A stretch of 64,000 bases of DNA, from NCBI GenBank assembly GCA_902573735.1, contig CACGLH010000002.1, positions 186,001 to 250,000 of the forward strand, read 5' to 3'. The stretch is from an uncultured Alphaproteobacteria bacterium (GTDB lineage Bacteria > Pseudomonadota > Alphaproteobacteria > Rhodobacterales > Rhodobacteraceae). A program made the translations under genes and the position numbers. Positions 1 through 64,000 of this stretch are shown here, one piece after another (the first letter of the stretch is position 1; every line of letters begins with the position of its first letter). The notes under the pieces are model-generated. The model was not told where the DNA came from, ran no database searches, and saw nothing but the letters and a program-made list of their open reading frames with translations.

Positions 1-246
1 CCTATTCAGAAATTAAAAGAAATTTCAAGGTTAGAACAATTTGAAGAATTAATAATGATGGGATTGAGGACAAGAGAAGGAATCAACTTAAATAATATTC
101 AAAAAAAAACTGATATTAGTTTAAATATTGATAAAATAGACTATCTAAAAAAGTCTAAATTCATAAGTTTAAAAAACAAAAATTTACATTTATTATCAAA
201 AGGAAAGTTAGTTTTAAATAAAATAGTAAACGAACTTTTAACCTAA
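1..246 (+). CDS. hemW: HemW-like radical SAM protein (oxygen-independent coproporphyrinogen III oxidase family), C-terminal fragment, 5' end off window
   Basis: Frame open from base 1: PIQKLKEISRLEQFEELIMMGLRTREGI..., matching the HemW C-terminal 'E.L.MGLR..EGI' motif. Confidence 0.75.
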   Translation, partial: PIQKLKEISRLEQFEELIMMGLRTREGINLNNIQKKTDISLNIDKIDYLKKSKFISLKNKNLHLLSKGKLVLNKIVNELLT

Positions 247-1112
247 AACGGTTTTTTTAAGATTTCGCATATTGTTTGCAATTCCTCATTATCATTATAT
301 TGAATATTAATTTTACCTTTATTTTTCTTCTTATCAGCATGAATATTTACCTTAAATTTTAAATGTGCTGTTAACTCATCTTCCAAAAGCTTGGTATCAA
401 GGTCTTTTTTTATTGGTACGGCTTTCTTATTTGCAATTTCAATTTTATCACGTTTTGCTAAAAGCTCAGTTTGTCTTACAGATAAGCCTTTTTTAACAAT
501 TAGATTAGAAAGGGTAACTGCATCATTACAATTTAATAATGCCCTTGCATGCCCGGAAGTAAGAAAGCCTTTCTTTATAAGTTTCTTTACTTCTATTGGC
601 AGAGAAAGTATTCTAATTGAATTTGAAACATAAGGTCTTGATTTTCCTACTAATTTTGAAACTTTTTCATGGCTATAACTATAATCATTAACTAATTTTA
701 AATACCCTTCCGCCTCTTCTAGTGGCTTTAATTCTGACCTTTGTACATTTTCTATAATTGCTATTTCGATTATTTCTTTATCGCTAAGAGACTTTATAAT
801 CACAGGTATTTCATGAATCTGTGCTAATTGTGCTGCACGCCACCTCCTTTCACCTGCAACAATTTCATAGTGTTTATTATTTTTTTGAGTGACTATAAGT
901 GGTTGTAATATTCCTTTTTGATTGATGGTGCTCGCTAACTCCTTTAGTTCATCAGTATCAAACAATTTTCTCGGTTGATCAGGATTAGGTTTTATATATT
1001 CAATTGGTAAATATAGTTGATCAGTTTTTATATTATTCTCACCACTATTTATAAACTCATCTTCTGAAATAAAAGATGATAAACCTCTTCCTAATGCTTT
1101 CTTTTTTTTCAA
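243..1112 (-). CDS. parB: Chromosome partitioning protein ParB
   Basis: KKKALGRGLSSFIS N-terminus; ParB/Sulfiredoxin domain GERRWRAAQLA; adjacent to parA. Confidence 0.97.
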   Translation of the reverse strand: MKKKKALGRGLSSFISEDEFINSGENNIKTDQLYLPIEYIKPNPDQPRKLFDTDELKELASTINQKGILQPLIVTQKNNKHYEIVAGERRWRAAQLAQIHEIPVIIKSLSDKEIIEIAIIENVQRSELKPLEEAEGYLKLVNDYSYSHEKVSKLVGKSRPYVSNSIRILSLPIEVKKLIKKGFLTSGHARALLNCNDAVTLSNLIVKKGLSVRQTELLAKRDKIEIANKKAVPIKKDLDTKLLEDELTAHLKFKVNIHADKKKNKGKINIQYNDNEELQTICEILKKPF

Positions 1113-1113
1113 C

Positions 1114-1947
1114 TTAGATCTCTCCTTTCAGAAAATATTTTTTCTCTCTTATAAAAAATTCAGCAGTAAGTTTTTGATATGCAATTGATCCTAGACATCT
1201 TTGATCATAAATAACACCTGGCATAGAAAAAGATGGTGCCTCACTCAATTTTATATTCCTAGGAATAACAGTGTTAAAGACTAAATCATTTAATGTAGAC
1301 CTTACATCTTCTTCTATTTGTAAAGAAAGGTTATTTCTTCTATCATACATAGTTAATAATATGCCTAATATTTTTAGTTCTTGATTAAGCGTTTTTCTAA
1401 TTTGTTTTATTGTTATCATCAATTGTGAAAGTCCCTCCAGCGCGAAAAATTCAGTTTGTAAGGGAATTATAACAAAATTTGCTAATGCCAAAGAATTTAC
1501 AGTGAGCATATTTAATGCTGGAGGACAATCCATAAATATATAGTCAAAGTTGATTTCAGTTATATTATTTTTTTTAAATATATTTTTTAATCTTGTCGCC
1601 CTTTTTTCCATTTCTGCTAAATCCATGTCTATAGAAGAAAGATCTTGACTAGCAGGAATAATATACAGGTTTTCTATGCTTGTATTTTTAATTATGTTGT
1701 TGATATTTTCATTTGACATAAGAAAGTCATAAGTACTTAATTTTCGTTCATCTGAAAGAATACCTAGACCAGTTGATGCATTCCCTTGAGCATCTAAATC
1801 TAAAATTAAGACTTTTTTTCCAGAAGCAGCAACACTAGTAGCAAGGTTTAAAACAGTAGTTGTTTTACCAACACCACCTTTTTGATTTACAACAGAGATA
1901 AAGGTAGGGACTTTATTTTTTTTCAAATCTTTTATTTGCACAAGCAA
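1114..1947 (-). CDS. parA: Chromosome partitioning ATPase ParA
   Basis: NQKGGVGKTTT deviant Walker A; LDLDAQGNASTGLG. Confidence 0.97.
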   Translation of the reverse strand: MLVQIKDLKKNKVPTFISVVNQKGGVGKTTTVLNLATSVAASGKKVLILDLDAQGNASTGLGILSDERKLSTYDFLMSNENINNIIKNTSIENLYIIPASQDLSSIDMDLAEMEKRATRLKNIFKKNNITEINFDYIFMDCPPALNMLTVNSLALANFVIIPLQTEFFALEGLSQLMITIKQIRKTLNQELKILGILLTMYDRRNNLSLQIEEDVRSTLNDLVFNTVIPRNIKLSEAPSFSMPGVIYDQRCLGSIAYQKLTAEFFIREKKYFLKGEI

Positions 1948-2569
1948 TGTTCCTTATTTTTAGGATAAATGAATTTTGATCTATAATGTTTATAATTTTT
2001 TCCAATTCATAATCCCAATTTTTTTTGGATAATTTTAATTCTTCATAAAAACTAACTCCCTTTGGAAATAGTGATATTGTACATTTATTTTGATGTATGT
2101 ATGCTATTTTAAGAAGGTGATCTAATTTGCCAAATGCTCTAGAAGATATGACATCCGCTTTCTGTGGTTTAATTAATTCAACATTTTTTGGAAATATATC
2201 AACATTTAGGCCAATTTTTTTTACAATTTCTAATAAAAAGCCTGCTTTTTTTTTGTTTTTTTCTACCAATATAAATTTTAACTCTGGCTTAAGTTCTCTT
2301 GAAATAATAGCTAAAACAAGAGCTGGAAAACCCGCTCCTGAACCAAAATCCAACCATTTTCTTGCTTTATAAGGCAAATGCAACCAAAGTTGAGCACTAT
2401 CTAGGAAATGTCTTTCCCAAGATTTTTCTATAGACTTTCTTGAAACTAGATTGATTTTTTTGTTCCAAAATTTAAGCATATCAAAATAAACGCACAATAA
2501 ATCACATGTTCCACGTGAAACACCGATTTTATTTAAAAGAACATCATAATTAAGCTGTTTTTTTTGCAT
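1913..2569 (-). CDS. rsmG: 16S rRNA (guanine527-N7)-methyltransferase RsmG/GidB
   Basis: [25 protein letters not shown] motif, position between mnmG and parA. Confidence 0.95.
2507..2522. promoter_or_regulatory. parS centromere site (TGTTCCACGTGAAACA)
   Basis: 16-mer differs from the TGTTTCACGTGAAACA palindrome by one base; inside rsmG codons next to parAB. Confidence 0.9.
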
Positions 2570-4448
2570 TTCTCTCTTTTATCACTAACCGGTTTCTTTT
2601 AAGATAAAGATTGATTAGAGTCATAGATGCTGGAGTAATTCCTTCTATTCTAGAAGCGTGTAATAAGTTAAGAGGCCTTACCAATTCAAGCTTTGAAAGA
2701 GCTTCATTGGATAGTCCTTTGATCTTCTTATAATCAATATCTTTGGGTATTTTTATGGATTCATATTTCTTAAATTCTTCTATTTCTACCATTTGCCTAC
2801 TAATGTAGACTTCATATTTTGCAATATTAGATAACTGAAGTAAGGTTTTTAACCTAATACGCTTTATTTCAGGGAGAAGTTTTGTTAATTTATTAATGTT
2901 ATCATGTGATTGACCCAAAAAATCAAAAGCTGTCCTCTTTTGGCCATCCTTTTTTACCTTTATACCAACTTTTTCTGCTTGATTTGGTGATATTTTATAA
3001 GACTTCAGAAGTTTTGACGCTATCTCAATCTCATTCATTTTTCTTTGAAAGTTTTTTTTCCTAGTGTTATCAATTGTTCCCAATTCAAAGGCTAATTTTG
3101 TTAATCTCGCATCTGCGTTATCTGCCCTTAATGACAACCTATATTCAGCTCTTGAAGTGAACATTCTATATGGCTCTAACACTCCTTTTGTTGTAAGATC
3201 ATCTATTAAAACACCTATATAACCTTGATCTCTTCCAATAATAAAAGGTTCTTGTTTTTTCAAAGAACGATAAGCATTTATTCCTGCAATCAAACCTTGC
3301 GCAGCTGCTTCTTCATATCCAGTGGTTCCATTTATTTGTCCTGCAAGGAAAAAGTTTTGAATTTTTTTTAATTCTAAAGATTGTTTAAGGCATCTTGGGT
3401 CTATATAATCATACTCAATAGCGTATCCAGGTTGTACAATCCTAACATTTTCTAAACCTTTAATGGTCGACAACAATTCCAATTGTGTGCTTTCAGGTAA
3501 AGATGTGGAGATGCCGTTTGGGTAAATTATATTTGAAATTAAACCCTCAGGCTCTAGAAAAATTTGATGCCTATCTTTATCAGAAAAACGATGAACCTTA
3601 TCCTCTATTGATGGACAATACCTAGGTCCTTTTGATGAAATATTGCCGTTGAAAATTGCTGATTTTTGCAGATTTTCATTTATAATTTCATGAGTTTTTT
3701 GATTTGTATATGTTATATGACAATCTATTTGTTTTAGGTTAATTTTCCTTGTCAAAAAAGAAAAAAACACTGGGTCACTGTCAGCCTTCTGTTTTTCAAG
3801 TATATTCCAGTTAATAGTTTTAGCATCAAGTCTTGGGGGAGTTCCTGTTTTCAACCTTCCCATAGTTAAATTTAAATCATATAAACTATTGGCTAAACTT
3901 ATAGATGCATTATCACCCTTTCTTCCCCCAGAAAAAGATTTATTGCCAATATGAATGATACCATTTAAGAAAGTGCCAGTAGTTAAAATAACTGACTTGG
4001 CATACAGTCTTTTATTATTAGAGAGTACTACCCCTTTTATTTTTTTAGCATCTATAATAAGCCCTGAAACTTCTTCAGATAAAATATTAAGATTTTTTAG
4101 TTTTGTAAGCTTATTATAGACAAAATTTTTGTAATGTTCTCTATCTATTTGAGACCTTGGGCCTTGCACAGCAGGTCCCTTGCTTCTGTTTAAGAGCCTA
4201 AACTGTATACCTGCGAAATCAGCAGCTAAAGACATAATTCCGCCTATCGCATCGATCTCTCTTACAAGATGTCCTTTACCGAGCCCACCAATTGCAGGGT
4301 TGCAAGACATTTCTCCTATCTTTTTTTGATCATTAGTGATTAAAAGTGTATTGGCACCAAGAACTGCACTCATATGAGAAGCTTCTGTTCCTGCGTGCCC
4401 CCCACCTATGACTATAATCTCATAACTTTGTTTCACGTGAAACCTCAA
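2550..4448 (-). CDS. mnmG: tRNA uridine-5-carboxymethylaminomethyl modification enzyme MnmG/GidA
   Basis: [15 protein letters not shown] motif; full-length GidA features; TTG start. Confidence 0.97.
4429..4444. promoter_or_regulatory. parS centromere site (TGTTTCACGTGAAACC)
   Basis: One mismatch to TGTTTCACGTGAAACA; overlaps the first codons of mnmG. Confidence 0.9.
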
Positions 4449-4457
4449 ATTCTAATT

Positions 4458-5774
4458 TTACTTACCAATACAAAAATTTGAAAATATTTCTCCAAGCATG
4501 CTTTCTGTATCTATCAAACCCAACAAACCATCAATATTAAGGATTATACCCCGCAATTCATTTGCGAGCAATTCCAATTCAATTATGTCTCTGGATACCA
4601 GCTCTTTTATATTGTTAATATTATTAATACAAACATTAACTCTCTCTAAATGTCTGGTTCTATTTATCACAGTTGAAGTTATTTTTTTTGAATAAAGTTT
4701 TTCTTTTATTTGTTGTAACAAATTTTCGATACCTTTGCCAGTTTTTCCAGATATACTAGGTTCTGATCCTTTCAAATCTCCCTTAGGTCTTAAAACTATA
4801 TCTAAAGAAGATTTTTTAAGCCCTAAAGAAAGAACTTCTTCTATGTTCTCAGAAAGTATAACTCTCAAATGAGACTTGTTTGCTTTTTTTAGGGAATTAG
4901 AAATACCAATCTTTTCTATTGTATTTTTTGATTTTCTAATTCCAGCAGTGTCTAAGAAAACAATAGGGATTCCATCTAAGTTATACCTAAGTTCTATAAT
5001 GTCTCTAGTAGTTCCAGATATTCTAGAAGTAATAGCCACATCCCTCTTTGCTAACTTATTTATTAAAGTGGATTTACCTGAATTAGGTTTACCAACAATT
5101 GATACAATAAATCCAGACCTAAGAGATTCAGAAAATTTAAAACCTTTTTTTTCTTTTATAAGATCTTTTTCTAAGCAAAGTATTGATTTAGTAGCTTTTT
5201 TTATTATGTCGGTATCATCTACATCTTCATAGAAATCTATATTTGCTTCTATTAGAGATAAAATTTTTAAAACATCGTTTTTCCATTTAATTATTTTTTT
5301 ATTTGTTTTACCAGTATAAGTATCTAACGCTTGCTTCTGTTGATACTCAGTTTCTGCTTGCAAAAGGTCTGATAAACCCTCTACCTGTGTCAAGTTAAGT
5401 TTATTGTTTTCAAGAGCTCTTTGAGTAAACTCCCCAGGAAATGCTTGTCTTAAAAAAGACATTTTACTAAGTGTTTCCATCACTGTCTTAATTACTATTA
5501 TGCTACCGTGAATATGCAGTTCTGCCATTTGTTCATTAGTAAAACTTTTATTTTCCTCAAAAGATACCACTAAAGCCTCATCTAATAAGGAATTGTCGGA
5601 TGAATATATTTTTTTTAAAGATAAGGTTCTTTTTTTTTTAAAACTTGTTACATTACAACGACATAACAAACCTAGAGCATTAAGGGTATCAGGTCCAGAT
5701 ATTCTAATAACAGCTATTGCTGATACACTTTCAGGGGTAGAAAGAGCAAAAATTGTTTTTTTCATTTCTATCAA
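4458..5774 (-). CDS. mnmE: tRNA modification GTPase MnmE/TrmE
   Basis: [30 protein letters not shown]-terminal FCIGK. Confidence 0.97.
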
Positions 5775-7069
5775 TTGTTCATAGAATCAAAAAACTCTGA
5801 ATTTGTTTTGGTCTGTTTCAATTTACTTAAAAGGAATTCTATTGCGTCAGTTGTTCCCATAGGGTTTAATATTCTTCTTAAAACGAAAACTTTTGTTAGT
5901 TCTGCTTTTTCTACTAATAATTCTTCTTTTCTTGTCCCTGATTTTAACAAATCAATGGCAGGAAAAACTCTTTTATCAGCAACTTTTCTATCTAATACTA
6001 ATTCAGAGTTACCTGTTCCTTTAAATTCTTCAAAAATAACCTCATCCATTCTGCTACCAGTATCAATGAGAGCTGTTGCAATAATTGTAAGTGAACCACC
6101 TTCTTCAATATTTCTGGCTGCTCCAAAAAACCTTTTTGGTCTTTGGAGAGCATTTGCATCCACACCACCAGTAAGGACTTTTCCAGAAGAGGGTACTACA
6201 GTATTATATGCTCTACCCAATCTAGTTATGGAATCTAATAATATGACTACATCTCTTTTGTGTTCTACTAATCTTTTTGCTTTTTCTATAACCATTTCTG
6301 CTACAGCAACGTGCCTTGTAGCTGGTTCATCAAAGGTTGAGGATATTACCTCTCCCTTAACCGATCTTTGCATATCTGTCACTTCTTCTGGTCTTTCATC
6401 TACTAAGAGAACTATTAGATAGCTATCTGGTTGATTTTTCTCAATAGCATGCGCAATGTTTTGAAGTATAACAGTTTTTCCTGTTCTAGGAGGAGCTACT
6501 ATTAAGGATCTCTGACCTTTACCAATAGGAGCAATTAAATCAATAACCCTAGCAGATTGATCTTTAATTGTGGGGTCTTCTATTTCCAATTTGAATCTTT
6601 CATCTGGATAAAGGGGTGTTAAATTGTCAAAGTGAATTTTATGTTTTGCTTTTTCAGGTTGAGCAAAATTTATTGCTTTCACAGTAACTAAACCAAAATA
6701 TCTTTCATTATCTTTTGGCGCACAGATTGCTCCTTCAAGAGTGTCACCAGTCCTCAATGAAAATTTTTTTATTTGAGAAGGGCTTACATATATATCATCG
6801 GGACCAGGAAGATAATTTGCATCTGTTGACCTTAAGAAACCAAAGCCGTCTTGAACAACCTCTAATACTCCATCACCGTATATTTCAACTCCATTTTCTG
6901 CCATTTCTTTTAATATAGCAAACATCATATCACCTTTTCTCATTGTCGAAGCATTATCTATTTCAATTTTTTCTGCAAACTTTAATAAATTTGCAGGCGA
7001 CTGAGACTTGAGTTCTGATAATGAAAGTTCTTTTATATTTTTAAGATCAATCTGATTTAAATCGACCAT
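5771..7069 (-). CDS. rho: Transcription termination factor Rho
   Basis: [29 protein letters not shown], Rho-type cold-shock domain. Confidence 0.98.
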
Positions 7070-7151
7070 ATTAAGTCCATTAATTTAAATTGGGTGAATA
7101 TACGGAGAATACCGTATCATTAAATAATATCAAAGATTACCTAAAGTCAAT

Positions 7152-8192
7152 TTAATTTTTTTCTTTTATAGTTTTCAATAATAATTCTACGTTATGGATC
7201 TTTGCATCAGGTGTTATACCGTGTCCAAGATTGAAAATATGACCTGAAGAGGAAAACTTCTTTACAATATTTAATGTACCTTCAACTAATTCTTTTCCTC
7301 CTGAAATTAAATAAGCTGGGTCTAAATTACCCTGTATTACTATTTCTTTTTGTATATTTTTTTTTGCCCAATCTAAATCTATACTTGAATCTACAGCAAC
7401 ACAATCAAACTCTTTGACCATTGCGAATTTCTTATACATTGGACCAACCCCACGTGGGAAAACGATAACAGGTATATTGGGAAATCTTTTTTTTATTTCT
7501 TTAGCAATAACTTCCATTGGTTCCAATGAATATTTTTCAATATAAGTTGCAGGTAATGAGTTTGCCCAACTATCAAATAATTTTATAACATCAACTCCGC
7601 CTTCTATTTGTTTAGATAAATATTCTATAGTAGCGTCCTGTATTTTTACTATTAATTTTTTAAAAACCTGTGGATAGTTTAACATAAATATTTTTGTTTT
7701 AATATGATCTTTGGATCCTTTGCCTTCTATCATATAAGTAGCAACTGTCCATGGAGATCCGGCAAAACCAATAAAAGTAATATTACTTTCTAATTTTGAT
7801 CTAATATTAGTTACTGCTTCATAAACTGGCTCTAAAGTACTGTGAATATCTTCAGTATTTCTCAAATTTTCAATATCTTCATTGTTTTTAAGTGGTTCTA
7901 AAATAGGCCCAATTCCTTCTTTAAATTCCAGATGTTGACCAAGTGCATTTGGAATTAAAAGAATGTCAGCGAATAGTATAGCACCATCTAAATTAAATCT
8001 TCTTAATGGCTGTAATGTAACCTCTGTAGTCAAAGTTGGATTGTAACATAAATCTAAAAAACTACCCGCTTGTTTTCTTACTTCTCTGTATTCTGGTAGA
8101 TATCTTCCTGCTTGACGCATTAACCAAACAGGAGGTGTATTGAATTTATGACCCTGTAAAGTTTTTAACAATTTTTTATTATTATAATTCAT
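7152..8192 (-). CDS. hemE: Uroporphyrinogen decarboxylase
   Basis: PPVWLMRQAGRYLPEYR signature; FAGSPWT; GHGITPDA. Confidence 0.97.
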   Translation of the reverse strand: MNYNNKKLLKTLQGHKFNTPPVWLMRQAGRYLPEYREVRKQAGSFLDLCYNPTLTTEVTLQPLRRFNLDGAILFADILLIPNALGQHLEFKEGIGPILEPLKNNEDIENLRNTEDIHSTLEPVYEAVTNIRSKLESNITFIGFAGSPWTVATYMIEGKGSKDHIKTKIFMLNYPQVFKKLIVKIQDATIEYLSKQIEGGVDVIKLFDSWANSLPATYIEKYSLEPMEVIAKEIKKRFPNIPVIVFPRGVGPMYKKFAMVKEFDCVAVDSSIDLDWAKKNIQKEIVIQGNLDPAYLISGGKELVEGTLNIVKKFSSSGHIFNLGHGITPDAKIHNVELLLKTIKEKN

Positions 8193-8435
8193 AATATATA
8201 TATAAATAGTATTAGTAAGTAGTACTACTTTATTATGTGGAAAAAAAAAATTAAATACTTATTAACAATATCAGAAAAATAAATTATTGAAAAAAAACAT
8301 ATTTTAAAAATATTCACATATGTGATTAACTTAATTAACAGATATACAATTATAATAAGTATGTTTAAATAATATGGATAAACAAAAGTTTTTTAAATTT
8401 GTTGATTTTTTTGTGGAAAAGATAAAAGTTAAAAC
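8193..8435. other. oriC: Candidate chromosomal replication origin (oriC)
   Basis: 243-bp very AT-rich non-coding gap between divergent hemE and aroE; DnaA-box-like 9-mers with one mismatch at 8236-8244, 8310-8318, 8321-8329, 8373-8381 and 8412-8420; alphaproteobacterial hemE-linked origin context with parABS nearby. Confidence 0.82.
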
Positions 8436-9284
8436 ATGCATAAAGATAAATTAGAGTTAAAAATAGCAGGTGTTATCGGTGATCCAATTAATCATACAAG
8501 ATCACCATTAATACACCAATATTGGATAAATAAAAATCAAATTAATTGTTTTTATATTCCTATAAGAGTAAAAAGTTTTGAATTAGAAAAAAAATTATTT
8601 TATATGAAAGAATTAAATTTTAGTGGTTTAAACGTAACCATACCACATAAAGAAAATATCTTAAATTTTGTTGATGAAATAAAAGATTCTGCAAAAGTTA
8701 TTGGTGCAGCAAATACAATATATTTCAAAAATGGAAAAATTATTGCTGATAATACAGATACATATGGTTTTTTCCAATCTTTAATAAAAAATTTTCCTAA
8801 TTATAATTTTAAAAAAGAAAAAGTGCTTATAATTGGTGCTGGTGGAGCGTCTAGGGCAGTTACATCTGTTTTTTTGAAACAAAATATCCAAGAAATTAGA
8901 ATAATCAATAGAAATATTGACAAAGCAATGAAAATTAAAAATGATTTATCATCAAAAATAAAAATTTATAACTGGTCTGAATTTTCAATTTCACTTAATG
9001 AAATAACAACAATTGTCAACACCACTTCATTAGGTAATTTAGGATCAGAACATTTTAACTTAAGTTTAAAGGGTGTAAAAAAGGGTGGAATAGCTATTGA
9101 TCTGATTTATAATCCGTTGAAAACATCTTTTATGAAACAAGCTGAAAAAGAAAATATGAGAGCTATAAATGGTTTAGACATGCTTATATATCAAGCAAAA
9201 AGTGGTTTCCAAAATTGGTTTAAAAATAAACCTACTTATACAAATGAATTGAGAAAAATAATTGAAGATTCTATCAAGAGTTAA
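8436..9284 (+). CDS. aroE: Shikimate dehydrogenase
   Basis: GDPINHTRSPLIHQYW, NVTIPHK, NTDTYGF, GAGGASRAV. Confidence 0.95.
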   Translation: MHKDKLELKIAGVIGDPINHTRSPLIHQYWINKNQINCFYIPIRVKSFELEKKLFYMKELNFSGLNVTIPHKENILNFVDEIKDSAKVIGAANTIYFKNGKIIADNTDTYGFFQSLIKNFPNYNFKKEKVLIIGAGGASRAVTSVFLKQNIQEIRIINRNIDKAMKIKNDLSSKIKIYNWSEFSISLNEITTIVNTTSLGNLGSEHFNLSLKGVKKGGIAIDLIYNPLKTSFMKQAEKENMRAINGLDMLIYQAKSGFQNWFKNKPTYTNELRKIIEDSIKS

Positions 9285-9287
9285 AAC

Positions 9288-9881
9288 TTGACTATTAAAA
9301 TAGGGATAACCGGTTCTATAGGGATGGGAAAATCCACGGTTTCATCTATTTTTAGAAACAATAACATTAAAGTATGGGATGCAGATTCTGAGGTTCATAC
9401 TTTATATAAAAAAGGAAAAGAAGGGTACAATGCAATTATTTCAATTTATCCAGAATTACAAGATAAAGTGGAGATTAATAGAAAAAAAGTTTCTTACTTA
9501 CTAAGGGAAAAAAAAATTGATTTGAAATTGATTGAAAAAATAATTCACCCACTTTTAATAAAAAGTAGAAAGAAATTTATTAAAAAAAACGAGAGAGAAA
9601 AAATTTTAATTTTTGACATACCGCTTCTATATGAAACAAAAGCACAAATTTGGTTGGATTATGTAATTACTGTTTTTTGTTCAGAAAAAAATCAAATAAA
9701 AAGATTAAAAAAAAGAGATGATTTTGATACAAGTAAGATTAATTATTTGCTTTCCAAGCAAATACCAGTAAATAAAAAAAATAAAAAAGCAGACTTTGTA
9801 ATTGATACTGATAAAAATATGCAACAAGTTGAAAAACAGGTTATTAATATTATAAAAAAAATGAGAAAATCTAATGATTAG
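9288..9881 (+). CDS. coaE: Dephospho-CoA kinase (TTG start)
   Basis: IGITGSIGMGKSTVS P-loop; WDAD; LLYE; order aroE-coaE-dnaQ. Confidence 0.93.
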   Translation: MTIKIGITGSIGMGKSTVSSIFRNNNIKVWDADSEVHTLYKKGKEGYNAIISIYPELQDKVEINRKKVSYLLREKKIDLKLIEKIIHPLLIKSRKKFIKKNEREKILIFDIPLLYETKAQIWLDYVITVFCSEKNQIKRLKKRDDFDTSKINYLLSKQIPVNKKNKKADFVIDTDKNMQQVEKQVINIIKKMRKSND

Positions 9882-10605
9882 AGAAATAGTTTTAGATACA
9901 GAAACCACAGGTTTAGATCCATTAGAGGGCCATAAAATAATTGAAATTGCAGCTATCGAATTAATAGACCATATAAAAACTGAAAAAAATTTCCATTTTT
10001 TTATAAATCCAGAAAGAGAAATACCCGAAGCTAGTCAAAAAATACATAATATTTCAAATGAAAAAGTAAAAGATAAACCAAAATTTAGGGAAATCTACAA
10101 AAAATTCCTAGATTTTATAAAAGATGATTGTTTAGTAATTCATAATGCAGAATTTGATTTAAAATTCTTAAATTATGAACTTAATGAAATTGGAGTAGGT
10201 GATATAAACAATGAAGTAATTGATACACTAAAAATCGCAAGATCCAAATATCCTGGATCATCCGTTTCACTAGATTCTTTGTGTAAAAAATTTAATATAG
10301 ATATTAAAAAAAGAGTGGAAAATGGACACGGTGCACTGATTGATTGTCACTTGTTGAGCGAAGTGTATTTGGAAATACTGGGTGGTAAACAGCCGATTTT
10401 AAACCTCAATAAAGATTATACAAACTATGAAAAAGAAAAAAGTCGAAATAAAATTGAGCATTTTATAAGACAGAATAAACTTAAGCCAAGATTAAATGAA
10501 GGAGTAATCGACAAACATTTAAAATTTTTAAAAGAGATAGATTCTGAAAATTCTTGGGGTAATTTTCATAAAAACTTATTTAGTAAATTAAATTCTAAAT
10601 TATAA
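9874..10605 (+). CDS. dnaQ: DNA polymerase III epsilon subunit
   Basis: REIVLDTETTGLDP, HNAEFDLKFLN, GHGALIDCHLL exonuclease motifs. Confidence 0.95.
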   Translation: MIREIVLDTETTGLDPLEGHKIIEIAAIELIDHIKTEKNFHFFINPEREIPEASQKIHNISNEKVKDKPKFREIYKKFLDFIKDDCLVIHNAEFDLKFLNYELNEIGVGDINNEVIDTLKIARSKYPGSSVSLDSLCKKFNIDIKKRVENGHGALIDCHLLSEVYLEILGGKQPILNLNKDYTNYEKEKSRNKIEHFIRQNKLKPRLNEGVIDKHLKFLKEIDSENSWGNFHKNLFSKLNSKL

Positions 10606-10709
10606 AAAAATATTGCAAAATAAGATAAATTATAAATTAAACATTGATCTTAAAAAAAAAGTATATAAATCAATAAATACTTACTAATTCGTTCGAAAGG
10701 TATATATCA

Positions 10710-11375
10710 ATGGTTCAGATAATAGTTCTTGCAGCCGTAGCGTTTTTTTTGTTTTGGAGATTGAAATCTGTTTTGGGTTCTAGACAAGGTTTTGAAAAAG
10801 TAAATAAAAATGTTGATGAAAAAACAAAATCTTCAAAAACAAATACGAATAGTGGTGATAAAATAATAGATTTAAAATCTAGCATTGTAGATGAAGATAT
10901 AGCTGATTATGTTGATGAAAGTTCAGAACAATTTAAAATTTTATTAGAACTAAAAAAATTAGAGGATGGTTGGCTAGTATCTAATTTTGTATCTGGTGCA
11001 AAATTAGCTTATGAAGAAATTCTTATGGCTTTTGAAAACGGTGACTTGAATAAAATAAAAAAACTTTCTTCTAAGGAAGTTTTTACAGCATTCAAAGACG
11101 TAATTGATGACAGAAATCAAAAAGGTTTTCAGGTTGAAGCCGAGTTTGGAGGTGTTCGTGATATTAGAATAAAAGATGTCAAACTGAATAAAAAAAATCT
11201 CGAAGCTAACATAACTATGATTTTTCAATGTGATATTACATATAGTATAAAAGACAAAAACAATAAAATTGTCGAAGGTGGATCTGATAAAGTAAAAAAA
11301 CAAAAAGATATTTGGACTTTTACTAGAAAAATGAATTCAGATGTTCCAATTTGGTATTTGACAAAAACCGAATAG
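10710..11375 (+). CDS. Tim44/TimA family inner-membrane protein
   Basis: N-terminal TM anchor plus Tim44-like C-terminal domain (LKKLEDGWLVSNFVSGAKLAYEEILMAFENGD). Confidence 0.88.
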   Translation: MVQIIVLAAVAFFLFWRLKSVLGSRQGFEKVNKNVDEKTKSSKTNTNSGDKIIDLKSSIVDEDIADYVDESSEQFKILLELKKLEDGWLVSNFVSGAKLAYEEILMAFENGDLNKIKKLSSKEVFTAFKDVIDDRNQKGFQVEAEFGGVRDIRIKDVKLNKKNLEANITMIFQCDITYSIKDKNNKIVEGGSDKVKKQKDIWTFTRKMNSDVPIWYLTKTE

Positions 11376-11983
11376 ACAATAAAAAGGTTAATTTTTTGTT
11401 TATTAAAAAAAAACTGTCAGATGAAGATAAAAAGTATTGGGTGGCTTTAACTAAGACGTTAGATTCTAGAAACAATAATCATATTAAAAATAAATATTTC
11501 TTTAATACAAATGAAACTAACTTTCATGGAAAATTAAATATTGAACGGAATTTACTTGTTCAAAAAGAAAAAGTTATAAAAAAAATAGACGAAAAAAAAT
11601 ATTTCAGAGATACAAACCTACAAGACATTAGGATAGATAAAAATAAGTTAAATCTTTTGAAAAGAGGTAAATTACAACCTGAATTTATTCTAGATTTACA
11701 CGGAATGAATACTACCTTAGCAAAAAAAAAATCAATTGAATTCATAAGATGTAATTATTTGATTGGCAAAAGATTGTTATTAATAATTACAGGAAAAGGT
11801 AAATCTACGAGGACAAACTTTTTTGAAAATGGAAGTCAGGTTGGGATTATTAGAAAATCGTTAAAATCGTGGTTATATGAATCAGATATGAGAACAAAAA
11901 TACTGGGGATAGTTTCATCTCATATTAACCATGGTGGTGAAGGAGCCTTTTATATATATTTAAAAAAAAATAAAGATTTATAG
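11351..11983 (+). CDS. Smr domain protein
   Basis: [44 protein letters not shown]. Confidence 0.88.
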
Positions 11984-13285
11984 AACGTATCTACTTACAT
12001 CACTTGACTTTACAAATTTGTCTAGATTGTTGTTAACGAAATCTTTGTCAATAATAACCACTTTTTCACTGTTATCAGGTGCAGAAAAACTTAAATCTTC
12101 AAACACTTTTTCAAGAATAGTATAAAGACGTCTTGCCCCAATATTTTCTATTGAAGCATTTATTTCTGCAGCTATCTTTGCTAGGGCTTTGATTCCGCTA
12201 TCTTTAAAATTCAATGTAATTCCTTCAGTTTTCATTAAGGCTGAATATTGTTTTGTCAAAGAGTTTTCCGTTTCTGTCAATATATTTATGAAATCGTTCT
12301 CACTTAGTGCTTGCAATTCAACTCTAACTGGTAGTCTTCCTTGCAACTCTGGTAACAAATCGCTGGGTTTTACCACATGGAAAGCACCTGATGCAATAAA
12401 TAATATATGGTCTGTTTTAACTGGCCCATATTTGGTAGAAACTGTTGTACCTTCAATTAAGGGAAGTAAATCTCTTTGAACCCCTTCTCTACTTACATCT
12501 GCTGTTTTAGTATCGGCTCTTGCACAAATTTTATCAATTTCGTCTAAAAAGATAATTCCATTTTCTTCTACAGATGAAACAGCATTTCTTACTATTTTTT
12601 CTTCGTCCAATAATTTATCAGCTTCTTCTTTTATTAAAACTTTATAACTCTCTGATATTTTTATTTTTATTTTTTTTGTCTTTTTCCCAAGAGCTTTTCC
12701 AAAAATGTCATTAAGATTCATCATTCCTATATTTGAACCTGGTTGACCTGGTATCTCAAACATTGAAAGTGGGTTATTTGATTCTTCAATATCAAGCTCT
12801 ATCTCTTTATCATCTAATAGACCATCCCTTAGTTTTTTTTTAAACATGTCTATAGTTTGAGGACGAGCATCTTCTCCCGTTAATGCTTTAATTACTCTTT
12901 TCTCAGCTTCAGCATGTGCAATTGTTTCCACTTCTTTTCTCATTTTATCTTTTGTCATCACTATAGAACTATCAATAAGGTCTCTGACTATTTGATCAAC
13001 ATCTCGTCCTACATAACCAACTTCGGTAAATTTTGTTGCTTCTACTTTCAGAAAAGGTGCTGAAGCAAGTTTAGAAAGACGACGGGAAATTTCTGTTTTT
13101 CCAACACCTGTTGGTCCAATCATAAGAATATTTTTGGGAAATATTTCTTCTCTTAATGGGCTGTTTACTTTTTTTCGTCTCCACCTACTTCTTAGAGCAA
13201 TCGCCACTGCCTTTTTAGCTGAATTTTGCCCAATTATAAATTTATCAAGTTCTGATACTATTTCTCTTGGAGTTAAATCTGTCAT
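11978..13285 (-). CDS. hslU: HslU ATPase subunit of HslVU protease
   Basis: [48 protein letters not shown]. Confidence 0.98.
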
Positions 13286-13842
13286 TTCTTTTTCTTAATT
13301 GTTTCTATGACTATGTTGTGATTAGTATAAACACAAATATCAGCAGCTATTTTCAATGCCTTTTTACATATTACTTCAGAAGAAAGGTTATTTTCATATA
13401 TTGCTTTAGCCGCAGCTAAAGCATAATTTCCACCTGAACCAACTGCTGCAATGTTTCCCTCTGGTTCTAATACATCTCCAGAACCAGATATTATAAATAA
13501 ATCTTTACCATCAGTAACAATAAGCATGGCCTCTAAGTTTCTTAAATATTTATCTGTTCGCCAGTCTTTTGCTAATTCTATTGCTGACCTTGATAAATTA
13601 CCTGGGAAAGTTTCTAATTTTCTTTCTAACCTCTCTAATAAGGAAAATGCATCAGCAGTTGAGCCTGCAAAACCAACAATTATTTCAAGTCCACCAGGTG
13701 TTAATCTTTGAACCTTCTTTGCTGTCCCTTTAATAACAGTTTGTCCAAGTGTTACTTGACCATCTCCTGCTATAGAAACAGAACCATTTTTCAATACTCC
13801 AATTATAGTAGTACCGTGCCAATTTTCTGACTGGTTATTCAT
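13282..13842 (-). CDS. hslV: HslV peptidase subunit
   Basis: [30 protein letters not shown]. Confidence 0.98.
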
Positions 13843-13845
13843 TTT

Positions 13846-16305
13846 TTAACTAAAAGTCCTTGCTATATTTTCCACTTTAAAAATTTCAATAACGTCTTTT
13901 GCTTTAATATCCTCATAGTCTGAAAAGGCCATGCCACATTCTTGTCCTGATTGGACATTATCCACTTCATCTTTAAATCTTTTTAAGGTTTTTAAATTAC
14001 CTTCATGAATAACTACATTATCTCTTAAAAGTCTAACTTTTGCTGACCTAAGGGCGTTTCCTTCTGTAATAAGACAACCAGCCACTTTCCCTGCATTACT
14101 TACTTTAAATACCTCTAAAATTTCAGCATAACCAAGTATAGTCTCTTTAACTTCTGGTTTTAATAATCCAGATGCTGCTTTTTTTACATCATCAACCAAA
14201 TCGTATATTATTGAATAATACCTTAGCTCAACCTCTTTTTGGTTAGCACAATCTCTTGCTGAAGCATTTGCTCTAACATTAAAACCAATTACAGAGGCTT
14301 TTGAAGCTTCTGCTAATATTACATCACTTTCTGTTATAGCTCCTACACCAGAATGTAAAACTGAAACTCTTACTTCTTCATTATTTATTTTTTCTAAAGC
14401 CTGGACAATAGCTTCAGCTGATCCTTGCACATCTGCTTTAACTACTAGTGGTAGTTCTGATATATCCTTATCAGCTTTAGCTTTTGCTATCATTTGATCT
14501 AAAGTTTTACCCTTTCCTAAAGCGTCTTTTTTGTCTTTAACAACTTGCTTTCTGTAATCTGCAATTTCTCTGGCTTTAGTCTCTGACGAAACAACATTTA
14601 ACAAGTCACCTGCTTCAGGTGTTCCATTTAAACCTAATACTTCAACTGGAACAGACGGTCCTGCATATTCAACTTTTGAATTATTACTATTAATAAGTGC
14701 TCTTACTTTACCCCATTGGTCCCCAACTACAATTATGTCACTTCTTCTTAGAGTTCCTTTTTGAACTAAAACAGTTGCTACAGGTCCTCTGCCAACATCT
14801 AATTTAGCTTCAATTACCGTACCTTCAGCTAGGCGCTTAGGATTAGATTTAAGTTCCAAAATTTCAGATTGCAAAACTATATTTTCAATAAGATTATCTA
14901 TTCCTTTTCCAGTAGTAGCTGAAACTTCAACATCCAAAACTTCACCAGACATTGACTCAACTACGATCTCATATTTTAGTAATTCTGTTCTGACTCTATT
15001 GGGATCAGAGTTTTCTTTATCGCATTTATTTATGGCTACAATTATTGGTACTTTGGCAGCTTTTGCATGGTTGATTGCTTCAATTGTTTGTGGCATAACA
15101 CCATCGTCGGCTGCTACTACTAATATTATAATGTCGGTGACTTGTGCTCCCCTAGATCTCATAGAGGTAAAGGCAGCGTGACCAGGTGTATCTAAAAATG
15201 TAAGTTTTGATCCACTTTCACTTTTTACTTGATAAGCTCCTATATGTTGAGTAATACCACCTGCTTCATTATTAGTTGTGTTTGTTTTTCTAATTGCATC
15301 AAGTAAAGAAGTTTTGCCATGATCAACATGTCCCATTACTGTTATTATAGGAGCTCTTTCTTCTAAACTATTATTATCATCACTTTCATCATATTTTAAA
15401 ATGGCATCTTCTACATCAGATGCAGATATCCTAATAGGGTTGTGTCCAAACTCTTCAACAATTAATATTGCAGTATCGGCATCAATTGGTTGATTTTGGG
15501 TAGCCATTATACCATTTGTCATAAGAGTTTTAACAACAGATGCAGATCTTTCAGCCATTCTATTTGCTAGTTCCTGAACGGTAATTGAATCTGGAACTTG
15601 AACTTCTCGAATGATTTTTTCTCTCTCAACATTTTCGGTAATTTGTCTTCTTTTTACTTTTTCTTGTCTTCTCCTAAGCGATGCAATAGAACGCTGTCTT
15701 CCTCCTTGGTCTGAGAGTGCTTGATTGATAGTAAGTTTTCCAGATCTCCTTCTTTCAGTATAAACTTTGCTTGGTTTTACTTCTTTTAGTTCTTCATCTT
15801 TTCTAAATTTTTTATTAGGGGAAATATCTTCGTTTTTATTTTCAAATTTGTAATCTGGCTTATTTTTAACTTTTTGATTGTTTTCATCAGAAACATTTTT
15901 TAATTCGGGTATCTTATCAATAATTTTTTCTACTTTGTTGTTATCATCTTTAACTACGCTGTCTAAAAGTTTATTGTTTTTAAGTTTTTCCTGTTCTTCT
16001 TTTATTTGAAGTTCTCTTTCTCTGGCAGCCTCAATAGCCTTTTTTCTTCTATCAATTTGTTCTTCTGAAAAAACTTTTTTATTATTTTCTTTATTAAAAT
16101 CAATTTTACTTATGTCATTTTCATTTTCAGTTTTTGAGATTTTATTTTTGTTTGGTAGTATTATTTTTTTTCTTTTCGTCTCAATTAAAACTGATTTTGA
16201 TCTACCATGAGAAAGATTCATCCTAACTGAACCTCCAGTACCACGTAAACTAAGTGTTTTCGGATTAGAGTTTTTTTTATCGTTTTCAGTCATATTGAAT
16301 AACAA
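13846..16305 (-). CDS. infB: Translation initiation factor IF-2
   Basis: [37 protein letters not shown]. Confidence 0.98.
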
Positions 16306-16322
16306 CCTTTTTAATTCATTGA

Positions 16323-16883
16323 TTAATTTCTTAAGCTTTGTAGCCTATAACTATCAGAAATTATCGAATTAATAAAAGAACTTTTTAAAAAACCAATATT
16401 TGCAATTTTTTTTCTACCAAAAGCTATACCAAGTTCTTCTTTAGTAAAACAATTTATTTTTATTTTTTGGTAAATAGGAAGGCTTAATTTTTCTTCTCTA
16501 TTGAAAGACGAATTATTAGCTTGTAACAACAAATATATTTTATTTTTTTTTAAATAAAACCTTATTTCATCAATACCTATTATGACTTTCTTTGATTTTC
16601 TTGCTAGACTTATGATACCGACAATATGTTTAACCAGAATATTTTCAATAATTTCTACTACGTTATTTTTATTAAATGACTTTTTGTATTCATTGTTAAA
16701 GCCTTCAGAGAATTTTTTCAGTTCTTTTTTTGACGACTTAACAAAAAATTCTTTTCCTTTAAATGATGAATATAAGTCAGGAATTAAAAATTCTTTGTTA
16801 GAGATTACAAATCTAATCATTTGATTATCGAAACAAACCTTATCTTTGTTAGAAAAAATTTTTTTTGAATCTAAATTTTTCAT
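16323..16883 (-). CDS. YlxR/L7Ae-like RNA-binding protein (divergent)
   Basis: Position between nusA and infB; L7Ae-like [19 protein letters not shown] region. Confidence 0.7.
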
Positions 16884-16922
16884 ATATTTACAATTTTTTT
16901 AGTTCATATTTATTAAAATTCT

Positions 16923-18506
16923 CTATGTTTGATCAGAAATTTCTTTTTCAAAGTCTTCATTTGAAATCCATCCCATTTGTAGCCTTGCTTTCATAATTAA
17001 GCTTCTAGCCTCTTTGATACCAATGTCAAATTTTTCAAGTATGCCGTCATCTTTTGTTCTCTTACCATCAACTAAAGTAAAGCCACCAGCAATTTCCCAA
17101 TCAGCGCATTTTGCAAACTCTTCAATATTTTTTATTCCATCTTCTGCTAAAGCCTTTATCATTTCTGGACTAAGGCCTTCAAAATCAATAAGTGAGTCTT
17201 CCACCCCTAACTCTTTCGCTTCTTTAATCGCTTTATTGTTAATTTCTTCAATACATTCATGAGCTCTAGCTTGTAACTCCTCAGCTGTTGATTCATCAAA
17301 ACCTTCAATAGTTTCAATCTCACTTTTTTCAACATAAGCTACTTCTTCCAAAGTTGAAAAACCTTCAGATACTAAAAGTTGTGCTACCATTTCATCAACA
17401 TTTAGATTGTCCATAAATAATTTTGATCTTTCTGTAAATTCAGCTTGTCGTCTATCTGATTCTTCGGCTTCAGTCATGATGTCAATGTCAAACTCAGTTA
17501 GTTGACTGGCTAATCTAACGTTTTGGCCCCTTCTTCCTATTGCAAGAGAAAGTTGATCATCTGGTACTACTACCTCAATTCTTTTTGAATCTTCATCCAA
17601 TACTACTTTTGAGACCTCTGCGGGTTGTAACGCATTAACTAAGAAAGTTGGAGCATCATCATTCCAAGGAATAATATCAATTTTTTCACCTTGTAATTCG
17701 TTAACCACAGCTTGTACTCTAGAACCCCTCATTCCAACACAAGCACCTACTGGGTCTATAGAATTATCGGTGGTCAAAACACCTATTTTTGCCCTACTAC
17801 CTGGGTCTCTAGCCACAGTTTTTATCTCAATTATTCCATCATAAATTTCTGGAACTTCCATTTTGAAAAGTTCAGTTAAAAACTCTGGATCTGTTCTCGA
17901 TAAGAAAATTTGAGGTCCACGCACTTCTGATTTAACATCTTTAATATATGCTCTGACTCTATCACCATTTCTAAATGTTTCTCTATTTATCAGTTGGTCC
18001 CTTCTCAATACAGCTTCGCCTCTTCCAACATCTACTATCACATTTCCATATTCTATTCTTTTTACTTGGCCATTTATTATTTGTCCTACCCTATCTTTGA
18101 ACTCTTCATATTGTCTTGACCTTTCTGCCTCACGTACCTTTTGCACAATTGTTTGCTTAGCGGACTGAGCTGCAATTCTTCCAAAATCTAATGGTGGTAA
18201 TGGATCTAAAATTAATTCACCGATTTGAATTCCTGGTTTAATATTTTCCGCATCTTTTAATAAAATTTCTATAAAATGATTTTCTACATTATCAACTACA
18301 GTTCTACACCTGTTCATTGATAATTCTCCTGTTTTAGGGTCTATTTTAGCTTGAATGTCATATTCTGAACCATATTTCGATTTTGCAGCTTTTGCTAAGC
18401 TGTCTTCCATTGCTTCAACTACAAGTTGAGGTTCTATTAACTTTTCTCTTGCAACAGCGTCAGCTATTTGAAGTAATTCACTTTTATTTGTATTAAATTC
18501 TGACAT
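16923..18506 (-). CDS. nusA: Transcription termination/antitermination factor NusA
   Basis: AREKLIEPQLVVEAMEDSLAKAAKSKYG; S1 and KH domains; VGACVGMRGSRVQAVVNEL. Confidence 0.97.
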   Translation of the reverse strand: MSEFNTNKSELLQIADAVAREKLIEPQLVVEAMEDSLAKAAKSKYGSEYDIQAKIDPKTGELSMNRCRTVVDNVENHFIEILLKDAENIKPGIQIGELILDPLPPLDFGRIAAQSAKQTIVQKVREAERSRQYEEFKDRVGQIINGQVKRIEYGNVIVDVGRGEAVLRRDQLINRETFRNGDRVRAYIKDVKSEVRGPQIFLSRTDPEFLTELFKMEVPEIYDGIIEIKTVARDPGSRAKIGVLTTDNSIDPVGACVGMRGSRVQAVVNELQGEKIDIIPWNDDAPTFLVNALQPAEVSKVVLDEDSKRIEVVVPDDQLSLAIGRRGQNVRLASQLTEFDIDIMTEAEESDRRQAEFTERSKLFMDNLNVDEMVAQLLVSEGFSTLEEVAYVEKSEIETIEGFDESTAEELQARAHECIEEINNKAIKEAKELGVEDSLIDFEGLSPEMIKALAEDGIKNIEEFAKCADWEIAGGFTLVDGKRTKDDGILEKFDIGIKEARSLIMKARLQMGWISNEDFEKEISDQT

Positions 18507-18525
18507 TTTTAAAACCTGTAATAAT

Positions 18526-18993
18526 TTAAACTAATAATTTAGCATCACTTATTTTATCTAATTCTATGGACATCAAATTTTTGTTTTGGTCTAATAATAT
18601 ACTTTTTTCCATAATATCAGCTAATATTCCCTTATAGACTCTTTTTTCATTTTCTAGATTAAACGTTGTGACTTTGATTTTATTTCCTTTGTAATTATAG
18701 AAGTCTTTCATTCTAGTAAGAGGTCTGTCTATTCCAGGTGATGATAATTCTAAACTATAATCATCACTTATTAGGTTTTTTTCATCTAAAAAATTAGAAA
18801 CAATACGAGAGTATTTTGCACAGTCGTTTATATCAATTTTTTTCATTGGATGATCAATCATTAATTGAACTATTTTTTCTTTTTTTTCGTAAACCTTTAA
18901 TCTTATAATCTCATACTCAGTACCAAAAAAAACTGGATTTAGATTTTTGAATAAGTATTTTTCAATTCCAGAGACTGCTATTAAATTTATCAT
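18526..18993 (-). CDS. rimP: Ribosome maturation factor RimP (start moved to ATG at 18993)
   Basis: LSSPGIDRPLTRMKDF motif; upstream extension MRALCPFF is encoded by a terminator-like hairpin. Confidence 0.88.
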   Translation of the reverse strand: MINLIAVSGIEKYLFKNLNPVFFGTEYEIIRLKVYEKKEKIVQLMIDHPMKKIDINDCAKYSRIVSNFLDEKNLISDDYSLELSSPGIDRPLTRMKDFYNYKGNKIKVTTFNLENEKRVYKGILADIMEKSILLDQNKNLMSIELDKISDAKLLV

Positions 18994-19007
18994 ATTAACA
19001 TTAACAT

Positions 19008-19029
19008 AAAAAAACGGGCATAAAGCCCG
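19008..19029 (-). terminator. Terminator/attenuator hairpin upstream of rimP-nusA operon
   Basis: Minus strand CGGGC-TTTAT-GCCCG followed by T7. Confidence 0.75.
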
Positions 19030-19076
19030 CACGGTTTTTCATAACACTTTAAGTATAGAATTTCAAGAAATAAAAC

Positions 19077-19262
19077 TCAAAAATCGCTAGTAATGCCTTT
19101 CCTTTCCCAGTCCCCATATCTTGTAGGTTCTAATTCTGATGGACCACCAATTTCTTTTGGCATTTTTTTGGACACTTCGTAATTAGATTTTCTTGCTTCA
19201 GCTTCTTTTAGAGCTTGATGTGCTATTTTTTTTTTAGAACTATTTTTTTTATTTAAATTCAT
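19077..19262 (-). CDS. DUF1674 / SdhAF4-like small protein
   Basis: KKMPKEIGGPSELEPTRYGDWERKGITSDF C-terminal signature. Confidence 0.88.
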   Translation of the reverse strand: MNLNKKNSSKKKIAHQALKEAEARKSNYEVSKKMPKEIGGPSELEPTRYGDWERKGITSDF

Positions 19263-19327
19263 CTATATATTAAACTTTCAATGAGTATTTATATATATAT
19301 AACGTTTTTTAATTATAAAACAATAAA

Positions 19328-20634
19328 ATGAATGTAAATAAGTTTATAATTTCAAAAAAAATCTCATCTAGATACTTGGTTCATAAAATATTGAATGGTG
19401 TTTTTATTGATAAAAAAACAAAAAATCAAACACTTGAATATTTGACTAGAAAAAAATTTCTTTTTGAAGAACAAGATTTAGCACAAGCAGATAGATTAGC
19501 AAATCTAATATTTGGTCACCTTGAGAGTATTGATAATATACTATTAAGTGTATTAAAAAAAAAACAAATAAAAGTGTTTTTAATATACTTCGAATAGTAA
19601 TTGCCGAACTTGCTTTAAAAGAAGCGCCAATCTATGCTTCTGTAAGCTCTGCTGTAAATCTAGCAAAAATTAGTATAAAGACTAAATATTTTGCTGGGTT
19701 AGTAAATTCAGTTTCTAAGAATTTGGTAAGAGTATTTCAAGAAAAAGACTTGACTTTAAAAAGCAATCTAGAAAAGAATTTTAAAAATTATTTAATTGAA
19801 AAATACTCTCAAGAAATAGCAAAAAAAATTGAAAAAATATATACACTTCATAATTCTATAGATATTTCAATTTTAAATCAGGAAGAGGTAGAATATTGGA
19901 AGGAAAAGCTTGGAGCAAAATTACTACCAACTGGTTCATTAAGAATAAAAAAAAATAAAAAGTTAAGCGGCCTAACTGGATTTAAAGAAGGTAAATGGTG
20001 GGTACAGGGTATTTCTTCTTCAATACCTGTAAAACTTCTTGATAAAATTAAAAATATGGAGGTCTTAGATTTATTTTCTGCACCTGGTGGTAAAGCTATG
20101 CAATTGATAGCTTTAGGTGCAAATGTGACATGTATAGATATCTCCTCTATTCGCATTAAAAAACTTAAAGACAACTTAACTAGAATGAATATGAATGCTG
20201 ATATTTTTCAAACAGATTTTAATGATTTTAAAAGCAAAAAAAAATTTGATTTAGTTTTAATAGATGTTCCTTGTTCGTCCACTGGTACAATCCGAAAAAA
20301 CAAAGAGATACAATATTTAGATCCTTTCAAAAGATTAAAAAACCTACTAAAAATACAAGAAGATTCTTTAAATGTTGCTAAAAATTTTGTAAAAGATAAA
20401 GGATATATTTTATATTGTAATTGCTCTTTATTTTTTTCTGAAGGTGAAGATAAAATTCGTAAATTTATTAAAGATAACAGTAATTGGGAATCTGAAAAAT
20501 TTATTATAGAAAACAAAGATATAGAGAACGAATGGATAGATAAATCTGGTTTTTTAAGATTAAGGCCAGATCATTTGTATAATGAGGGTGGGATGGATGG
20601 TTTTTTTGCAGCTCTTTTAAAAAAAATAAATTAG
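19328..20634 (+). pseudogene. rsmB: 16S rRNA (cytosine967-C5)-methyltransferase RsmB, split by a -1 frameshift at an A10 run
   Basis: ORFs 19328-19597 and 19723-20634; in the -1 frame after A10 (19555-19564) translation reads KTNKSVFNILRIVIAELALKEAPIYASVSSAVNLAKISIKTKYFAGLVNSVSKNLVRVFQ; DLFSAPGGKAMQL and DVPCSSTGTIRKN motifs. Confidence 0.85.
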
Positions 20635-20691
20635 TATGTTTTTTATTTAAAGACAGTAATAGCCTCAGGTATATGGGGGGGATTTATAAAT

Positions 20692-22281
20692 TTGTTTTTA
20701 AAATTAACTCATTTTTTAATATTTCAATTTTGTAAAATAATTACCAGATATAAAAATATATCTGACATAAACCATTTTGATTTCAATACCTTTCCTTCAA
20801 GTGAGATTGAATTAAAAAAACACGTCGAAAATGGTATATTTAGAAATTCAAATGTTAATAAAAACATTCAAGAATTAAAAATCAGAGGAAATGAAAATGT
20901 TATTCTTTCAATTAGTTCATTTTCATGGTTATTTCTTTTTTCGGCTTTAAATACACATTCCACAAGAAAAAATACAGAATATCTTTTTAAGAAATCTAAA
21001 ATATCAAATTTTAATTTTAATTATCCAGATTGGAAAATGGATATTTCTGGATATAGGCTTTTAGCATTAAGTTTAAATAATCCTTTTCTTAGATTGACAA
21101 ATTTATTTAGTAATAAAAAGAAAATGGCAAAATTTATCTATATGCATGTTTTATATCTAAGCATTTGCAAAATGTTTCTTTCAACAGGGTTGTTACGCTT
21201 GAGAATAAATATGGGTATCTTTTTTTCTTCTTTTTTATTAAAAGAAAGATTTTTAAAGAGAAATAGAATCTTAAAAGATATCTTAAATGATTTAGATAAA
21301 ATATTTAGCAATATAGATAAAATTAGAAATTCAAGCGATCTCTTAGAAATACTTTTTTTTATGAATAGAATCATAAAATTCTCATCCACATCAGATTTTT
21401 CAAATGGACGACTAGATAAAAAAATTAAACTTTTTTTAAATATTATTTGTCCTCTAATTAGAGGTTTGAGTATTGGAAATAACCTATTGGTAAGATCACA
21501 TTATAGTAGTGGTTGTTCTATCTATTGTGATTTAGAAAAAGAATTATCGGATGCAGAAACCTCAGATTTTTCAATAATGAAAAATCCAAATGGTTTTATT
21601 AGGATTAAATCAGGTCATTTAACTTTTTTGTTTGATGAAAAAAAGGATTTAGAATTTCAATATACTAATGATTTTATGTGCTCTGGGTTTTCATTTGAAC
21701 TTGCATCTAATAATAACACTATAATGCAAAATAACAGTTCATTTTATTGCCATATTGGTAAAAGTGATCAGATACTTTTTCTAAGAAACCAAATGAATAC
21801 GCTGGGTTTAAGTGTTGAGAACAATAATTCCAATATTTTTGATTTAAAGAGTAAAATAGTAGAAGTTTCACACCATAGAGATTTTAAAAATGATTATATC
21901 GAAGCAGAAAAAATAATTTCTTTTGACAAAAAATTAGTTTTTTATAAAAGAAAAATATCAATTTCGTTTTCAGGAAGAGAGATAATTGGTAAGGAACTTA
22001 TTTCTTTAAATCAGACAGCTGAAAAAAGTCACTTTTTTTATTTACCTTTTCATATTCATCCTGAGATAGAATTATGGAAGTCCGATCAATTGGGTAATTT
22101 TTTGTTAAAAAGCAAAAATAATGAAATTTGGAGATTTGAGACAGATCAAACAAATGCTGTACTTGAAGATTATGATTTTTTAGATCCTCTCAGTTTAGAA
22201 ATAAAAAATGCATATAGGATTGTTTTTTTTAATAATTTCCATCAGAAATTAACTACTTTTAATTGGAAACTATACCTATAA
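20692..22281 (+). CDS. Heparinase II/III family protein (divergent, TTG start)
   Basis: Position between rsmB and purH; FNYPDWKMDISGYRLLAL, HYSSGCSIYCDLEKELSDAE, HHRDFKNDYIEAEKII. Confidence 0.65.
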   Translation: MFLKLTHFLIFQFCKIITRYKNISDINHFDFNTFPSSEIELKKHVENGIFRNSNVNKNIQELKIRGNENVILSISSFSWLFLFSALNTHSTRKNTEYLFKKSKISNFNFNYPDWKMDISGYRLLALSLNNPFLRLTNLFSNKKKMAKFIYMHVLYLSICKMFLSTGLLRLRINMGIFFSSFLLKERFLKRNRILKDILNDLDKIFSNIDKIRNSSDLLEILFFMNRIIKFSSTSDFSNGRLDKKIKLFLNIICPLIRGLSIGNNLLVRSHYSSGCSIYCDLEKELSDAETSDFSIMKNPNGFIRIKSGHLTFLFDEKKDLEFQYTNDFMCSGFSFELASNNNTIMQNNSSFYCHIGKSDQILFLRNQMNTLGLSVENNNSNIFDLKSKIVEVSHHRDFKNDYIEAEKIISFDKKLVFYKRKISISFSGREIIGKELISLNQTAEKSHFFYLPFHIHPEIELWKSDQLGNFLLKSKNNEIWRFETDQTNAVLEDYDFLDPLSLEIKNAYRIVFFNNFHQKLTTFNWKLYL

Positions 22282-22332
22282 TATCTATTAAATAGGACTA
22301 AAAAAAATTAAAATATTGGGCAGGAATTAAAA

Positions 22333-23913
22333 ATGAAAAATAGTATGGTCAAAATTAAAAAGGCTTTAATTTCTGTTTCAAACAAATCTGGTCTTAAAAA
22401 ATTTGTTTCCGATCTGAATTCTTTAGACATAAAAGTTATTGCTAGTGGTGGTACAGCTAAATTTATTGAAGACAATGGATTTAATGTTATCGACATTGAA
22501 AAAATAACAGGATTTCCACATTTACTTGGGGGAAGAGTTAAAACGCTTCACCCAAAAATACACTCTTCTATTTTAGCAGATAGAGGTAACCAAAATCATA
22601 TTAAAGATTTAAAAAAAATGGAAATAGATACAATTGATCTTGTTGTATGTGATTTGTATCCTTTTTCAGATGCAATTGATAAAAAAAAGGATATTGATTA
22701 TTGTGTAGAGAATATAGACATAGGAGGAATTACTTTATTACGTGCGGCAGGGAAAAATTTTAAATACGTCACTGTAATAACGAATATATCTCAATATCAA
22801 GAAGTCATTGATCACCTTAAAGAGAATAAAGGTTATTCTACATATAAATTTCGACTAAAAAAAGCAAATCAAGCGTTCAAATGTTCTAGTAATTATGATT
22901 CCCAAATTTTAAAATGGTTTAACCAATTAAACAAAAAAGAGTTTAGCGAATTTATTTTTCCCAATGAAAAATTGGAAGATATGCTTACTTATGGAGAAAA
23001 CGCTCATCAAAAGGCTGCATTTTACCAGGATGAAAATAAAAAAAAGAATTGGGGTAATTTTAGAAAACTGCAGGGAAAACCTTTATCTTTCAATAATCAT
23101 TTAGATTTAGATGCAAGCTTAAATTTACTAAATAATTTCAGGAAATATAAAGATAATATTGTAGGAGTAATAAAACATACAAATCCATGTGGAGTTTCAA
23201 ATGGAAAAAACCAATTAGAAGCTTTTAATAATGCAATAATTTGCGATCCAATCTCCGCATTTGGTGGAATTGTTATATTTAATAAAAAGGTAAATGAGCA
23301 AGTTGCAAAAAAATTAGTTAATAATTTTTTTGAAATGGTGATTGCTCCTGAATTTCAAATAAAGGCACTTAAAGTTTTTTCAAAAAAGAAAAATTTGAGA
23401 CTCATTTCATTAGATAAAAAATGGAGAAATAATAAAATTGATAAATATGAATTTAAATCTGTTTTACAGGGTACATTAATTCAAGAAGTTGATACAAAAC
23501 TTATCTCAGTTATTGATCTTAAAGTTGTAACAAAAATTGCTCCAACAATAAAAGAAATTCAAGATTTAATATTTGCTTGGAATGTAGTAAAATCAGTCAA
23601 ATCTAATGGGATTGTTATTGTTAAAAATATGAAAACTATTGGTATTGGTTCAGGTCAGCCTAGCAGGATTGATAGTTCTAAACTTGCCATTAGAAAGGCA
23701 CTTAATTTAAAAAATGTAAAAAATCTTAATAATGCAGTTATGGCATCGGATGCTTTTTTTCCATTCTCTGACGGTATTGAAGAAGCAATCAAAAAAGGAG
23801 TTAAAGCAATTATTCAGCCAGGAGGTTCAATTAGAGATAATGAAGTTATAGAACTGGCGAACAAAAAAAATATTAGTATGGTTTTTACAGGTATAAGATC
23901 TTTTAAACATTAA
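22333..23913 (+). CDS. purH: Bifunctional AICAR formyltransferase/IMP cyclohydrolase
   Basis: ALISVSNKSGLKKFVSDL, GGRVKTLHPKIHSSILADR, NPCGVSNG, GGSIRDNEVI. Confidence 0.97.
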   Translation: MKNSMVKIKKALISVSNKSGLKKFVSDLNSLDIKVIASGGTAKFIEDNGFNVIDIEKITGFPHLLGGRVKTLHPKIHSSILADRGNQNHIKDLKKMEIDTIDLVVCDLYPFSDAIDKKKDIDYCVENIDIGGITLLRAAGKNFKYVTVITNISQYQEVIDHLKENKGYSTYKFRLKKANQAFKCSSNYDSQILKWFNQLNKKEFSEFIFPNEKLEDMLTYGENAHQKAAFYQDENKKKNWGNFRKLQGKPLSFNNHLDLDASLNLLNNFRKYKDNIVGVIKHTNPCGVSNGKNQLEAFNNAIICDPISAFGGIVIFNKKVNEQVAKKLVNNFFEMVIAPEFQIKALKVFSKKKNLRLISLDKKWRNNKIDKYEFKSVLQGTLIQEVDTKLISVIDLKVVTKIAPTIKEIQDLIFAWNVVKSVKSNGIVIVKNMKTIGIGSGQPSRIDSSKLAIRKALNLKNVKNLNNAVMASDAFFPFSDGIEEAIKKGVKAIIQPGGSIRDNEVIELANKKNISMVFTGIRSFKH

Positions 23914-23916
23914 ATA

Positions 23917-24111
23917 TTAAAGATCTTCATTCAGCTTTCTAGCCTCACTTTCTAGTAAAATTGGTATACCATTTTTTATTGGATAAGCAAGACCAGCTGC
24001 TCTAGAAACGAGTTCTAATTTAATATTATCAAAGGTTAGTTGTGTATGTGTTTTTGGGCAAACTAGTATGCGTAGTAAACTAGTATCAAAATCTTGATTT
24101 ACTTTATTCAC
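23917..24111 (-). CDS. Trm112/YcaR family protein
   Basis: [14 protein letters not shown]...[26 protein letters not shown]. Confidence 0.92.
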
Positions 24112-24767
24112 TGAAGAGGCCCAAATGTGGTTTCAGCTTTAATACTCATTTCCATCAAAGTAGTCAAAATTTTTACTCTTTCTTTTATTGTTTTTGCTTC
24201 TAGTAATGCTTGTTTCTCATCGTTTTCAAAAGGACAGAGTATTGATAAAGAATTAATTAAAAGCTCGTCATCCGCTTTTTTAAGACTTTCCCAGTCTGTT
24301 TGTAAGTTTGTAAGAGTAAAGTATTTTGAAATTATTTCAAGAAACTCATCTTTGTTAAAGGATTTTGGCAAGGTTTCTAATATTCCATCATCTCTAAAGT
24401 AATCCCACTCTATCTCTGCATTTATATAGGGTTTGAAAGTATCAACATTTTTGACATAATTGAATCTAGATACACCAGACAGGGTGATTAAATATCTAGA
24501 ATCGTCGGTTTCTGTAAAACTTATTAGTCTTCCTGCGCAACCCACATTATTAAATTTAAGATTAGAATCTTCAGAATTTTCGCTTGGCCTCGGTTGAATC
24601 ATTCCAATAAGTCTATGTTCTGTTGCAAGAACATCTTCTATCATTTTTAAATATCTAGGTTCAAAAATATTTAGTGGAAGACGTGACTTCGGCAATAACA
24701 AGACACCAGACAATGGAAAAATTGGTATATGTTCTGGAAAATCTTTAGTATTTTTTGGATTGTTCAT
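24108..24767 (-). CDS. LON N-terminal (substrate-binding) domain protein
   Basis: [30 protein letters not shown]. Confidence 0.93.
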
Positions 24768-24781
24768 TTTAAAATCTTACT

Positions 24782-25690
24782 TTATGAAAAAATAATTGAA
24801 GAGAGTTTCCTTCTACCTTTCAAGGCTAAGATATTTTTTTCACCTAGGGTGTCAAATAATTGAATCAACTGATCTTTAGCTTTACCATTTTCCCAATTTT
24901 TGTCTTGTTTAAAAATACTCAAAAGATTTTCAATAGAATCTTCATAATCTTCATTTGCGATTTGATATAAAGCTAATTCATATTTTAGTTCTAAACTATT
25001 TGGATCTTTCTCAAGATCATCTTTGATATGATCTAAAGGTCTTAATTTAGAGGTCTTTTTGTTGAGTTCAATTTCACTGTTTAATTTTTGGAAAACATTA
25101 TCATTTTCTATTTCTTTTGGGACAGACCTTAATTTATTTAGAGCTTCATCTAGATTTTTCTCTGCAATATAGCTTTTTATAACACCAGCATTCGCTTCTA
25201 TATTATTATTGTCTAGATTTAAAACTTCATTAAAATAATCCTTAGCATCTTCAAACAAACCATCATTTAAACTTAGATTTGCTTTTTCAAGAATTTTATC
25301 GACTTCATTATCACCTTCGACGCCAGTCTTAGAAAAAACACCTGAAATAAATTCTTTTATTTGAGCTTCAGTTTGTGCTCCCATGAAACCATCAATTGGT
25401 TTTCCTTGAAAAAAAGCATACACTGCAGGAATTGATTGTATGCGTAATTGGGATGCAATACCCTGATTTTCATCAATATTTATTTTTACTAATTTTATTT
25501 TTCCTTTGAAGGAATTTACATTTTTTTCAAGATCTGGAGTTAGTTTTTTACATGGACCACACCAGGGAGCCCAAAAATCTACTAATACTGGAACATCATT
25601 GCTAGCTTCAATAACATCACTTATAAAATCATCATCACATGAATCTTTTATAATATTTTCTAATTTGTTCAATTTATACCTCAATTTCAC
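24782..25690 (-). CDS. Thioredoxin-TPR co-chaperone, YbbN/CnoX-like
   Basis: VDFWAPWCGPCKKLTPDLEK active site followed by TPR-like C-terminal region. Confidence 0.93.
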   Translation of the reverse strand: MKLRYKLNKLENIIKDSCDDDFISDVIEASNDVPVLVDFWAPWCGPCKKLTPDLEKNVNSFKGKIKLVKINIDENQGIASQLRIQSIPAVYAFFQGKPIDGFMGAQTEAQIKEFISGVFSKTGVEGDNEVDKILEKANLSLNDGLFEDAKDYFNEVLNLDNNNIEANAGVIKSYIAEKNLDEALNKLRSVPKEIENDNVFQKLNSEIELNKKTSKLRPLDHIKDDLEKDPNSLELKYELALYQIANEDYEDSIENLLSIFKQDKNWENGKAKDQLIQLFDTLGEKNILALKGRRKLSSIIFS

Positions 25691-25700
25691 GTGTAAGGAA

Positions 25701-26279
25701 TTATTGGTCCAATATTTTATATATATTTAAAAACTCTTCTCTAGTTTTTAAAGGATCTTTTAAAACTATTTTACACTTTTTAATTATTATTTGATCTGGT
25801 TCAAGAAAATATTTATTTGCCTCTTTTATTTCAAATCCTGCAATTTCTGTTGCCTCTATCCAAGCAGCTTTTCTGTCAGCAATTTTTATTTTTGATTTAA
25901 TATTTCTTGGTATTATCGCGGGTAAACCAAAGCGAATATGAATTGCTTCTTGTAATTTTTTTTCCAGATCTATGTAACTATTGCCAATTTGTTTTTTTAC
26001 TGGGGATATCATATCACCTATGACATATTCTGGGGCATCATGTAACAAAGAAATTAATTGCCATTTTTTTTTAATTTTTGGATTTTCTAGAATCAATATA
26101 TTCCATACCAATATCGAATGATTTGCTACTGAGAAAACATATTTCCCTCTTGTTTGTCCATTCCATCTAGCTTGAAAGGCTAAACCATGAGCTATATCTT
26201 CAATCTCAATGTCAAGTGGTGACGGATTAATAATATCAAGCCTTCTCCCGGAAAGCATCTTTTGCCAAGCTCTTTGCAT
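25701..26279 (-). CDS. HD-domain hydrolase (5'-nucleotidase YfbR-like)
   Basis: VANHSILVWNIL ... LLHDAPEYVIGDMISPVK HD motifs. Confidence 0.85.
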   Translation of the reverse strand: MQRAWQKMLSGRRLDIINPSPLDIEIEDIAHGLAFQARWNGQTRGKYVFSVANHSILVWNILILENPKIKKKWQLISLLHDAPEYVIGDMISPVKKQIGNSYIDLEKKLQEAIHIRFGLPAIIPRNIKSKIKIADRKAAWIEATEIAGFEIKEANKYFLEPDQIIIKKCKIVLKDPLKTREEFLNIYKILDQ

Positions 26280-26383
26280 CAGAAAAATAAAATAATAATC
26301 TTATTGTAAACTTAAAATGCTTGAAAATGATTGTCTACTGTGTTTTATCAGTTTTAAATAAAAAGATATATCAGGAGATTAAG

Positions 26384-27778
26384 ATGAGCAGTTCTTACAT
26401 AGTTAAAGACATTCAATTAGCAGATTTTGGTAAAAAGGAAATTCTAATCGCTGAGACAGAAATGCCTGGTCTTGTTGCTATTGTTGATGAATTAGGCAAA
26501 CAGAAACCTTTAGCAGGTTCTAGAATAGCCGGTTGTCTTCATATGACAATTCAAACTGCCGTATTAATTGAAACATTGGTTAAATTGGGTGCACAGGTAA
26601 GATGGTCTAGCTGTAATATTTTTTCTACTCAAGATCATGCAGCTGCGGCAATTGCTAGTAAGGGTATACCAGTATTTGCAAAAAAAGGTGAAACTTTAAA
26701 AGAATACTGGGAATATGTAGATAAGATTTTTCACTTTGAAGACGATTTTGCTAACCTTATATTAGATGATGGTGGCGATGCTACTATGTACATAATTTTA
26801 GGAGCTAGAGCTGAAAATGGAGATGCAGATTTTTTAAATTCTCCAAATTCTGAAGAAGAGGAGTTTTTATTTGAGACCATAAAAATGAGATTAAAAAATA
26901 GTCCGGGTTGGTTTACAAAACAAAGAGAAGCTATAGTAGGTGTGTCAGAAGAAACTACTACTGGTGTTCATAGATTATACCAAATGATGGAAAATAAAGA
27001 ACTACCTTTTCCAGCTATTAATGTTAACGACAGTGTAACAAAATCAAAGTTTGATAATAAGTACGGCTGTAGAGAGTCACTTGTTGATGGCATTAGAAGA
27101 GCTACTGATACAATGATAAGTGGAAAAACTGCTGTTGTTTGTGGATATGGTGATGTTGGAAAAGGTTCAGCAGCTTCCCTAAGAGGCGCAGGTGCTAAGG
27201 TAGTAATAACAGAGGTTGATCCGATTTGTGCACTTCAAGCTTCAATGGATGGTTTTGATGTAGTTACTCTTGATCAAGTAATTTCAAAAGCTGATATTTT
27301 TATTACAGCTACTGGAAATAAAGATGTAATAAAAATTGATGACATTAGACAGATGAAGAATATGGCTATTGTAGGAAATATTGGACATTTTGATAATGAG
27401 ATTCAGGTTTCAGCTTTAAAAAATCACAAATGGGATAATATTAAAGATCAAGTTGATCTTATAGAAATGCCAGGAGGTAATAAAATCATACTTTTATCAG
27501 AGGGACGTCTTTTAAATTTAGGAAACGCCACAGGTCATCCATCATTTGTAATGTCTGCTAGTTTTACTAATCAAGTTTTAGCGCAAATTGAATTATGGAA
27601 GAACAATAAAAATTATGAGAAGAAAGTTTATGTTTTGCCAAAACATCTTGATGAAAAAGTAGCATATTTACATCTCAAAAAAGTAGGTGCGAGTCTAACA
27701 AAACTAGAAAAAGATCAGGCTGAATACATTGGTGTTAGTACGGAAGGACCCTTTAAGCCAGATCACTATCGGTATTGA
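26384..27778 (+). CDS. ahcY: Adenosylhomocysteinase
   Basis: [42 protein letters not shown]-terminal KPDHYRY. Confidence 0.98.
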
Positions 27779-28759
27779 TTAGTATTCTTTTTTTAAAGGT
27801 CTTTCTAAAAGCTTTTTTATAGCCTCTTTTGTATCAATATCTTCTATAATTAATTTGTTTACAGTTTTAATTATAGGTAAATCTAATTTATATTTTTTAG
27901 AAATTAAAACAGCAGCTTTAGCTGTTTTTTCTCCTTCTATTGTTTCTTTCTTGTCTTTTTTATTTTTTATATTATTTCCAATTTTTAATCCAAAATTATA
28001 ATTTCTAGAAAGTTTAGAATTACATGTTAGCGTTAGATCACCTAAACAGGAAAGGCCAAATAGAGTTTCAATTTTACAATCAAAAGATTTACCAATTTGT
28101 CTTATTTCAGAAAAACCTCTTGTAATTATAGCACTCTTTGCACCTTCTCCTAATCTGTTTGCATCTGCAATTCCACACGCAATAGCTATTACATTTTTAA
28201 GAGCACCACCTAACTGTGTCCCTATTAAATCATTATTTAAATAAATTCTAATGCTTTGAGAAGAAAGCATATGTTGTAATTTTTTTCCTAAATTTACGTT
28301 TTTACAAGCAAGTGAAAGAGCTATAGGTTTTTCTTTCACAATATCTGAAGCAAATCCAGGTCCGGAGAGAACAGAAAATAGTTTTTTGTCTAGAAACCTT
28401 TCGGCAACTTCAGTTTGAAATAAACAATATTTTGTATCAATACCCTTGGAACAAAAAACTAGTGGTTTATTTTTAAATGAGTTAAAATTTTCTGCTAAAA
28501 AATCAAACATACTTTGTGCATTAATACAAAGTAAAATGACATCAGAATTTTCCACAACTTTTTTTAAAGATTTAATTATTTTCAAATAAGGATTTAATTT
28601 TTTTATTAAAATCCCTTTATCTAAGTTATTTATTTTTTCTACAAGATCATTTTTATTTATTTGTGTTCTGTTCCAAAGATAAACTTTTTTAAAGTTTTTG
28701 GAAAAATTAAATGCTAAAGAAGTACCAAATTTTCCAGAACCAATGATTCCTATTTTCAA
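27779..28759 (-). CDS. gpsA: Glycerol-3-phosphate dehydrogenase [NAD(P)+] (start set at TTG 28759)
   Basis: KIGIIGSGKFGTSLAFNF; SGPGFASD; NVIAIACGIADA; start overlaps tsaD stop. Confidence 0.93.
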   Translation of the reverse strand: MKIGIIGSGKFGTSLAFNFSKNFKKVYLWNRTQINKNDLVEKINNLDKGILIKKLNPYLKIIKSLKKVVENSDVILLCINAQSMFDFLAENFNSFKNKPLVFCSKGIDTKYCLFQTEVAERFLDKKLFSVLSGPGFASDIVKEKPIALSLACKNVNLGKKLQHMLSSQSIRIYLNNDLIGTQLGGALKNVIAIACGIADANRLGEGAKSAIITRGFSEIRQIGKSFDCKIETLFGLSCLGDLTLTCNSKLSRNYNFGLKIGNNIKNKKDKKETIEGEKTAKAAVLISKKYKLDLPIIKTVNKLIIEDIDTKEAIKKLLERPLKKEY

Positions 28760-29874
28760 GCTTTTGCCCCTCTTTTCCCAAAACCCAATATTGGTGCGGA
28801 TGTTTGATCTAAAGGCCACCTAGGTTTAACTACTAAATCAAGATTATTATGATTTTTTAAAATAAATTTTTCAAAACCTAGATATGCGATCATAGCTGCA
28901 TTATCAGTACAATATTGAGCTGGAACAGTTAAATACTTAAAATCATTTTGGAATGCAACCTTTTGAAGTTCGTGTCTAATTTTTTTATTAGCCGCAACTC
29001 CACCAACTATTGCTAAATTTTTATCACCTTCAAAATTATTATTAAAAAATTTGATAGCATTCATAGTTTTATATTTGAAAATTTCTGATGTTGTTTTTTG
29101 AAATGAAGCACATATATCTTCAACGTCTCCGTTGTATAATCCACCTTGATCAGCAATTAACTTTTCAGTTTTACGCTTTACAGCAGTTTTAAGTCCTGAA
29201 AAAGACATATTGCAGGTATTGTCCATGAGTGGTTTGGGAAAAGGAAAACGGTTTTCGTTTCCATTTTTTGATTTAAGTTCAACAAATGGTCCTCCTGGAT
29301 ACCCAATACCAAGAAATGTAGCTATTTTATCAAAGCACTCGCCTGGAGCATCGTCTATTGTTCCTCCTATTCGAACGAAACTGTCTACATTCTTCACGAT
29401 TAAAAACTGACAATGACCCCCGGACACCAATAAAGTTAAATAAGGAAAATTTATTTTATGAAAAATTTTTACAGAAAAGCAGTGAGCAGCTAAGTGATTA
29501 ACTCCAATTAAGGGTATTTTCAATCCTCTTGCTAAACCCTTTGCAAACATTACACCTGATAAAAGACCACCAATTAAACCAGGTCCCGAAGTAACACTAA
29601 TTAAATCAATATCTTTTATGGATAAGGAGGCTTTTTTAAGTGCCTCTTTTGTACATATATCAATTTTTTCACAATGAGCTCTCGCAGCAATCTCTGGTAC
29701 TACGCCATTAAAATTGACATGCAATTTATTTTGGTTGAATACAATAGAAGATAATATTTCAACTTTTTTTTCTTTATTATTATCTACTATCTTTAAAACA
29801 GATGCAGCAGTATCATCACAACTGCTTTCTAATCCTAAAACTCGCCACACATTTTCAGTTACTTTTTTTTTCAT
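28756..29874 (-). CDS. tsaD: tRNA threonylcarbamoyladenosine biosynthesis protein TsaD
   Basis: VLGLESSCDDTAASV, HLAAHCFSVKI, LLVSGGHCQF; internal ATG at 29874 preferred. Confidence 0.96.
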   Translation of the reverse strand: MKKKVTENVWRVLGLESSCDDTAASVLKIVDNNKEKKVEILSSIVFNQNKLHVNFNGVVPEIAARAHCEKIDICTKEALKKASLSIKDIDLISVTSGPGLIGGLLSGVMFAKGLARGLKIPLIGVNHLAAHCFSVKIFHKINFPYLTLLVSGGHCQFLIVKNVDSFVRIGGTIDDAPGECFDKIATFLGIGYPGGPFVELKSKNGNENRFPFPKPLMDNTCNMSFSGLKTAVKRKTEKLIADQGGLYNGDVEDICASFQKTTSEIFKYKTMNAIKFFNNNFEGDKNLAIVGGVAANKKIRHELQKVAFQNDFKYLTVPAQYCTDNAAMIAYLGFEKFILKNHNNLDLVVKPRWPLDQTSAPILGFGKRGAKA

Positions 29875-29905
29875 AAGGGAGTTCTTGTATCTTATCTGCA
29901 TTCAA

Positions 29906-29929
29906 GATATCCATATATATATGGATATC
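29906..29929. repeat. Perfect 24-bp palindrome GATATCCATATATATATGGATATC
   Basis: Read directly; between divergent tsaD and hemC, overlaps hemC start. Confidence 0.85.
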
Positions 29930-30883
29930 AAATCAAATAAAAGAGATTTTAGAGCAAATAGGCTTAAAATAGGAACAAGGGGCTCACCTCTTGCTTTGGC
30001 TCAAGCTTTAGAAGTAAAAAGAGAAATTAAAAATCATCAAAATTTAGATGATAAATCCATAGAGATAGTTACTATAAGTACAAAAGGGGATAGGATTCTA
30101 GACAGGCCTCTTACAGAAATTGGTGGGAAAGGTCTTTTTACTGAGGAAATTGAAGAAAAACTAAATAATCATGAAATAGACATTGCTGTCCATTCGATGA
30201 AAGATATGCCAACAGAGTTTCCTAATGGGTTAGGAATAAATACTTTCTTAAAAAGAGAAGATTTTAGAGATTCATTTGTTTCTTTAAAATATAACTCAAT
30301 TAACGAATTACCCAAGGGTGCAGTAGTGGGATCTTCTAGTATTAGGCGTAAAGCGCAACTACTAAGTATAAGATCAGATCTTAAGGTTGTTGAATTCAGA
30401 GGTAATGTTCAAACCAGACTAGATAAACTTAAAAATGGAATAGCCGATGCTACATTTTTAGCCTGTGCTGGATTACTCCGATTAGGTATGGCGGATTTGG
30501 TAAACCCTATTTCTCCAAACACAATGATGCCTGCAGTAGCTCAAGGCATCATAGGAATTGAACAAAGGCTATCTGATACTGACATAACAGATTTGATTTC
30601 CCCACTCAATCATAATGAAACTATGATACAAGTTCTTACCGAGCGTTCCTTTCTAAAAGTTTTAGACGGATCTTGTAGAACTCCCATTGGTTCTATATCA
30701 AAAATTGACGGTAAAAAGATTTACCTATCAGGTCAGGTAATTAGACCAGATGGGTCAGAAATTATTTCAGGAAATTGGGAAGGTACAGTTGATAATCCAA
30801 TAGATTTAGGAACAATGGCAGGTAATGAAATTAAGGAAAAAATAGATGATTCCTTTTTTAAAAAAGAAGATCTTTCTTACTAG
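29921..30883 (+). CDS. hemC: Hydroxymethylbilane synthase (start set at ATG 29921)
   Basis: IGTRGSPLALAQALEVK, HSMKDMPTEFP, DGSCRTPIGS. Confidence 0.96.
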   Translation: MDIKSNKRDFRANRLKIGTRGSPLALAQALEVKREIKNHQNLDDKSIEIVTISTKGDRILDRPLTEIGGKGLFTEEIEEKLNNHEIDIAVHSMKDMPTEFPNGLGINTFLKREDFRDSFVSLKYNSINELPKGAVVGSSSIRRKAQLLSIRSDLKVVEFRGNVQTRLDKLKNGIADATFLACAGLLRLGMADLVNPISPNTMMPAVAQGIIGIEQRLSDTDITDLISPLNHNETMIQVLTERSFLKVLDGSCRTPIGSISKIDGKKIYLSGQVIRPDGSEIISGNWEGTVDNPIDLGTMAGNEIKEKIDDSFFKKEDLSY

Positions 30884-31589
30884 ATCAGATAAAGACAATT
30901 TGAAATTTCAAAAGTATTTTAATTTAGTCCAAAAAAAAGTAGACGCAAGAGAATTATTTGTATCTACACCTTTACTTAATATTTTATTTATAAAATTTGA
31001 AAAACTTATTATTCCCGAAATGAATATAATATTTACTTCAAGATATGCAGTTAAAGCACTTACTGGAATTGAAAATCTAAAACTAAAACAAGTTTATTGT
31101 GTTGGAAAATCAACTGCTGAAACTGCTATAAAATACGGATATCAAAAAGTTCAATTTTCAGAAGAAGGTAATGTTTCAAGCTTAATAAATCTAATTTCTA
31201 AAGAGGTAAAAAAACCTCAAAGATTTCATTATATAAGGGGAAAAAAAGTATCATTTAATTTAAATAAAGAACTTTCTGATTTAGGTTTTAAAATAAAAGA
31301 AACAATAGTATATGACCAAGTTTTTAGTAAATTGTCTTCTGAACAAAAAAAATTAATCATGGATGGCAAAGTTTTAGGAACTATTTTCTTTTCGGCTTCT
31401 GTTGCCAAATATTTTTGCGATCATCTAAAAAAAGTTCCTGATGGGTTCCTGTTTTTTTGTATAAGTGATAGGGTTGCAAATATTATAACCTGTTCAAATA
31501 TAGAGGGTAAATATACTGTAAAGGTGTCAAAAAAACCAACCCAAGACAGTATGATAGATTTGATTTGTAAAGAAGAGATTTTGTGTTGA
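30846..31589 (+). CDS. hemD: Uroporphyrinogen-III synthase
   Basis: Follows hemC; IIFTSRYAVKAL, VYCVGKSTAETA, FFSASVAKYF. Confidence 0.85.
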   Translation: MIPFLKKKIFLTRSDKDNLKFQKYFNLVQKKVDARELFVSTPLLNILFIKFEKLIIPEMNIIFTSRYAVKALTGIENLKLKQVYCVGKSTAETAIKYGYQKVQFSEEGNVSSLINLISKEVKKPQRFHYIRGKKVSFNLNKELSDLGFKIKETIVYDQVFSKLSSEQKKLIMDGKVLGTIFFSASVAKYFCDHLKKVPDGFLFFCISDRVANIITCSNIEGKYTVKVSKKPTQDSMIDLICKEEILC

Positions 31590-31612
31590 GTAATTTATAA
31601 GAGAATATTTTA

Positions 31613-32644
31613 ATGAATAATAAAGAAGAAAATAAAAAAAATAATCCACAAAATAAGAACCAAGATGTTAAAAATTCTAAAGACAATATCTTAAATACTA
31701 AAAAAGAATTCAACATATTTAGTCTCATAAATATGAGCTTAAAAAATTATAAGAACTCAACTTTTATAATATTAATTTCAATTCTGAATTTAATTTTCTT
31801 AGTGTTAATTATTTTTTGGATTTATAATTCGAATTTGAAACAAGACAAATTATTGGCTGAATTGTCTAATCAAATAGAAATGATGCCAACACCTATTAGC
31901 CAAGGAAGATTAGGTCTCATTATAAAAAAATATAATGATGATTTAATGTTAGAAATAAATAAGAAGAATTTATCTTTAAGTAATAAAATAAAAGAAATTG
32001 AAAGTTTAATAAATTCTTATCCAAAGCCTATGAGTGAAGGAAAAATTGGATTAATAATCGATAAAAAAATCCAAAAAAAACTATCTTCAGACAAAGGATC
32101 GTCTTTAATTTCAAAGCAAAACCAGGAAATAATTAATGAGATTAAAATTGAATTAAAAAATCTTCAATTATCTCTAGAAAATTTTTCTAAAATTATTGGC
32201 TCTGAAAAAACTGATAAATCTTTAACCCAAGAAATTACAGAATTAAAATCACAAAAAAATACAGACGAAACACAAAATAGCTCATTATCTAATTCTGAAG
32301 ATAATCAGTTTGATAATATTAATATGAAAGAAGATCTATCTATAATTATGAAGCAATTTTCTGATTTTGCTTACAATGCCATAAAAGAAGATCTTAGGGT
32401 TAATAGAGATTCAGGATTTTTAAATTCGATAATTAATAATTTTAAATTAATCTTTGTTCAGAGGTCTTTATCGCCTCAAGAGGGTGATACTGTAGACGCT
32501 ATTTTATCAAGAGCAGAGTATGCATTGAATAACAATAATTATGATAAAGTGTTTCAAGAATTAAATACTTTACCAAAAGAAGCATCAGAAGTTATGGATA
32601 AATGGAGAAAAATTTTTGAAGGCTACTTGGAAAATAATAGTTAG
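31613..32644 (+). CDS. Mitofilin/HemX-like coiled-coil membrane protein
   Basis: Single TM then coiled coil, C-terminal AILSRAEYALNNNNYDKVFQELNTLPKEASEVMDKW; between hemD and hemY-like gene. Confidence 0.7.
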   Translation: MNNKEENKKNNPQNKNQDVKNSKDNILNTKKEFNIFSLINMSLKNYKNSTFIILISILNLIFLVLIIFWIYNSNLKQDKLLAELSNQIEMMPTPISQGRLGLIIKKYNDDLMLEINKKNLSLSNKIKEIESLINSYPKPMSEGKIGLIIDKKIQKKLSSDKGSSLISKQNQEIINEIKIELKNLQLSLENFSKIIGSEKTDKSLTQEITELKSQKNTDETQNSSLSNSEDNQFDNINMKEDLSIIMKQFSDFAYNAIKEDLRVNRDSGFLNSIINNFKLIFVQRSLSPQEGDTVDAILSRAEYALNNNNYDKVFQELNTLPKEASEVMDKWRKIFEGYLENNS

Positions 32645-32653
32645 AGTTACAAA

Positions 32654-34108
32654 ATGATATTCACTCTAATCAGAGGATTTGTAATATTATTAATTGCAGT
32701 AGTTATAACTTATTTTTTTTCGTTTATTGAAAAAATTCCTGGCTCTATAATTATCGAAATTAAAGATAAGGAATTAAAATTCTCAATTTTTATTTTTGTT
32801 TTATTACTATTAATTTTTGGTTTTTTGTTTTTTTTCTCAATAAGAGTTTTGCAACTTTTAGTTGCTATTACTGACTTTTTTATGGGTAAAGAGACTGCTA
32901 TCTTAAGGTTTTTTAATAAGCTTAAATATCGCAAGAGCCAGAAGGCGCTTAATAATGCAATAATTGCATTGGCAGAAGGAGAAAATCAAACGGTTTTGTC
33001 AGAATCATCTAAAGCTCTTTTAAATCCAGATTTTGAAAAATCAGTTTCTTTAATTAAGGCTAAAGCTGAAGAAAGTTTAGGTAATCAAGATAAAGCTGAC
33101 AAAATTTATAAGAAACTTCTATCATTTAAAGAAACTAGGTTAGCAGCATTAGATGGCCTTATAAGGTCAAAAGTTTCTAGTGGTGATTTAATAACAGCAT
33201 TAGAGCTTGCAAAAAGGTTAATTATTTTAAAACCTAAAAGCATTCATTCATTAATTACTCTTTTTAAAATACAATGTGAATTGGAAGACTGGATTGGAGC
33301 TCGAAAAACATTAGTTTTACAACAAAATTTAGATAAAAAAACTAGAAGTATTAAGCAAAGACAAGAAGCTTTAGTTATTTATGCTGAAGCATTCAAAAGA
33401 AAGTCAGAAGGAGAAGAAGATAGTGCGTTAGAAATCATAAAAGAAGCTATTAAAAAAAGTCCAGACTTAATACCTGCAGTATGTTTAGCAAGCGAATTGG
33501 AAAAATCTACAGGTAAAATAAAAAATGCTGAAAGATATATTAAGACATGTTGGAAAATAAAACCTCACCCTGACTTGGCTAAGTCATTTGCCAATCTCTA
33601 TCCTGATGAGACATCTAAGGAAAGATTAAAACGCTTTTCCCCACTATTGCATAATTCTAATACATCTAAAATTATAAAAACTTTAAAAGCAGAATTATTG
33701 ATAGCTAATGAAGAATTCCCTTCTGCAAAAAGAACAATCGAAACTTTAATTAATGATCAACCAAATAGCAGTGATTTTATGTTGATGGCTGCAGTTGAGA
33801 AGGGTATAGGATCATCAAATGAAATTATTCAAGGTTGGATTGCAAAAGCTTATAATATGCCAAGTCCACCTGTTTGGTTTTGTGAAAAATGCAATTTTGT
33901 TGAATATTGGTCTCCTATTTGTAAAAAATGTAAAAGTTTTGACTCCATGCATTGGGGAAGCCCCGAAATCAATAACATTTTTTATAATAGTAAAGTTTTA
34001 CTTCCCTTTGTTTTAGATAATAAAACCTTCAATTTTGAAGGGAATAAAAATGAAGAAATTAAACATGAAATTTATAAAGGTGTAGATGAGAACAAAAAAT
34101 CTATTTAA
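32654..34108 (+). CDS. HemY-like TPR membrane protein
   Basis: Two N-terminal TMs, TPR region, C-terminal zinc-ribbon CEKCNFVEYWSPICKKCKSFDSMHW. Confidence 0.82.
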   Translation: MIFTLIRGFVILLIAVVITYFFSFIEKIPGSIIIEIKDKELKFSIFIFVLLLLIFGFLFFFSIRVLQLLVAITDFFMGKETAILRFFNKLKYRKSQKALNNAIIALAEGENQTVLSESSKALLNPDFEKSVSLIKAKAEESLGNQDKADKIYKKLLSFKETRLAALDGLIRSKVSSGDLITALELAKRLIILKPKSIHSLITLFKIQCELEDWIGARKTLVLQQNLDKKTRSIKQRQEALVIYAEAFKRKSEGEEDSALEIIKEAIKKSPDLIPAVCLASELEKSTGKIKNAERYIKTCWKIKPHPDLAKSFANLYPDETSKERLKRFSPLLHNSNTSKIIKTLKAELLIANEEFPSAKRTIETLINDQPNSSDFMLMAAVEKGIGSSNEIIQGWIAKAYNMPSPPVWFCEKCNFVEYWSPICKKCKSFDSMHWGSPEINNIFYNSKVLLPFVLDNKTFNFEGNKNEEIKHEIYKGVDENKKSI

Positions 34109-34110
34109 GG

Positions 34111-34932
34111 TTATTCGAATATTTCTGGTCCTGTTGCAATGTGAATGCCCCCATCAATTGGTAAAATTGCCCCAGTAATATAACTACCACCCAAACCACA
34201 AAGATAAAGTATAGAGCTTTGAATATCTTTAGGTTTACCAATTCGTCCAATTGGAACATTTTGTGCTATTTTTTTTTCTTTATCTTCTGTTCCTACGGCA
34301 AATTCAGTCATTTTGGATAAAAAGGGACCAGGTGCTAAAGCATTAACGGTTATCAATTTTTTAGCTAATTCTTTAGCTAGTATTCTTGTAATTTGATGTA
34401 CAGCAGCCTTTGATGCTGAGTAAGAATAAGGTCCGTCACCTAATGGTGCAGTCCCCATTACAGACCCAATGTTTATGATTCTTGAAGGATAATCTAATGA
34501 CGCCTTTTTTGACAAGTATGGAAGTAAACACTGTGTTAAATGAAATAAACCAGCAACATTAAGCTTCATTACCCTATCCCATGCATGATAAGGGAAATTA
34601 CCTAATGGTGCCCCCCAAGAAACGCCTGAATTATTGATTAGGATATCTAAATATTTTTCATTATTAATAAATTTATCAACAAGTTCGTTTATTCCATTTT
34701 CTGATGAGATGTCACTACTAAAAAAATTAACGTTGTATTTTGGTTTTGTTAAATTTATTTCTTCTGAAGTTTTTTTGATAACATCTAATTTTCTACTTGT
34801 AATATAAACTTTTGATCCACTTTTAGCTAATACCTCTGCAATAATTTTTCCAATACCTGTCCCACCACCAGTTACTAATGCAACTTTATCTTCAACACTA
34901 AATAGATTTTTATAAATATTTACTTCTTGCAT
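34111..34932 (-). CDS. SDR family oxidoreductase
   Basis: ALVTGGGTGIGKIIAE; YSASKAAVHQ; NALAPGPF. Confidence 0.93.
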   Translation of the reverse strand: MQEVNIYKNLFSVEDKVALVTGGGTGIGKIIAEVLAKSGSKVYITSRKLDVIKKTSEEINLTKPKYNVNFFSSDISSENGINELVDKFINNEKYLDILINNSGVSWGAPLGNFPYHAWDRVMKLNVAGLFHLTQCLLPYLSKKASLDYPSRIINIGSVMGTAPLGDGPYSYSASKAAVHQITRILAKELAKKLITVNALAPGPFLSKMTEFAVGTEDKEKKIAQNVPIGRIGKPKDIQSSILYLCGLGGSYITGAILPIDGGIHIATGPEIFE

Positions 34933-34941
34933 TTATTTTTC

Positions 34942-35880
34942 CTAAAAGTTTAATAAGAATATTATATAAAGAGTAGATGGTACAGTAAACGTAGAAATTA
35001 CTGTTGATAAAACAATTGCGTTGGCACTTTGCTTTTGAAAGTGACCATAAAATTGGGCTAGAACAAATACATTGGCAGCAATTGGAAGACATGAACATAA
35101 TATTGCTGTTTGAACCCATACACTTTTACCAGAGGGGAAAAATAAAAAAATTGATATTAGCAAAAAAGGGTGAACAATTAATTTTCCAAAAGATATAAAA
35201 AATAATTCAATATTTTCACTTTTTTGGAAATTAATTTTTATGGACGCTCCAAGTGCTATCAATGCTACAGGTGCAGCTGAAGATGCTATCATTTCAACAA
35301 ACTTATTAACTGTAAATGTAGGTTTTACGTTAAGTTGTGAAAAAACCATTCCTAAACAAACAGCAATTAAAAGAGGTTGAGATACTATTCTTCTAATTAA
35401 GTTTTTAAAGATTTCGATATATGTTTTTTTTCTCTCAGAAAAAGAAATAAAGAATGAAGTAATTGATAATAAAACAATGGTGTCTGCAAGTAAAATTAAT
35501 CCCAATGGTAATGAAGCTTCAACCCCAAATGCAATAATACACATAGGAATTCCTATATATCCATAATTAGGGTAAGCTGCATTGAGACCCATGATAGTAC
35601 TTTTTGGAAGATCTTTTTTTAACAACAAACCAAAAAATAAAAAAAACAAAATTATTATTACAGTAGCAAATTCGTATTTGACAATAAATTTAAAATCAAA
35701 GCTTCCATCAAAAGAAGTTTTTGCAATATTTGAAAAGAGCATTACTGGCATCAGAACATAAAAAGCAAACCTAGAAAGAAAATTGGTTTTTTCTTCATTT
35801 AAAAAATTAATTTTTTTTAAGAATGTCCCTAGGAATATTAAACCAAAAAATGGAGCGGTAATTTCTATGACTTCCTGCAT
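34942..35880 (-). CDS. AEC-family (auxin efflux carrier-like) transporter
   Basis: FLGLIFLGTFLKK-type N-terminus, AAYPNYGYIGIPMCI, multiple TMs. Confidence 0.88.
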   Translation of the reverse strand: MQEVIEITAPFFGLIFLGTFLKKINFLNEEKTNFLSRFAFYVLMPVMLFSNIAKTSFDGSFDFKFIVKYEFATVIIILFFLFFGLLLKKDLPKSTIMGLNAAYPNYGYIGIPMCIIAFGVEASLPLGLILLADTIVLLSITSFFISFSERKKTYIEIFKNLIRRIVSQPLLIAVCLGMVFSQLNVKPTFTVNKFVEMIASSAAPVALIALGASIKINFQKSENIELFFISFGKLIVHPFLLISIFLFFPSGKSVWVQTAILCSCLPIAANVFVLAQFYGHFQKQSANAIVLSTVISTFTVPSTLYIIFLLNF

Positions 35881-35996
35881 TTTGAATTATTTTTAATCCT
35901 TACTTAAGTTAAAAACCAACTTTCATTTTTCAGTGGAAATCTTTAAACAAAAAAGTTATTGATTTCATATCAATTATTAATAAATAATTCTATAAT

Positions 35997-36512
35997 TTGT
36001 TAAATAAAAATAAGATCATGAATTATCCTATAATAAAAAAAATTATATTAAGTTTTTTTGTTGGACTACTCTGTTTAATTTCATCACTTTCTAGTACAAT
36101 AGCTGAAAATTCAAACAAATCGTTAACAGAAATATTTAAACCTTATTGGCCGTATGAGTCTTTTTGGGCTATTCCATCAATTGACCAAATAAAACCAAGA
36201 CTTGCTTTAAAAACTGCATCAGACGGAAGAATTATAGGCAGAAGCAGATGCGTTGAAGTAGATAACTTAGATCAGAGGCGACAGTTTAACAAACTGGCAA
36301 AAATGAAAAATGAACAGCTTCATAGAGTAGCTTGTAAGGCAATGAAGTTAGCCATTAGAAAAATTGATTATTTACCAATTTTTGAAAAACTTGATTCTGA
36401 CGAAGAAATTTTACTAAGATTTAATTTTTCAAAAGGCATAGTAAGTTCTTCTAAGAGCATATATGTACCCGTTCAACCTCCACAAGAAGAAATTAAAGAA
36501 GATTCAGAGTAA
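35997..36512 (+). CDS. Hypothetical secreted/membrane-anchored protein
   Basis: ORF with signal-like hydrophobic N-terminus; no family recognised. Confidence 0.6.
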   Translation: MLNKNKIMNYPIIKKIILSFFVGLLCLISSLSSTIAENSNKSLTEIFKPYWPYESFWAIPSIDQIKPRLALKTASDGRIIGRSRCVEVDNLDQRRQFNKLAKMKNEQLHRVACKAMKLAIRKIDYLPIFEKLDSDEEILLRFNFSKGIVSSSKSIYVPVQPPQEEIKEDSE

Positions 36513-36548
36513 TTATTTTATGATTATTTAAATTTATTTAACTAATAT

Positions 36549-37373
36549 TTATATAATTGCACCACGCACTTTGGCTGATACCCATTCGGAAACAAATACT
36601 GTAGCTAAAATTACAAGCAAAATAGTAGAAACCTGTGTCCATGCTAGTGTGTTAATAGATCCATTTAATTGCAAACCTATTCCACCTGCACCAACCAGAC
36701 CTAATATTGTTGATTCTCTTATGTTTATATCCCAACGGTAGATCCCTACGCCTGCAATAGTTGGTAATACTTGAGGAATTATTCCATATATCATTTGCTG
36801 TAAATTGCTTGCACCTGTTGCTTTAACAGCCTCTACTTGATTAGCATCTATTTCTTCAATTGACTCATAAATTAACTTTGCACAAAAACCAATTGATCTT
36901 AACCCTATGGCAACAGTTCCGGCAAGGACACCAGGCCCTAGTATAAATACTAACATAAGTGCCCAGATGAGAGAGTTTACCGATCTTGAAGCAACAATTA
37001 TAAATAAAGCTACTATTCTTACGGTACTATGAGGAGTTGTATTTCTAGCTGCACAAAATGCAACTGGTACTGCTATAATCATAGCTATTACGGTACCTAA
37101 AGTAGCTATATTTATAGTGTCCCAAACAGGTTTAATCAATTCAAGTGAATAAGACCATTTGGGAGGTACCATCCTAGAGCCAATATCTGCGGCTTGCCTT
37201 GGTGCATCTTGTACAAAGAACCATACTGTTTTGTCTGAAATTATTTTCCAGGCAAATAAAACAATAGAAATACCAATTAACCAATAAAACCAATTAATCC
37301 ATTGTTCTCGTGTAGTTCTTTTTTTCCAAACTAATTCATCTTGTTTTTTTTGGACTACCATTATTGCACCCAC
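36549..37373 (-). CDS. phnE: Phosphonate/phosphite-type ABC transporter permease PhnE
   Basis: IIVASRSVNSLIWALMLVFILGPGVLAGTVAIGLRSIGFCAKLIYE; RESTILGLVGAGGIG. Confidence 0.94.
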   Translation of the reverse strand: MGAIMVVQKKQDELVWKKRTTREQWINWFYWLIGISIVLFAWKIISDKTVWFFVQDAPRQAADIGSRMVPPKWSYSLELIKPVWDTINIATLGTVIAMIIAVPVAFCAARNTTPHSTVRIVALFIIVASRSVNSLIWALMLVFILGPGVLAGTVAIGLRSIGFCAKLIYESIEEIDANQVEAVKATGASNLQQMIYGIIPQVLPTIAGVGIYRWDINIRESTILGLVGAGGIGLQLNGSINTLAWTQVSTILLVILATVFVSEWVSAKVRGAII

Positions 37374-38173
37374 TTTCGAAGATGGCTGGATGCATATTCT
37401 AAAACCATAACAATCCCTATAATTACTAATAAAATAGCTGCAGCAGTATCAAATTCATAACGTGAAAATGCTGTATTTAATGTAGCCCCTATACCTCCTC
37501 CTCCAACTATACCCACTACTGCTGACTCTCTAAAATTTATATCTAATCTGTATACTGATAAACCTATCATCCTAGGCATTACTTGAGGTTGAATAGCATA
37601 ATTAATCCATTGAAACCAATTTGCTCCTGTTGCTTTGACGGCTTCAGCTTGCGCAGGACTGCTATTTTCAATATCTTCTGCAAGTAATTTTGCAAAAAAA
37701 CCAATTGTTCCAAGACTTAAAGCAATAAATCCTGCAAAAGGACCAAATCCAAAAAGTTTAACTGCAAAAATAGCTAATATGATTTCAGGAAATGTTCTTG
37801 AAGCTGCAATAATAAATCTACAGGTCATGTAAACCCATAATGGGGCTAGGTTTCTTGCTGCTCCAAGCCCTATTGGTATTGATAGAGCTATACCGGCAAC
37901 TGTAGAAATGATAGCCATCCATATGCTTTCAAGAATTCCTTCCCATACCACGCCACGATTATCTGAAAAGTTAGGTGGAAAAAATGATTCTATAAATCGT
38001 TGTCCTCTGGGAATACCCTCTAAAACTCTTTGGATATTAATATCCATACTTGACAAAGCAGCAATCAAATAAAGGATAGAACCAATAATGATCGACCATC
38101 TTAACCAACTTCTCTTTATAAAAGGGGGTTTTTTCCAGTTTTTTGGGTATAATGTTTTACTTACATTATTCAT
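37361..38173 (-). CDS. phnE: Phosphonate/phosphite-type ABC transporter permease PhnE
   Basis: IIAASRTFPEIILAIFAVKLFGFGPFAGFIALSLGTIGFFAKLLAED; RESAVVGIVGGGGIG. Confidence 0.94.
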   Translation of the reverse strand: MNNVSKTLYPKNWKKPPFIKRSWLRWSIIIGSILYLIAALSSMDINIQRVLEGIPRGQRFIESFFPPNFSDNRGVVWEGILESIWMAIISTVAGIALSIPIGLGAARNLAPLWVYMTCRFIIAASRTFPEIILAIFAVKLFGFGPFAGFIALSLGTIGFFAKLLAEDIENSSPAQAEAVKATGANWFQWINYAIQPQVMPRMIGLSVYRLDINFRESAVVGIVGGGGIGATLNTAFSRYEFDTAAAILLVIIGIVMVLEYASSHLRKWVQ

Positions 38174-38179
38174 TAAGTA

Positions 38180-38968
38180 TTAAACTTCCTCATCTTCATC
38201 ATCTACTTTTTCAATAGTTGCAGACCAATCCTCTTCCCCATAAATTTTAGTTAAAACTTCTGGAGTTAGGCCTTCAGGGCTCCCATCATAAACTATATTT
38301 CCTAAAGCGAGACCTACTATTCTTTGTGAAAACATTTGAGCTAATAAAACATCATGTATATTAATGATTGCCGTGAGACCTCTTTCTTGACAAAGCTCAT
38401 TAATTAGTCTCATGATTTGTCTTGAGGTTTTAGGATCTAAACTTGCAGTTGGTTCATCAACTAGTAGAAGATCTGGGTCCTGAATTAAAGCTCTACAAAT
38501 CCCTACTCGTTGTCTTTGTCCCCCAGACAATTCATCAGCTCTTTTGTCAGCCATTTCTAAAAGACCAACCCTATCTAAAAGTCTGAACGCTTCATTCACA
38601 TCTTTTTTAGGAAATCTTCTTAAGAAACTTTTCCAAAATCCAACATATCCCAAACGTCCTGATAAAACGTTTTCCATTACAGTAAGTCTTTCGACTAAGG
38701 CATATTCTTGAAAAATCATGCCCATTTTTCTACGTGATTTTCTTAATGCTCTTGACGATAATTTAGTTAAATTTACTTCATTTAGAATGGCTGAACCATT
38801 TGTAGGCTCAACTAATCTGTTAATACATCTTATTAAGGTAGATTTTCCAGCTCCTGACGGTCCAATGAGTGCTAGTACTTGTCCATTAGGAATTCTTAAA
38901 TCAATACCTTGCAAGGCAAGATCACCAGTATTATATCTTTTTGTCAAATTTTCTAATTTTAACATCAA
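38180..38968 (-). CDS. phnC: Phosphonate/phosphite-type ABC transporter ATPase PhnC
   Basis: [36 protein letters not shown]. Confidence 0.96.
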
Positions 38969-38975
38969 CTACTCA

Positions 38976-39011
38976 TTTTTAAAAAGCCAGACTCATTAAA
39001 AAGCCTGGCTT
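38976..39011 (-). terminator. Terminator-like hairpin between phnD and phnC
   Basis: Minus strand AAGCCAG...CTGGCTT (39011-39005 / 38990-38984) followed by T-rich tract. Confidence 0.55.
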
Positions 39012-39032
39012 AATTTAATAGAAATAGAAATG

Positions 39033-40010
39033 CTACTTACAGTCGTAGCTAACTCCATTTGCTTTATCAATTTGTCTAATTACAGCCCAGTCATTCATAT
39101 GGCGAATACCTATAAAACGATCTGCTTTTGCAAATTCTTTTTTATAAAGTGGGTCGTCGTCAAAATCCCATGTAAAAAAAGCTGCTTTGATTTTTGCAAC
39201 TAACTCCGGATGTAAATTATGAGCATGTCCGTATCCTGTAGTGGGAAAAGTAGGCGAACGATATACAGCCCTAAGTTTTCCTTCTTCAATAACACCTCTT
39301 CTTATCATTCTTTGAAGAACAGAATTAGCCACAGATGCAATTTCGTAATCTCCATTATAAACTCCTAGAATGGAATTATCATGTTTGCCTGAAAATGTAG
39401 GTGTAAAATCTCTATCGGCAATTAAATCAAATTCGCCTTTCAATATAGCGGATGGTGCTTTGAACCCAGAATTTGAAGTTGGGGAAGTAAATGCAAGAGT
39501 CCTGCCTTTAATCTCACTTGGAGACTGAATGGGACTATCAGCTTTAACTATTATCTCCATTTCATAACCATAAGAACCATCATCTTTAGCATGCATTGCA
39601 AAAGGTACAAAACCAGCACAACTAACAGCTATGGGATTGGACCCAGTATTGAAACCGGCTACATGTAAACGACCTGATCTCATGGCCTCTAATTGAGCCG
39701 CATTTGATTCAACAGGAAAAAATACAACTTTTCTATCAGTATGTTTCTCAAGATGCTTTACAAAATTTTGCCAAATATTCGCATAAACAGCTGGATCTTC
39801 AACAGGTGTATAGGTAAAAATAATTGTTTTTGGATCTACTCAATCTTTTGAATCTAATGGCAAATCAGCTACTTGATCAAAATTTCTGTCGCAGTAAGCA
39901 GTATCCAAAGTACCCCTATTACAATCTTCGGCAAAAGAGGCAATAGAACTGAAACATAAACTAGAGATCAATAAGGATAAAGCTAACCCTATTTTATAAT
40001 AAATTTTCAT
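39033..40010 (-). pseudogene. phnD: PhnD-type phosphonate/phosphite substrate-binding protein, interrupted by in-frame TGA at codon 57
   Basis: From ATG 40010: MKIYYKIGLALSLLISSLCFSSIASFAEDCNRGTLDTAYCDRNFDQVADLPLDSKD*VDPKTIIFTYTPVEDPAVYANIWQNFVKHLEKHTDRKVVFFPVESNAAQLEAMRSGRLHVAGFNTG..., same frame as ORF 39033-39683; TGA at 39842-39840. Confidence 0.9.
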
Positions 40011-40151
40011 AAAAATCTCCCTCCAAACTTAATTATATATTAAACTCTGTAAATGAATGTTAGAAGAATTTACGAATAAAGCAATAGCATACATATGAAA
40101 AAATATGACAATAATTTAAAAATAATTTTTGTTAAAACCTTTATTTTCTAA

Positions 40152-41142
40152 CTAGAAAAAGAACCCGGTCTTTATGATTAAAATTGAAATAAATAAAAGG
40201 AAAAAAGTTTCGAGAACTATTAATGTAAAGTATTTGAAGCTGATGTTTGTGAATAGTGAAAAATTTGTTTTTACACCAATTGCTGATATTGCCATCAGTA
40301 TACATAAATTAGAAAAATGATTGATTAAAGTGATGATTTTATCTGGAATACTAAATAAGTTATTTATTATACAAAAAATAAAAAACAAAATTAAAAACCA
40401 GGGAATTGAAAAAAACTTTTCATTTTCTTTTCTTGATAAAAGCAACAAAAATAAAATTAAAAAAGGTAGAATGCTTACCCTTATCATTTTAACAAAAGTA
40501 GCTATAATTCCAGTTTGTTCACTAACCGAGTATCCTGCTCCAATAACCTGAGCAACATCATGTATAGTTGAACCAATCAGAAAACCTTTTTGATTCTCGT
40601 TGGCTCCGATAAAATCAAAAATGATTGGATAAGTAATCATGGCTATTGTGGATAATAATGTTACTGAGACAATTACTAAAGATAAGTCTTTGGTTACAAT
40701 TTTATTTTTTGGTAGAATAGAAAATATTGCAATTGCGGCAGATGCACCGCAAATAGCAACTGATCCTGCGCTTAAAAGGCCAAAGTCTTTGTTTTTAAGA
40801 AGAACAAATGAAAAAAAATAACCAAATAAAATAGTTATAAAAATAAGAATGAAGATTAAAAATAAAGACGCTTCACCAAGTTGTGTAATGTTTTCAAGGC
40901 TCAATCTAAAACCTAAAAAACTAACACCTAATTTTAAAATTGGATCAGAAGCTAACCAGATACCTTTTTCAAAGGATTTATTATTTGATAGATAACTTAC
41001 TGACATCCCAATGAGAATGGCAAATAAAAGTTTAGGTGTGGAGTAATAAGAAGATAAAAATAATGAAAGCAGAAATTGATATAACAATAATCAATCCATT
41101 TAAATATGGTTTAGGGTTTATTTTTAAAAAAAGATTGATCAA
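40152..41142 (-). pseudogene. YeiH family putative sulfate/anion exporter, probably frameshifted near its N-terminus (ORF 40152-41087 intact from a TTG)
   Basis: SVAICGASAAIAIFSILPKNK; GSTIHDVAQVIGAGYSVSE. Upstream frame reads INLFLKINPKPYLNGLIIVISISAFII, joining SSYYSTPKLLFAILIGMSVSYLSNN if one T is removed at 41056-41060. Confidence 0.6.
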
Positions 41143-41216
41143 ACTACTATTTATTTTACTTAGTTGTTATAGATACATCTAGCAAAAGTATTATAAAAAA
41201 ATAATATATTAAAGAA

Positions 41217-41861
41217 ATGTCAATATTAAAAGAATCTCCTCCCATTTTTTATTCCTTTAGGAGATGTCCTTATGCAATGAGGGCTCGTTTAAGTTTAGTT
41301 ATTTCAAAAACCAGAGTTGAAATAAGGGAAGTTTACTTGAAAGAAAAACCCAAAGAATTTTTGGCTTCATCTGTATCAGCTACGGTACCTTGCATGGTTT
41401 CTCAAGAGAAGATTATAGATGAAAGCTTGGATATAATGTTATGGGTTCTAAAGAAAAACGATCCACAAAACTGGTTAAAAATGCCAAAAATAGGTTTTGA
41501 TCTTATAAAAGAAAATGACGGACCTTTTAAACATTACTTAGATAAGACAAAATACCAATCTAGATATCCAGAAATTAACCCTGAAGAAAGTAGAAAAAAA
41601 GCATCAATTTTTTTGATTAAATTAGAAAATATGATGGATAATAATTATTTATTTGGTAATTATCCGTCTTTAGCTGATATGGCTATTTTACCCTTTGTTA
41701 GACAATTTGCAAACACAGATTTTGAGTGGTTTGAAAAACAAAATTGGCCAAATGTAAAAAAGTGGTTGAACACATTTATTAGTTCTGAGATTTTTAATCG
41801 CATTCAAATTAAATATGATAAGTGGAGTAATTTATCAAAACCACAATTTTTTCCAAATTAA
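41217..41861 (+). CDS. Glutathione S-transferase family protein
   Basis: FYSFRRCPYAMRARLSLVIS thioredoxin-fold N-terminus; C-terminal GST helices. Confidence 0.88.
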   Translation: MSILKESPPIFYSFRRCPYAMRARLSLVISKTRVEIREVYLKEKPKEFLASSVSATVPCMVSQEKIIDESLDIMLWVLKKNDPQNWLKMPKIGFDLIKENDGPFKHYLDKTKYQSRYPEINPEESRKKASIFLIKLENMMDNNYLFGNYPSLADMAILPFVRQFANTDFEWFEKQNWPNVKKWLNTFISSEIFNRIQIKYDKWSNLSKPQFFPN

Positions 41862-42007
41862 TTAGTTTGTTGAAATTATATTTAATTTTTTAAGCTTGAA
41901 TCATATCCAAACTCTTATGGGATATTTAATAATAAAATTCTTATGAAACTTTAAATTATTCTTAATAATTATTATTTAATGTCTGTAATTTTGATGGAGG
42001 TTTAAAA

Positions 42008-43429
42008 ATGGAAGATTTAAAAAAATTTTTTATAGACGGAAAATGGATCATACCAAATTCTACAAACATATTTCCTGTGATTGACCCATCTAATGAAAAG
42101 TTTTTTGCAGAAATAATTTTGGGCAACGATAAAGATGTAGACGCTGCTGTTTATGCTGCAAAAAAAGCTTTCAAAATATTTTCCAGTTTTTCAAAGGGTG
42201 ATAGATTAAAGCTATTAGAAAATCTACTTTCGGTTATGGAAAAAAGATTTGAAGATTTAGCCAAATCAATGACGAAAGAAATGGGAGCACCAATTAAATT
42301 TTCAAGAAACTCTCAAGCTGACAGTGGTTTAGGTCATTTAAAAGGTTTTATTCAATCATTAAAGAAGCAATCAGAGAGAGAGGTCATCTCTAATGGAGAT
42401 ATATTGGTTCGTGAACCAATTGGGGTTTGTGCATTAATTACACCTTGGAACTGGCCCATAAATCAAATTACACTTAAAGTTATACCCGCATTAGCTGTTG
42501 GCTGTACATGTATATTAAAACCTTCTGAACATACTCCATTATCTGCTAAAATATTTTCTGAAATTATAGAAGAGGCAGGTTACCCACCTGGTGTTTTTAA
42601 TTTAATAAATGGTGATGGTCCAACGGTAGGTACATTACTTTCTAAACATAAAGATGTAGATATGGTCTCATTTACAGGTTCAACTCGAGCAGGGGTCTTA
42701 GTTTCAAAGAACGCTGCAGATTCAGTAAAAAGAGTTACTTTAGAATTAGGGGGTAAATCTCCAAACCTTGTTTTTTCAGATTGTAATTTAGAAGAAAGAG
42801 TTAATGAATCTGTTTTAGAATGTTTTTCTAATTCAGGTCAGTCATGTGATGCTCCTACTAGATTAATTGTAGAAAGAAAATGTTATAATGAAGTTTTAAA
42901 AATCGCAGAAAATGCTGCAAAAAATCAAAAAGTTGATGATCCACACAAAGATGGAGATCATATAGGACCGTTATTTGATAAAATACAATTTGATCGTGTA
43001 CAAAATATGATTCAATTAGGAATCAATGAGGGTGCAAAACTGCTAATTGGGGGATTAGGTAAACCAGATGGTTTTGATAAAGGATGGTATGTAAAGCCAA
43101 CTATTTTTTATGATGTTCATAATAAAATGCAGATTGCTAGAGAAGAAATATTTGGGCCAGTTTTGGTAATAATTCCTTTTGAGGACGAAAAAGAGGCTAT
43201 AGAAATTGCAAATGATACACCTTATGGTCTAGCTTCATATTTGCAGACTGGAGATACTGAAAGAGCAGAAAGAGTTGCATCCAAATTAAGGGCTGGATCT
43301 GTACATATTAATGGAGGATCCCTTAATTATGGTTCTCCATTTGGTGGATACAAACAGTCAGGAAATGGAAGAGAGGGTGGTGATTTAGGATTGGAGGATT
43401 TTCAAGAATTTAAAACATTACATTTTTGA
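42008..43429 (+). CDS. Aldehyde dehydrogenase family protein
   Basis: TPWNWPINQ, SFTGSTRAG, LELGGKSPNLVF, catalytic NSGQSCDAP; SD GGAGG upstream. Confidence 0.95.
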   Translation: MEDLKKFFIDGKWIIPNSTNIFPVIDPSNEKFFAEIILGNDKDVDAAVYAAKKAFKIFSSFSKGDRLKLLENLLSVMEKRFEDLAKSMTKEMGAPIKFSRNSQADSGLGHLKGFIQSLKKQSEREVISNGDILVREPIGVCALITPWNWPINQITLKVIPALAVGCTCILKPSEHTPLSAKIFSEIIEEAGYPPGVFNLINGDGPTVGTLLSKHKDVDMVSFTGSTRAGVLVSKNAADSVKRVTLELGGKSPNLVFSDCNLEERVNESVLECFSNSGQSCDAPTRLIVERKCYNEVLKIAENAAKNQKVDDPHKDGDHIGPLFDKIQFDRVQNMIQLGINEGAKLLIGGLGKPDGFDKGWYVKPTIFYDVHNKMQIAREEIFGPVLVIIPFEDEKEAIEIANDTPYGLASYLQTGDTERAERVASKLRAGSVHINGGSLNYGSPFGGYKQSGNGREGGDLGLEDFQEFKTLHF

Positions 43430-43433
43430 TAAA

Positions 43434-44471
43434 TTATTTTATTCTAAAAATTAGAAAAGGAACAAAAAAAGTTAAAAAAATAATTCTTATCACATGGTGT
43501 ATTGCTACATAAGTTGGATCTGCATTAACTATACTTCCCATTGCAATCATTGTTTCTAATCCGCCAGGAGCAAAGGCTATTATTGCATCGACTAATTCAA
43601 TATTTGTAATTTTTGATGTAAGGAATGCAAAAAATAAAGAAAATAATGCCCCTACTAAAGTTAGTGAAAATCCACCGATAAATGAAGTTTTCAATAATTT
43701 TAAATCTACAGAAACAAACCTGGCGCCTATTACAACTCCAAGAGTAATAAAAGCAAAAATAGAAAAAACAGGATTCATTAACCCTTCTGTAATACCACTG
43801 CCATGACTAAATGTTGTACAGATCATTCCACCCATTAGAAATGGAGCTGGAACTTTAGTATTCATTATTGCAAGTCCAATTAACAATGAAAAAATAATAA
43901 TTAAGATTAATTGTATGAAGGATATAGTATTTTCATTTAATTCAAAATTATTAGAGATTTCAGTATCAGAAGTTATAACAACTAATATGGGTGTAAGCAA
44001 AGTTAGGCTAAGAACTCTGATTGACTGAATTATTGCAATTTTGGGAGTATTTGTTTTGATATCATTGCTAATGCTTAATACAAAACTTAAATGACCAGGA
44101 GAAGATGCTAATATGGAAGTTTTTTTGTCCAATGAATAATAGGACAAAAAAAGCATTCCAAATAAAGTGATTAGAATGACTGTAGAAACCATCATTAATA
44201 AACTTATTGGCCAAGTGGAAATTTGAGCTAATGAATTTGGTGTAATATTTGAACCGATCGTTATACCAATAATTGCAAACCCAAAATTTCTAAGGAAAAT
44301 TGGAATTGAGAACTTTAATCCTAGGATCGCACTAATGGAGCAAATTATGGTAGGACCTAGAAGAAATGGCGCTGGTAATTTCATTTGCCATGCCAAAAAA
44401 GCTCCCAAAGATCCTAGTATAATAGATACAATTAATTCAATTGTAGACTTTTTATTTCTTGATGAAAGCAT
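43434..44471 (-). CDS. AbrB-family membrane protein (ammonia monooxygenase-like/DUF)
   Basis: LAWQMKLPAPFLLGPTI ... MNTKVPAPFLMGGMI internal repeat; AFAPGGLETMIAMG. Confidence 0.85.
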   Translation of the reverse strand: MLSSRNKKSTIELIVSIILGSLGAFLAWQMKLPAPFLLGPTIICSISAILGLKFSIPIFLRNFGFAIIGITIGSNITPNSLAQISTWPISLLMMVSTVILITLFGMLFLSYYSLDKKTSILASSPGHLSFVLSISNDIKTNTPKIAIIQSIRVLSLTLLTPILVVITSDTEISNNFELNENTISFIQLILIIIFSLLIGLAIMNTKVPAPFLMGGMICTTFSHGSGITEGLMNPVFSIFAFITLGVVIGARFVSVDLKLLKTSFIGGFSLTLVGALFSLFFAFLTSKITNIELVDAIIAFAPGGLETMIAMGSIVNADPTYVAIHHVIRIIFLTFFVPFLIFRIK

Positions 44472-44770
44472 TATTTTATTTTTAATTCCTCTAAAATAAT
44501 ACCAAAGGATGCACCATGAAGGTCCCTATCTTTTGAAGATCCTTGGATATTAGGTCTTGGAATAGTTATTTTGACTATAAATAAGTCTTTTATTGGGAAA
44601 ATTTCTATTTGTTTTTTTGGTATTTTATATAGTCTCGAAATTTCAATTTTTGTTATTTTTTGAATTATTGTTTCAAATGTCTTTCTATTTGAACAAAAAA
44701 TATCGATTGTTAATAAAAATGGCCCTGCATTTTTACTTCTAATTTTTTTTACTAACTCTTTTAATCTCAT
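44471..44770 (-). CDS. DUF4387 domain protein
   Basis: KNAGPFLLTIDIFCSNRKTFE; RPNIQGSSKDRDLHGAS; directly follows AtuA-like gene. Confidence 0.82.
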   Translation of the reverse strand: MRLKELVKKIRSKNAGPFLLTIDIFCSNRKTFETIIQKITKIEISRLYKIPKKQIEIFPIKDLFIVKITIPRPNIQGSSKDRDLHGASFGIILEELKIK

Positions 44771-46134
44771 ATTGAATATTTTTCTAATTTAAAAATATCC
44801 ATAGGATTTTTTACACTTATAACATGATTTAAACAAAATGCGTATTTTTTGCCAATATTGAATGAAGGTGGAGACAATGGAAAAGAAAAGGTTGGTAACT
44901 CAGTTTTTTTAAATAGTGAATGGTGCAATAATAAAGGATTGAGAATTTTACTTATTTCTTCACATTCGTATTGTTTTTTTGCTGTTACTACAACTAAGAC
45001 CCCTATTTCATTTGGTTCCACGGTTTTTCTTTCCAACGAACCTAAAGTTGCATTTTTCCCAACAAATCTAAATTGTATTTTGTAATTTTTCTTCTTTAAT
45101 GATAAGGAACTATCAACAATCTTTTTTACTTTATTTTCGACTTGTTTTGACCATTTTTTAATACTCTTGACGTAAGTTTCATCTCTTATCAAAACTATTG
45201 AAATGGATTGGTATCCTTCAACATATGTCCCTTCTAGTTTGATCTTATAATTATTGTCCTTTACCCAATTAGCTCCAGTAACATATACTGAACCATCCTT
45301 TTGTTTTTCATAAATTGCTTTTTTAACATCTAGATGTCCTCCAGGTTCAATCAAAGTGAAAGGGTTTGAATTTTCATAAACCATATGAGCAGATACTGTA
45401 AAAGGTGTTACCTTGGTGTTATTGCTAACTGGTTTAATAAAAAAACCATTTTTTTTAAAGGAAATAAGGATAACACCTGATCTAGGATTTGTGGTACAGA
45501 AAGCTCCACATTCCCCTATTTTACCAGCATGCCAGGCGATTGCTTTGTCAACACCTTTCATAATAGGGAGGCTTGCAATTAAGGATGCATCGGTAGATCT
45601 TCCACAAATTATGATATCTGCTTTGGTATTTATTGCTTCTGTAATTTGTTCAACACCAGCAAGGCCTACAATATTTGTACAATTTATAATTTTTTTTGAG
45701 GAAATTTTAGGGGCATTATTTAAGGGGGAAAGATTTTTACTTAAAAAAGCTTTATTAATATTTTTTTTTGATTGAGAGCATTTTAATAAGGTAATTTTTA
45801 TATTTTGATTTAATTCTTTAGCTAATTCTTTAGTAATTTCTAAAAACCAATCAACTGTTTTATCCGTTCCACAAGTTCCAGCGCTTCCAATTAATAAGGG
45901 AATTTTTAATTTTTCCCTAGCTACCATTAATGTCTTCCATTCAGATTTAGTAGAAGATCTTGAATATTTAGATTTTCCTTTTCCAAGGTAAGCAGGACCA
46001 GAGTCAGTTGATCCACCATCTACTACTATGATATCTGGTTTTTCTTTTAAGCCCCTTTCTAATGCTTTCTTACAATAAGTAATTCCTAAAGCACCAGTAG
46101 GAACTAAAACCTTTACATTCATTGTACTATCCAA
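44767..46134 (-). CDS. AtuA family (DUF1446) protein
   Basis: VDGGSTDSGPAYLGKGKSKYSR; LLIGSAGTCGTDKTVDWFLEI; IICGRSTDASLIA. Confidence 0.88.
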   Translation of the reverse strand: MDSTMNVKVLVPTGALGITYCKKALERGLKEKPDIIVVDGGSTDSGPAYLGKGKSKYSRSSTKSEWKTLMVAREKLKIPLLIGSAGTCGTDKTVDWFLEITKELAKELNQNIKITLLKCSQSKKNINKAFLSKNLSPLNNAPKISSKKIINCTNIVGLAGVEQITEAINTKADIIICGRSTDASLIASLPIMKGVDKAIAWHAGKIGECGAFCTTNPRSGVILISFKKNGFFIKPVSNNTKVTPFTVSAHMVYENSNPFTLIEPGGHLDVKKAIYEKQKDGSVYVTGANWVKDNNYKIKLEGTYVEGYQSISIVLIRDETYVKSIKKWSKQVENKVKKIVDSSLSLKKKNYKIQFRFVGKNATLGSLERKTVEPNEIGVLVVVTAKKQYECEEISKILNPLLLHHSLFKKTELPTFSFPLSPPSFNIGKKYAFCLNHVISVKNPMDIFKLEKYSI

Positions 46135-47635
46135 TTGGTGTTGGTTTTTTTAGATAAGATCTTAAAAAAATTGGTGCAATAAAACCTATAAAGGCTGCAA
46201 TCCACAATCCTACCGAAATATAAGAATTAAATAGATAGGTCCAGTCACCATTGGATAAAACCATTGCTCTTCTTAAACTTACTTCCATGTGTCCTCCAAG
46301 CAAAATTCCAAGTATAACAGGAACTGCAGGTATTTTTAATTTTCGTAAGGTAAAACCTAAAACACCAAACCCTATCATTAGTAAAAGATCAAAATAGCTT
46401 CCAGATAAGGAATAAATTCCAACAAAAGAAACCATAGCTACTCCAGGCAGTAAAAATGATGCTGGTACTTGAAGAATTTTTGTAAATACTTTTACTAAAG
46501 GAACATTCAAAATTAATAAAACAAAGTTAGCTATTAATAGTGTTGCTATTAAACCCCAAACCACCTCTGGTCTTTCATTAAAAAGGAGTGGTCCTGGTGT
46601 TATGTTTAATGTCATCAATAAAGCAAGTAAAACAGCAGTTGTTCCAGAACCAGGTACTCCTAAAGTTAACATTGGAACAAGTGCACCTCCAGCAGCGGCA
46701 TTATTTCCAGCTTCTGGAGCAGCTACGCCTCTAATATCCCCTGTTCCAAAAGTCTTTTTTTCTTTAGCTAAAGATTTTTCACTCATATAAGCAAGAAAAC
46801 TACCTAAAGAAGCTCCTGCTCCAGGAAGAACTCCTGCTATAAAGCCAACAGTAGTTGCTCTTAGCATTGTCCATTTGGTCGCCAATATATCTTTTATAGG
46901 AATTGAGATTTTTCCTAGTTTTACTCCAATAGCGGAGTCTTTTCCTCTACTTTCGATAAAAACAAATATTTCAGTAACTGCAAAAAGACCAACAATTGCT
47001 ACTAAAAAATCCACACCATCATATAAATGAAGGTTTCCTCCAGTAAATCTTGTCATTCCAGTTGAATTATCTACACCTATCATTGAAATGCCTAATCCTA
47101 AGCATACTGCAATTGCTGATTTTGCTTGGTTTTCAGCGCCTATTCCTCCAAGTGTACAAAATGCTAGAAGATATAATGCAAAGTATTCAGCTGGGCCAAA
47201 ATAAAACGCGACTCTTGCTAAGATTGGTGCTAAAAGCATTAGTCCTATTGTAGCGAGAAAAGCTCCGACAAAAGACGATACACCCGAAAGTACCAGGGCA
47301 TCACCAGCTCTTCCTTTTTTTGCCATTGGATAACCGTCAAGAGTTGTCATCATAGCAGGTTCATCACCAGGTATATTTAAGAGAATCGACGATATTCTTC
47401 CTCCATACATGGCTCCATAATACACACTAGTCATGAGAACGAGAGCTTGTGTTGCATCTAACTCTAAGGTAAAGGCAAGAGGTATGAGTATTGCTACGCC
47501 ATTGGAAGGTCCAAGTCCTGGTAAAGCCCCAATAATTGTTCCAAGAATGCACCCTATTATAGCTAAGCTAAGAGTAGTTAATGTAAGTGCAATACCAAAA
47601 CCAAGAGCTAAATTTTGAAAAAGTTCCATTTGCAA
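46127..47635 (-). CDS. tctA: TctA large permease of tripartite tricarboxylate transporter (TTT)
   Basis: GALPGLGPSNGVAILIPLAF; GGRISSILLNIPGDEPAMMTTLDGYPMAKKGRAGDAL. Confidence 0.95.
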   Translation of the reverse strand: MQMELFQNLALGFGIALTLTTLSLAIIGCILGTIIGALPGLGPSNGVAILIPLAFTLELDATQALVLMTSVYYGAMYGGRISSILLNIPGDEPAMMTTLDGYPMAKKGRAGDALVLSGVSSFVGAFLATIGLMLLAPILARVAFYFGPAEYFALYLLAFCTLGGIGAENQAKSAIAVCLGLGISMIGVDNSTGMTRFTGGNLHLYDGVDFLVAIVGLFAVTEIFVFIESRGKDSAIGVKLGKISIPIKDILATKWTMLRATTVGFIAGVLPGAGASLGSFLAYMSEKSLAKEKKTFGTGDIRGVAAPEAGNNAAAGGALVPMLTLGVPGSGTTAVLLALLMTLNITPGPLLFNERPEVVWGLIATLLIANFVLLILNVPLVKVFTKILQVPASFLLPGVAMVSFVGIYSLSGSYFDLLLMIGFGVLGFTLRKLKIPAVPVILGILLGGHMEVSLRRAMVLSNGDWTYLFNSYISVGLWIAAFIGFIAPIFLRSYLKKPTPIG

Positions 47636-48073
47636 TTAACCTAAAAGAAATTTTGGGAAAGGAAAAAGACTCAGTCCTAATCCAAATTTAAATATTGTGA
47701 ATAACGATAAAGATAAGATTAAACCAGTTGCTGATGATTTAAAAATACTGGGTTGTATTAAGTAGGATAAAGCAGCAGATGCCAATGCTGTAGGTAAAAG
47801 GAAACCAAATGTTTTTAATGAAAAAGCATATAAGATTAAAACAATTAAAGCTGTAAATAATTTAATTAAAGTTTTAACATTTGGCCACAATGGGTCTTTA
47901 TCTGGTTTTATTATCATTGTTATTGAACAAATCAAAGCAGCACCAGAAACTATAAAAGGAAAGTTTTTGGGTCCTAAAGGGTCAGCAAAAAAGGGTGATT
48001 CCAACTGGGTAGCACTGACAAAAAATGTCAGTGCTAATATAGTTAAAGTAGAGCCGAATATTCGGTCTGACAC
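47636..48073 (-). CDS. tctB: TctB small permease of TTT
   Basis: Four-TM protein between tctC and tctA; DPLGPKNFPFIVSGAALI. Confidence 0.88.
   Translation of the reverse strand: MSDRIFGSTLTILALTFFVSATQLESPFFADPLGPKNFPFIVSGAALICSITMIIKPDKDPLWPNVKTLIKLFTALIVLILYAFSLKTFGFLLPTALASAALSYLIQPSIFKSSATGLILSLSLFTIFKFGLGLSLFPFPKFLLG
48010..48036 (-). repeat. Perfect 11-bp inverted repeat with A5 loop in tctB 5' coding region
   Basis: TAGCACTGACA-AAAAA-TGTCAGTGCTA, about 37 nt after the tctC stop. Confidence 0.85.
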
Positions 48074-49038
48074 TATTTCATTACACCAAGTTCTTTGGAT
48101 AAAGCTTGGACTTCAGCCATAACTCCAACAACATAATCTTGGAAGTTTGGACCAACTTTATTAAATGGTGCTAATCCGTTGGCTTCCATGGCCTTTTTCC
48201 ACTCTGCGGAATCACCAACTTTTCTGAGGGCCTCAGTCCATTTTTTATATGAAGCATCAGATGCACCTTTCGGAGTATACAAACCTCTCCAATTAACAGC
48301 AACTACATCAATTCCCTGTTCTTTGGCAGTAGGAATATCTTCAAAACCAGGAATTCTTTCGTCTGTAAATGAAGCAAGTACTCTTACATCACCAGATTTG
48401 ATAAACCCAACAACCCCGGAAATATCACCAGTCATAGCAGCGGTAAAACCACCTACTGTTTGAGTAATAGCGTCAGCATCTCCATCAACACCAATATATT
48501 TAACCTTAGCAATATCGGTAAACCCTTTTTTTCCTAAAGCCATTAATACTTTTAAGTGATCAAAACCACCTGCAGCAGATCCCCCAGCAAAAGCATGATT
48601 TGCAGGATCTGCAATAACAGCATCAAGTAAGTCATTTAAATTTTTATAAGGTGAGTCTGCAGCTACTACTATAACTCCAGGGTCTGCACCAATAGCGCCA
48701 AGAAAACGTACTTGATCATAGGTCATTCCAGAATAGGCATTCTGCGCTAACCTTGTGGCTGTTGCAGAAGAAGCAGCTACTATTAAGTTGTCATCTGTAT
48801 TTCTTTCATTTACTACATGACCGTAGGCTAAGCCTCCGCCTCCACCTGCCATATTAGTTACCTGAATAGGTGAATCATAAGCACCAATATCATACATAAT
48901 TTTTGTAATAGTTCTGCAAGTAAAGTCCCAGCCACCACCTGGATTTGCTGGTGCTATACATTCAGCTGAAAACAAACTTGTAGCTGCAAAGAATGTAACT
49001 GACAATCCAGCAGCAAAAGATTTAATTTTTTTGATCAT
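48073..49038 (-). CDS. tctC: TctC solute-binding protein of TTT
   Basis: Signal peptide; APANPGGGWDFTCRTI; MAGGGGGLAYGHV. Confidence 0.95.
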   Translation of the reverse strand: MIKKIKSFAAGLSVTFFAATSLFSAECIAPANPGGGWDFTCRTITKIMYDIGAYDSPIQVTNMAGGGGGLAYGHVVNERNTDDNLIVAASSATATRLAQNAYSGMTYDQVRFLGAIGADPGVIVVAADSPYKNLNDLLDAVIADPANHAFAGGSAAGGFDHLKVLMALGKKGFTDIAKVKYIGVDGDADAITQTVGGFTAAMTGDISGVVGFIKSGDVRVLASFTDERIPGFEDIPTAKEQGIDVVAVNWRGLYTPKGASDASYKKWTEALRKVGDSAEWKKAMEANGLAPFNKVGPNFQDYVVGVMAEVQALSKELGVMK

Positions 49039-49153
49039 ATTTTCCTCCTAAATATGATTAGTTTAATTTATTGAGAAACAAGCAATCTCAGCTGTGAGGA
49101 TAGGCATCCTGAAAAAAAAATACAAGTATTCAATTAATGAAAAATCTCTAAAT

Positions 49154-50485
49154 TTAAGATTTTAAATACCTTCTAAATTCTTCCCATGATAATTTTGGTA
49201 CTCTCGTTAAATTATCAAAATCAACATAGACGAGACCAAATCTTTTACTATATCCAAATGCCCATTCGAAATTATCTAACAATGACCAAGCGAAATATCC
49301 TTTTAAAGGAATTCCATTTTCTAAAAGCTTAAAGCACTCAATTAGGTGTTCATTATAGAATTTTATTCTTTTAGAATCATTAATTTTTCCGTCTATAATA
49401 ACATCTTTGTTGGCCATACCATTTTCTGTTACATAAATTGGTATTTTTTTTGAATATTCTTTATGTAATCTTTCAATAAGAATTCTAAGCCCATTAGGAA
49501 AAATTTCCCAACCCATATCGGTAATATCTAAATCACCATTAACGGATTTGTAACCCAAAAAAGATTCACTTGGATCGATTTTGATCAATGATCTTGTATA
49601 ATAATTTATTCCTACCCAATCTAGGGGTTGAGAAATTTTTGCTAGATCTTTTTCATAATTTTTTGGCATATATTGAGAAAAAAGATCAAGTGTTTGAGAA
49701 GGATAAACACCATTAAAAATGGCTTCATCAAACCAAAGATTATGAATTTCATCTGCTAAATTTGTGACTTTTAAAGTTTCAGGTTTGTCATCAAAGGGTT
49801 GAACAAGATGTTTATTTAATACAATTCCGGCATTCTTGTAGTTATGACTCCTAATTACTTGCATAGCTTCAGCATGAGCAACTAATATCATATGCATTGT
49901 TTTGATGCCTGATTCTATACTTCTTTCACCAGGAGCATGTTCACCAAGATAATGACTTAGCCAAGAAACACACCATGGTTCGTTTATTGTTGCAATTGAG
50001 TCTAACCTGTCTGAAAATCTTCTCATAATGATGTCTGTAAAATCGGCAAACCACTTAGTTGTATCGCGATTTTTCCATCCACCTTTTGACATAAAAATTT
50101 CTGGCAAATCCCAATGATAAAGTGTTGAGTATGTTTTTAAATTATTTTCTAGAAGCTCATCAATTAATTTATCATAAAATGAAATCCCCTCTTTATTAAT
50201 AGCACCTTTCCCTTCAGGAAGAATTCTAGGCCATGAAAAAGAAAATCGATATGCAGAAAATCCAGCGTCTGAAATTAATTTAACATCCTCCTTGTAATTG
50301 ATAACATGAGCACAAGCAATATTACCTGATTCATTATTAAAAACTCTCCCATCTTGTTTTGAAAAATTATCCCAATGACTAAGCCCTGATTTTCCAAAAC
50401 TATTTCCTTCAATTTGATAACTTGAAGTTGCTACACCAAAGGTAAAATCATCAGGGAATTTATTTATTATTTTTAGATCTACCAT
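49154..50485 (-). CDS. GH1 family beta-glucosidase
   Basis: FTFGVATSSYQIEG; TINEPWC acid/base; PIYVTENGMA nucleophile. Confidence 0.96.
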   Translation of the reverse strand: MVDLKIINKFPDDFTFGVATSSYQIEGNSFGKSGLSHWDNFSKQDGRVFNNESGNIACAHVINYKEDVKLISDAGFSAYRFSFSWPRILPEGKGAINKEGISFYDKLIDELLENNLKTYSTLYHWDLPEIFMSKGGWKNRDTTKWFADFTDIIMRRFSDRLDSIATINEPWCVSWLSHYLGEHAPGERSIESGIKTMHMILVAHAEAMQVIRSHNYKNAGIVLNKHLVQPFDDKPETLKVTNLADEIHNLWFDEAIFNGVYPSQTLDLFSQYMPKNYEKDLAKISQPLDWVGINYYTRSLIKIDPSESFLGYKSVNGDLDITDMGWEIFPNGLRILIERLHKEYSKKIPIYVTENGMANKDVIIDGKINDSKRIKFYNEHLIECFKLLENGIPLKGYFAWSLLDNFEWAFGYSKRFGLVYVDFDNLTRVPKLSWEEFRRYLKS

Positions 50486-50683
50486 TATAATAAAGCCTAT
50501 AGTTTTAAAACCATCTAAATATATTATATCTTTTCAAGCTATTTCTTAAAACTTAAAAATTGCCTTTTTTTCAGGCATATTTGTTTTTTTTTAATTTATT
50601 AGTAGATAAACGTTGTATCTCTGTAATGATTTATGTACTAATTCTATGCTTACGTTAAGTAAATTATATGAAATGGGGGAAAT

Positions 50684-52003
50684 ATGAACATTTTAAAAAT
50701 TAAAAAACTCCTTTTAGCTTCTGTACTATTGGTTTTTCCAACAAGTATAATTGCTGGGAGTGGACATTATCATTATGATGGTCCAGATATTTCTGGAGCC
50801 AAAATTAAAATTTTTGGACCTTGGTTAGCACCTGAAGATGAAAGCTTCAGAGATGTTTTATCTATTTTTGAAAAAGAAACAGGTGCATCAGTTGAATATG
50901 GTGGATCAGACGAATTTGAGCAGATCATTAATATTGACTGTAAAGCAGGTAATCCAGCTGATATAGCAGTCTTTCCACAACCTGGTTTAGCCGCAAATAT
51001 TGCTGCAACTGGATGTTTAGCACCACAAGGTAATGATTTAAAGCAAATGGTTTTGGATGATTATGCGGCTGGTCAATCATGGGTTGATTTGACAACTTAT
51101 GCAGACGCTAATGGAAATGACCAATTTTACGGTATTTTCTTCAGAGTTAATGTGAAAAGCCTAGTTTGGTATTCACCTGATAACTTTGAAGATAATGGAT
51201 ATGAAGTTCCTAAAACAATGGAGGAATTATTATCACTTACAGAAAAAATGGCTTCTGACGGTAACACACCTTGGTGTATTGGTCTCGAGTCTGGTGGAGC
51301 AACAGGATGGCCAGCAACTGATTGGATGGAAGAAATAATGTTGAGGACTCATCCCCCATCAGTATATGACCAATGGGTGTCTAATGAGATGCCATTTAAT
51401 GATCAAAAAGTTATAGATGCAATGAAATTTTTTGGTACATTTGCATTGAATGACGATTATGTAGCAGGTGGTTCAAAAGCAGTTGCAACAACTGGTTTTA
51501 GAGATTCTCCAAAAGGTTTGTTTACATCACCACCACAGTGTATGATGCATAGACAAGCTAGTTTTATTCCTGCCTTCTTTCCAGAAGGTGTTGAAGCAGG
51601 TGTAGATTATGATTTTTTCTATTTTCCAGCTTATTCTTCAAAGGATCTCGGACGTCCAGTTCTAGGAGCAGGTACTGTTGTTACAGCTACTAACAATGAT
51701 CCGGCAACTACAGAACTAATGAAGTTTTTAATGCATCCAGAAGCTCATGAAAGATTTATGGGTAAGGGAGGTTTCTTAACACCTCATAAGGGTGTAGATA
51801 AAAGCAAATATGCGAGTGATACATTTAGAGGATTACACGATATTTTAGTTGGTGCGACTACATTTAGATTTGATGGATCAGATTTAATGCCAGGCGCTGT
51901 CGGTGCGGGTTCCTTTTGGACTGGTATGGTTGATTATACCAATGGTAAATCAGCAAAAGATGTTGCAGATGCTATTCAATCTAGCTGGGATGCAATTAAA
52001 TAA
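50684..52003 (+). CDS. Alpha-glucoside-type ABC transporter substrate-binding protein (AglE-like)
   Basis: Signal peptide; KIFGPWLAPEDESFRDVLSIFEKETGASVEYGGSDEFEQII. Confidence 0.9.
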   Translation: MNILKIKKLLLASVLLVFPTSIIAGSGHYHYDGPDISGAKIKIFGPWLAPEDESFRDVLSIFEKETGASVEYGGSDEFEQIINIDCKAGNPADIAVFPQPGLAANIAATGCLAPQGNDLKQMVLDDYAAGQSWVDLTTYADANGNDQFYGIFFRVNVKSLVWYSPDNFEDNGYEVPKTMEELLSLTEKMASDGNTPWCIGLESGGATGWPATDWMEEIMLRTHPPSVYDQWVSNEMPFNDQKVIDAMKFFGTFALNDDYVAGGSKAVATTGFRDSPKGLFTSPPQCMMHRQASFIPAFFPEGVEAGVDYDFFYFPAYSSKDLGRPVLGAGTVVTATNNDPATTELMKFLMHPEAHERFMGKGGFLTPHKGVDKSKYASDTFRGLHDILVGATTFRFDGSDLMPGAVGAGSFWTGMVDYTNGKSAKDVADAIQSSWDAIK

Positions 52004-52018
52004 ATAAATCTTGCTAAG

Positions 52019-52053
52019 AAGGCGAACAATAAACTTGTTCGCCTTTTTTTTTT
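52019..52053 (+). terminator. Strong intrinsic terminator between SBP and permease genes
   Basis: AAGGCGAACAA-TAAAC-TTGTTCGCCTT perfect 11-bp stem followed by T tract. Confidence 0.93.
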
Positions 52054-52068
52054 ATAATAAAAATCATC

Positions 52069-53058
52069 ATGAGTTTTTTTTCATTAATATCAACTGTTAT
52101 AGTTGGCGTTCTGTTCTTTATCATTTACTTTGGTTTATCAAATTTTATTTTAGATTTAGTTTGTAAATTTAAAAGCAATTCTGTAGCTCTTGAAAATTCG
52201 GTAAGAGCTATAATTTTCATAGCTCCTGCTTTTTTAGTTTTGTTTATGTTTATTTTATATCCTGTTTTTGAAACAGTGAGATTAAGTTTTTATGACAAAT
52301 TTGGTCGTGAATTTGTTGGTTGGAACAATTATTTATGGGCATTAAATGATCCAAACTTTAGAAGAAGCATTTTAAATAACTTGGGTTGGCTTTTGATAGT
52401 TCCAACACTTAGTACTTTTTTTGGTTTAGTAATTGCCAATTTAACTGACAAGATATGGTGGGGAACTATCGCAAAGTCTATTATTTTTATGCCTATGGCC
52501 ATATCATTCGTAGGAGCTGGAGTAATATGGAAATTTATTTACGATTATAGAGGAACAGGTGATCAGCAAATAGGTTTGTTAAATGCAATTGTTGTTTCTA
52601 TGGGGATGGAACCGCAAGCATGGCTCACAATTTCAATTTGGAACAATCTTTTTTTAATGGCCATTATGATTTGGATACAAACTGGTTTAGCCCTTGTGAT
52701 TTTTAGTGCTGCTCTTCGAGGTATTCCAAATGAAACGCTTGAAGCAGCACGTATAGATGGGGCAAGCGAATTTAGAATTTTTTGGTCTATAATTATACCA
52801 TTTTTAGAAAGAACTATTTTAGTTATTTGGACTATAATCACAATTTTAGTCTTAAAAGTATTCGATATTATCTATGCAATGACCAATGGGGAGTGGCAAA
52901 CAGAAGTTCTGGCTAACCTCATGTATGATTGGATGTTTAGAGGAGGAGGGGATTCTGGAAGGGGTAGTGTATTAGCTTTTTGTATAATGATAGGAGTTAT
53001 TCCTATACTTGTTTGGAATTTATATAGGCATAGGCAAGAGCAAAAAAATGAAATTTAA
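52069..53058 (+). CDS. Sugar ABC transporter permease (AglF-like)
   Basis: EAARIDGASEFRIFWSIIIPFL EAA loop; follows aglE-like gene. Confidence 0.92.
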   Translation: MSFFSLISTVIVGVLFFIIYFGLSNFILDLVCKFKSNSVALENSVRAIIFIAPAFLVLFMFILYPVFETVRLSFYDKFGREFVGWNNYLWALNDPNFRRSILNNLGWLLIVPTLSTFFGLVIANLTDKIWWGTIAKSIIFMPMAISFVGAGVIWKFIYDYRGTGDQQIGLLNAIVVSMGMEPQAWLTISIWNNLFLMAIMIWIQTGLALVIFSAALRGIPNETLEAARIDGASEFRIFWSIIIPFLERTILVIWTIITILVLKVFDIIYAMTNGEWQTEVLANLMYDWMFRGGGDSGRGSVLAFCIMIGVIPILVWNLYRHRQEQKNEI

Positions 53059-54190
53059 ATTGAATTTATCGTCTATTTTTTCGCAATTATTGTTATTATT
53101 TTTTGTTATTTTATGGATTACCCCAACCTTCGGACTTTTGATCAGTTCATTCAGAGATAAAGATCAACTGGCTATTAGCGGTTGGTGGACTTCATTAATT
53201 AATACTGAGGTAAGTGAAATTCACAGAACTAAGGGTAAAAATGAACAGTCAAAAGAAAATGAAGTTTATTTCATAAGGGGTAATTTATTTAAAGAGGACA
53301 AAGGGAAGAAAATACTAAGTTTTGGTGTAACTTCAAAAAATATAAATGCTTACATGGTTGGTGAAAAAGCTGTATTAAAAGATAAATCTGAAATAGTTGT
53401 ATTTGAAAATGGAGATTACGAATGGAGATCAGAAAATGAATTTAAAAAGAAAAAAGGCAGAAGAATATTTATCACTGCAAAAAGCCCACCTAGTTTTACT
53501 TTAGACAATTATAAAGAAGTATTATTTGAAGCAGGTTTAGGTCAAGCATTTTTGAATACAATTGCAGTTGCATTACCTGCTACATTGATTCCTTTAATAA
53601 TCTGCTCTTTTTTCGCATATTCTCTTACATGGATGAATTTTTTTGGGAGAGACATACTATTAGCCACAATCATAGCATCTCTTGTGGTGCCACTTCAGAT
53701 GTCTTTAATCCCAATTTTAACAATTTATAATGACTTGGGAGCACTTTTCAATATAGAGGCAAAATCATTTCCTGGTATTTGGATGGCACATACTGGTTTT
53801 GGTCTAGCGTCTACAACTTTTCTATTATGGAATTTCATGAAATCTCTGCCTAACGAAATGCTAGAGGCAGCTAAGGTAGATGGTGCCACTCATTATGATA
53901 CTTTTGTTAGAATAGTTATACCATTATCTATTCCTGCATTTGCATCTATTTTTATTTTACAATTTCTTTGGGTATGGAACGATCTATTAGTTGGGTTAGT
54001 ATTTTTGGATAAGCACCCAAGTGAAATAATCTTAACTGCAAAACTAAAAGAATTATTGGGTTCTTATGGAGAAAATTGGGAAATTTTAACAACTGGTGCA
54101 TTTATATCCATGACAGTCCCTTTATTTATTTTCTTTTCTCTGCAGAGATTTTTCATTAGAGGACTAGTTGCAGGTTCTGTTAAAGGATAA
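53048..54190 (+). CDS. Sugar ABC transporter permease (AglG-like; start set at ATG 53048)
   Basis: EAAKVDGATHYDTFVRIVIPLSIPAFASI EAA loop; large extracytoplasmic insert after TM1. Confidence 0.9.
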   Translation: MKFKLNLSSIFSQLLLLFFVILWITPTFGLLISSFRDKDQLAISGWWTSLINTEVSEIHRTKGKNEQSKENEVYFIRGNLFKEDKGKKILSFGVTSKNINAYMVGEKAVLKDKSEIVVFENGDYEWRSENEFKKKKGRRIFITAKSPPSFTLDNYKEVLFEAGLGQAFLNTIAVALPATLIPLIICSFFAYSLTWMNFFGRDILLATIIASLVVPLQMSLIPILTIYNDLGALFNIEAKSFPGIWMAHTGFGLASTTFLLWNFMKSLPNEMLEAAKVDGATHYDTFVRIVIPLSIPAFASIFILQFLWVWNDLLVGLVFLDKHPSEIILTAKLKELLGSYGENWEILTTGAFISMTVPLFIFFSLQRFFIRGLVAGSVKG

Positions 54191-54297
54191 AAACTTAAAA
54201 TTTTTTTTATTTATTTAAATAAGATACTTGCTAGATTAAAATTTATTTTGTTAGATGATATCAGTAATTCATTAACGATTTAATAAAGGTTAAAGCT

Positions 54298-55614
54298 ATG
54301 CAAAGAATTGTATTAATTGGAGCTGGTAGCACAATATTTGGTTTGGGAGTTGTTGGAGATATTTTTAAATCTAAATCATTAGACGGATCGACAATTGTAC
54401 TTCATGATATAAATCCAAAAGCATTAGATAATACATATAAGATTGCAAAAAAATACAAAGAAAAATTAGGAAAAAATATTTCAATTCAAGCGACTACTTC
54501 AAGAAAGGAAGCGCTCAAAGGAGCCTCCTTTTGTTTAATCTCTATAGAAGTTGGAAATAGGTTTGATTTATGGGATCAAGATTGGAAAATGCCACTTCAA
54601 TATGGAGTAAAGCAAGTTTATGGTGAAAACGGAGGACCAGGTGGACTATTCCATTCTCTTAGAATTATCCCTCCCATTTTAGAAATTTGTAGAGATATAC
54701 AAGAAATATGTCCTGATGCTTACGTTTTTAATTATTCAAATCCTATGCAACGTATCTGTCATGCTGTTACTACAAAATTTCCAGATCTAAAGTTTATAGG
54801 ATTGTGCCATGAAATTGAATCTATGCGTCGACAACTACCTTCATTAATGGAAACAGAATTATCCAATATAGAATTTAGAGCAGGTGGCTTGAATCATTTT
54901 AGCATATTATTAGATGCTAAATATAAAAATAATGGGGAAGACGGTTATCCGTCAATTAGAAGAAATTTCAGGGATTATTTTAAAGATCTTGTTAATGATC
55001 ATGAAGGTTTTGTGTCTGATCCTGGTGCAGAAAGAGGTGTTTTTTTTAAAATATATGAGGATTTTAATTATTTGCCTATTACTACGGATAGTCATTTAGG
55101 TGAATATGTACAATGGGCATATAGTGTAGCTGATCATGGAGGAATCTTACATTTTTATGACAGTTACAAAGAAAAATGCTTAACATTTTTTGAAAGTGAT
55201 AAGCTATATTCTTCTTTTTTTGATATGGACAGTCATACTTTTCATGAAAGATTTGTACCTATTGCTGAAGCTATTATTGAGGATCAAGAAATAGAGGAGG
55301 CGTCTGTAAATATACCTAACAGTGATTTTATTGACTGTTTGCCTTCAGATATTGTCGTTGAAGTACCAGCCATTATAAATAAAAAAGGTATAAGAGGTAT
55401 TAAACTTTCAAATTATCCTAAAACATTTGGAAGCTTATTAAATTTACAAACTGGTGTTATTCAACTGACTACACAAGCAGTTTTAGAGAAATCAAAACAT
55501 AAAGCCTATTTAGCTTTATTAGCGGATCCAGTTGTTACAAGTGTTAATAATGCTGAGAAATTACTAAATAATATGATTTCAGCTCAACATAAGTATCTAT
55601 CTTATTTGAATTAA
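54298..55614 (+). CDS. GH4 family alpha-glucosidase/alpha-galactosidase
   Basis: IVLIGAGSTIFGLGVVGDIF NAD-binding; NYSNPMQRICHA; GLCHEI; GGLNHFSILL. Confidence 0.94.
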   Translation: MQRIVLIGAGSTIFGLGVVGDIFKSKSLDGSTIVLHDINPKALDNTYKIAKKYKEKLGKNISIQATTSRKEALKGASFCLISIEVGNRFDLWDQDWKMPLQYGVKQVYGENGGPGGLFHSLRIIPPILEICRDIQEICPDAYVFNYSNPMQRICHAVTTKFPDLKFIGLCHEIESMRRQLPSLMETELSNIEFRAGGLNHFSILLDAKYKNNGEDGYPSIRRNFRDYFKDLVNDHEGFVSDPGAERGVFFKIYEDFNYLPITTDSHLGEYVQWAYSVADHGGILHFYDSYKEKCLTFFESDKLYSSFFDMDSHTFHERFVPIAEAIIEDQEIEEASVNIPNSDFIDCLPSDIVVEVPAIINKKGIRGIKLSNYPKTFGSLLNLQTGVIQLTTQAVLEKSKHKAYLALLADPVVTSVNNAEKLLNNMISAQHKYLSYLN

Positions 55615-55634
55615 TAAATTGGTAATTTTATAAA

Positions 55635-56744
55635 ATGGCTGAAATACAAATAAACTCGTTAAATAAATCTTTTGGAAAATCTAGAGTTATTAAAGATGTA
55701 TCACTTTGTATTAAGAGTCGTTCTTTTACTGTTATAGTAGGCCCAAGTGGCTGTGGGAAATCAACCTTATTAAGAATGATAGCTGGTTTAGAAAAAATCG
55801 ATTCAGGAGAGATAAAAATAGCTGGTAAGTCTGTTAACGATTTACCTCCTAAAGATCGAGACATTGCAATGGTTTTTCAATCATATGCTTTATACCCGCA
55901 TATGACTGTTTTTAATAATATGGCTTTTGGTTTGAAATTAGAAAAAAAATCTAAAATTGAAATAAAAGAAAGAGTAAAAGAAGCTGCGAGAATTTTACAG
56001 ATAGAAAGTTTATTAGATAGGAAGCCTAAGCAACTATCAGGGGGCCAGAAACAGCGTGTAGCAATTGGAAGGGCAATCACTAGAAACCCAAAAGTATTTC
56101 TTTTTGATGAACCTTTGTCTAATTTAGATGCTGCTTTGAGAGTTGCAACTAGAATAGAATTAGCCAATTTGCATGATTCAATGCCTGATGCAACGATGGT
56201 GTATGTAACTCATGACCAAGTTGAGGCTATGACTTTAGCTAATCAAATAATTGTACTTTCTGAAGGTCAAATTGAACAAATTGGTTCTCCTTTAGAATTA
56301 TATGAAAAACCACAGAATTTATTTGTCGCAAAATTTATTGGCTCTCCAGCTATGAATATAATTCCAATTGAAATCATTACAAAAGGTATAAATTCATTAG
56401 GTAAAATTGGTGAAAAGCTTAAAATAAACTTGGAAACCAATTTTAATTCTTCCGATATAGGCAGAGAGCTATATTTAGGTTTTCGCCCTGAAAATTTAAT
56501 ACTTTCAAAAAAAGATGAAAATTCATTTTCTGCAAGAGTATCTTTTGTTGAGTCATTGGGAGAATATGCATTAGTTTATGCCTCTGTCAAAGGATCATCT
56601 TCAGATCACGATATTATTGCAAAAGTCTTAGGCACTCCAAAGATAAGTAAAGGAGATCAAGTTTCTTTTCAAATTCAAAAAGGCAAATTGCATTTGTTTG
56701 ATGAGGAAGGCAAGCGTTATGTAAATGGAAAAAAACAAATTTAA
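55635..56744 (+). CDS. Sugar ABC transporter ATP-binding protein (UgpC/MsmK/AglK type)
   Basis: GPSGCGKSTLLRMIAGLEKIDSG; LSGGQKQRVAIGRAI; C-terminal TOBE-like region. Confidence 0.95.
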   Translation: MAEIQINSLNKSFGKSRVIKDVSLCIKSRSFTVIVGPSGCGKSTLLRMIAGLEKIDSGEIKIAGKSVNDLPPKDRDIAMVFQSYALYPHMTVFNNMAFGLKLEKKSKIEIKERVKEAARILQIESLLDRKPKQLSGGQKQRVAIGRAITRNPKVFLFDEPLSNLDAALRVATRIELANLHDSMPDATMVYVTHDQVEAMTLANQIIVLSEGQIEQIGSPLELYEKPQNLFVAKFIGSPAMNIIPIEIITKGINSLGKIGEKLKINLETNFNSSDIGRELYLGFRPENLILSKKDENSFSARVSFVESLGEYALVYASVKGSSSDHDIIAKVLGTPKISKGDQVSFQIQKGKLHLFDEEGKRYVNGKKQI

Positions 56745-57843
56745 GGTAAGTAGCTGGAACGAATGGGATCCACTAAAACACGTTATAGTTGGTAAAGCAG
56801 ATAATTGTCATATTCCTCCTCCAGAACCAGCTCTAGATGCAAAAGTTCCTGAAAATAGTGATATGAAAGGTAAATGGGGTAAGAGACCTCAAGAGACCAT
56901 TGATAAAGGAAATGAGTTATTAGATAACTTCTCAAAGATGCTAGAGGATCGTGGAATAAAAGTTGATAGACCGACTCCAGTTGACTTTTCATTACCAGTG
57001 AGCACTCCTGACTTTACCACAGGTAGTCAATTTGGCTGTATGCCACCTAGAGATGTTCTTTTGACTGTAGGCTCCGAAATTTTGGAAGCTACAATGTCTT
57101 ACAGATGCAGATGGTTTGAATATTTATGTTATAGACCATTACTAAAAAAATATTGGGAAGATGATCCTAATTTTAGGCATGAGTCTGCACCCAAGCCTAG
57201 GTTAACTGATGAAGATTATCACCCTGATTATTTATCAGAAAAAATTGGTGAGCAAAAAAGATTAGAATGGGCGGCAGACAAATTTTTTGTAACTACAGAA
57301 GAAGAGCCATTATTTGATGCTGCTGATGTTTTACGTTTTGGAAAGGATTTAGTCGTACAACATGGATTTACTACAAATAAAAAAGGCATTGAATGGTTAA
57401 GAAGACATTATTCTGATCATAGGGTACATGCAGTTAATTTTCCAGGTGATCCTTATCCTATTCATATAGACGCTACTTTTACTCCCATAAAACCAGGTCT
57501 AATTCTAAATAATCCAAAAAGACGTTTGCCAGATGATCAAAAAAAATTATTTGAAAAAAATGATTGGGAAATTATAGATGCGGCACCTCCAGCTCATAAT
57601 TCGCCACCAGCTCTTTGCTATTCATCTGTTTGGCTAAGTATGAATGTTTTAGTTTTAAATCCTAAAACAGTTTGTGTTGAAAAGTCTGAGGTTTATCAAG
57701 CTGAGCAGTTAGATAGTTTGGGTATGGAAGTAGTTGAAGTAGATTTAAGAGATGCATATGCTTTTGGAGGTGGGCTTCATTGTTGCACCGCTGATGTATA
57801 TAGAGAGGGAAAATGTGAGGACTATTTCCCAAATCAAAATTAA
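56725..57843 (+). CDS. Glycine/arginine amidinotransferase-like (AGAT family) protein
   Basis: WNEWDPLKHVIVGKADN; HIDATFTPIKPGLIL; C-terminal GGGLHCCTADVYREG catalytic Cys region. Confidence 0.85.
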   Translation: MEKNKFKVSSWNEWDPLKHVIVGKADNCHIPPPEPALDAKVPENSDMKGKWGKRPQETIDKGNELLDNFSKMLEDRGIKVDRPTPVDFSLPVSTPDFTTGSQFGCMPPRDVLLTVGSEILEATMSYRCRWFEYLCYRPLLKKYWEDDPNFRHESAPKPRLTDEDYHPDYLSEKIGEQKRLEWAADKFFVTTEEEPLFDAADVLRFGKDLVVQHGFTTNKKGIEWLRRHYSDHRVHAVNFPGDPYPIHIDATFTPIKPGLILNNPKRRLPDDQKKLFEKNDWEIIDAAPPAHNSPPALCYSSVWLSMNVLVLNPKTVCVEKSEVYQAEQLDSLGMEVVEVDLRDAYAFGGGLHCCTADVYREGKCEDYFPNQN

Positions 57844-57867
57844 AAAATTACTAATCTGGTTTAAAAT

Positions 57868-58884
57868 CTAATCCCCATAAAATTCTTTAACAGCTTTTAT
57901 AAAGCTATTTAAAACTTCGTCAGTGATGTTTAAATGCATCACTAATCTAGTCTCAGGGGAAGGCTTAGAAATAATAATCCCTTTATTTTTTAAAAAAGAA
58001 AATAAATCAGACCCTTTTTTTTCAATTGGTTCAAAAAAAACCATATTGGTAAAACTATGTAAATCTTTACCATTTTTTTTACAGTGATATGGGTTCAGAG
58101 CTTTAGCCAAAAAAGAGGCTCTTTCATGATCTTCCTTTAATCTTTTGATATTATTTTTGACTGCATATAAACAAGCTGCTCCTAATACGCCAACTTGCCT
58201 TAAAGCACCTCCCAAAATCTTCCTTTGACGTCGAACTTTATGTTCCATATTTTCTGGAAAACATAATATAGATCCTGCAGGAGCTCCTAAACCTTTTGAA
58301 AAACAAATTGATACACTATCAGCATATTGTGCAATATCTTTTGGTTCACATTTTTGATCTTCAATAGCATTAAATAATCTTGCTCCATCTAAGTGTATAC
58401 TTAAATCCATTTCTTTGGCTTCAGCGTGATTTCTTTTTAAATTTTCTAAAGGTATTACTCGACCTTGAGATGTATTCTCTAAACAAAGTAACTTCGAAAT
58501 CGGATAATGAGGGTCATCGGGTTTTACAGCATTCTTGATAGTACCATCTTTAATTGAAAGACCTTCTTCTACCTCTATAGTGCTAATAGCTATACCACCG
58601 AGTACAGATGCACCCGCAGCCTCATCTAATGCCGTATGGTAGACATTTCCAACAATCATTTCTTCACCTCTACCACAATGAGACAAAATTGCTGATAAAT
58701 TACTCTGAGTTCCACTTGTCATAAAAACAGCTCGATCTTTACCCAAGAGTTCTGAGAACTCTTTTTCCAATTTATTAATGGTAGGGTCTTCTCCATAAAC
58801 ATCATCTCCAACTTCTGCTTCATACATGGCTTGGAGCATTTCTTTTGAAGGTTTAGTTACAGTATCACTTCTTAAATCAATCAT
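57868..58884 (-). CDS. ltaE: Low-specificity L-threonine aldolase
   Basis: MIDLRSDTVTKPSKEMLQAM; GDDVYGEDPTINKLE; HLDGARLFNA. Confidence 0.96.
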   Translation of the reverse strand: MIDLRSDTVTKPSKEMLQAMYEAEVGDDVYGEDPTINKLEKEFSELLGKDRAVFMTSGTQSNLSAILSHCGRGEEMIVGNVYHTALDEAAGASVLGGIAISTIEVEEGLSIKDGTIKNAVKPDDPHYPISKLLCLENTSQGRVIPLENLKRNHAEAKEMDLSIHLDGARLFNAIEDQKCEPKDIAQYADSVSICFSKGLGAPAGSILCFPENMEHKVRRQRKILGGALRQVGVLGAACLYAVKNNIKRLKEDHERASFLAKALNPYHCKKNGKDLHSFTNMVFFEPIEKKGSDLFSFLKNKGIIISKPSPETRLVMHLNITDEVLNSFIKAVKEFYGD

Positions 58885-58970
58885 TCGAAATTAAAAAATT
58901 TGACAGTTTAATATGTAATAAAGATTATAATTAGATTAGATGGTTTGCAACTAAAGAAAAGGAAGTTTTA

Positions 58971-59273
58971 ATGTCAGATGAAAAACCAGCTTACATATTG
59001 GTAGATGTAAAAATTAAGAATGATGAAAATTATGATAAATATAAAAAATTAGCTAAACCTCTTGTTGAAAAATTTGGGGGAGAATATTTAACCAGAGGCG
59101 GACATATGGAAGTTATTTTAGATGAATTATGGTCTCCAACTAGACTGGTATTAGTTAAGTTTCCTAATTTAAAAAAAGCAAAGGAATGGCTTAATAGTTC
59201 AGAATATGCAGAAGTGGCAAAAATAAGGCTTGAAAATTCTGTAGGCACTTTCGTTTTATTAGAAGGTTTTTAA
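58971..59273 (+). CDS. DUF1330 domain protein
   Basis: PAYILVDVKIKNDENYDKYKKLAKPLVEKFGGEYLTRGG. Confidence 0.92.
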   Translation: MSDEKPAYILVDVKIKNDENYDKYKKLAKPLVEKFGGEYLTRGGHMEVILDELWSPTRLVLVKFPNLKKAKEWLNSSEYAEVAKIRLENSVGTFVLLEGF

Positions 59274-59677
59274 TATTTATTTTGATTTTCTTTATTAGCT
59301 AAAAATCCAATTATAGGACACTCAGGTCTTTGATCTCCATTACAACTTTTTGCTACTCTTGAAAGTTCATTTTTTAAGGAATGTAATTCGGACAATTTTT
59401 GTTCAATTTCATTTATTTTTTTTAAGGTTATTTTTTTTACTTCACTACTTGATCTGGTCCTATTTTCGTAAAGGCTCAAAAGTTCTCTACATTCTTCAAT
59501 TGAAAAATTAAATTTTCTGGCTTTTCCTACAAATAATAGCTTTTCAATATCTTGGGGTGTAAAAATTCTGTAATTAGAATTCTCATTAGTTTTAGGATTA
59601 ATTAAACCGATGTCAGAATAAAATCTGACAGTTTTTACAGATAAATTTGATTTTTTTGCGGCTTCACCAATATTCAT
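59270..59677 (-). CDS. MerR-family regulator, CueR-like (start set at ATG 59677)
   Basis: MNIGEAAKKSNLSVKTVRFYSDIGLI HTH; C-terminal CNGDQRPECPIIGFLA = C-x7-C as in CueR-type copper sensors. Confidence 0.9.
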   Translation of the reverse strand: MNIGEAAKKSNLSVKTVRFYSDIGLINPKTNENSNYRIFTPQDIEKLLFVGKARKFNFSIEECRELLSLYENRTRSSSEVKKITLKKINEIEQKLSELHSLKNELSRVAKSCNGDQRPECPIIGFLANKENQNKY

Positions 59678-59689
59678 TTTTAACTCCAC

Positions 59690-59720
59690 TTGACTCTCCA
59701 TTATATGGAGACCTTATGTC
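59690..59720 (+). promoter_or_regulatory. MerR-type promoter/operator for the DUF4396 gene
   Basis: TTGACT (59690-59695), 19-bp spacer containing CTCCA-TTATA-TGGAG dyad (59696-59710), TATGTC (59715-59720). Confidence 0.85.
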
Positions 59721-59741
59721 ATAGATATAGGAACAAAATTT

Positions 59742-60188
59742 ATGTCTACAACAGTTTTAAAATCTAGAATATCTTGGACTTGTAAACATACCTGGAAAAG
59801 AGCTTCTTATAATACATCTTGGTGTTTATTAGGTTGCGCTATTGGTGATCTGGGAACGATTGCTTTTTTTCAATATACGGGCATTCCATGGCCGCCATTA
59901 TTAATTTTCTCACTGGCGATCATAAATGGAATAATCACATCTATCATTTTAGAAACTATCATTCTATCACGTCAAATGCCTTTTTCTGATGCCTTAAAGA
60001 CGAGCTTAGGTATGTCCCTTATATCAATGATTAGTATGGAAATAAGTATGAACCTTGTAGATTATATTTTAGTAGGGGAAGCTAAACTGGTGTTTTGGGT
60101 TGTCCCTATAATGCTTCTAGCTGGATTTATAACTCCACTCCCTTATAATTATTGGAGGCTAAAGGCATTGGGAAAGTCTTGTCATTAA
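59742..60188 (+). CDS. DUF4396 domain membrane protein
   Basis: WTCKHTWKRASYNTSWCLLGCAIGDLGTIAFFQY; 4-TM small membrane protein. Confidence 0.8.
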   Translation: MSTTVLKSRISWTCKHTWKRASYNTSWCLLGCAIGDLGTIAFFQYTGIPWPPLLIFSLAIINGIITSIILETIILSRQMPFSDALKTSLGMSLISMISMEISMNLVDYILVGEAKLVFWVVPIMLLAGFITPLPYNYWRLKALGKSCH

Positions 60189-60194
60189 GTTAAT

Positions 60195-61340
60195 CTAACC
60201 AATAATTTTATTCCCTCTAAGCCAGCTTTGCTTTAAAATTGGCCTATTTTTATATAAACAGAATCTTAATAAATCAGCTCTTTTTCCAATTTCCAACACA
60301 CCTCTATCTTTCAATCCCATTGCTTTTGCAGGATTAGAAGTAACTGTAGCAATACCATAACACATATCTTCGGAAATGATTCCTAATTTTATAGCGCCTA
60401 ATAATAGGGAAGACGGCATATAATCTGAGGATAAAATAGATAAAGTTTTTTCTTCAACTAAATCAATAGCGGAAAGATTTCCAGAATGTGATTTTCCCCT
60501 TAAAAGATTCGGAGCTCCCATAATAACCTTTAAACCATTTTTATTAGAAGCTTTTGCAGCCTCTAATGTGGTTGGAAACTCTGCTAATTTAATTCCCATT
60601 TTTTTTGAACTCAAGACATCATTTAAGGTAGTATCATCATGACTAGCTAGAACAGTATTTAAGTATTTAGAACGCTCTAAAATTTTTTGTTTGTGTATCT
60701 TACCATTTTTCTCTTGTAGTTGATAGAGCAGATTGAAATGTTCATTAATTTCATTCTTAGACATTGAATATTTACCTTTCAAATATTCTGCCATTTTACT
60801 AATGTCTCTAAATTGTCTTTGTCCAGGAGTATGGTCCATCATACTTAAAATACCTATTCTATCTTCCTTTGAAAATTCATCTAATTCTTCAATTAATGTT
60901 TCAGAGCATATTTCAGCTCTTAAATGTATAAAGTGACATACTCTTAAAAAATCAAATTTTAGCATTTCAAGAAAAAGCTTTACTATTTTTTTTGCATATT
61001 TTGGGTAGCTTTTTTTTGTTTCAGAAATTATTGATCCGACCCTTAATGCGTCATAAACAGTAGTTATACCTACACTTGCAAGTTCTGAATCATGAGATAG
61101 AAGTGCAGCATCTAATGGCCAAGTGACACCAGGTCTTGGCTCCATGTGCCTCTCTAAATTGTCAGTATGTAATTCTATAAGCCCTGGACATACAAAGTCA
61201 CCATTACAATCAATAGATTTTTTTGAAGTTTGAGTTCCTTTATCTATAGCTGTTATTATGCCATTATTAAATTTTATGGAACCTTTAAATTGTTCTTTTT
61301 CAAAAACTAATTTGGCATTTGATAAAACATGTTCAGACAT
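60195..61340 (-). CDS. phnM: Phosphonate metabolism hydrolase PhnM
   Basis: DFVCPGLIELHTDNLERHMEPRPGVTWP signature; SSDYMPSSLLLGA. Confidence 0.97.
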   Translation of the reverse strand: MSEHVLSNAKLVFEKEQFKGSIKFNNGIITAIDKGTQTSKKSIDCNGDFVCPGLIELHTDNLERHMEPRPGVTWPLDAALLSHDSELASVGITTVYDALRVGSIISETKKSYPKYAKKIVKLFLEMLKFDFLRVCHFIHLRAEICSETLIEELDEFSKEDRIGILSMMDHTPGQRQFRDISKMAEYLKGKYSMSKNEINEHFNLLYQLQEKNGKIHKQKILERSKYLNTVLASHDDTTLNDVLSSKKMGIKLAEFPTTLEAAKASNKNGLKVIMGAPNLLRGKSHSGNLSAIDLVEEKTLSILSSDYMPSSLLLGAIKLGIISEDMCYGIATVTSNPAKAMGLKDRGVLEIGKRADLLRFCLYKNRPILKQSWLRGNKIIG

Positions 61341-61383
61341 TTATCATAATCCTATTAAAATTAAAATATCTTAGAAAAGAATT

Positions 61384-62049
61384 ATGAAATTTAAAAGGTA
61401 TGCAATTTACTATATTCCAGAAATGGATACTGAGTTTTATAAATCTGGAACTAAATGGTTGGGTTGGGATGTTTTTACGGGAAAGAAAATAGTAAATAAC
61501 AAAGATCATATTACTAAAAATGCTCGGCGTTATGGGTTTCATGGTACTTTGTACCCCCCATTTGAGTTGAAGTCTAAAATAAACTTTAATGATTTTGAAA
61601 AATCTGTTGATCAATTTGCTAAAAATAAAAAAGCATTTGATATGGGAAAAGGTAAAATTACAAATCTGGATCAATTTATTGCAATTTGTTTTAATGAGTC
61701 CGAAAAAAAATTGAAATTTTTTGCGGCAGATTGTATCAAGTTCTTTCACAAATATCGAAAATATCCTTCTCAAAATGAGCTTGAAAAAAGAAGGAAAATT
61801 GGTCTTACAAAAAGGCAAGAAAAAAATCTTGTAGAGTGGGGATATCCTTATGTAATGGAAGAATTTAAATTTCACATGACATTGACAGGACATTTGCAAG
61901 ATAATGAAAAAAAACTTATAGAGAGTAAATTGAAAAAAATATTTATATCCTCTTTTAATAATCCAATTAAATTCAACTCCATTTGTTTGTTGGGTGAAGA
62001 TGCCGATAATTTTTTCCATTTTATTAATCGCTTTTACTTATCAGATTAA
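61384..62049 (+). CDS. DUF1045 phosphonate-associated 2H-phosphoesterase-like protein
   Basis: RYAIYYIPEMDTEFYKSGTKWLGWD; RRYGFHGTLYPPFEL and FHMTLTGHL H-x-T/S motifs. Confidence 0.92.
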   Translation: MKFKRYAIYYIPEMDTEFYKSGTKWLGWDVFTGKKIVNNKDHITKNARRYGFHGTLYPPFELKSKINFNDFEKSVDQFAKNKKAFDMGKGKITNLDQFIAICFNESEKKLKFFAADCIKFFHKYRKYPSQNELEKRRKIGLTKRQEKNLVEWGYPYVMEEFKFHMTLTGHLQDNEKKLIESKLKKIFISSFNNPIKFNSICLLGEDADNFFHFINRFYLSD

Positions 62050-62578
62050 TCTTTTCAATAAATTCTTTCAAAACCAATGAGATTAGTTTGTTGTTATTTA
62101 TTACGATCGCATCTTTATTAATTTGAAAATTTTGTCTATTAAGTCTCAATTTTATTTGATCTAGGGACTCTCGTCCTCTTAATAGAAGCCTTTTTTCCAA
62201 AATTTTCTTATCTGCATGAATATGTATAATTTTTAATTCCGAAAATTTTCTTTTAATTAAAGGTATTGCTTCTCTAGAACCATTAAAAATTACAATATTT
62301 CCTTCATTCATTTTTTGATCTACAGAGATTGGAATTCCATAATGTATTTCATGGGCTTCCCAGAATAAAGAAAATTCACCTCTTTTTTTTTTATCTCTGA
62401 ATTCTTCTAAACTAACTGAAATAAAATCTTCATTTTCTTTCTCATTTTCTAATCTTGTAATAATCCTTTTTGGAAAATAAAAGGGAAGAATTTTTCTTGC
62501 ATTTTTTATTAAAGTATCTTTTCCAACACCTGACGGTCCTACAACAGTAATTATTTTTCCTTTAAGTTTCTTTTGCAT
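62024..62578 (-). CDS. phnN: Ribose 1,5-bisphosphate phosphokinase PhnN
   Basis: GKIITVVGPSGVGKDTLI; guanylate-kinase-like fold features; in phn cluster. Confidence 0.93.
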   Translation of the reverse strand: MQKKLKGKIITVVGPSGVGKDTLIKNARKILPFYFPKRIITRLENEKENEDFISVSLEEFRDKKKRGEFSLFWEAHEIHYGIPISVDQKMNEGNIVIFNGSREAIPLIKRKFSELKIIHIHADKKILEKRLLLRGRESLDQIKLRLNRQNFQINKDAIVINNNKLISLVLKEFIEKINLISKSD

Positions 62579-62579
62579 T

Positions 62580-63248
62580 TTATTTCATCAAGCTTACGTC
62601 AATCTCGCGATCACAGATTTCTTTTCTTATTTCTTGATCGTGGAAAATTCCTAATATTGCTGTATTCTTTTTCTTTGTTTTTTTTATAAGTGATAAAACA
62701 ACGTCTCTATTTTTATTATCTAGGCTTGCAGTTGGTTCGTCTAAAAGTAGTACTGGATAATCAAATATAAATCCTCTTGCTATATTTACTCTTTGTTGTT
62801 CCCCTCCTGAAAAAGTTGAAGGAGATAATTCCCAAAGATTTTGGCTTATATTTAATTCTTTCAACATTTTTTTAACTTTAATTATACCTTTTTTGTATCC
62901 TATTTTATTAAGTAACAGAGGCTCTAAGACAGTATCGATTGTCTTAACCCTTGGTATTACCCTTAAAAATTGAGAGACATAACCTATTTTAGATCTTCTA
63001 AGTTCAATAGTTTTTCTTGGGGTTTTAAATGATAATATTTCTCCATCTATAGAAATTTGACCAGAATTATATAGATAATTACCATAAATCATTCTAATTA
63101 AGGTTGATTTTCCCGATCCTGAGCTTCCAGTAAGTGCAACACATTCACCTTTTTTTATTTCTAGATTGCAGTTTTTTATTACATTTATTTTTGAACCTCC
63201 TTGATGGTGCAGACGAAATTCCTTTGATACATTTTTAATCACTATCAT
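62580..63248 (-). CDS. phnL: C-P lyase system ATPase PhnL
   Basis: EFRLHHQGGSKINVIKNCNLEIKKGECVALTGSSGSGKSTLIRMIYGNY. Confidence 0.96.
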   Translation of the reverse strand: MIVIKNVSKEFRLHHQGGSKINVIKNCNLEIKKGECVALTGSSGSGKSTLIRMIYGNYLYNSGQISIDGEILSFKTPRKTIELRRSKIGYVSQFLRVIPRVKTIDTVLEPLLLNKIGYKKGIIKVKKMLKELNISQNLWELSPSTFSGGEQQRVNIARGFIFDYPVLLLDEPTASLDNKNRDVVLSLIKKTKKKNTAILGIFHDQEIRKEICDREIDVSLMK

Positions 63249-63249
63249 T

Positions 63250-64000
63250 TTAAAACTGCAAAACTGACGAAACTAATAGTTGGGTGTATTCATGTTGAGG
63301 ATCATCAAGCACCTGATCTGTGAGACCTGTTTCAACAACTTCACCAGATTTCATGACAATTAAACGATCTGCAAGAAGCCTAACTACACCTAAATCATGA
63401 GTTACAATTATAACTGATAAATTTAACCCTATAACAATTTTTCTTAATAAATCCAATAGTTTAGCCTGAACCGAAACATCAAGACCTCCTGTTGGTTCAT
63501 CCATAAAAATTAATCTAGGTTCTGTAATTAAATTTCTAGCTATTTGTAATCTTTGCTGCATTCCACCAGAAAAAGTTGTTGGATTATCATCTATCCTCTC
63601 TGTGCTAATTTCAACCTTACTTAACCAATTTAGAGCTTTTGATCTCAAAGAAGAATAATTTCTTTGTCCCAATGCCATTAATCTTTCAGTAATATTCCCA
63701 CCAGCAGAAATGTCCATCCGGAGTCCATCTCTAGGATTTTGGTGAACAAAAGCCCAATCTGTTCTTGAAAGATATCTTCTTCTTACCTCAGTAATTTCCG
63801 TAAGCTCTTCTTTCACATCAGTTCTAGATTTAAATTTAATTGAACCCTTATCTACTTTTAATCTTCCAGCCAGACAAGATAACAGAGTGGATTTTCCAGA
63901 ACCACTTTCTCCAACAACTCCTATAACTTCACCTTCGTGTAAATCGAAACTTATATCATTACATCCTATTTGATGGCCGTAGGTTTTTGTTAAAGATTTG
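63250..64000 (-). CDS. phnK: C-P lyase system ATPase PhnK (5' end off window)
   Basis: Open to the window edge: KSLTKTYGHQIGCNDISFDLHEGEVIGVVGESGSGKSTLLSCLAGRL...; RRYLSRTDWAFVHQNPRDGLRMDISAGGNITERLMALGQRNY. Confidence 0.96.
   Translation of the reverse strand, partial: KSLTKTYGHQIGCNDISFDLHEGEVIGVVGESGSGKSTLLSCLAGRLKVDKGSIKFKSRTDVKEELTEITEVRRRYLSRTDWAFVHQNPRDGLRMDISAGGNITERLMALGQRNYSSLRSKALNWLSKVEISTERIDDNPTTFSGGMQQRLQIARNLITEPRLIFMDEPTGGLDVSVQAKLLDLLRKIVIGLNLSVIIVTHDLGVVRLLADRLIVMKSGEVVETGLTDQVLDDPQHEYTQLLVSSVLQF

Follow-up and report, generated by a model that had tools for sequence, protein, structure and literature searches.

A DUF4396 membrane protein under CueR-type control as a candidate Cu(I) exporter in CopA-less marine Alphaproteobacteria

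Near its right-hand end, the 64,000-nucleotide stretch of DNA analysed here (the window), which comes from an uncultured member of the Rhodobacteraceae, carries two divergently oriented genes, one for a regulator of the MerR family and the other for a small membrane protein of the family DUF4396. The features of this locus are, in order of position:

59270-59677, minus strand: cueR, encoding a Cu(I)-responsive MerR-family activator of 135 aa (TIGR02044 match; conserved Ser77, Cys112 and Cys120)
59690-59695, plus strand: -35 element TTGACT (from the sequence)
59696-59714, plus strand: 19-bp spacer between -35 and -10 (from the sequence; conserved in relatives)
59696-59710, plus strand: CueR dyad CTCCA-N5-TGGAG, centre 59703, 7 bp from the -35 element to the dyad centre
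59715-59720, plus strand: weak -10 element TATGTC (from the sequence)
59729-59734, plus strand: AGGAAC, which probably serves the DUF4396 gene as ribosome-binding site (by inspection)
59742-60188, plus strand, divergent from cueR: gene for a DUF4396 protein of 148 aa (PF14342, conservation, AlphaFold2 model)

In a profile search the product of the leftward gene scored above the curated cut-off of the TIGR02044 CueR model (155.4 bits against 147.4), and it aligns with Escherichia coli CueR at 39% identity and with zero gaps. Ser77, Cys112 and Cys120 of the E. coli protein are all identical in this ungapped alignment, and the monovalent-metal site that they form (Ser77 plus Cys112-x7-Cys120) is present in the window's regulator. 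A previous sequence-only reading had called the regulator CueR-like by virtue of a C-x7-C pattern; this pattern aligns with Cys112 and Cys120, and the assignment can be regarded as confirmed. The likelier start codon is the ATG at 59677 (MNIGEAAK, aligned with MNISDVAK of E. coli) rather than the listed start of the open reading frame at 59701, because the latter ATG falls within the operator. A gene for a DUF1330 protein (58971-59273) adjoins cueR and is also found in several other genomes of the genus.

Promoters activated by MerR-type regulators are expected to have a weak -10 element, such as the one found here. The same reading had described TTGACT and TATGTC separated by 19 bp, with CTCCA-N5-TGGAG in the spacer, and this arrangement is indeed found at 59690-59720 and recurs upstream of the relatives. 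Its geometry, both in the length of the spacer and in the position of the dyad, fits the published rule for CueR sites, which is a spacer of 19-20 bp and 7 bp from the -35 element to the dyad centre (PMC5045206).

A scan for relatives of the DUF4396 gene gave more than 540 matches, of which 80 loci were kept, and the addition of genus and family genomes brought the set to 88 loci, some of them near-duplicates (e.g., L008/L016 and L012/L017). These loci come from Rhodobacterales, SAR116, the Rhizobiaceae group, Sneathiella and gammaproteobacterial genomes. A divergent CueR match is adjacent to DUF4396 at 50 of the 88. The operator occurs upstream of DUF4396 at 41 of the 88, whereas Markov shuffles gave 0.015 on average, and hence the window's operator is not a product of chance; the search pattern is stricter than nature, since 16 of the 50 CueR-adjacent loci score none and some CueR loci are missed. 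Seven loci have an operator and no adjacent divergent CueR match, as expected for a regulon member controlled in trans, and at one of these (L046) CueR sits just downstream. A lack of MerR operators at the DUF4396 loci of relatives would have spoken against the earlier reading; instead, CueR and operator co-occur with DUF4396 in both Alpha- and Gammaproteobacteria.

The genes that surround DUF4396 tell a similar story. CueR lies within 3.5 kb at 46 of the 76 loci that have a called DUF4396 gene, and the neighbors at these 76 include cytochrome c (23), CopD (18), CopC (16) and multicopper oxidase (12). The identities of CopC, CopD, multicopper oxidase and CusB were confirmed with Pfam; cytochrome c' and CusCBA are further neighbors in relatives. 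Representative orders are CueR<>DUF4396-cytc-CopC-CopD (L021), CueR<>DUF4396-CopC-CopD-oxidase (L018) and, in the Gammaproteobacteria, CueR<>DUF4396-small ORF-CusCBA (L082), and a cupredoxin gene is located directly upstream of DUF4396 at SAR11 and some gammaproteobacterial loci without CueR. Two long-form members of the family are fused to such partners in one open reading frame, the first to a multicopper oxidase (DUF4396-oxidase, L156:226-2142) and the second to a cytochrome c (cytochrome c-DUF4396, L164:1489-2832). No plasmid match was obtained for the locus. At 27 of the 76 loci our queries found none of CueR, CopC, CopD, multicopper oxidase or CusB nearby, and this third or so of loci without recognized copper neighbors is what could be said for DUF4396 as a chance neighbor of CueR with no role in copper metabolism. 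We strongly disfavor that explanation and consider it scarcely credible, given the operator at 41 of 88 loci, the recurrence of copper neighbors in two bacterial classes and the protein fusions. The copper-homeostasis role that had been attributed to DUF4396 thus receives good support from comparative genomics, through CueR, its operator and the neighboring copper genes, and judging from these sequences the gene is almost certainly under CueR control and part of a copper regulon.

The extent of this regulon in the window's own genome was examined with operator patterns only. There are three perfect CueR operators, namely the window site and a divergent pair on another contig (C25; L116:5440-6502) flanked on one side by the gene for a 162-aa cytochrome c and on the other by a gene pair for cytochrome c' and a di-haem cytochrome. 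This 162-aa cytochrome is also the one encoded after DUF4396 in many relatives, and the divergent double operator suggests a part for c-type cytochromes in the copper detoxification of this genus. In two other genomes of the genus (G001 and G009) an operator pair of this type adjoins a multicopper oxidase, and a third (G005) has the order cytochrome c-CopC-CopD-oxidase. Two weaker operator-like sites of the window's genome (C3:70938 and C10:3058) were dropped, as they lie inside unrelated coding regions.

The 148-aa product of the controlled gene matches PF14342 over the entire model (positions 1-141 of 141; 128.5 bits in a profile search, cut-off 27); no other Pfam family was matched, and a P-type ATPase domain was not found in it. 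Four transmembrane helices are predicted (15-46, 52-76, 81-110 and 120-142), the AlphaFold2 model likewise consists of four helices (pLDDT 85.8, pTM 0.75), and the distribution of charge suggests that both ends are cytoplasmic. Among 74 diverse members C28, G31, C32, G35, S95, P134 and N136 are invariant, the first four making up the C-x2-G-C-x2-G motif of the family, which the window's protein has. M91, M96, M99, M103, E71, E100, D36, D107 and C147 are invariant too among the 61 short forms, and so is H148 in every short form whose sequence extends that far. A helical wheel calculated by hand places M96, M99, E100, M103 and D107 in one sector of 100 degrees. The long form of PF14342 (about 230-300 aa), whose aligned members are 15-22% identical to the window's protein, shares C-x2-G-C-x2-G, S95, P134 and N136 with it; however, it lacks the N-terminal CxHTW and the full methionine ladder, the C-terminal Cys-His is usually absent, and a His-rich loop may be present. 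CopD is also a copper-linked inner-membrane protein and is encoded in the same operons, yet it has no detectable profile similarity to DUF4396, and kinship between the two (PF05425) was ruled out by an hhalign probability of 0.15%.

A search of the PDB with the family profile gave zero matches, and Foldseek found no significant fold match there (best E 0.84). The weak and non-significant resemblance of the fold to NqrD/RnfA-type subunits (TM about 0.4-0.47, E about 2), together with the cytochrome c that is often the direct partner of DUF4396 and is even fused to it in one protein, could be accommodated if DUF4396 were a redox protein, whose invariant C-x3-C pair, as a thiol/disulfide or metal redox center, would pass electrons to and from its c-type cytochrome partner, e.g., so as to oxidize Cu(I). 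We regard this as improbable: the fold scores are not significant, most loci are without the partner cytochrome, and no cofactor-binding motif was recognized in DUF4396.

The sequence-only reading had remarked that the usual CopA was not alongside, and this proved to be an understatement. Neither PF00122 (P-type ATPase) nor TIGR01511 gave any match in 12 genomes of the genus, including that of the window and one that is 97% complete, whereas PF00122 was present in all 14 control genomes and TIGR01511 had a match in all 25 other genera sampled from the family. In a sample of 191 genomes from the class, the Cu-ATPase model was matched in a single one of the 13 that have the short DUF4396 versus 123 of the 178 that do not (Fisher p = 1.6e-5), that is, the model found no match in 12 of 13 carriers versus 55 of 178 non-carriers; genome size confounds this anticorrelation, since carriers are mostly marine bacteria with small genomes, and some genomes in the sample have neither CopA nor DUF4396. 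Eight carriers of 3.0-4.8 Mb have no ATPase match at all (G457, G464, G478, G481, G501, G505, G538 and G626). Among 50 genomes that carry relatives, TIGR01511 exceeded its cut-off in 12, of which no more than 3 scored in the range of CopA, and in the other 38 it did not; the lower-scoring matches are, in our reading, CcoI-like. It has been reported that 98% of Roseobacter genomes carry copA, whereas no SAR11 genome does (PMC4771312). The short DUF4396 is present in SAR11. That no P-type ATPase was detected in 12 genomes of the window's genus and the anticorrelation of CopA with the short DUF4396 in the class sample are new here.

These observations also bear on the possibility that DUF4396 does not transport copper but is a membrane Cu(I) binder that helps to load those proteins of the regulon that reside in the periplasm (multicopper oxidase, CopC or cytochrome c), while export is performed by something else. 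In favor of this, operons and fusions join DUF4396 to cuproproteins or cytochromes of the periplasm, and the protein is small and has no energy-coupling domain. Nonetheless, several genus genomes that bear DUF4396 show no multicopper oxidase (these genomes are incomplete), DUF4396 stands alone under CueR at some loci, and the anticorrelation with CopA favors a role in export; we therefore judge such a loading function rather unlikely.

The E. coli Cue system, in which CueR activates copA and cueO, has the same regulator family and promoter geometry as the window locus and includes a multicopper oxidase in its regulon, as do the relatives of this locus; but its membrane exporter CopA is absent here, where DUF4396, a c-type cytochrome and CopC/CopD are found instead. 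The Rhodobacter pathway of CueR/CopA and CutO (PMC8456105) likewise combines a multicopper oxidase with CueR-type control in related alphaproteobacteria. There, R. capsulatus requires the CopA pathway to mature its oxidase CutO, whereas in our set the oxidase occurs in genomes without a detected P-type ATPase; in such carriers the Cu(I) of the periplasm would therefore have to come from elsewhere, and DUF4396 is the obvious candidate for its source.

The account toward which we lean, if only slightly, is that of a CueR-activated DUF4396 Cu(I) exporter that stands in for CopA. A rise of Cu(I) in the cytoplasm would cause CueR, seated in the over-long spacer, to untwist the promoter and turn on the DUF4396 gene. 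Its product, presumably a four-helix inner-membrane protein with both termini in the cytoplasm, would take up Cu(I) through the Cys/His ligands of the cytoplasmic side (C14, H16, C28, C32, C147 and H148) and hand it to the periplasm along the invariant methionine ladder of helix 3 (M96, M99 and M103, beside E100 and D107). Once there, the Cu(I) would be bound or oxidized by the regulon's CopC/CopD, its multicopper oxidase and its c-type cytochromes, and DUF4396 would thus perform the work of the Cu-ATPase that is mostly missing from these lineages. CueR control as read from sequence, the copper gene context, the conserved residues and the absence of CopA support the account; for the protein itself, that it binds metal, how it lies in the membrane, in which direction it transports and what powers it are matters of inference, and neither a nucleotide-binding domain nor any other source of energy is visible in it. 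Binding of Cu(I) by DUF4396 is likely, while the case for Cu(I) export in replacement of CopA is evenly poised. As CueR is known to respond to Ag and Au as well (PMC10141476), and as direction cannot be read from a sequence, DUF4396 might alternatively import copper or be a permease for one of these other metals. This is very improbable, because CueR activates upon excess copper, so that induction of an importer would be counter-productive, and the remaining members of the regulon are detoxification genes.

In its broadest form the exporter proposal is more tentative and somewhat less than an even prospect: the short DUF4396 may be a new, ATPase-independent Cu(I) exporter that has displaced CopA within CueR regulons of Alphaproteobacteria that abound in the sea, SAR116 and streamlined Rhodobacterales among them. 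It may also serve SAR11, at whose DUF4396 loci no local CueR was seen. The proposal would offer an answer to how copper is handled in SAR11 and other CopA-less marine bacteria, which is a gap in the literature (PMC4771312 reports SAR11 without copA), and it predicts a CueR regulon with no ATP-driven pump, in whose stead there would be a small membrane protein together with cytochromes and an oxidase. An uncharacterized family present in many genomes would thereby gain a testable function. We found no functional description of DUF4396/PF14342 in the open-access literature, where the family is named only as the flank of a copper island (PMC7760498).

A second DUF4396 match in the window's genome (L002:1530-1623, contig C2 near 273997) was rejected as a gene, being a remnant of 94 bp. 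It matches the DUF4396 gene at its 3' end with 86-87% identity and is found upstream of a phosphatase-like gene in four genomes (G000, the window's own, G001, G006 and G009; loci L002, L013, L014 and L015), and at the same position G008 has a whole DUF4396 gene; the remnant is probably the scar of a relocation of the CueR-DUF4396 cassette. In the window, DUF4396 is abutted by a C-P lyase cluster (phnM, DUF1045, phnN, phnL and phnK; 60195-63816). This adjacency is not conserved, a phosphatase-like gene being next in G008 and G003, and therefore implies no functional link to DUF4396.
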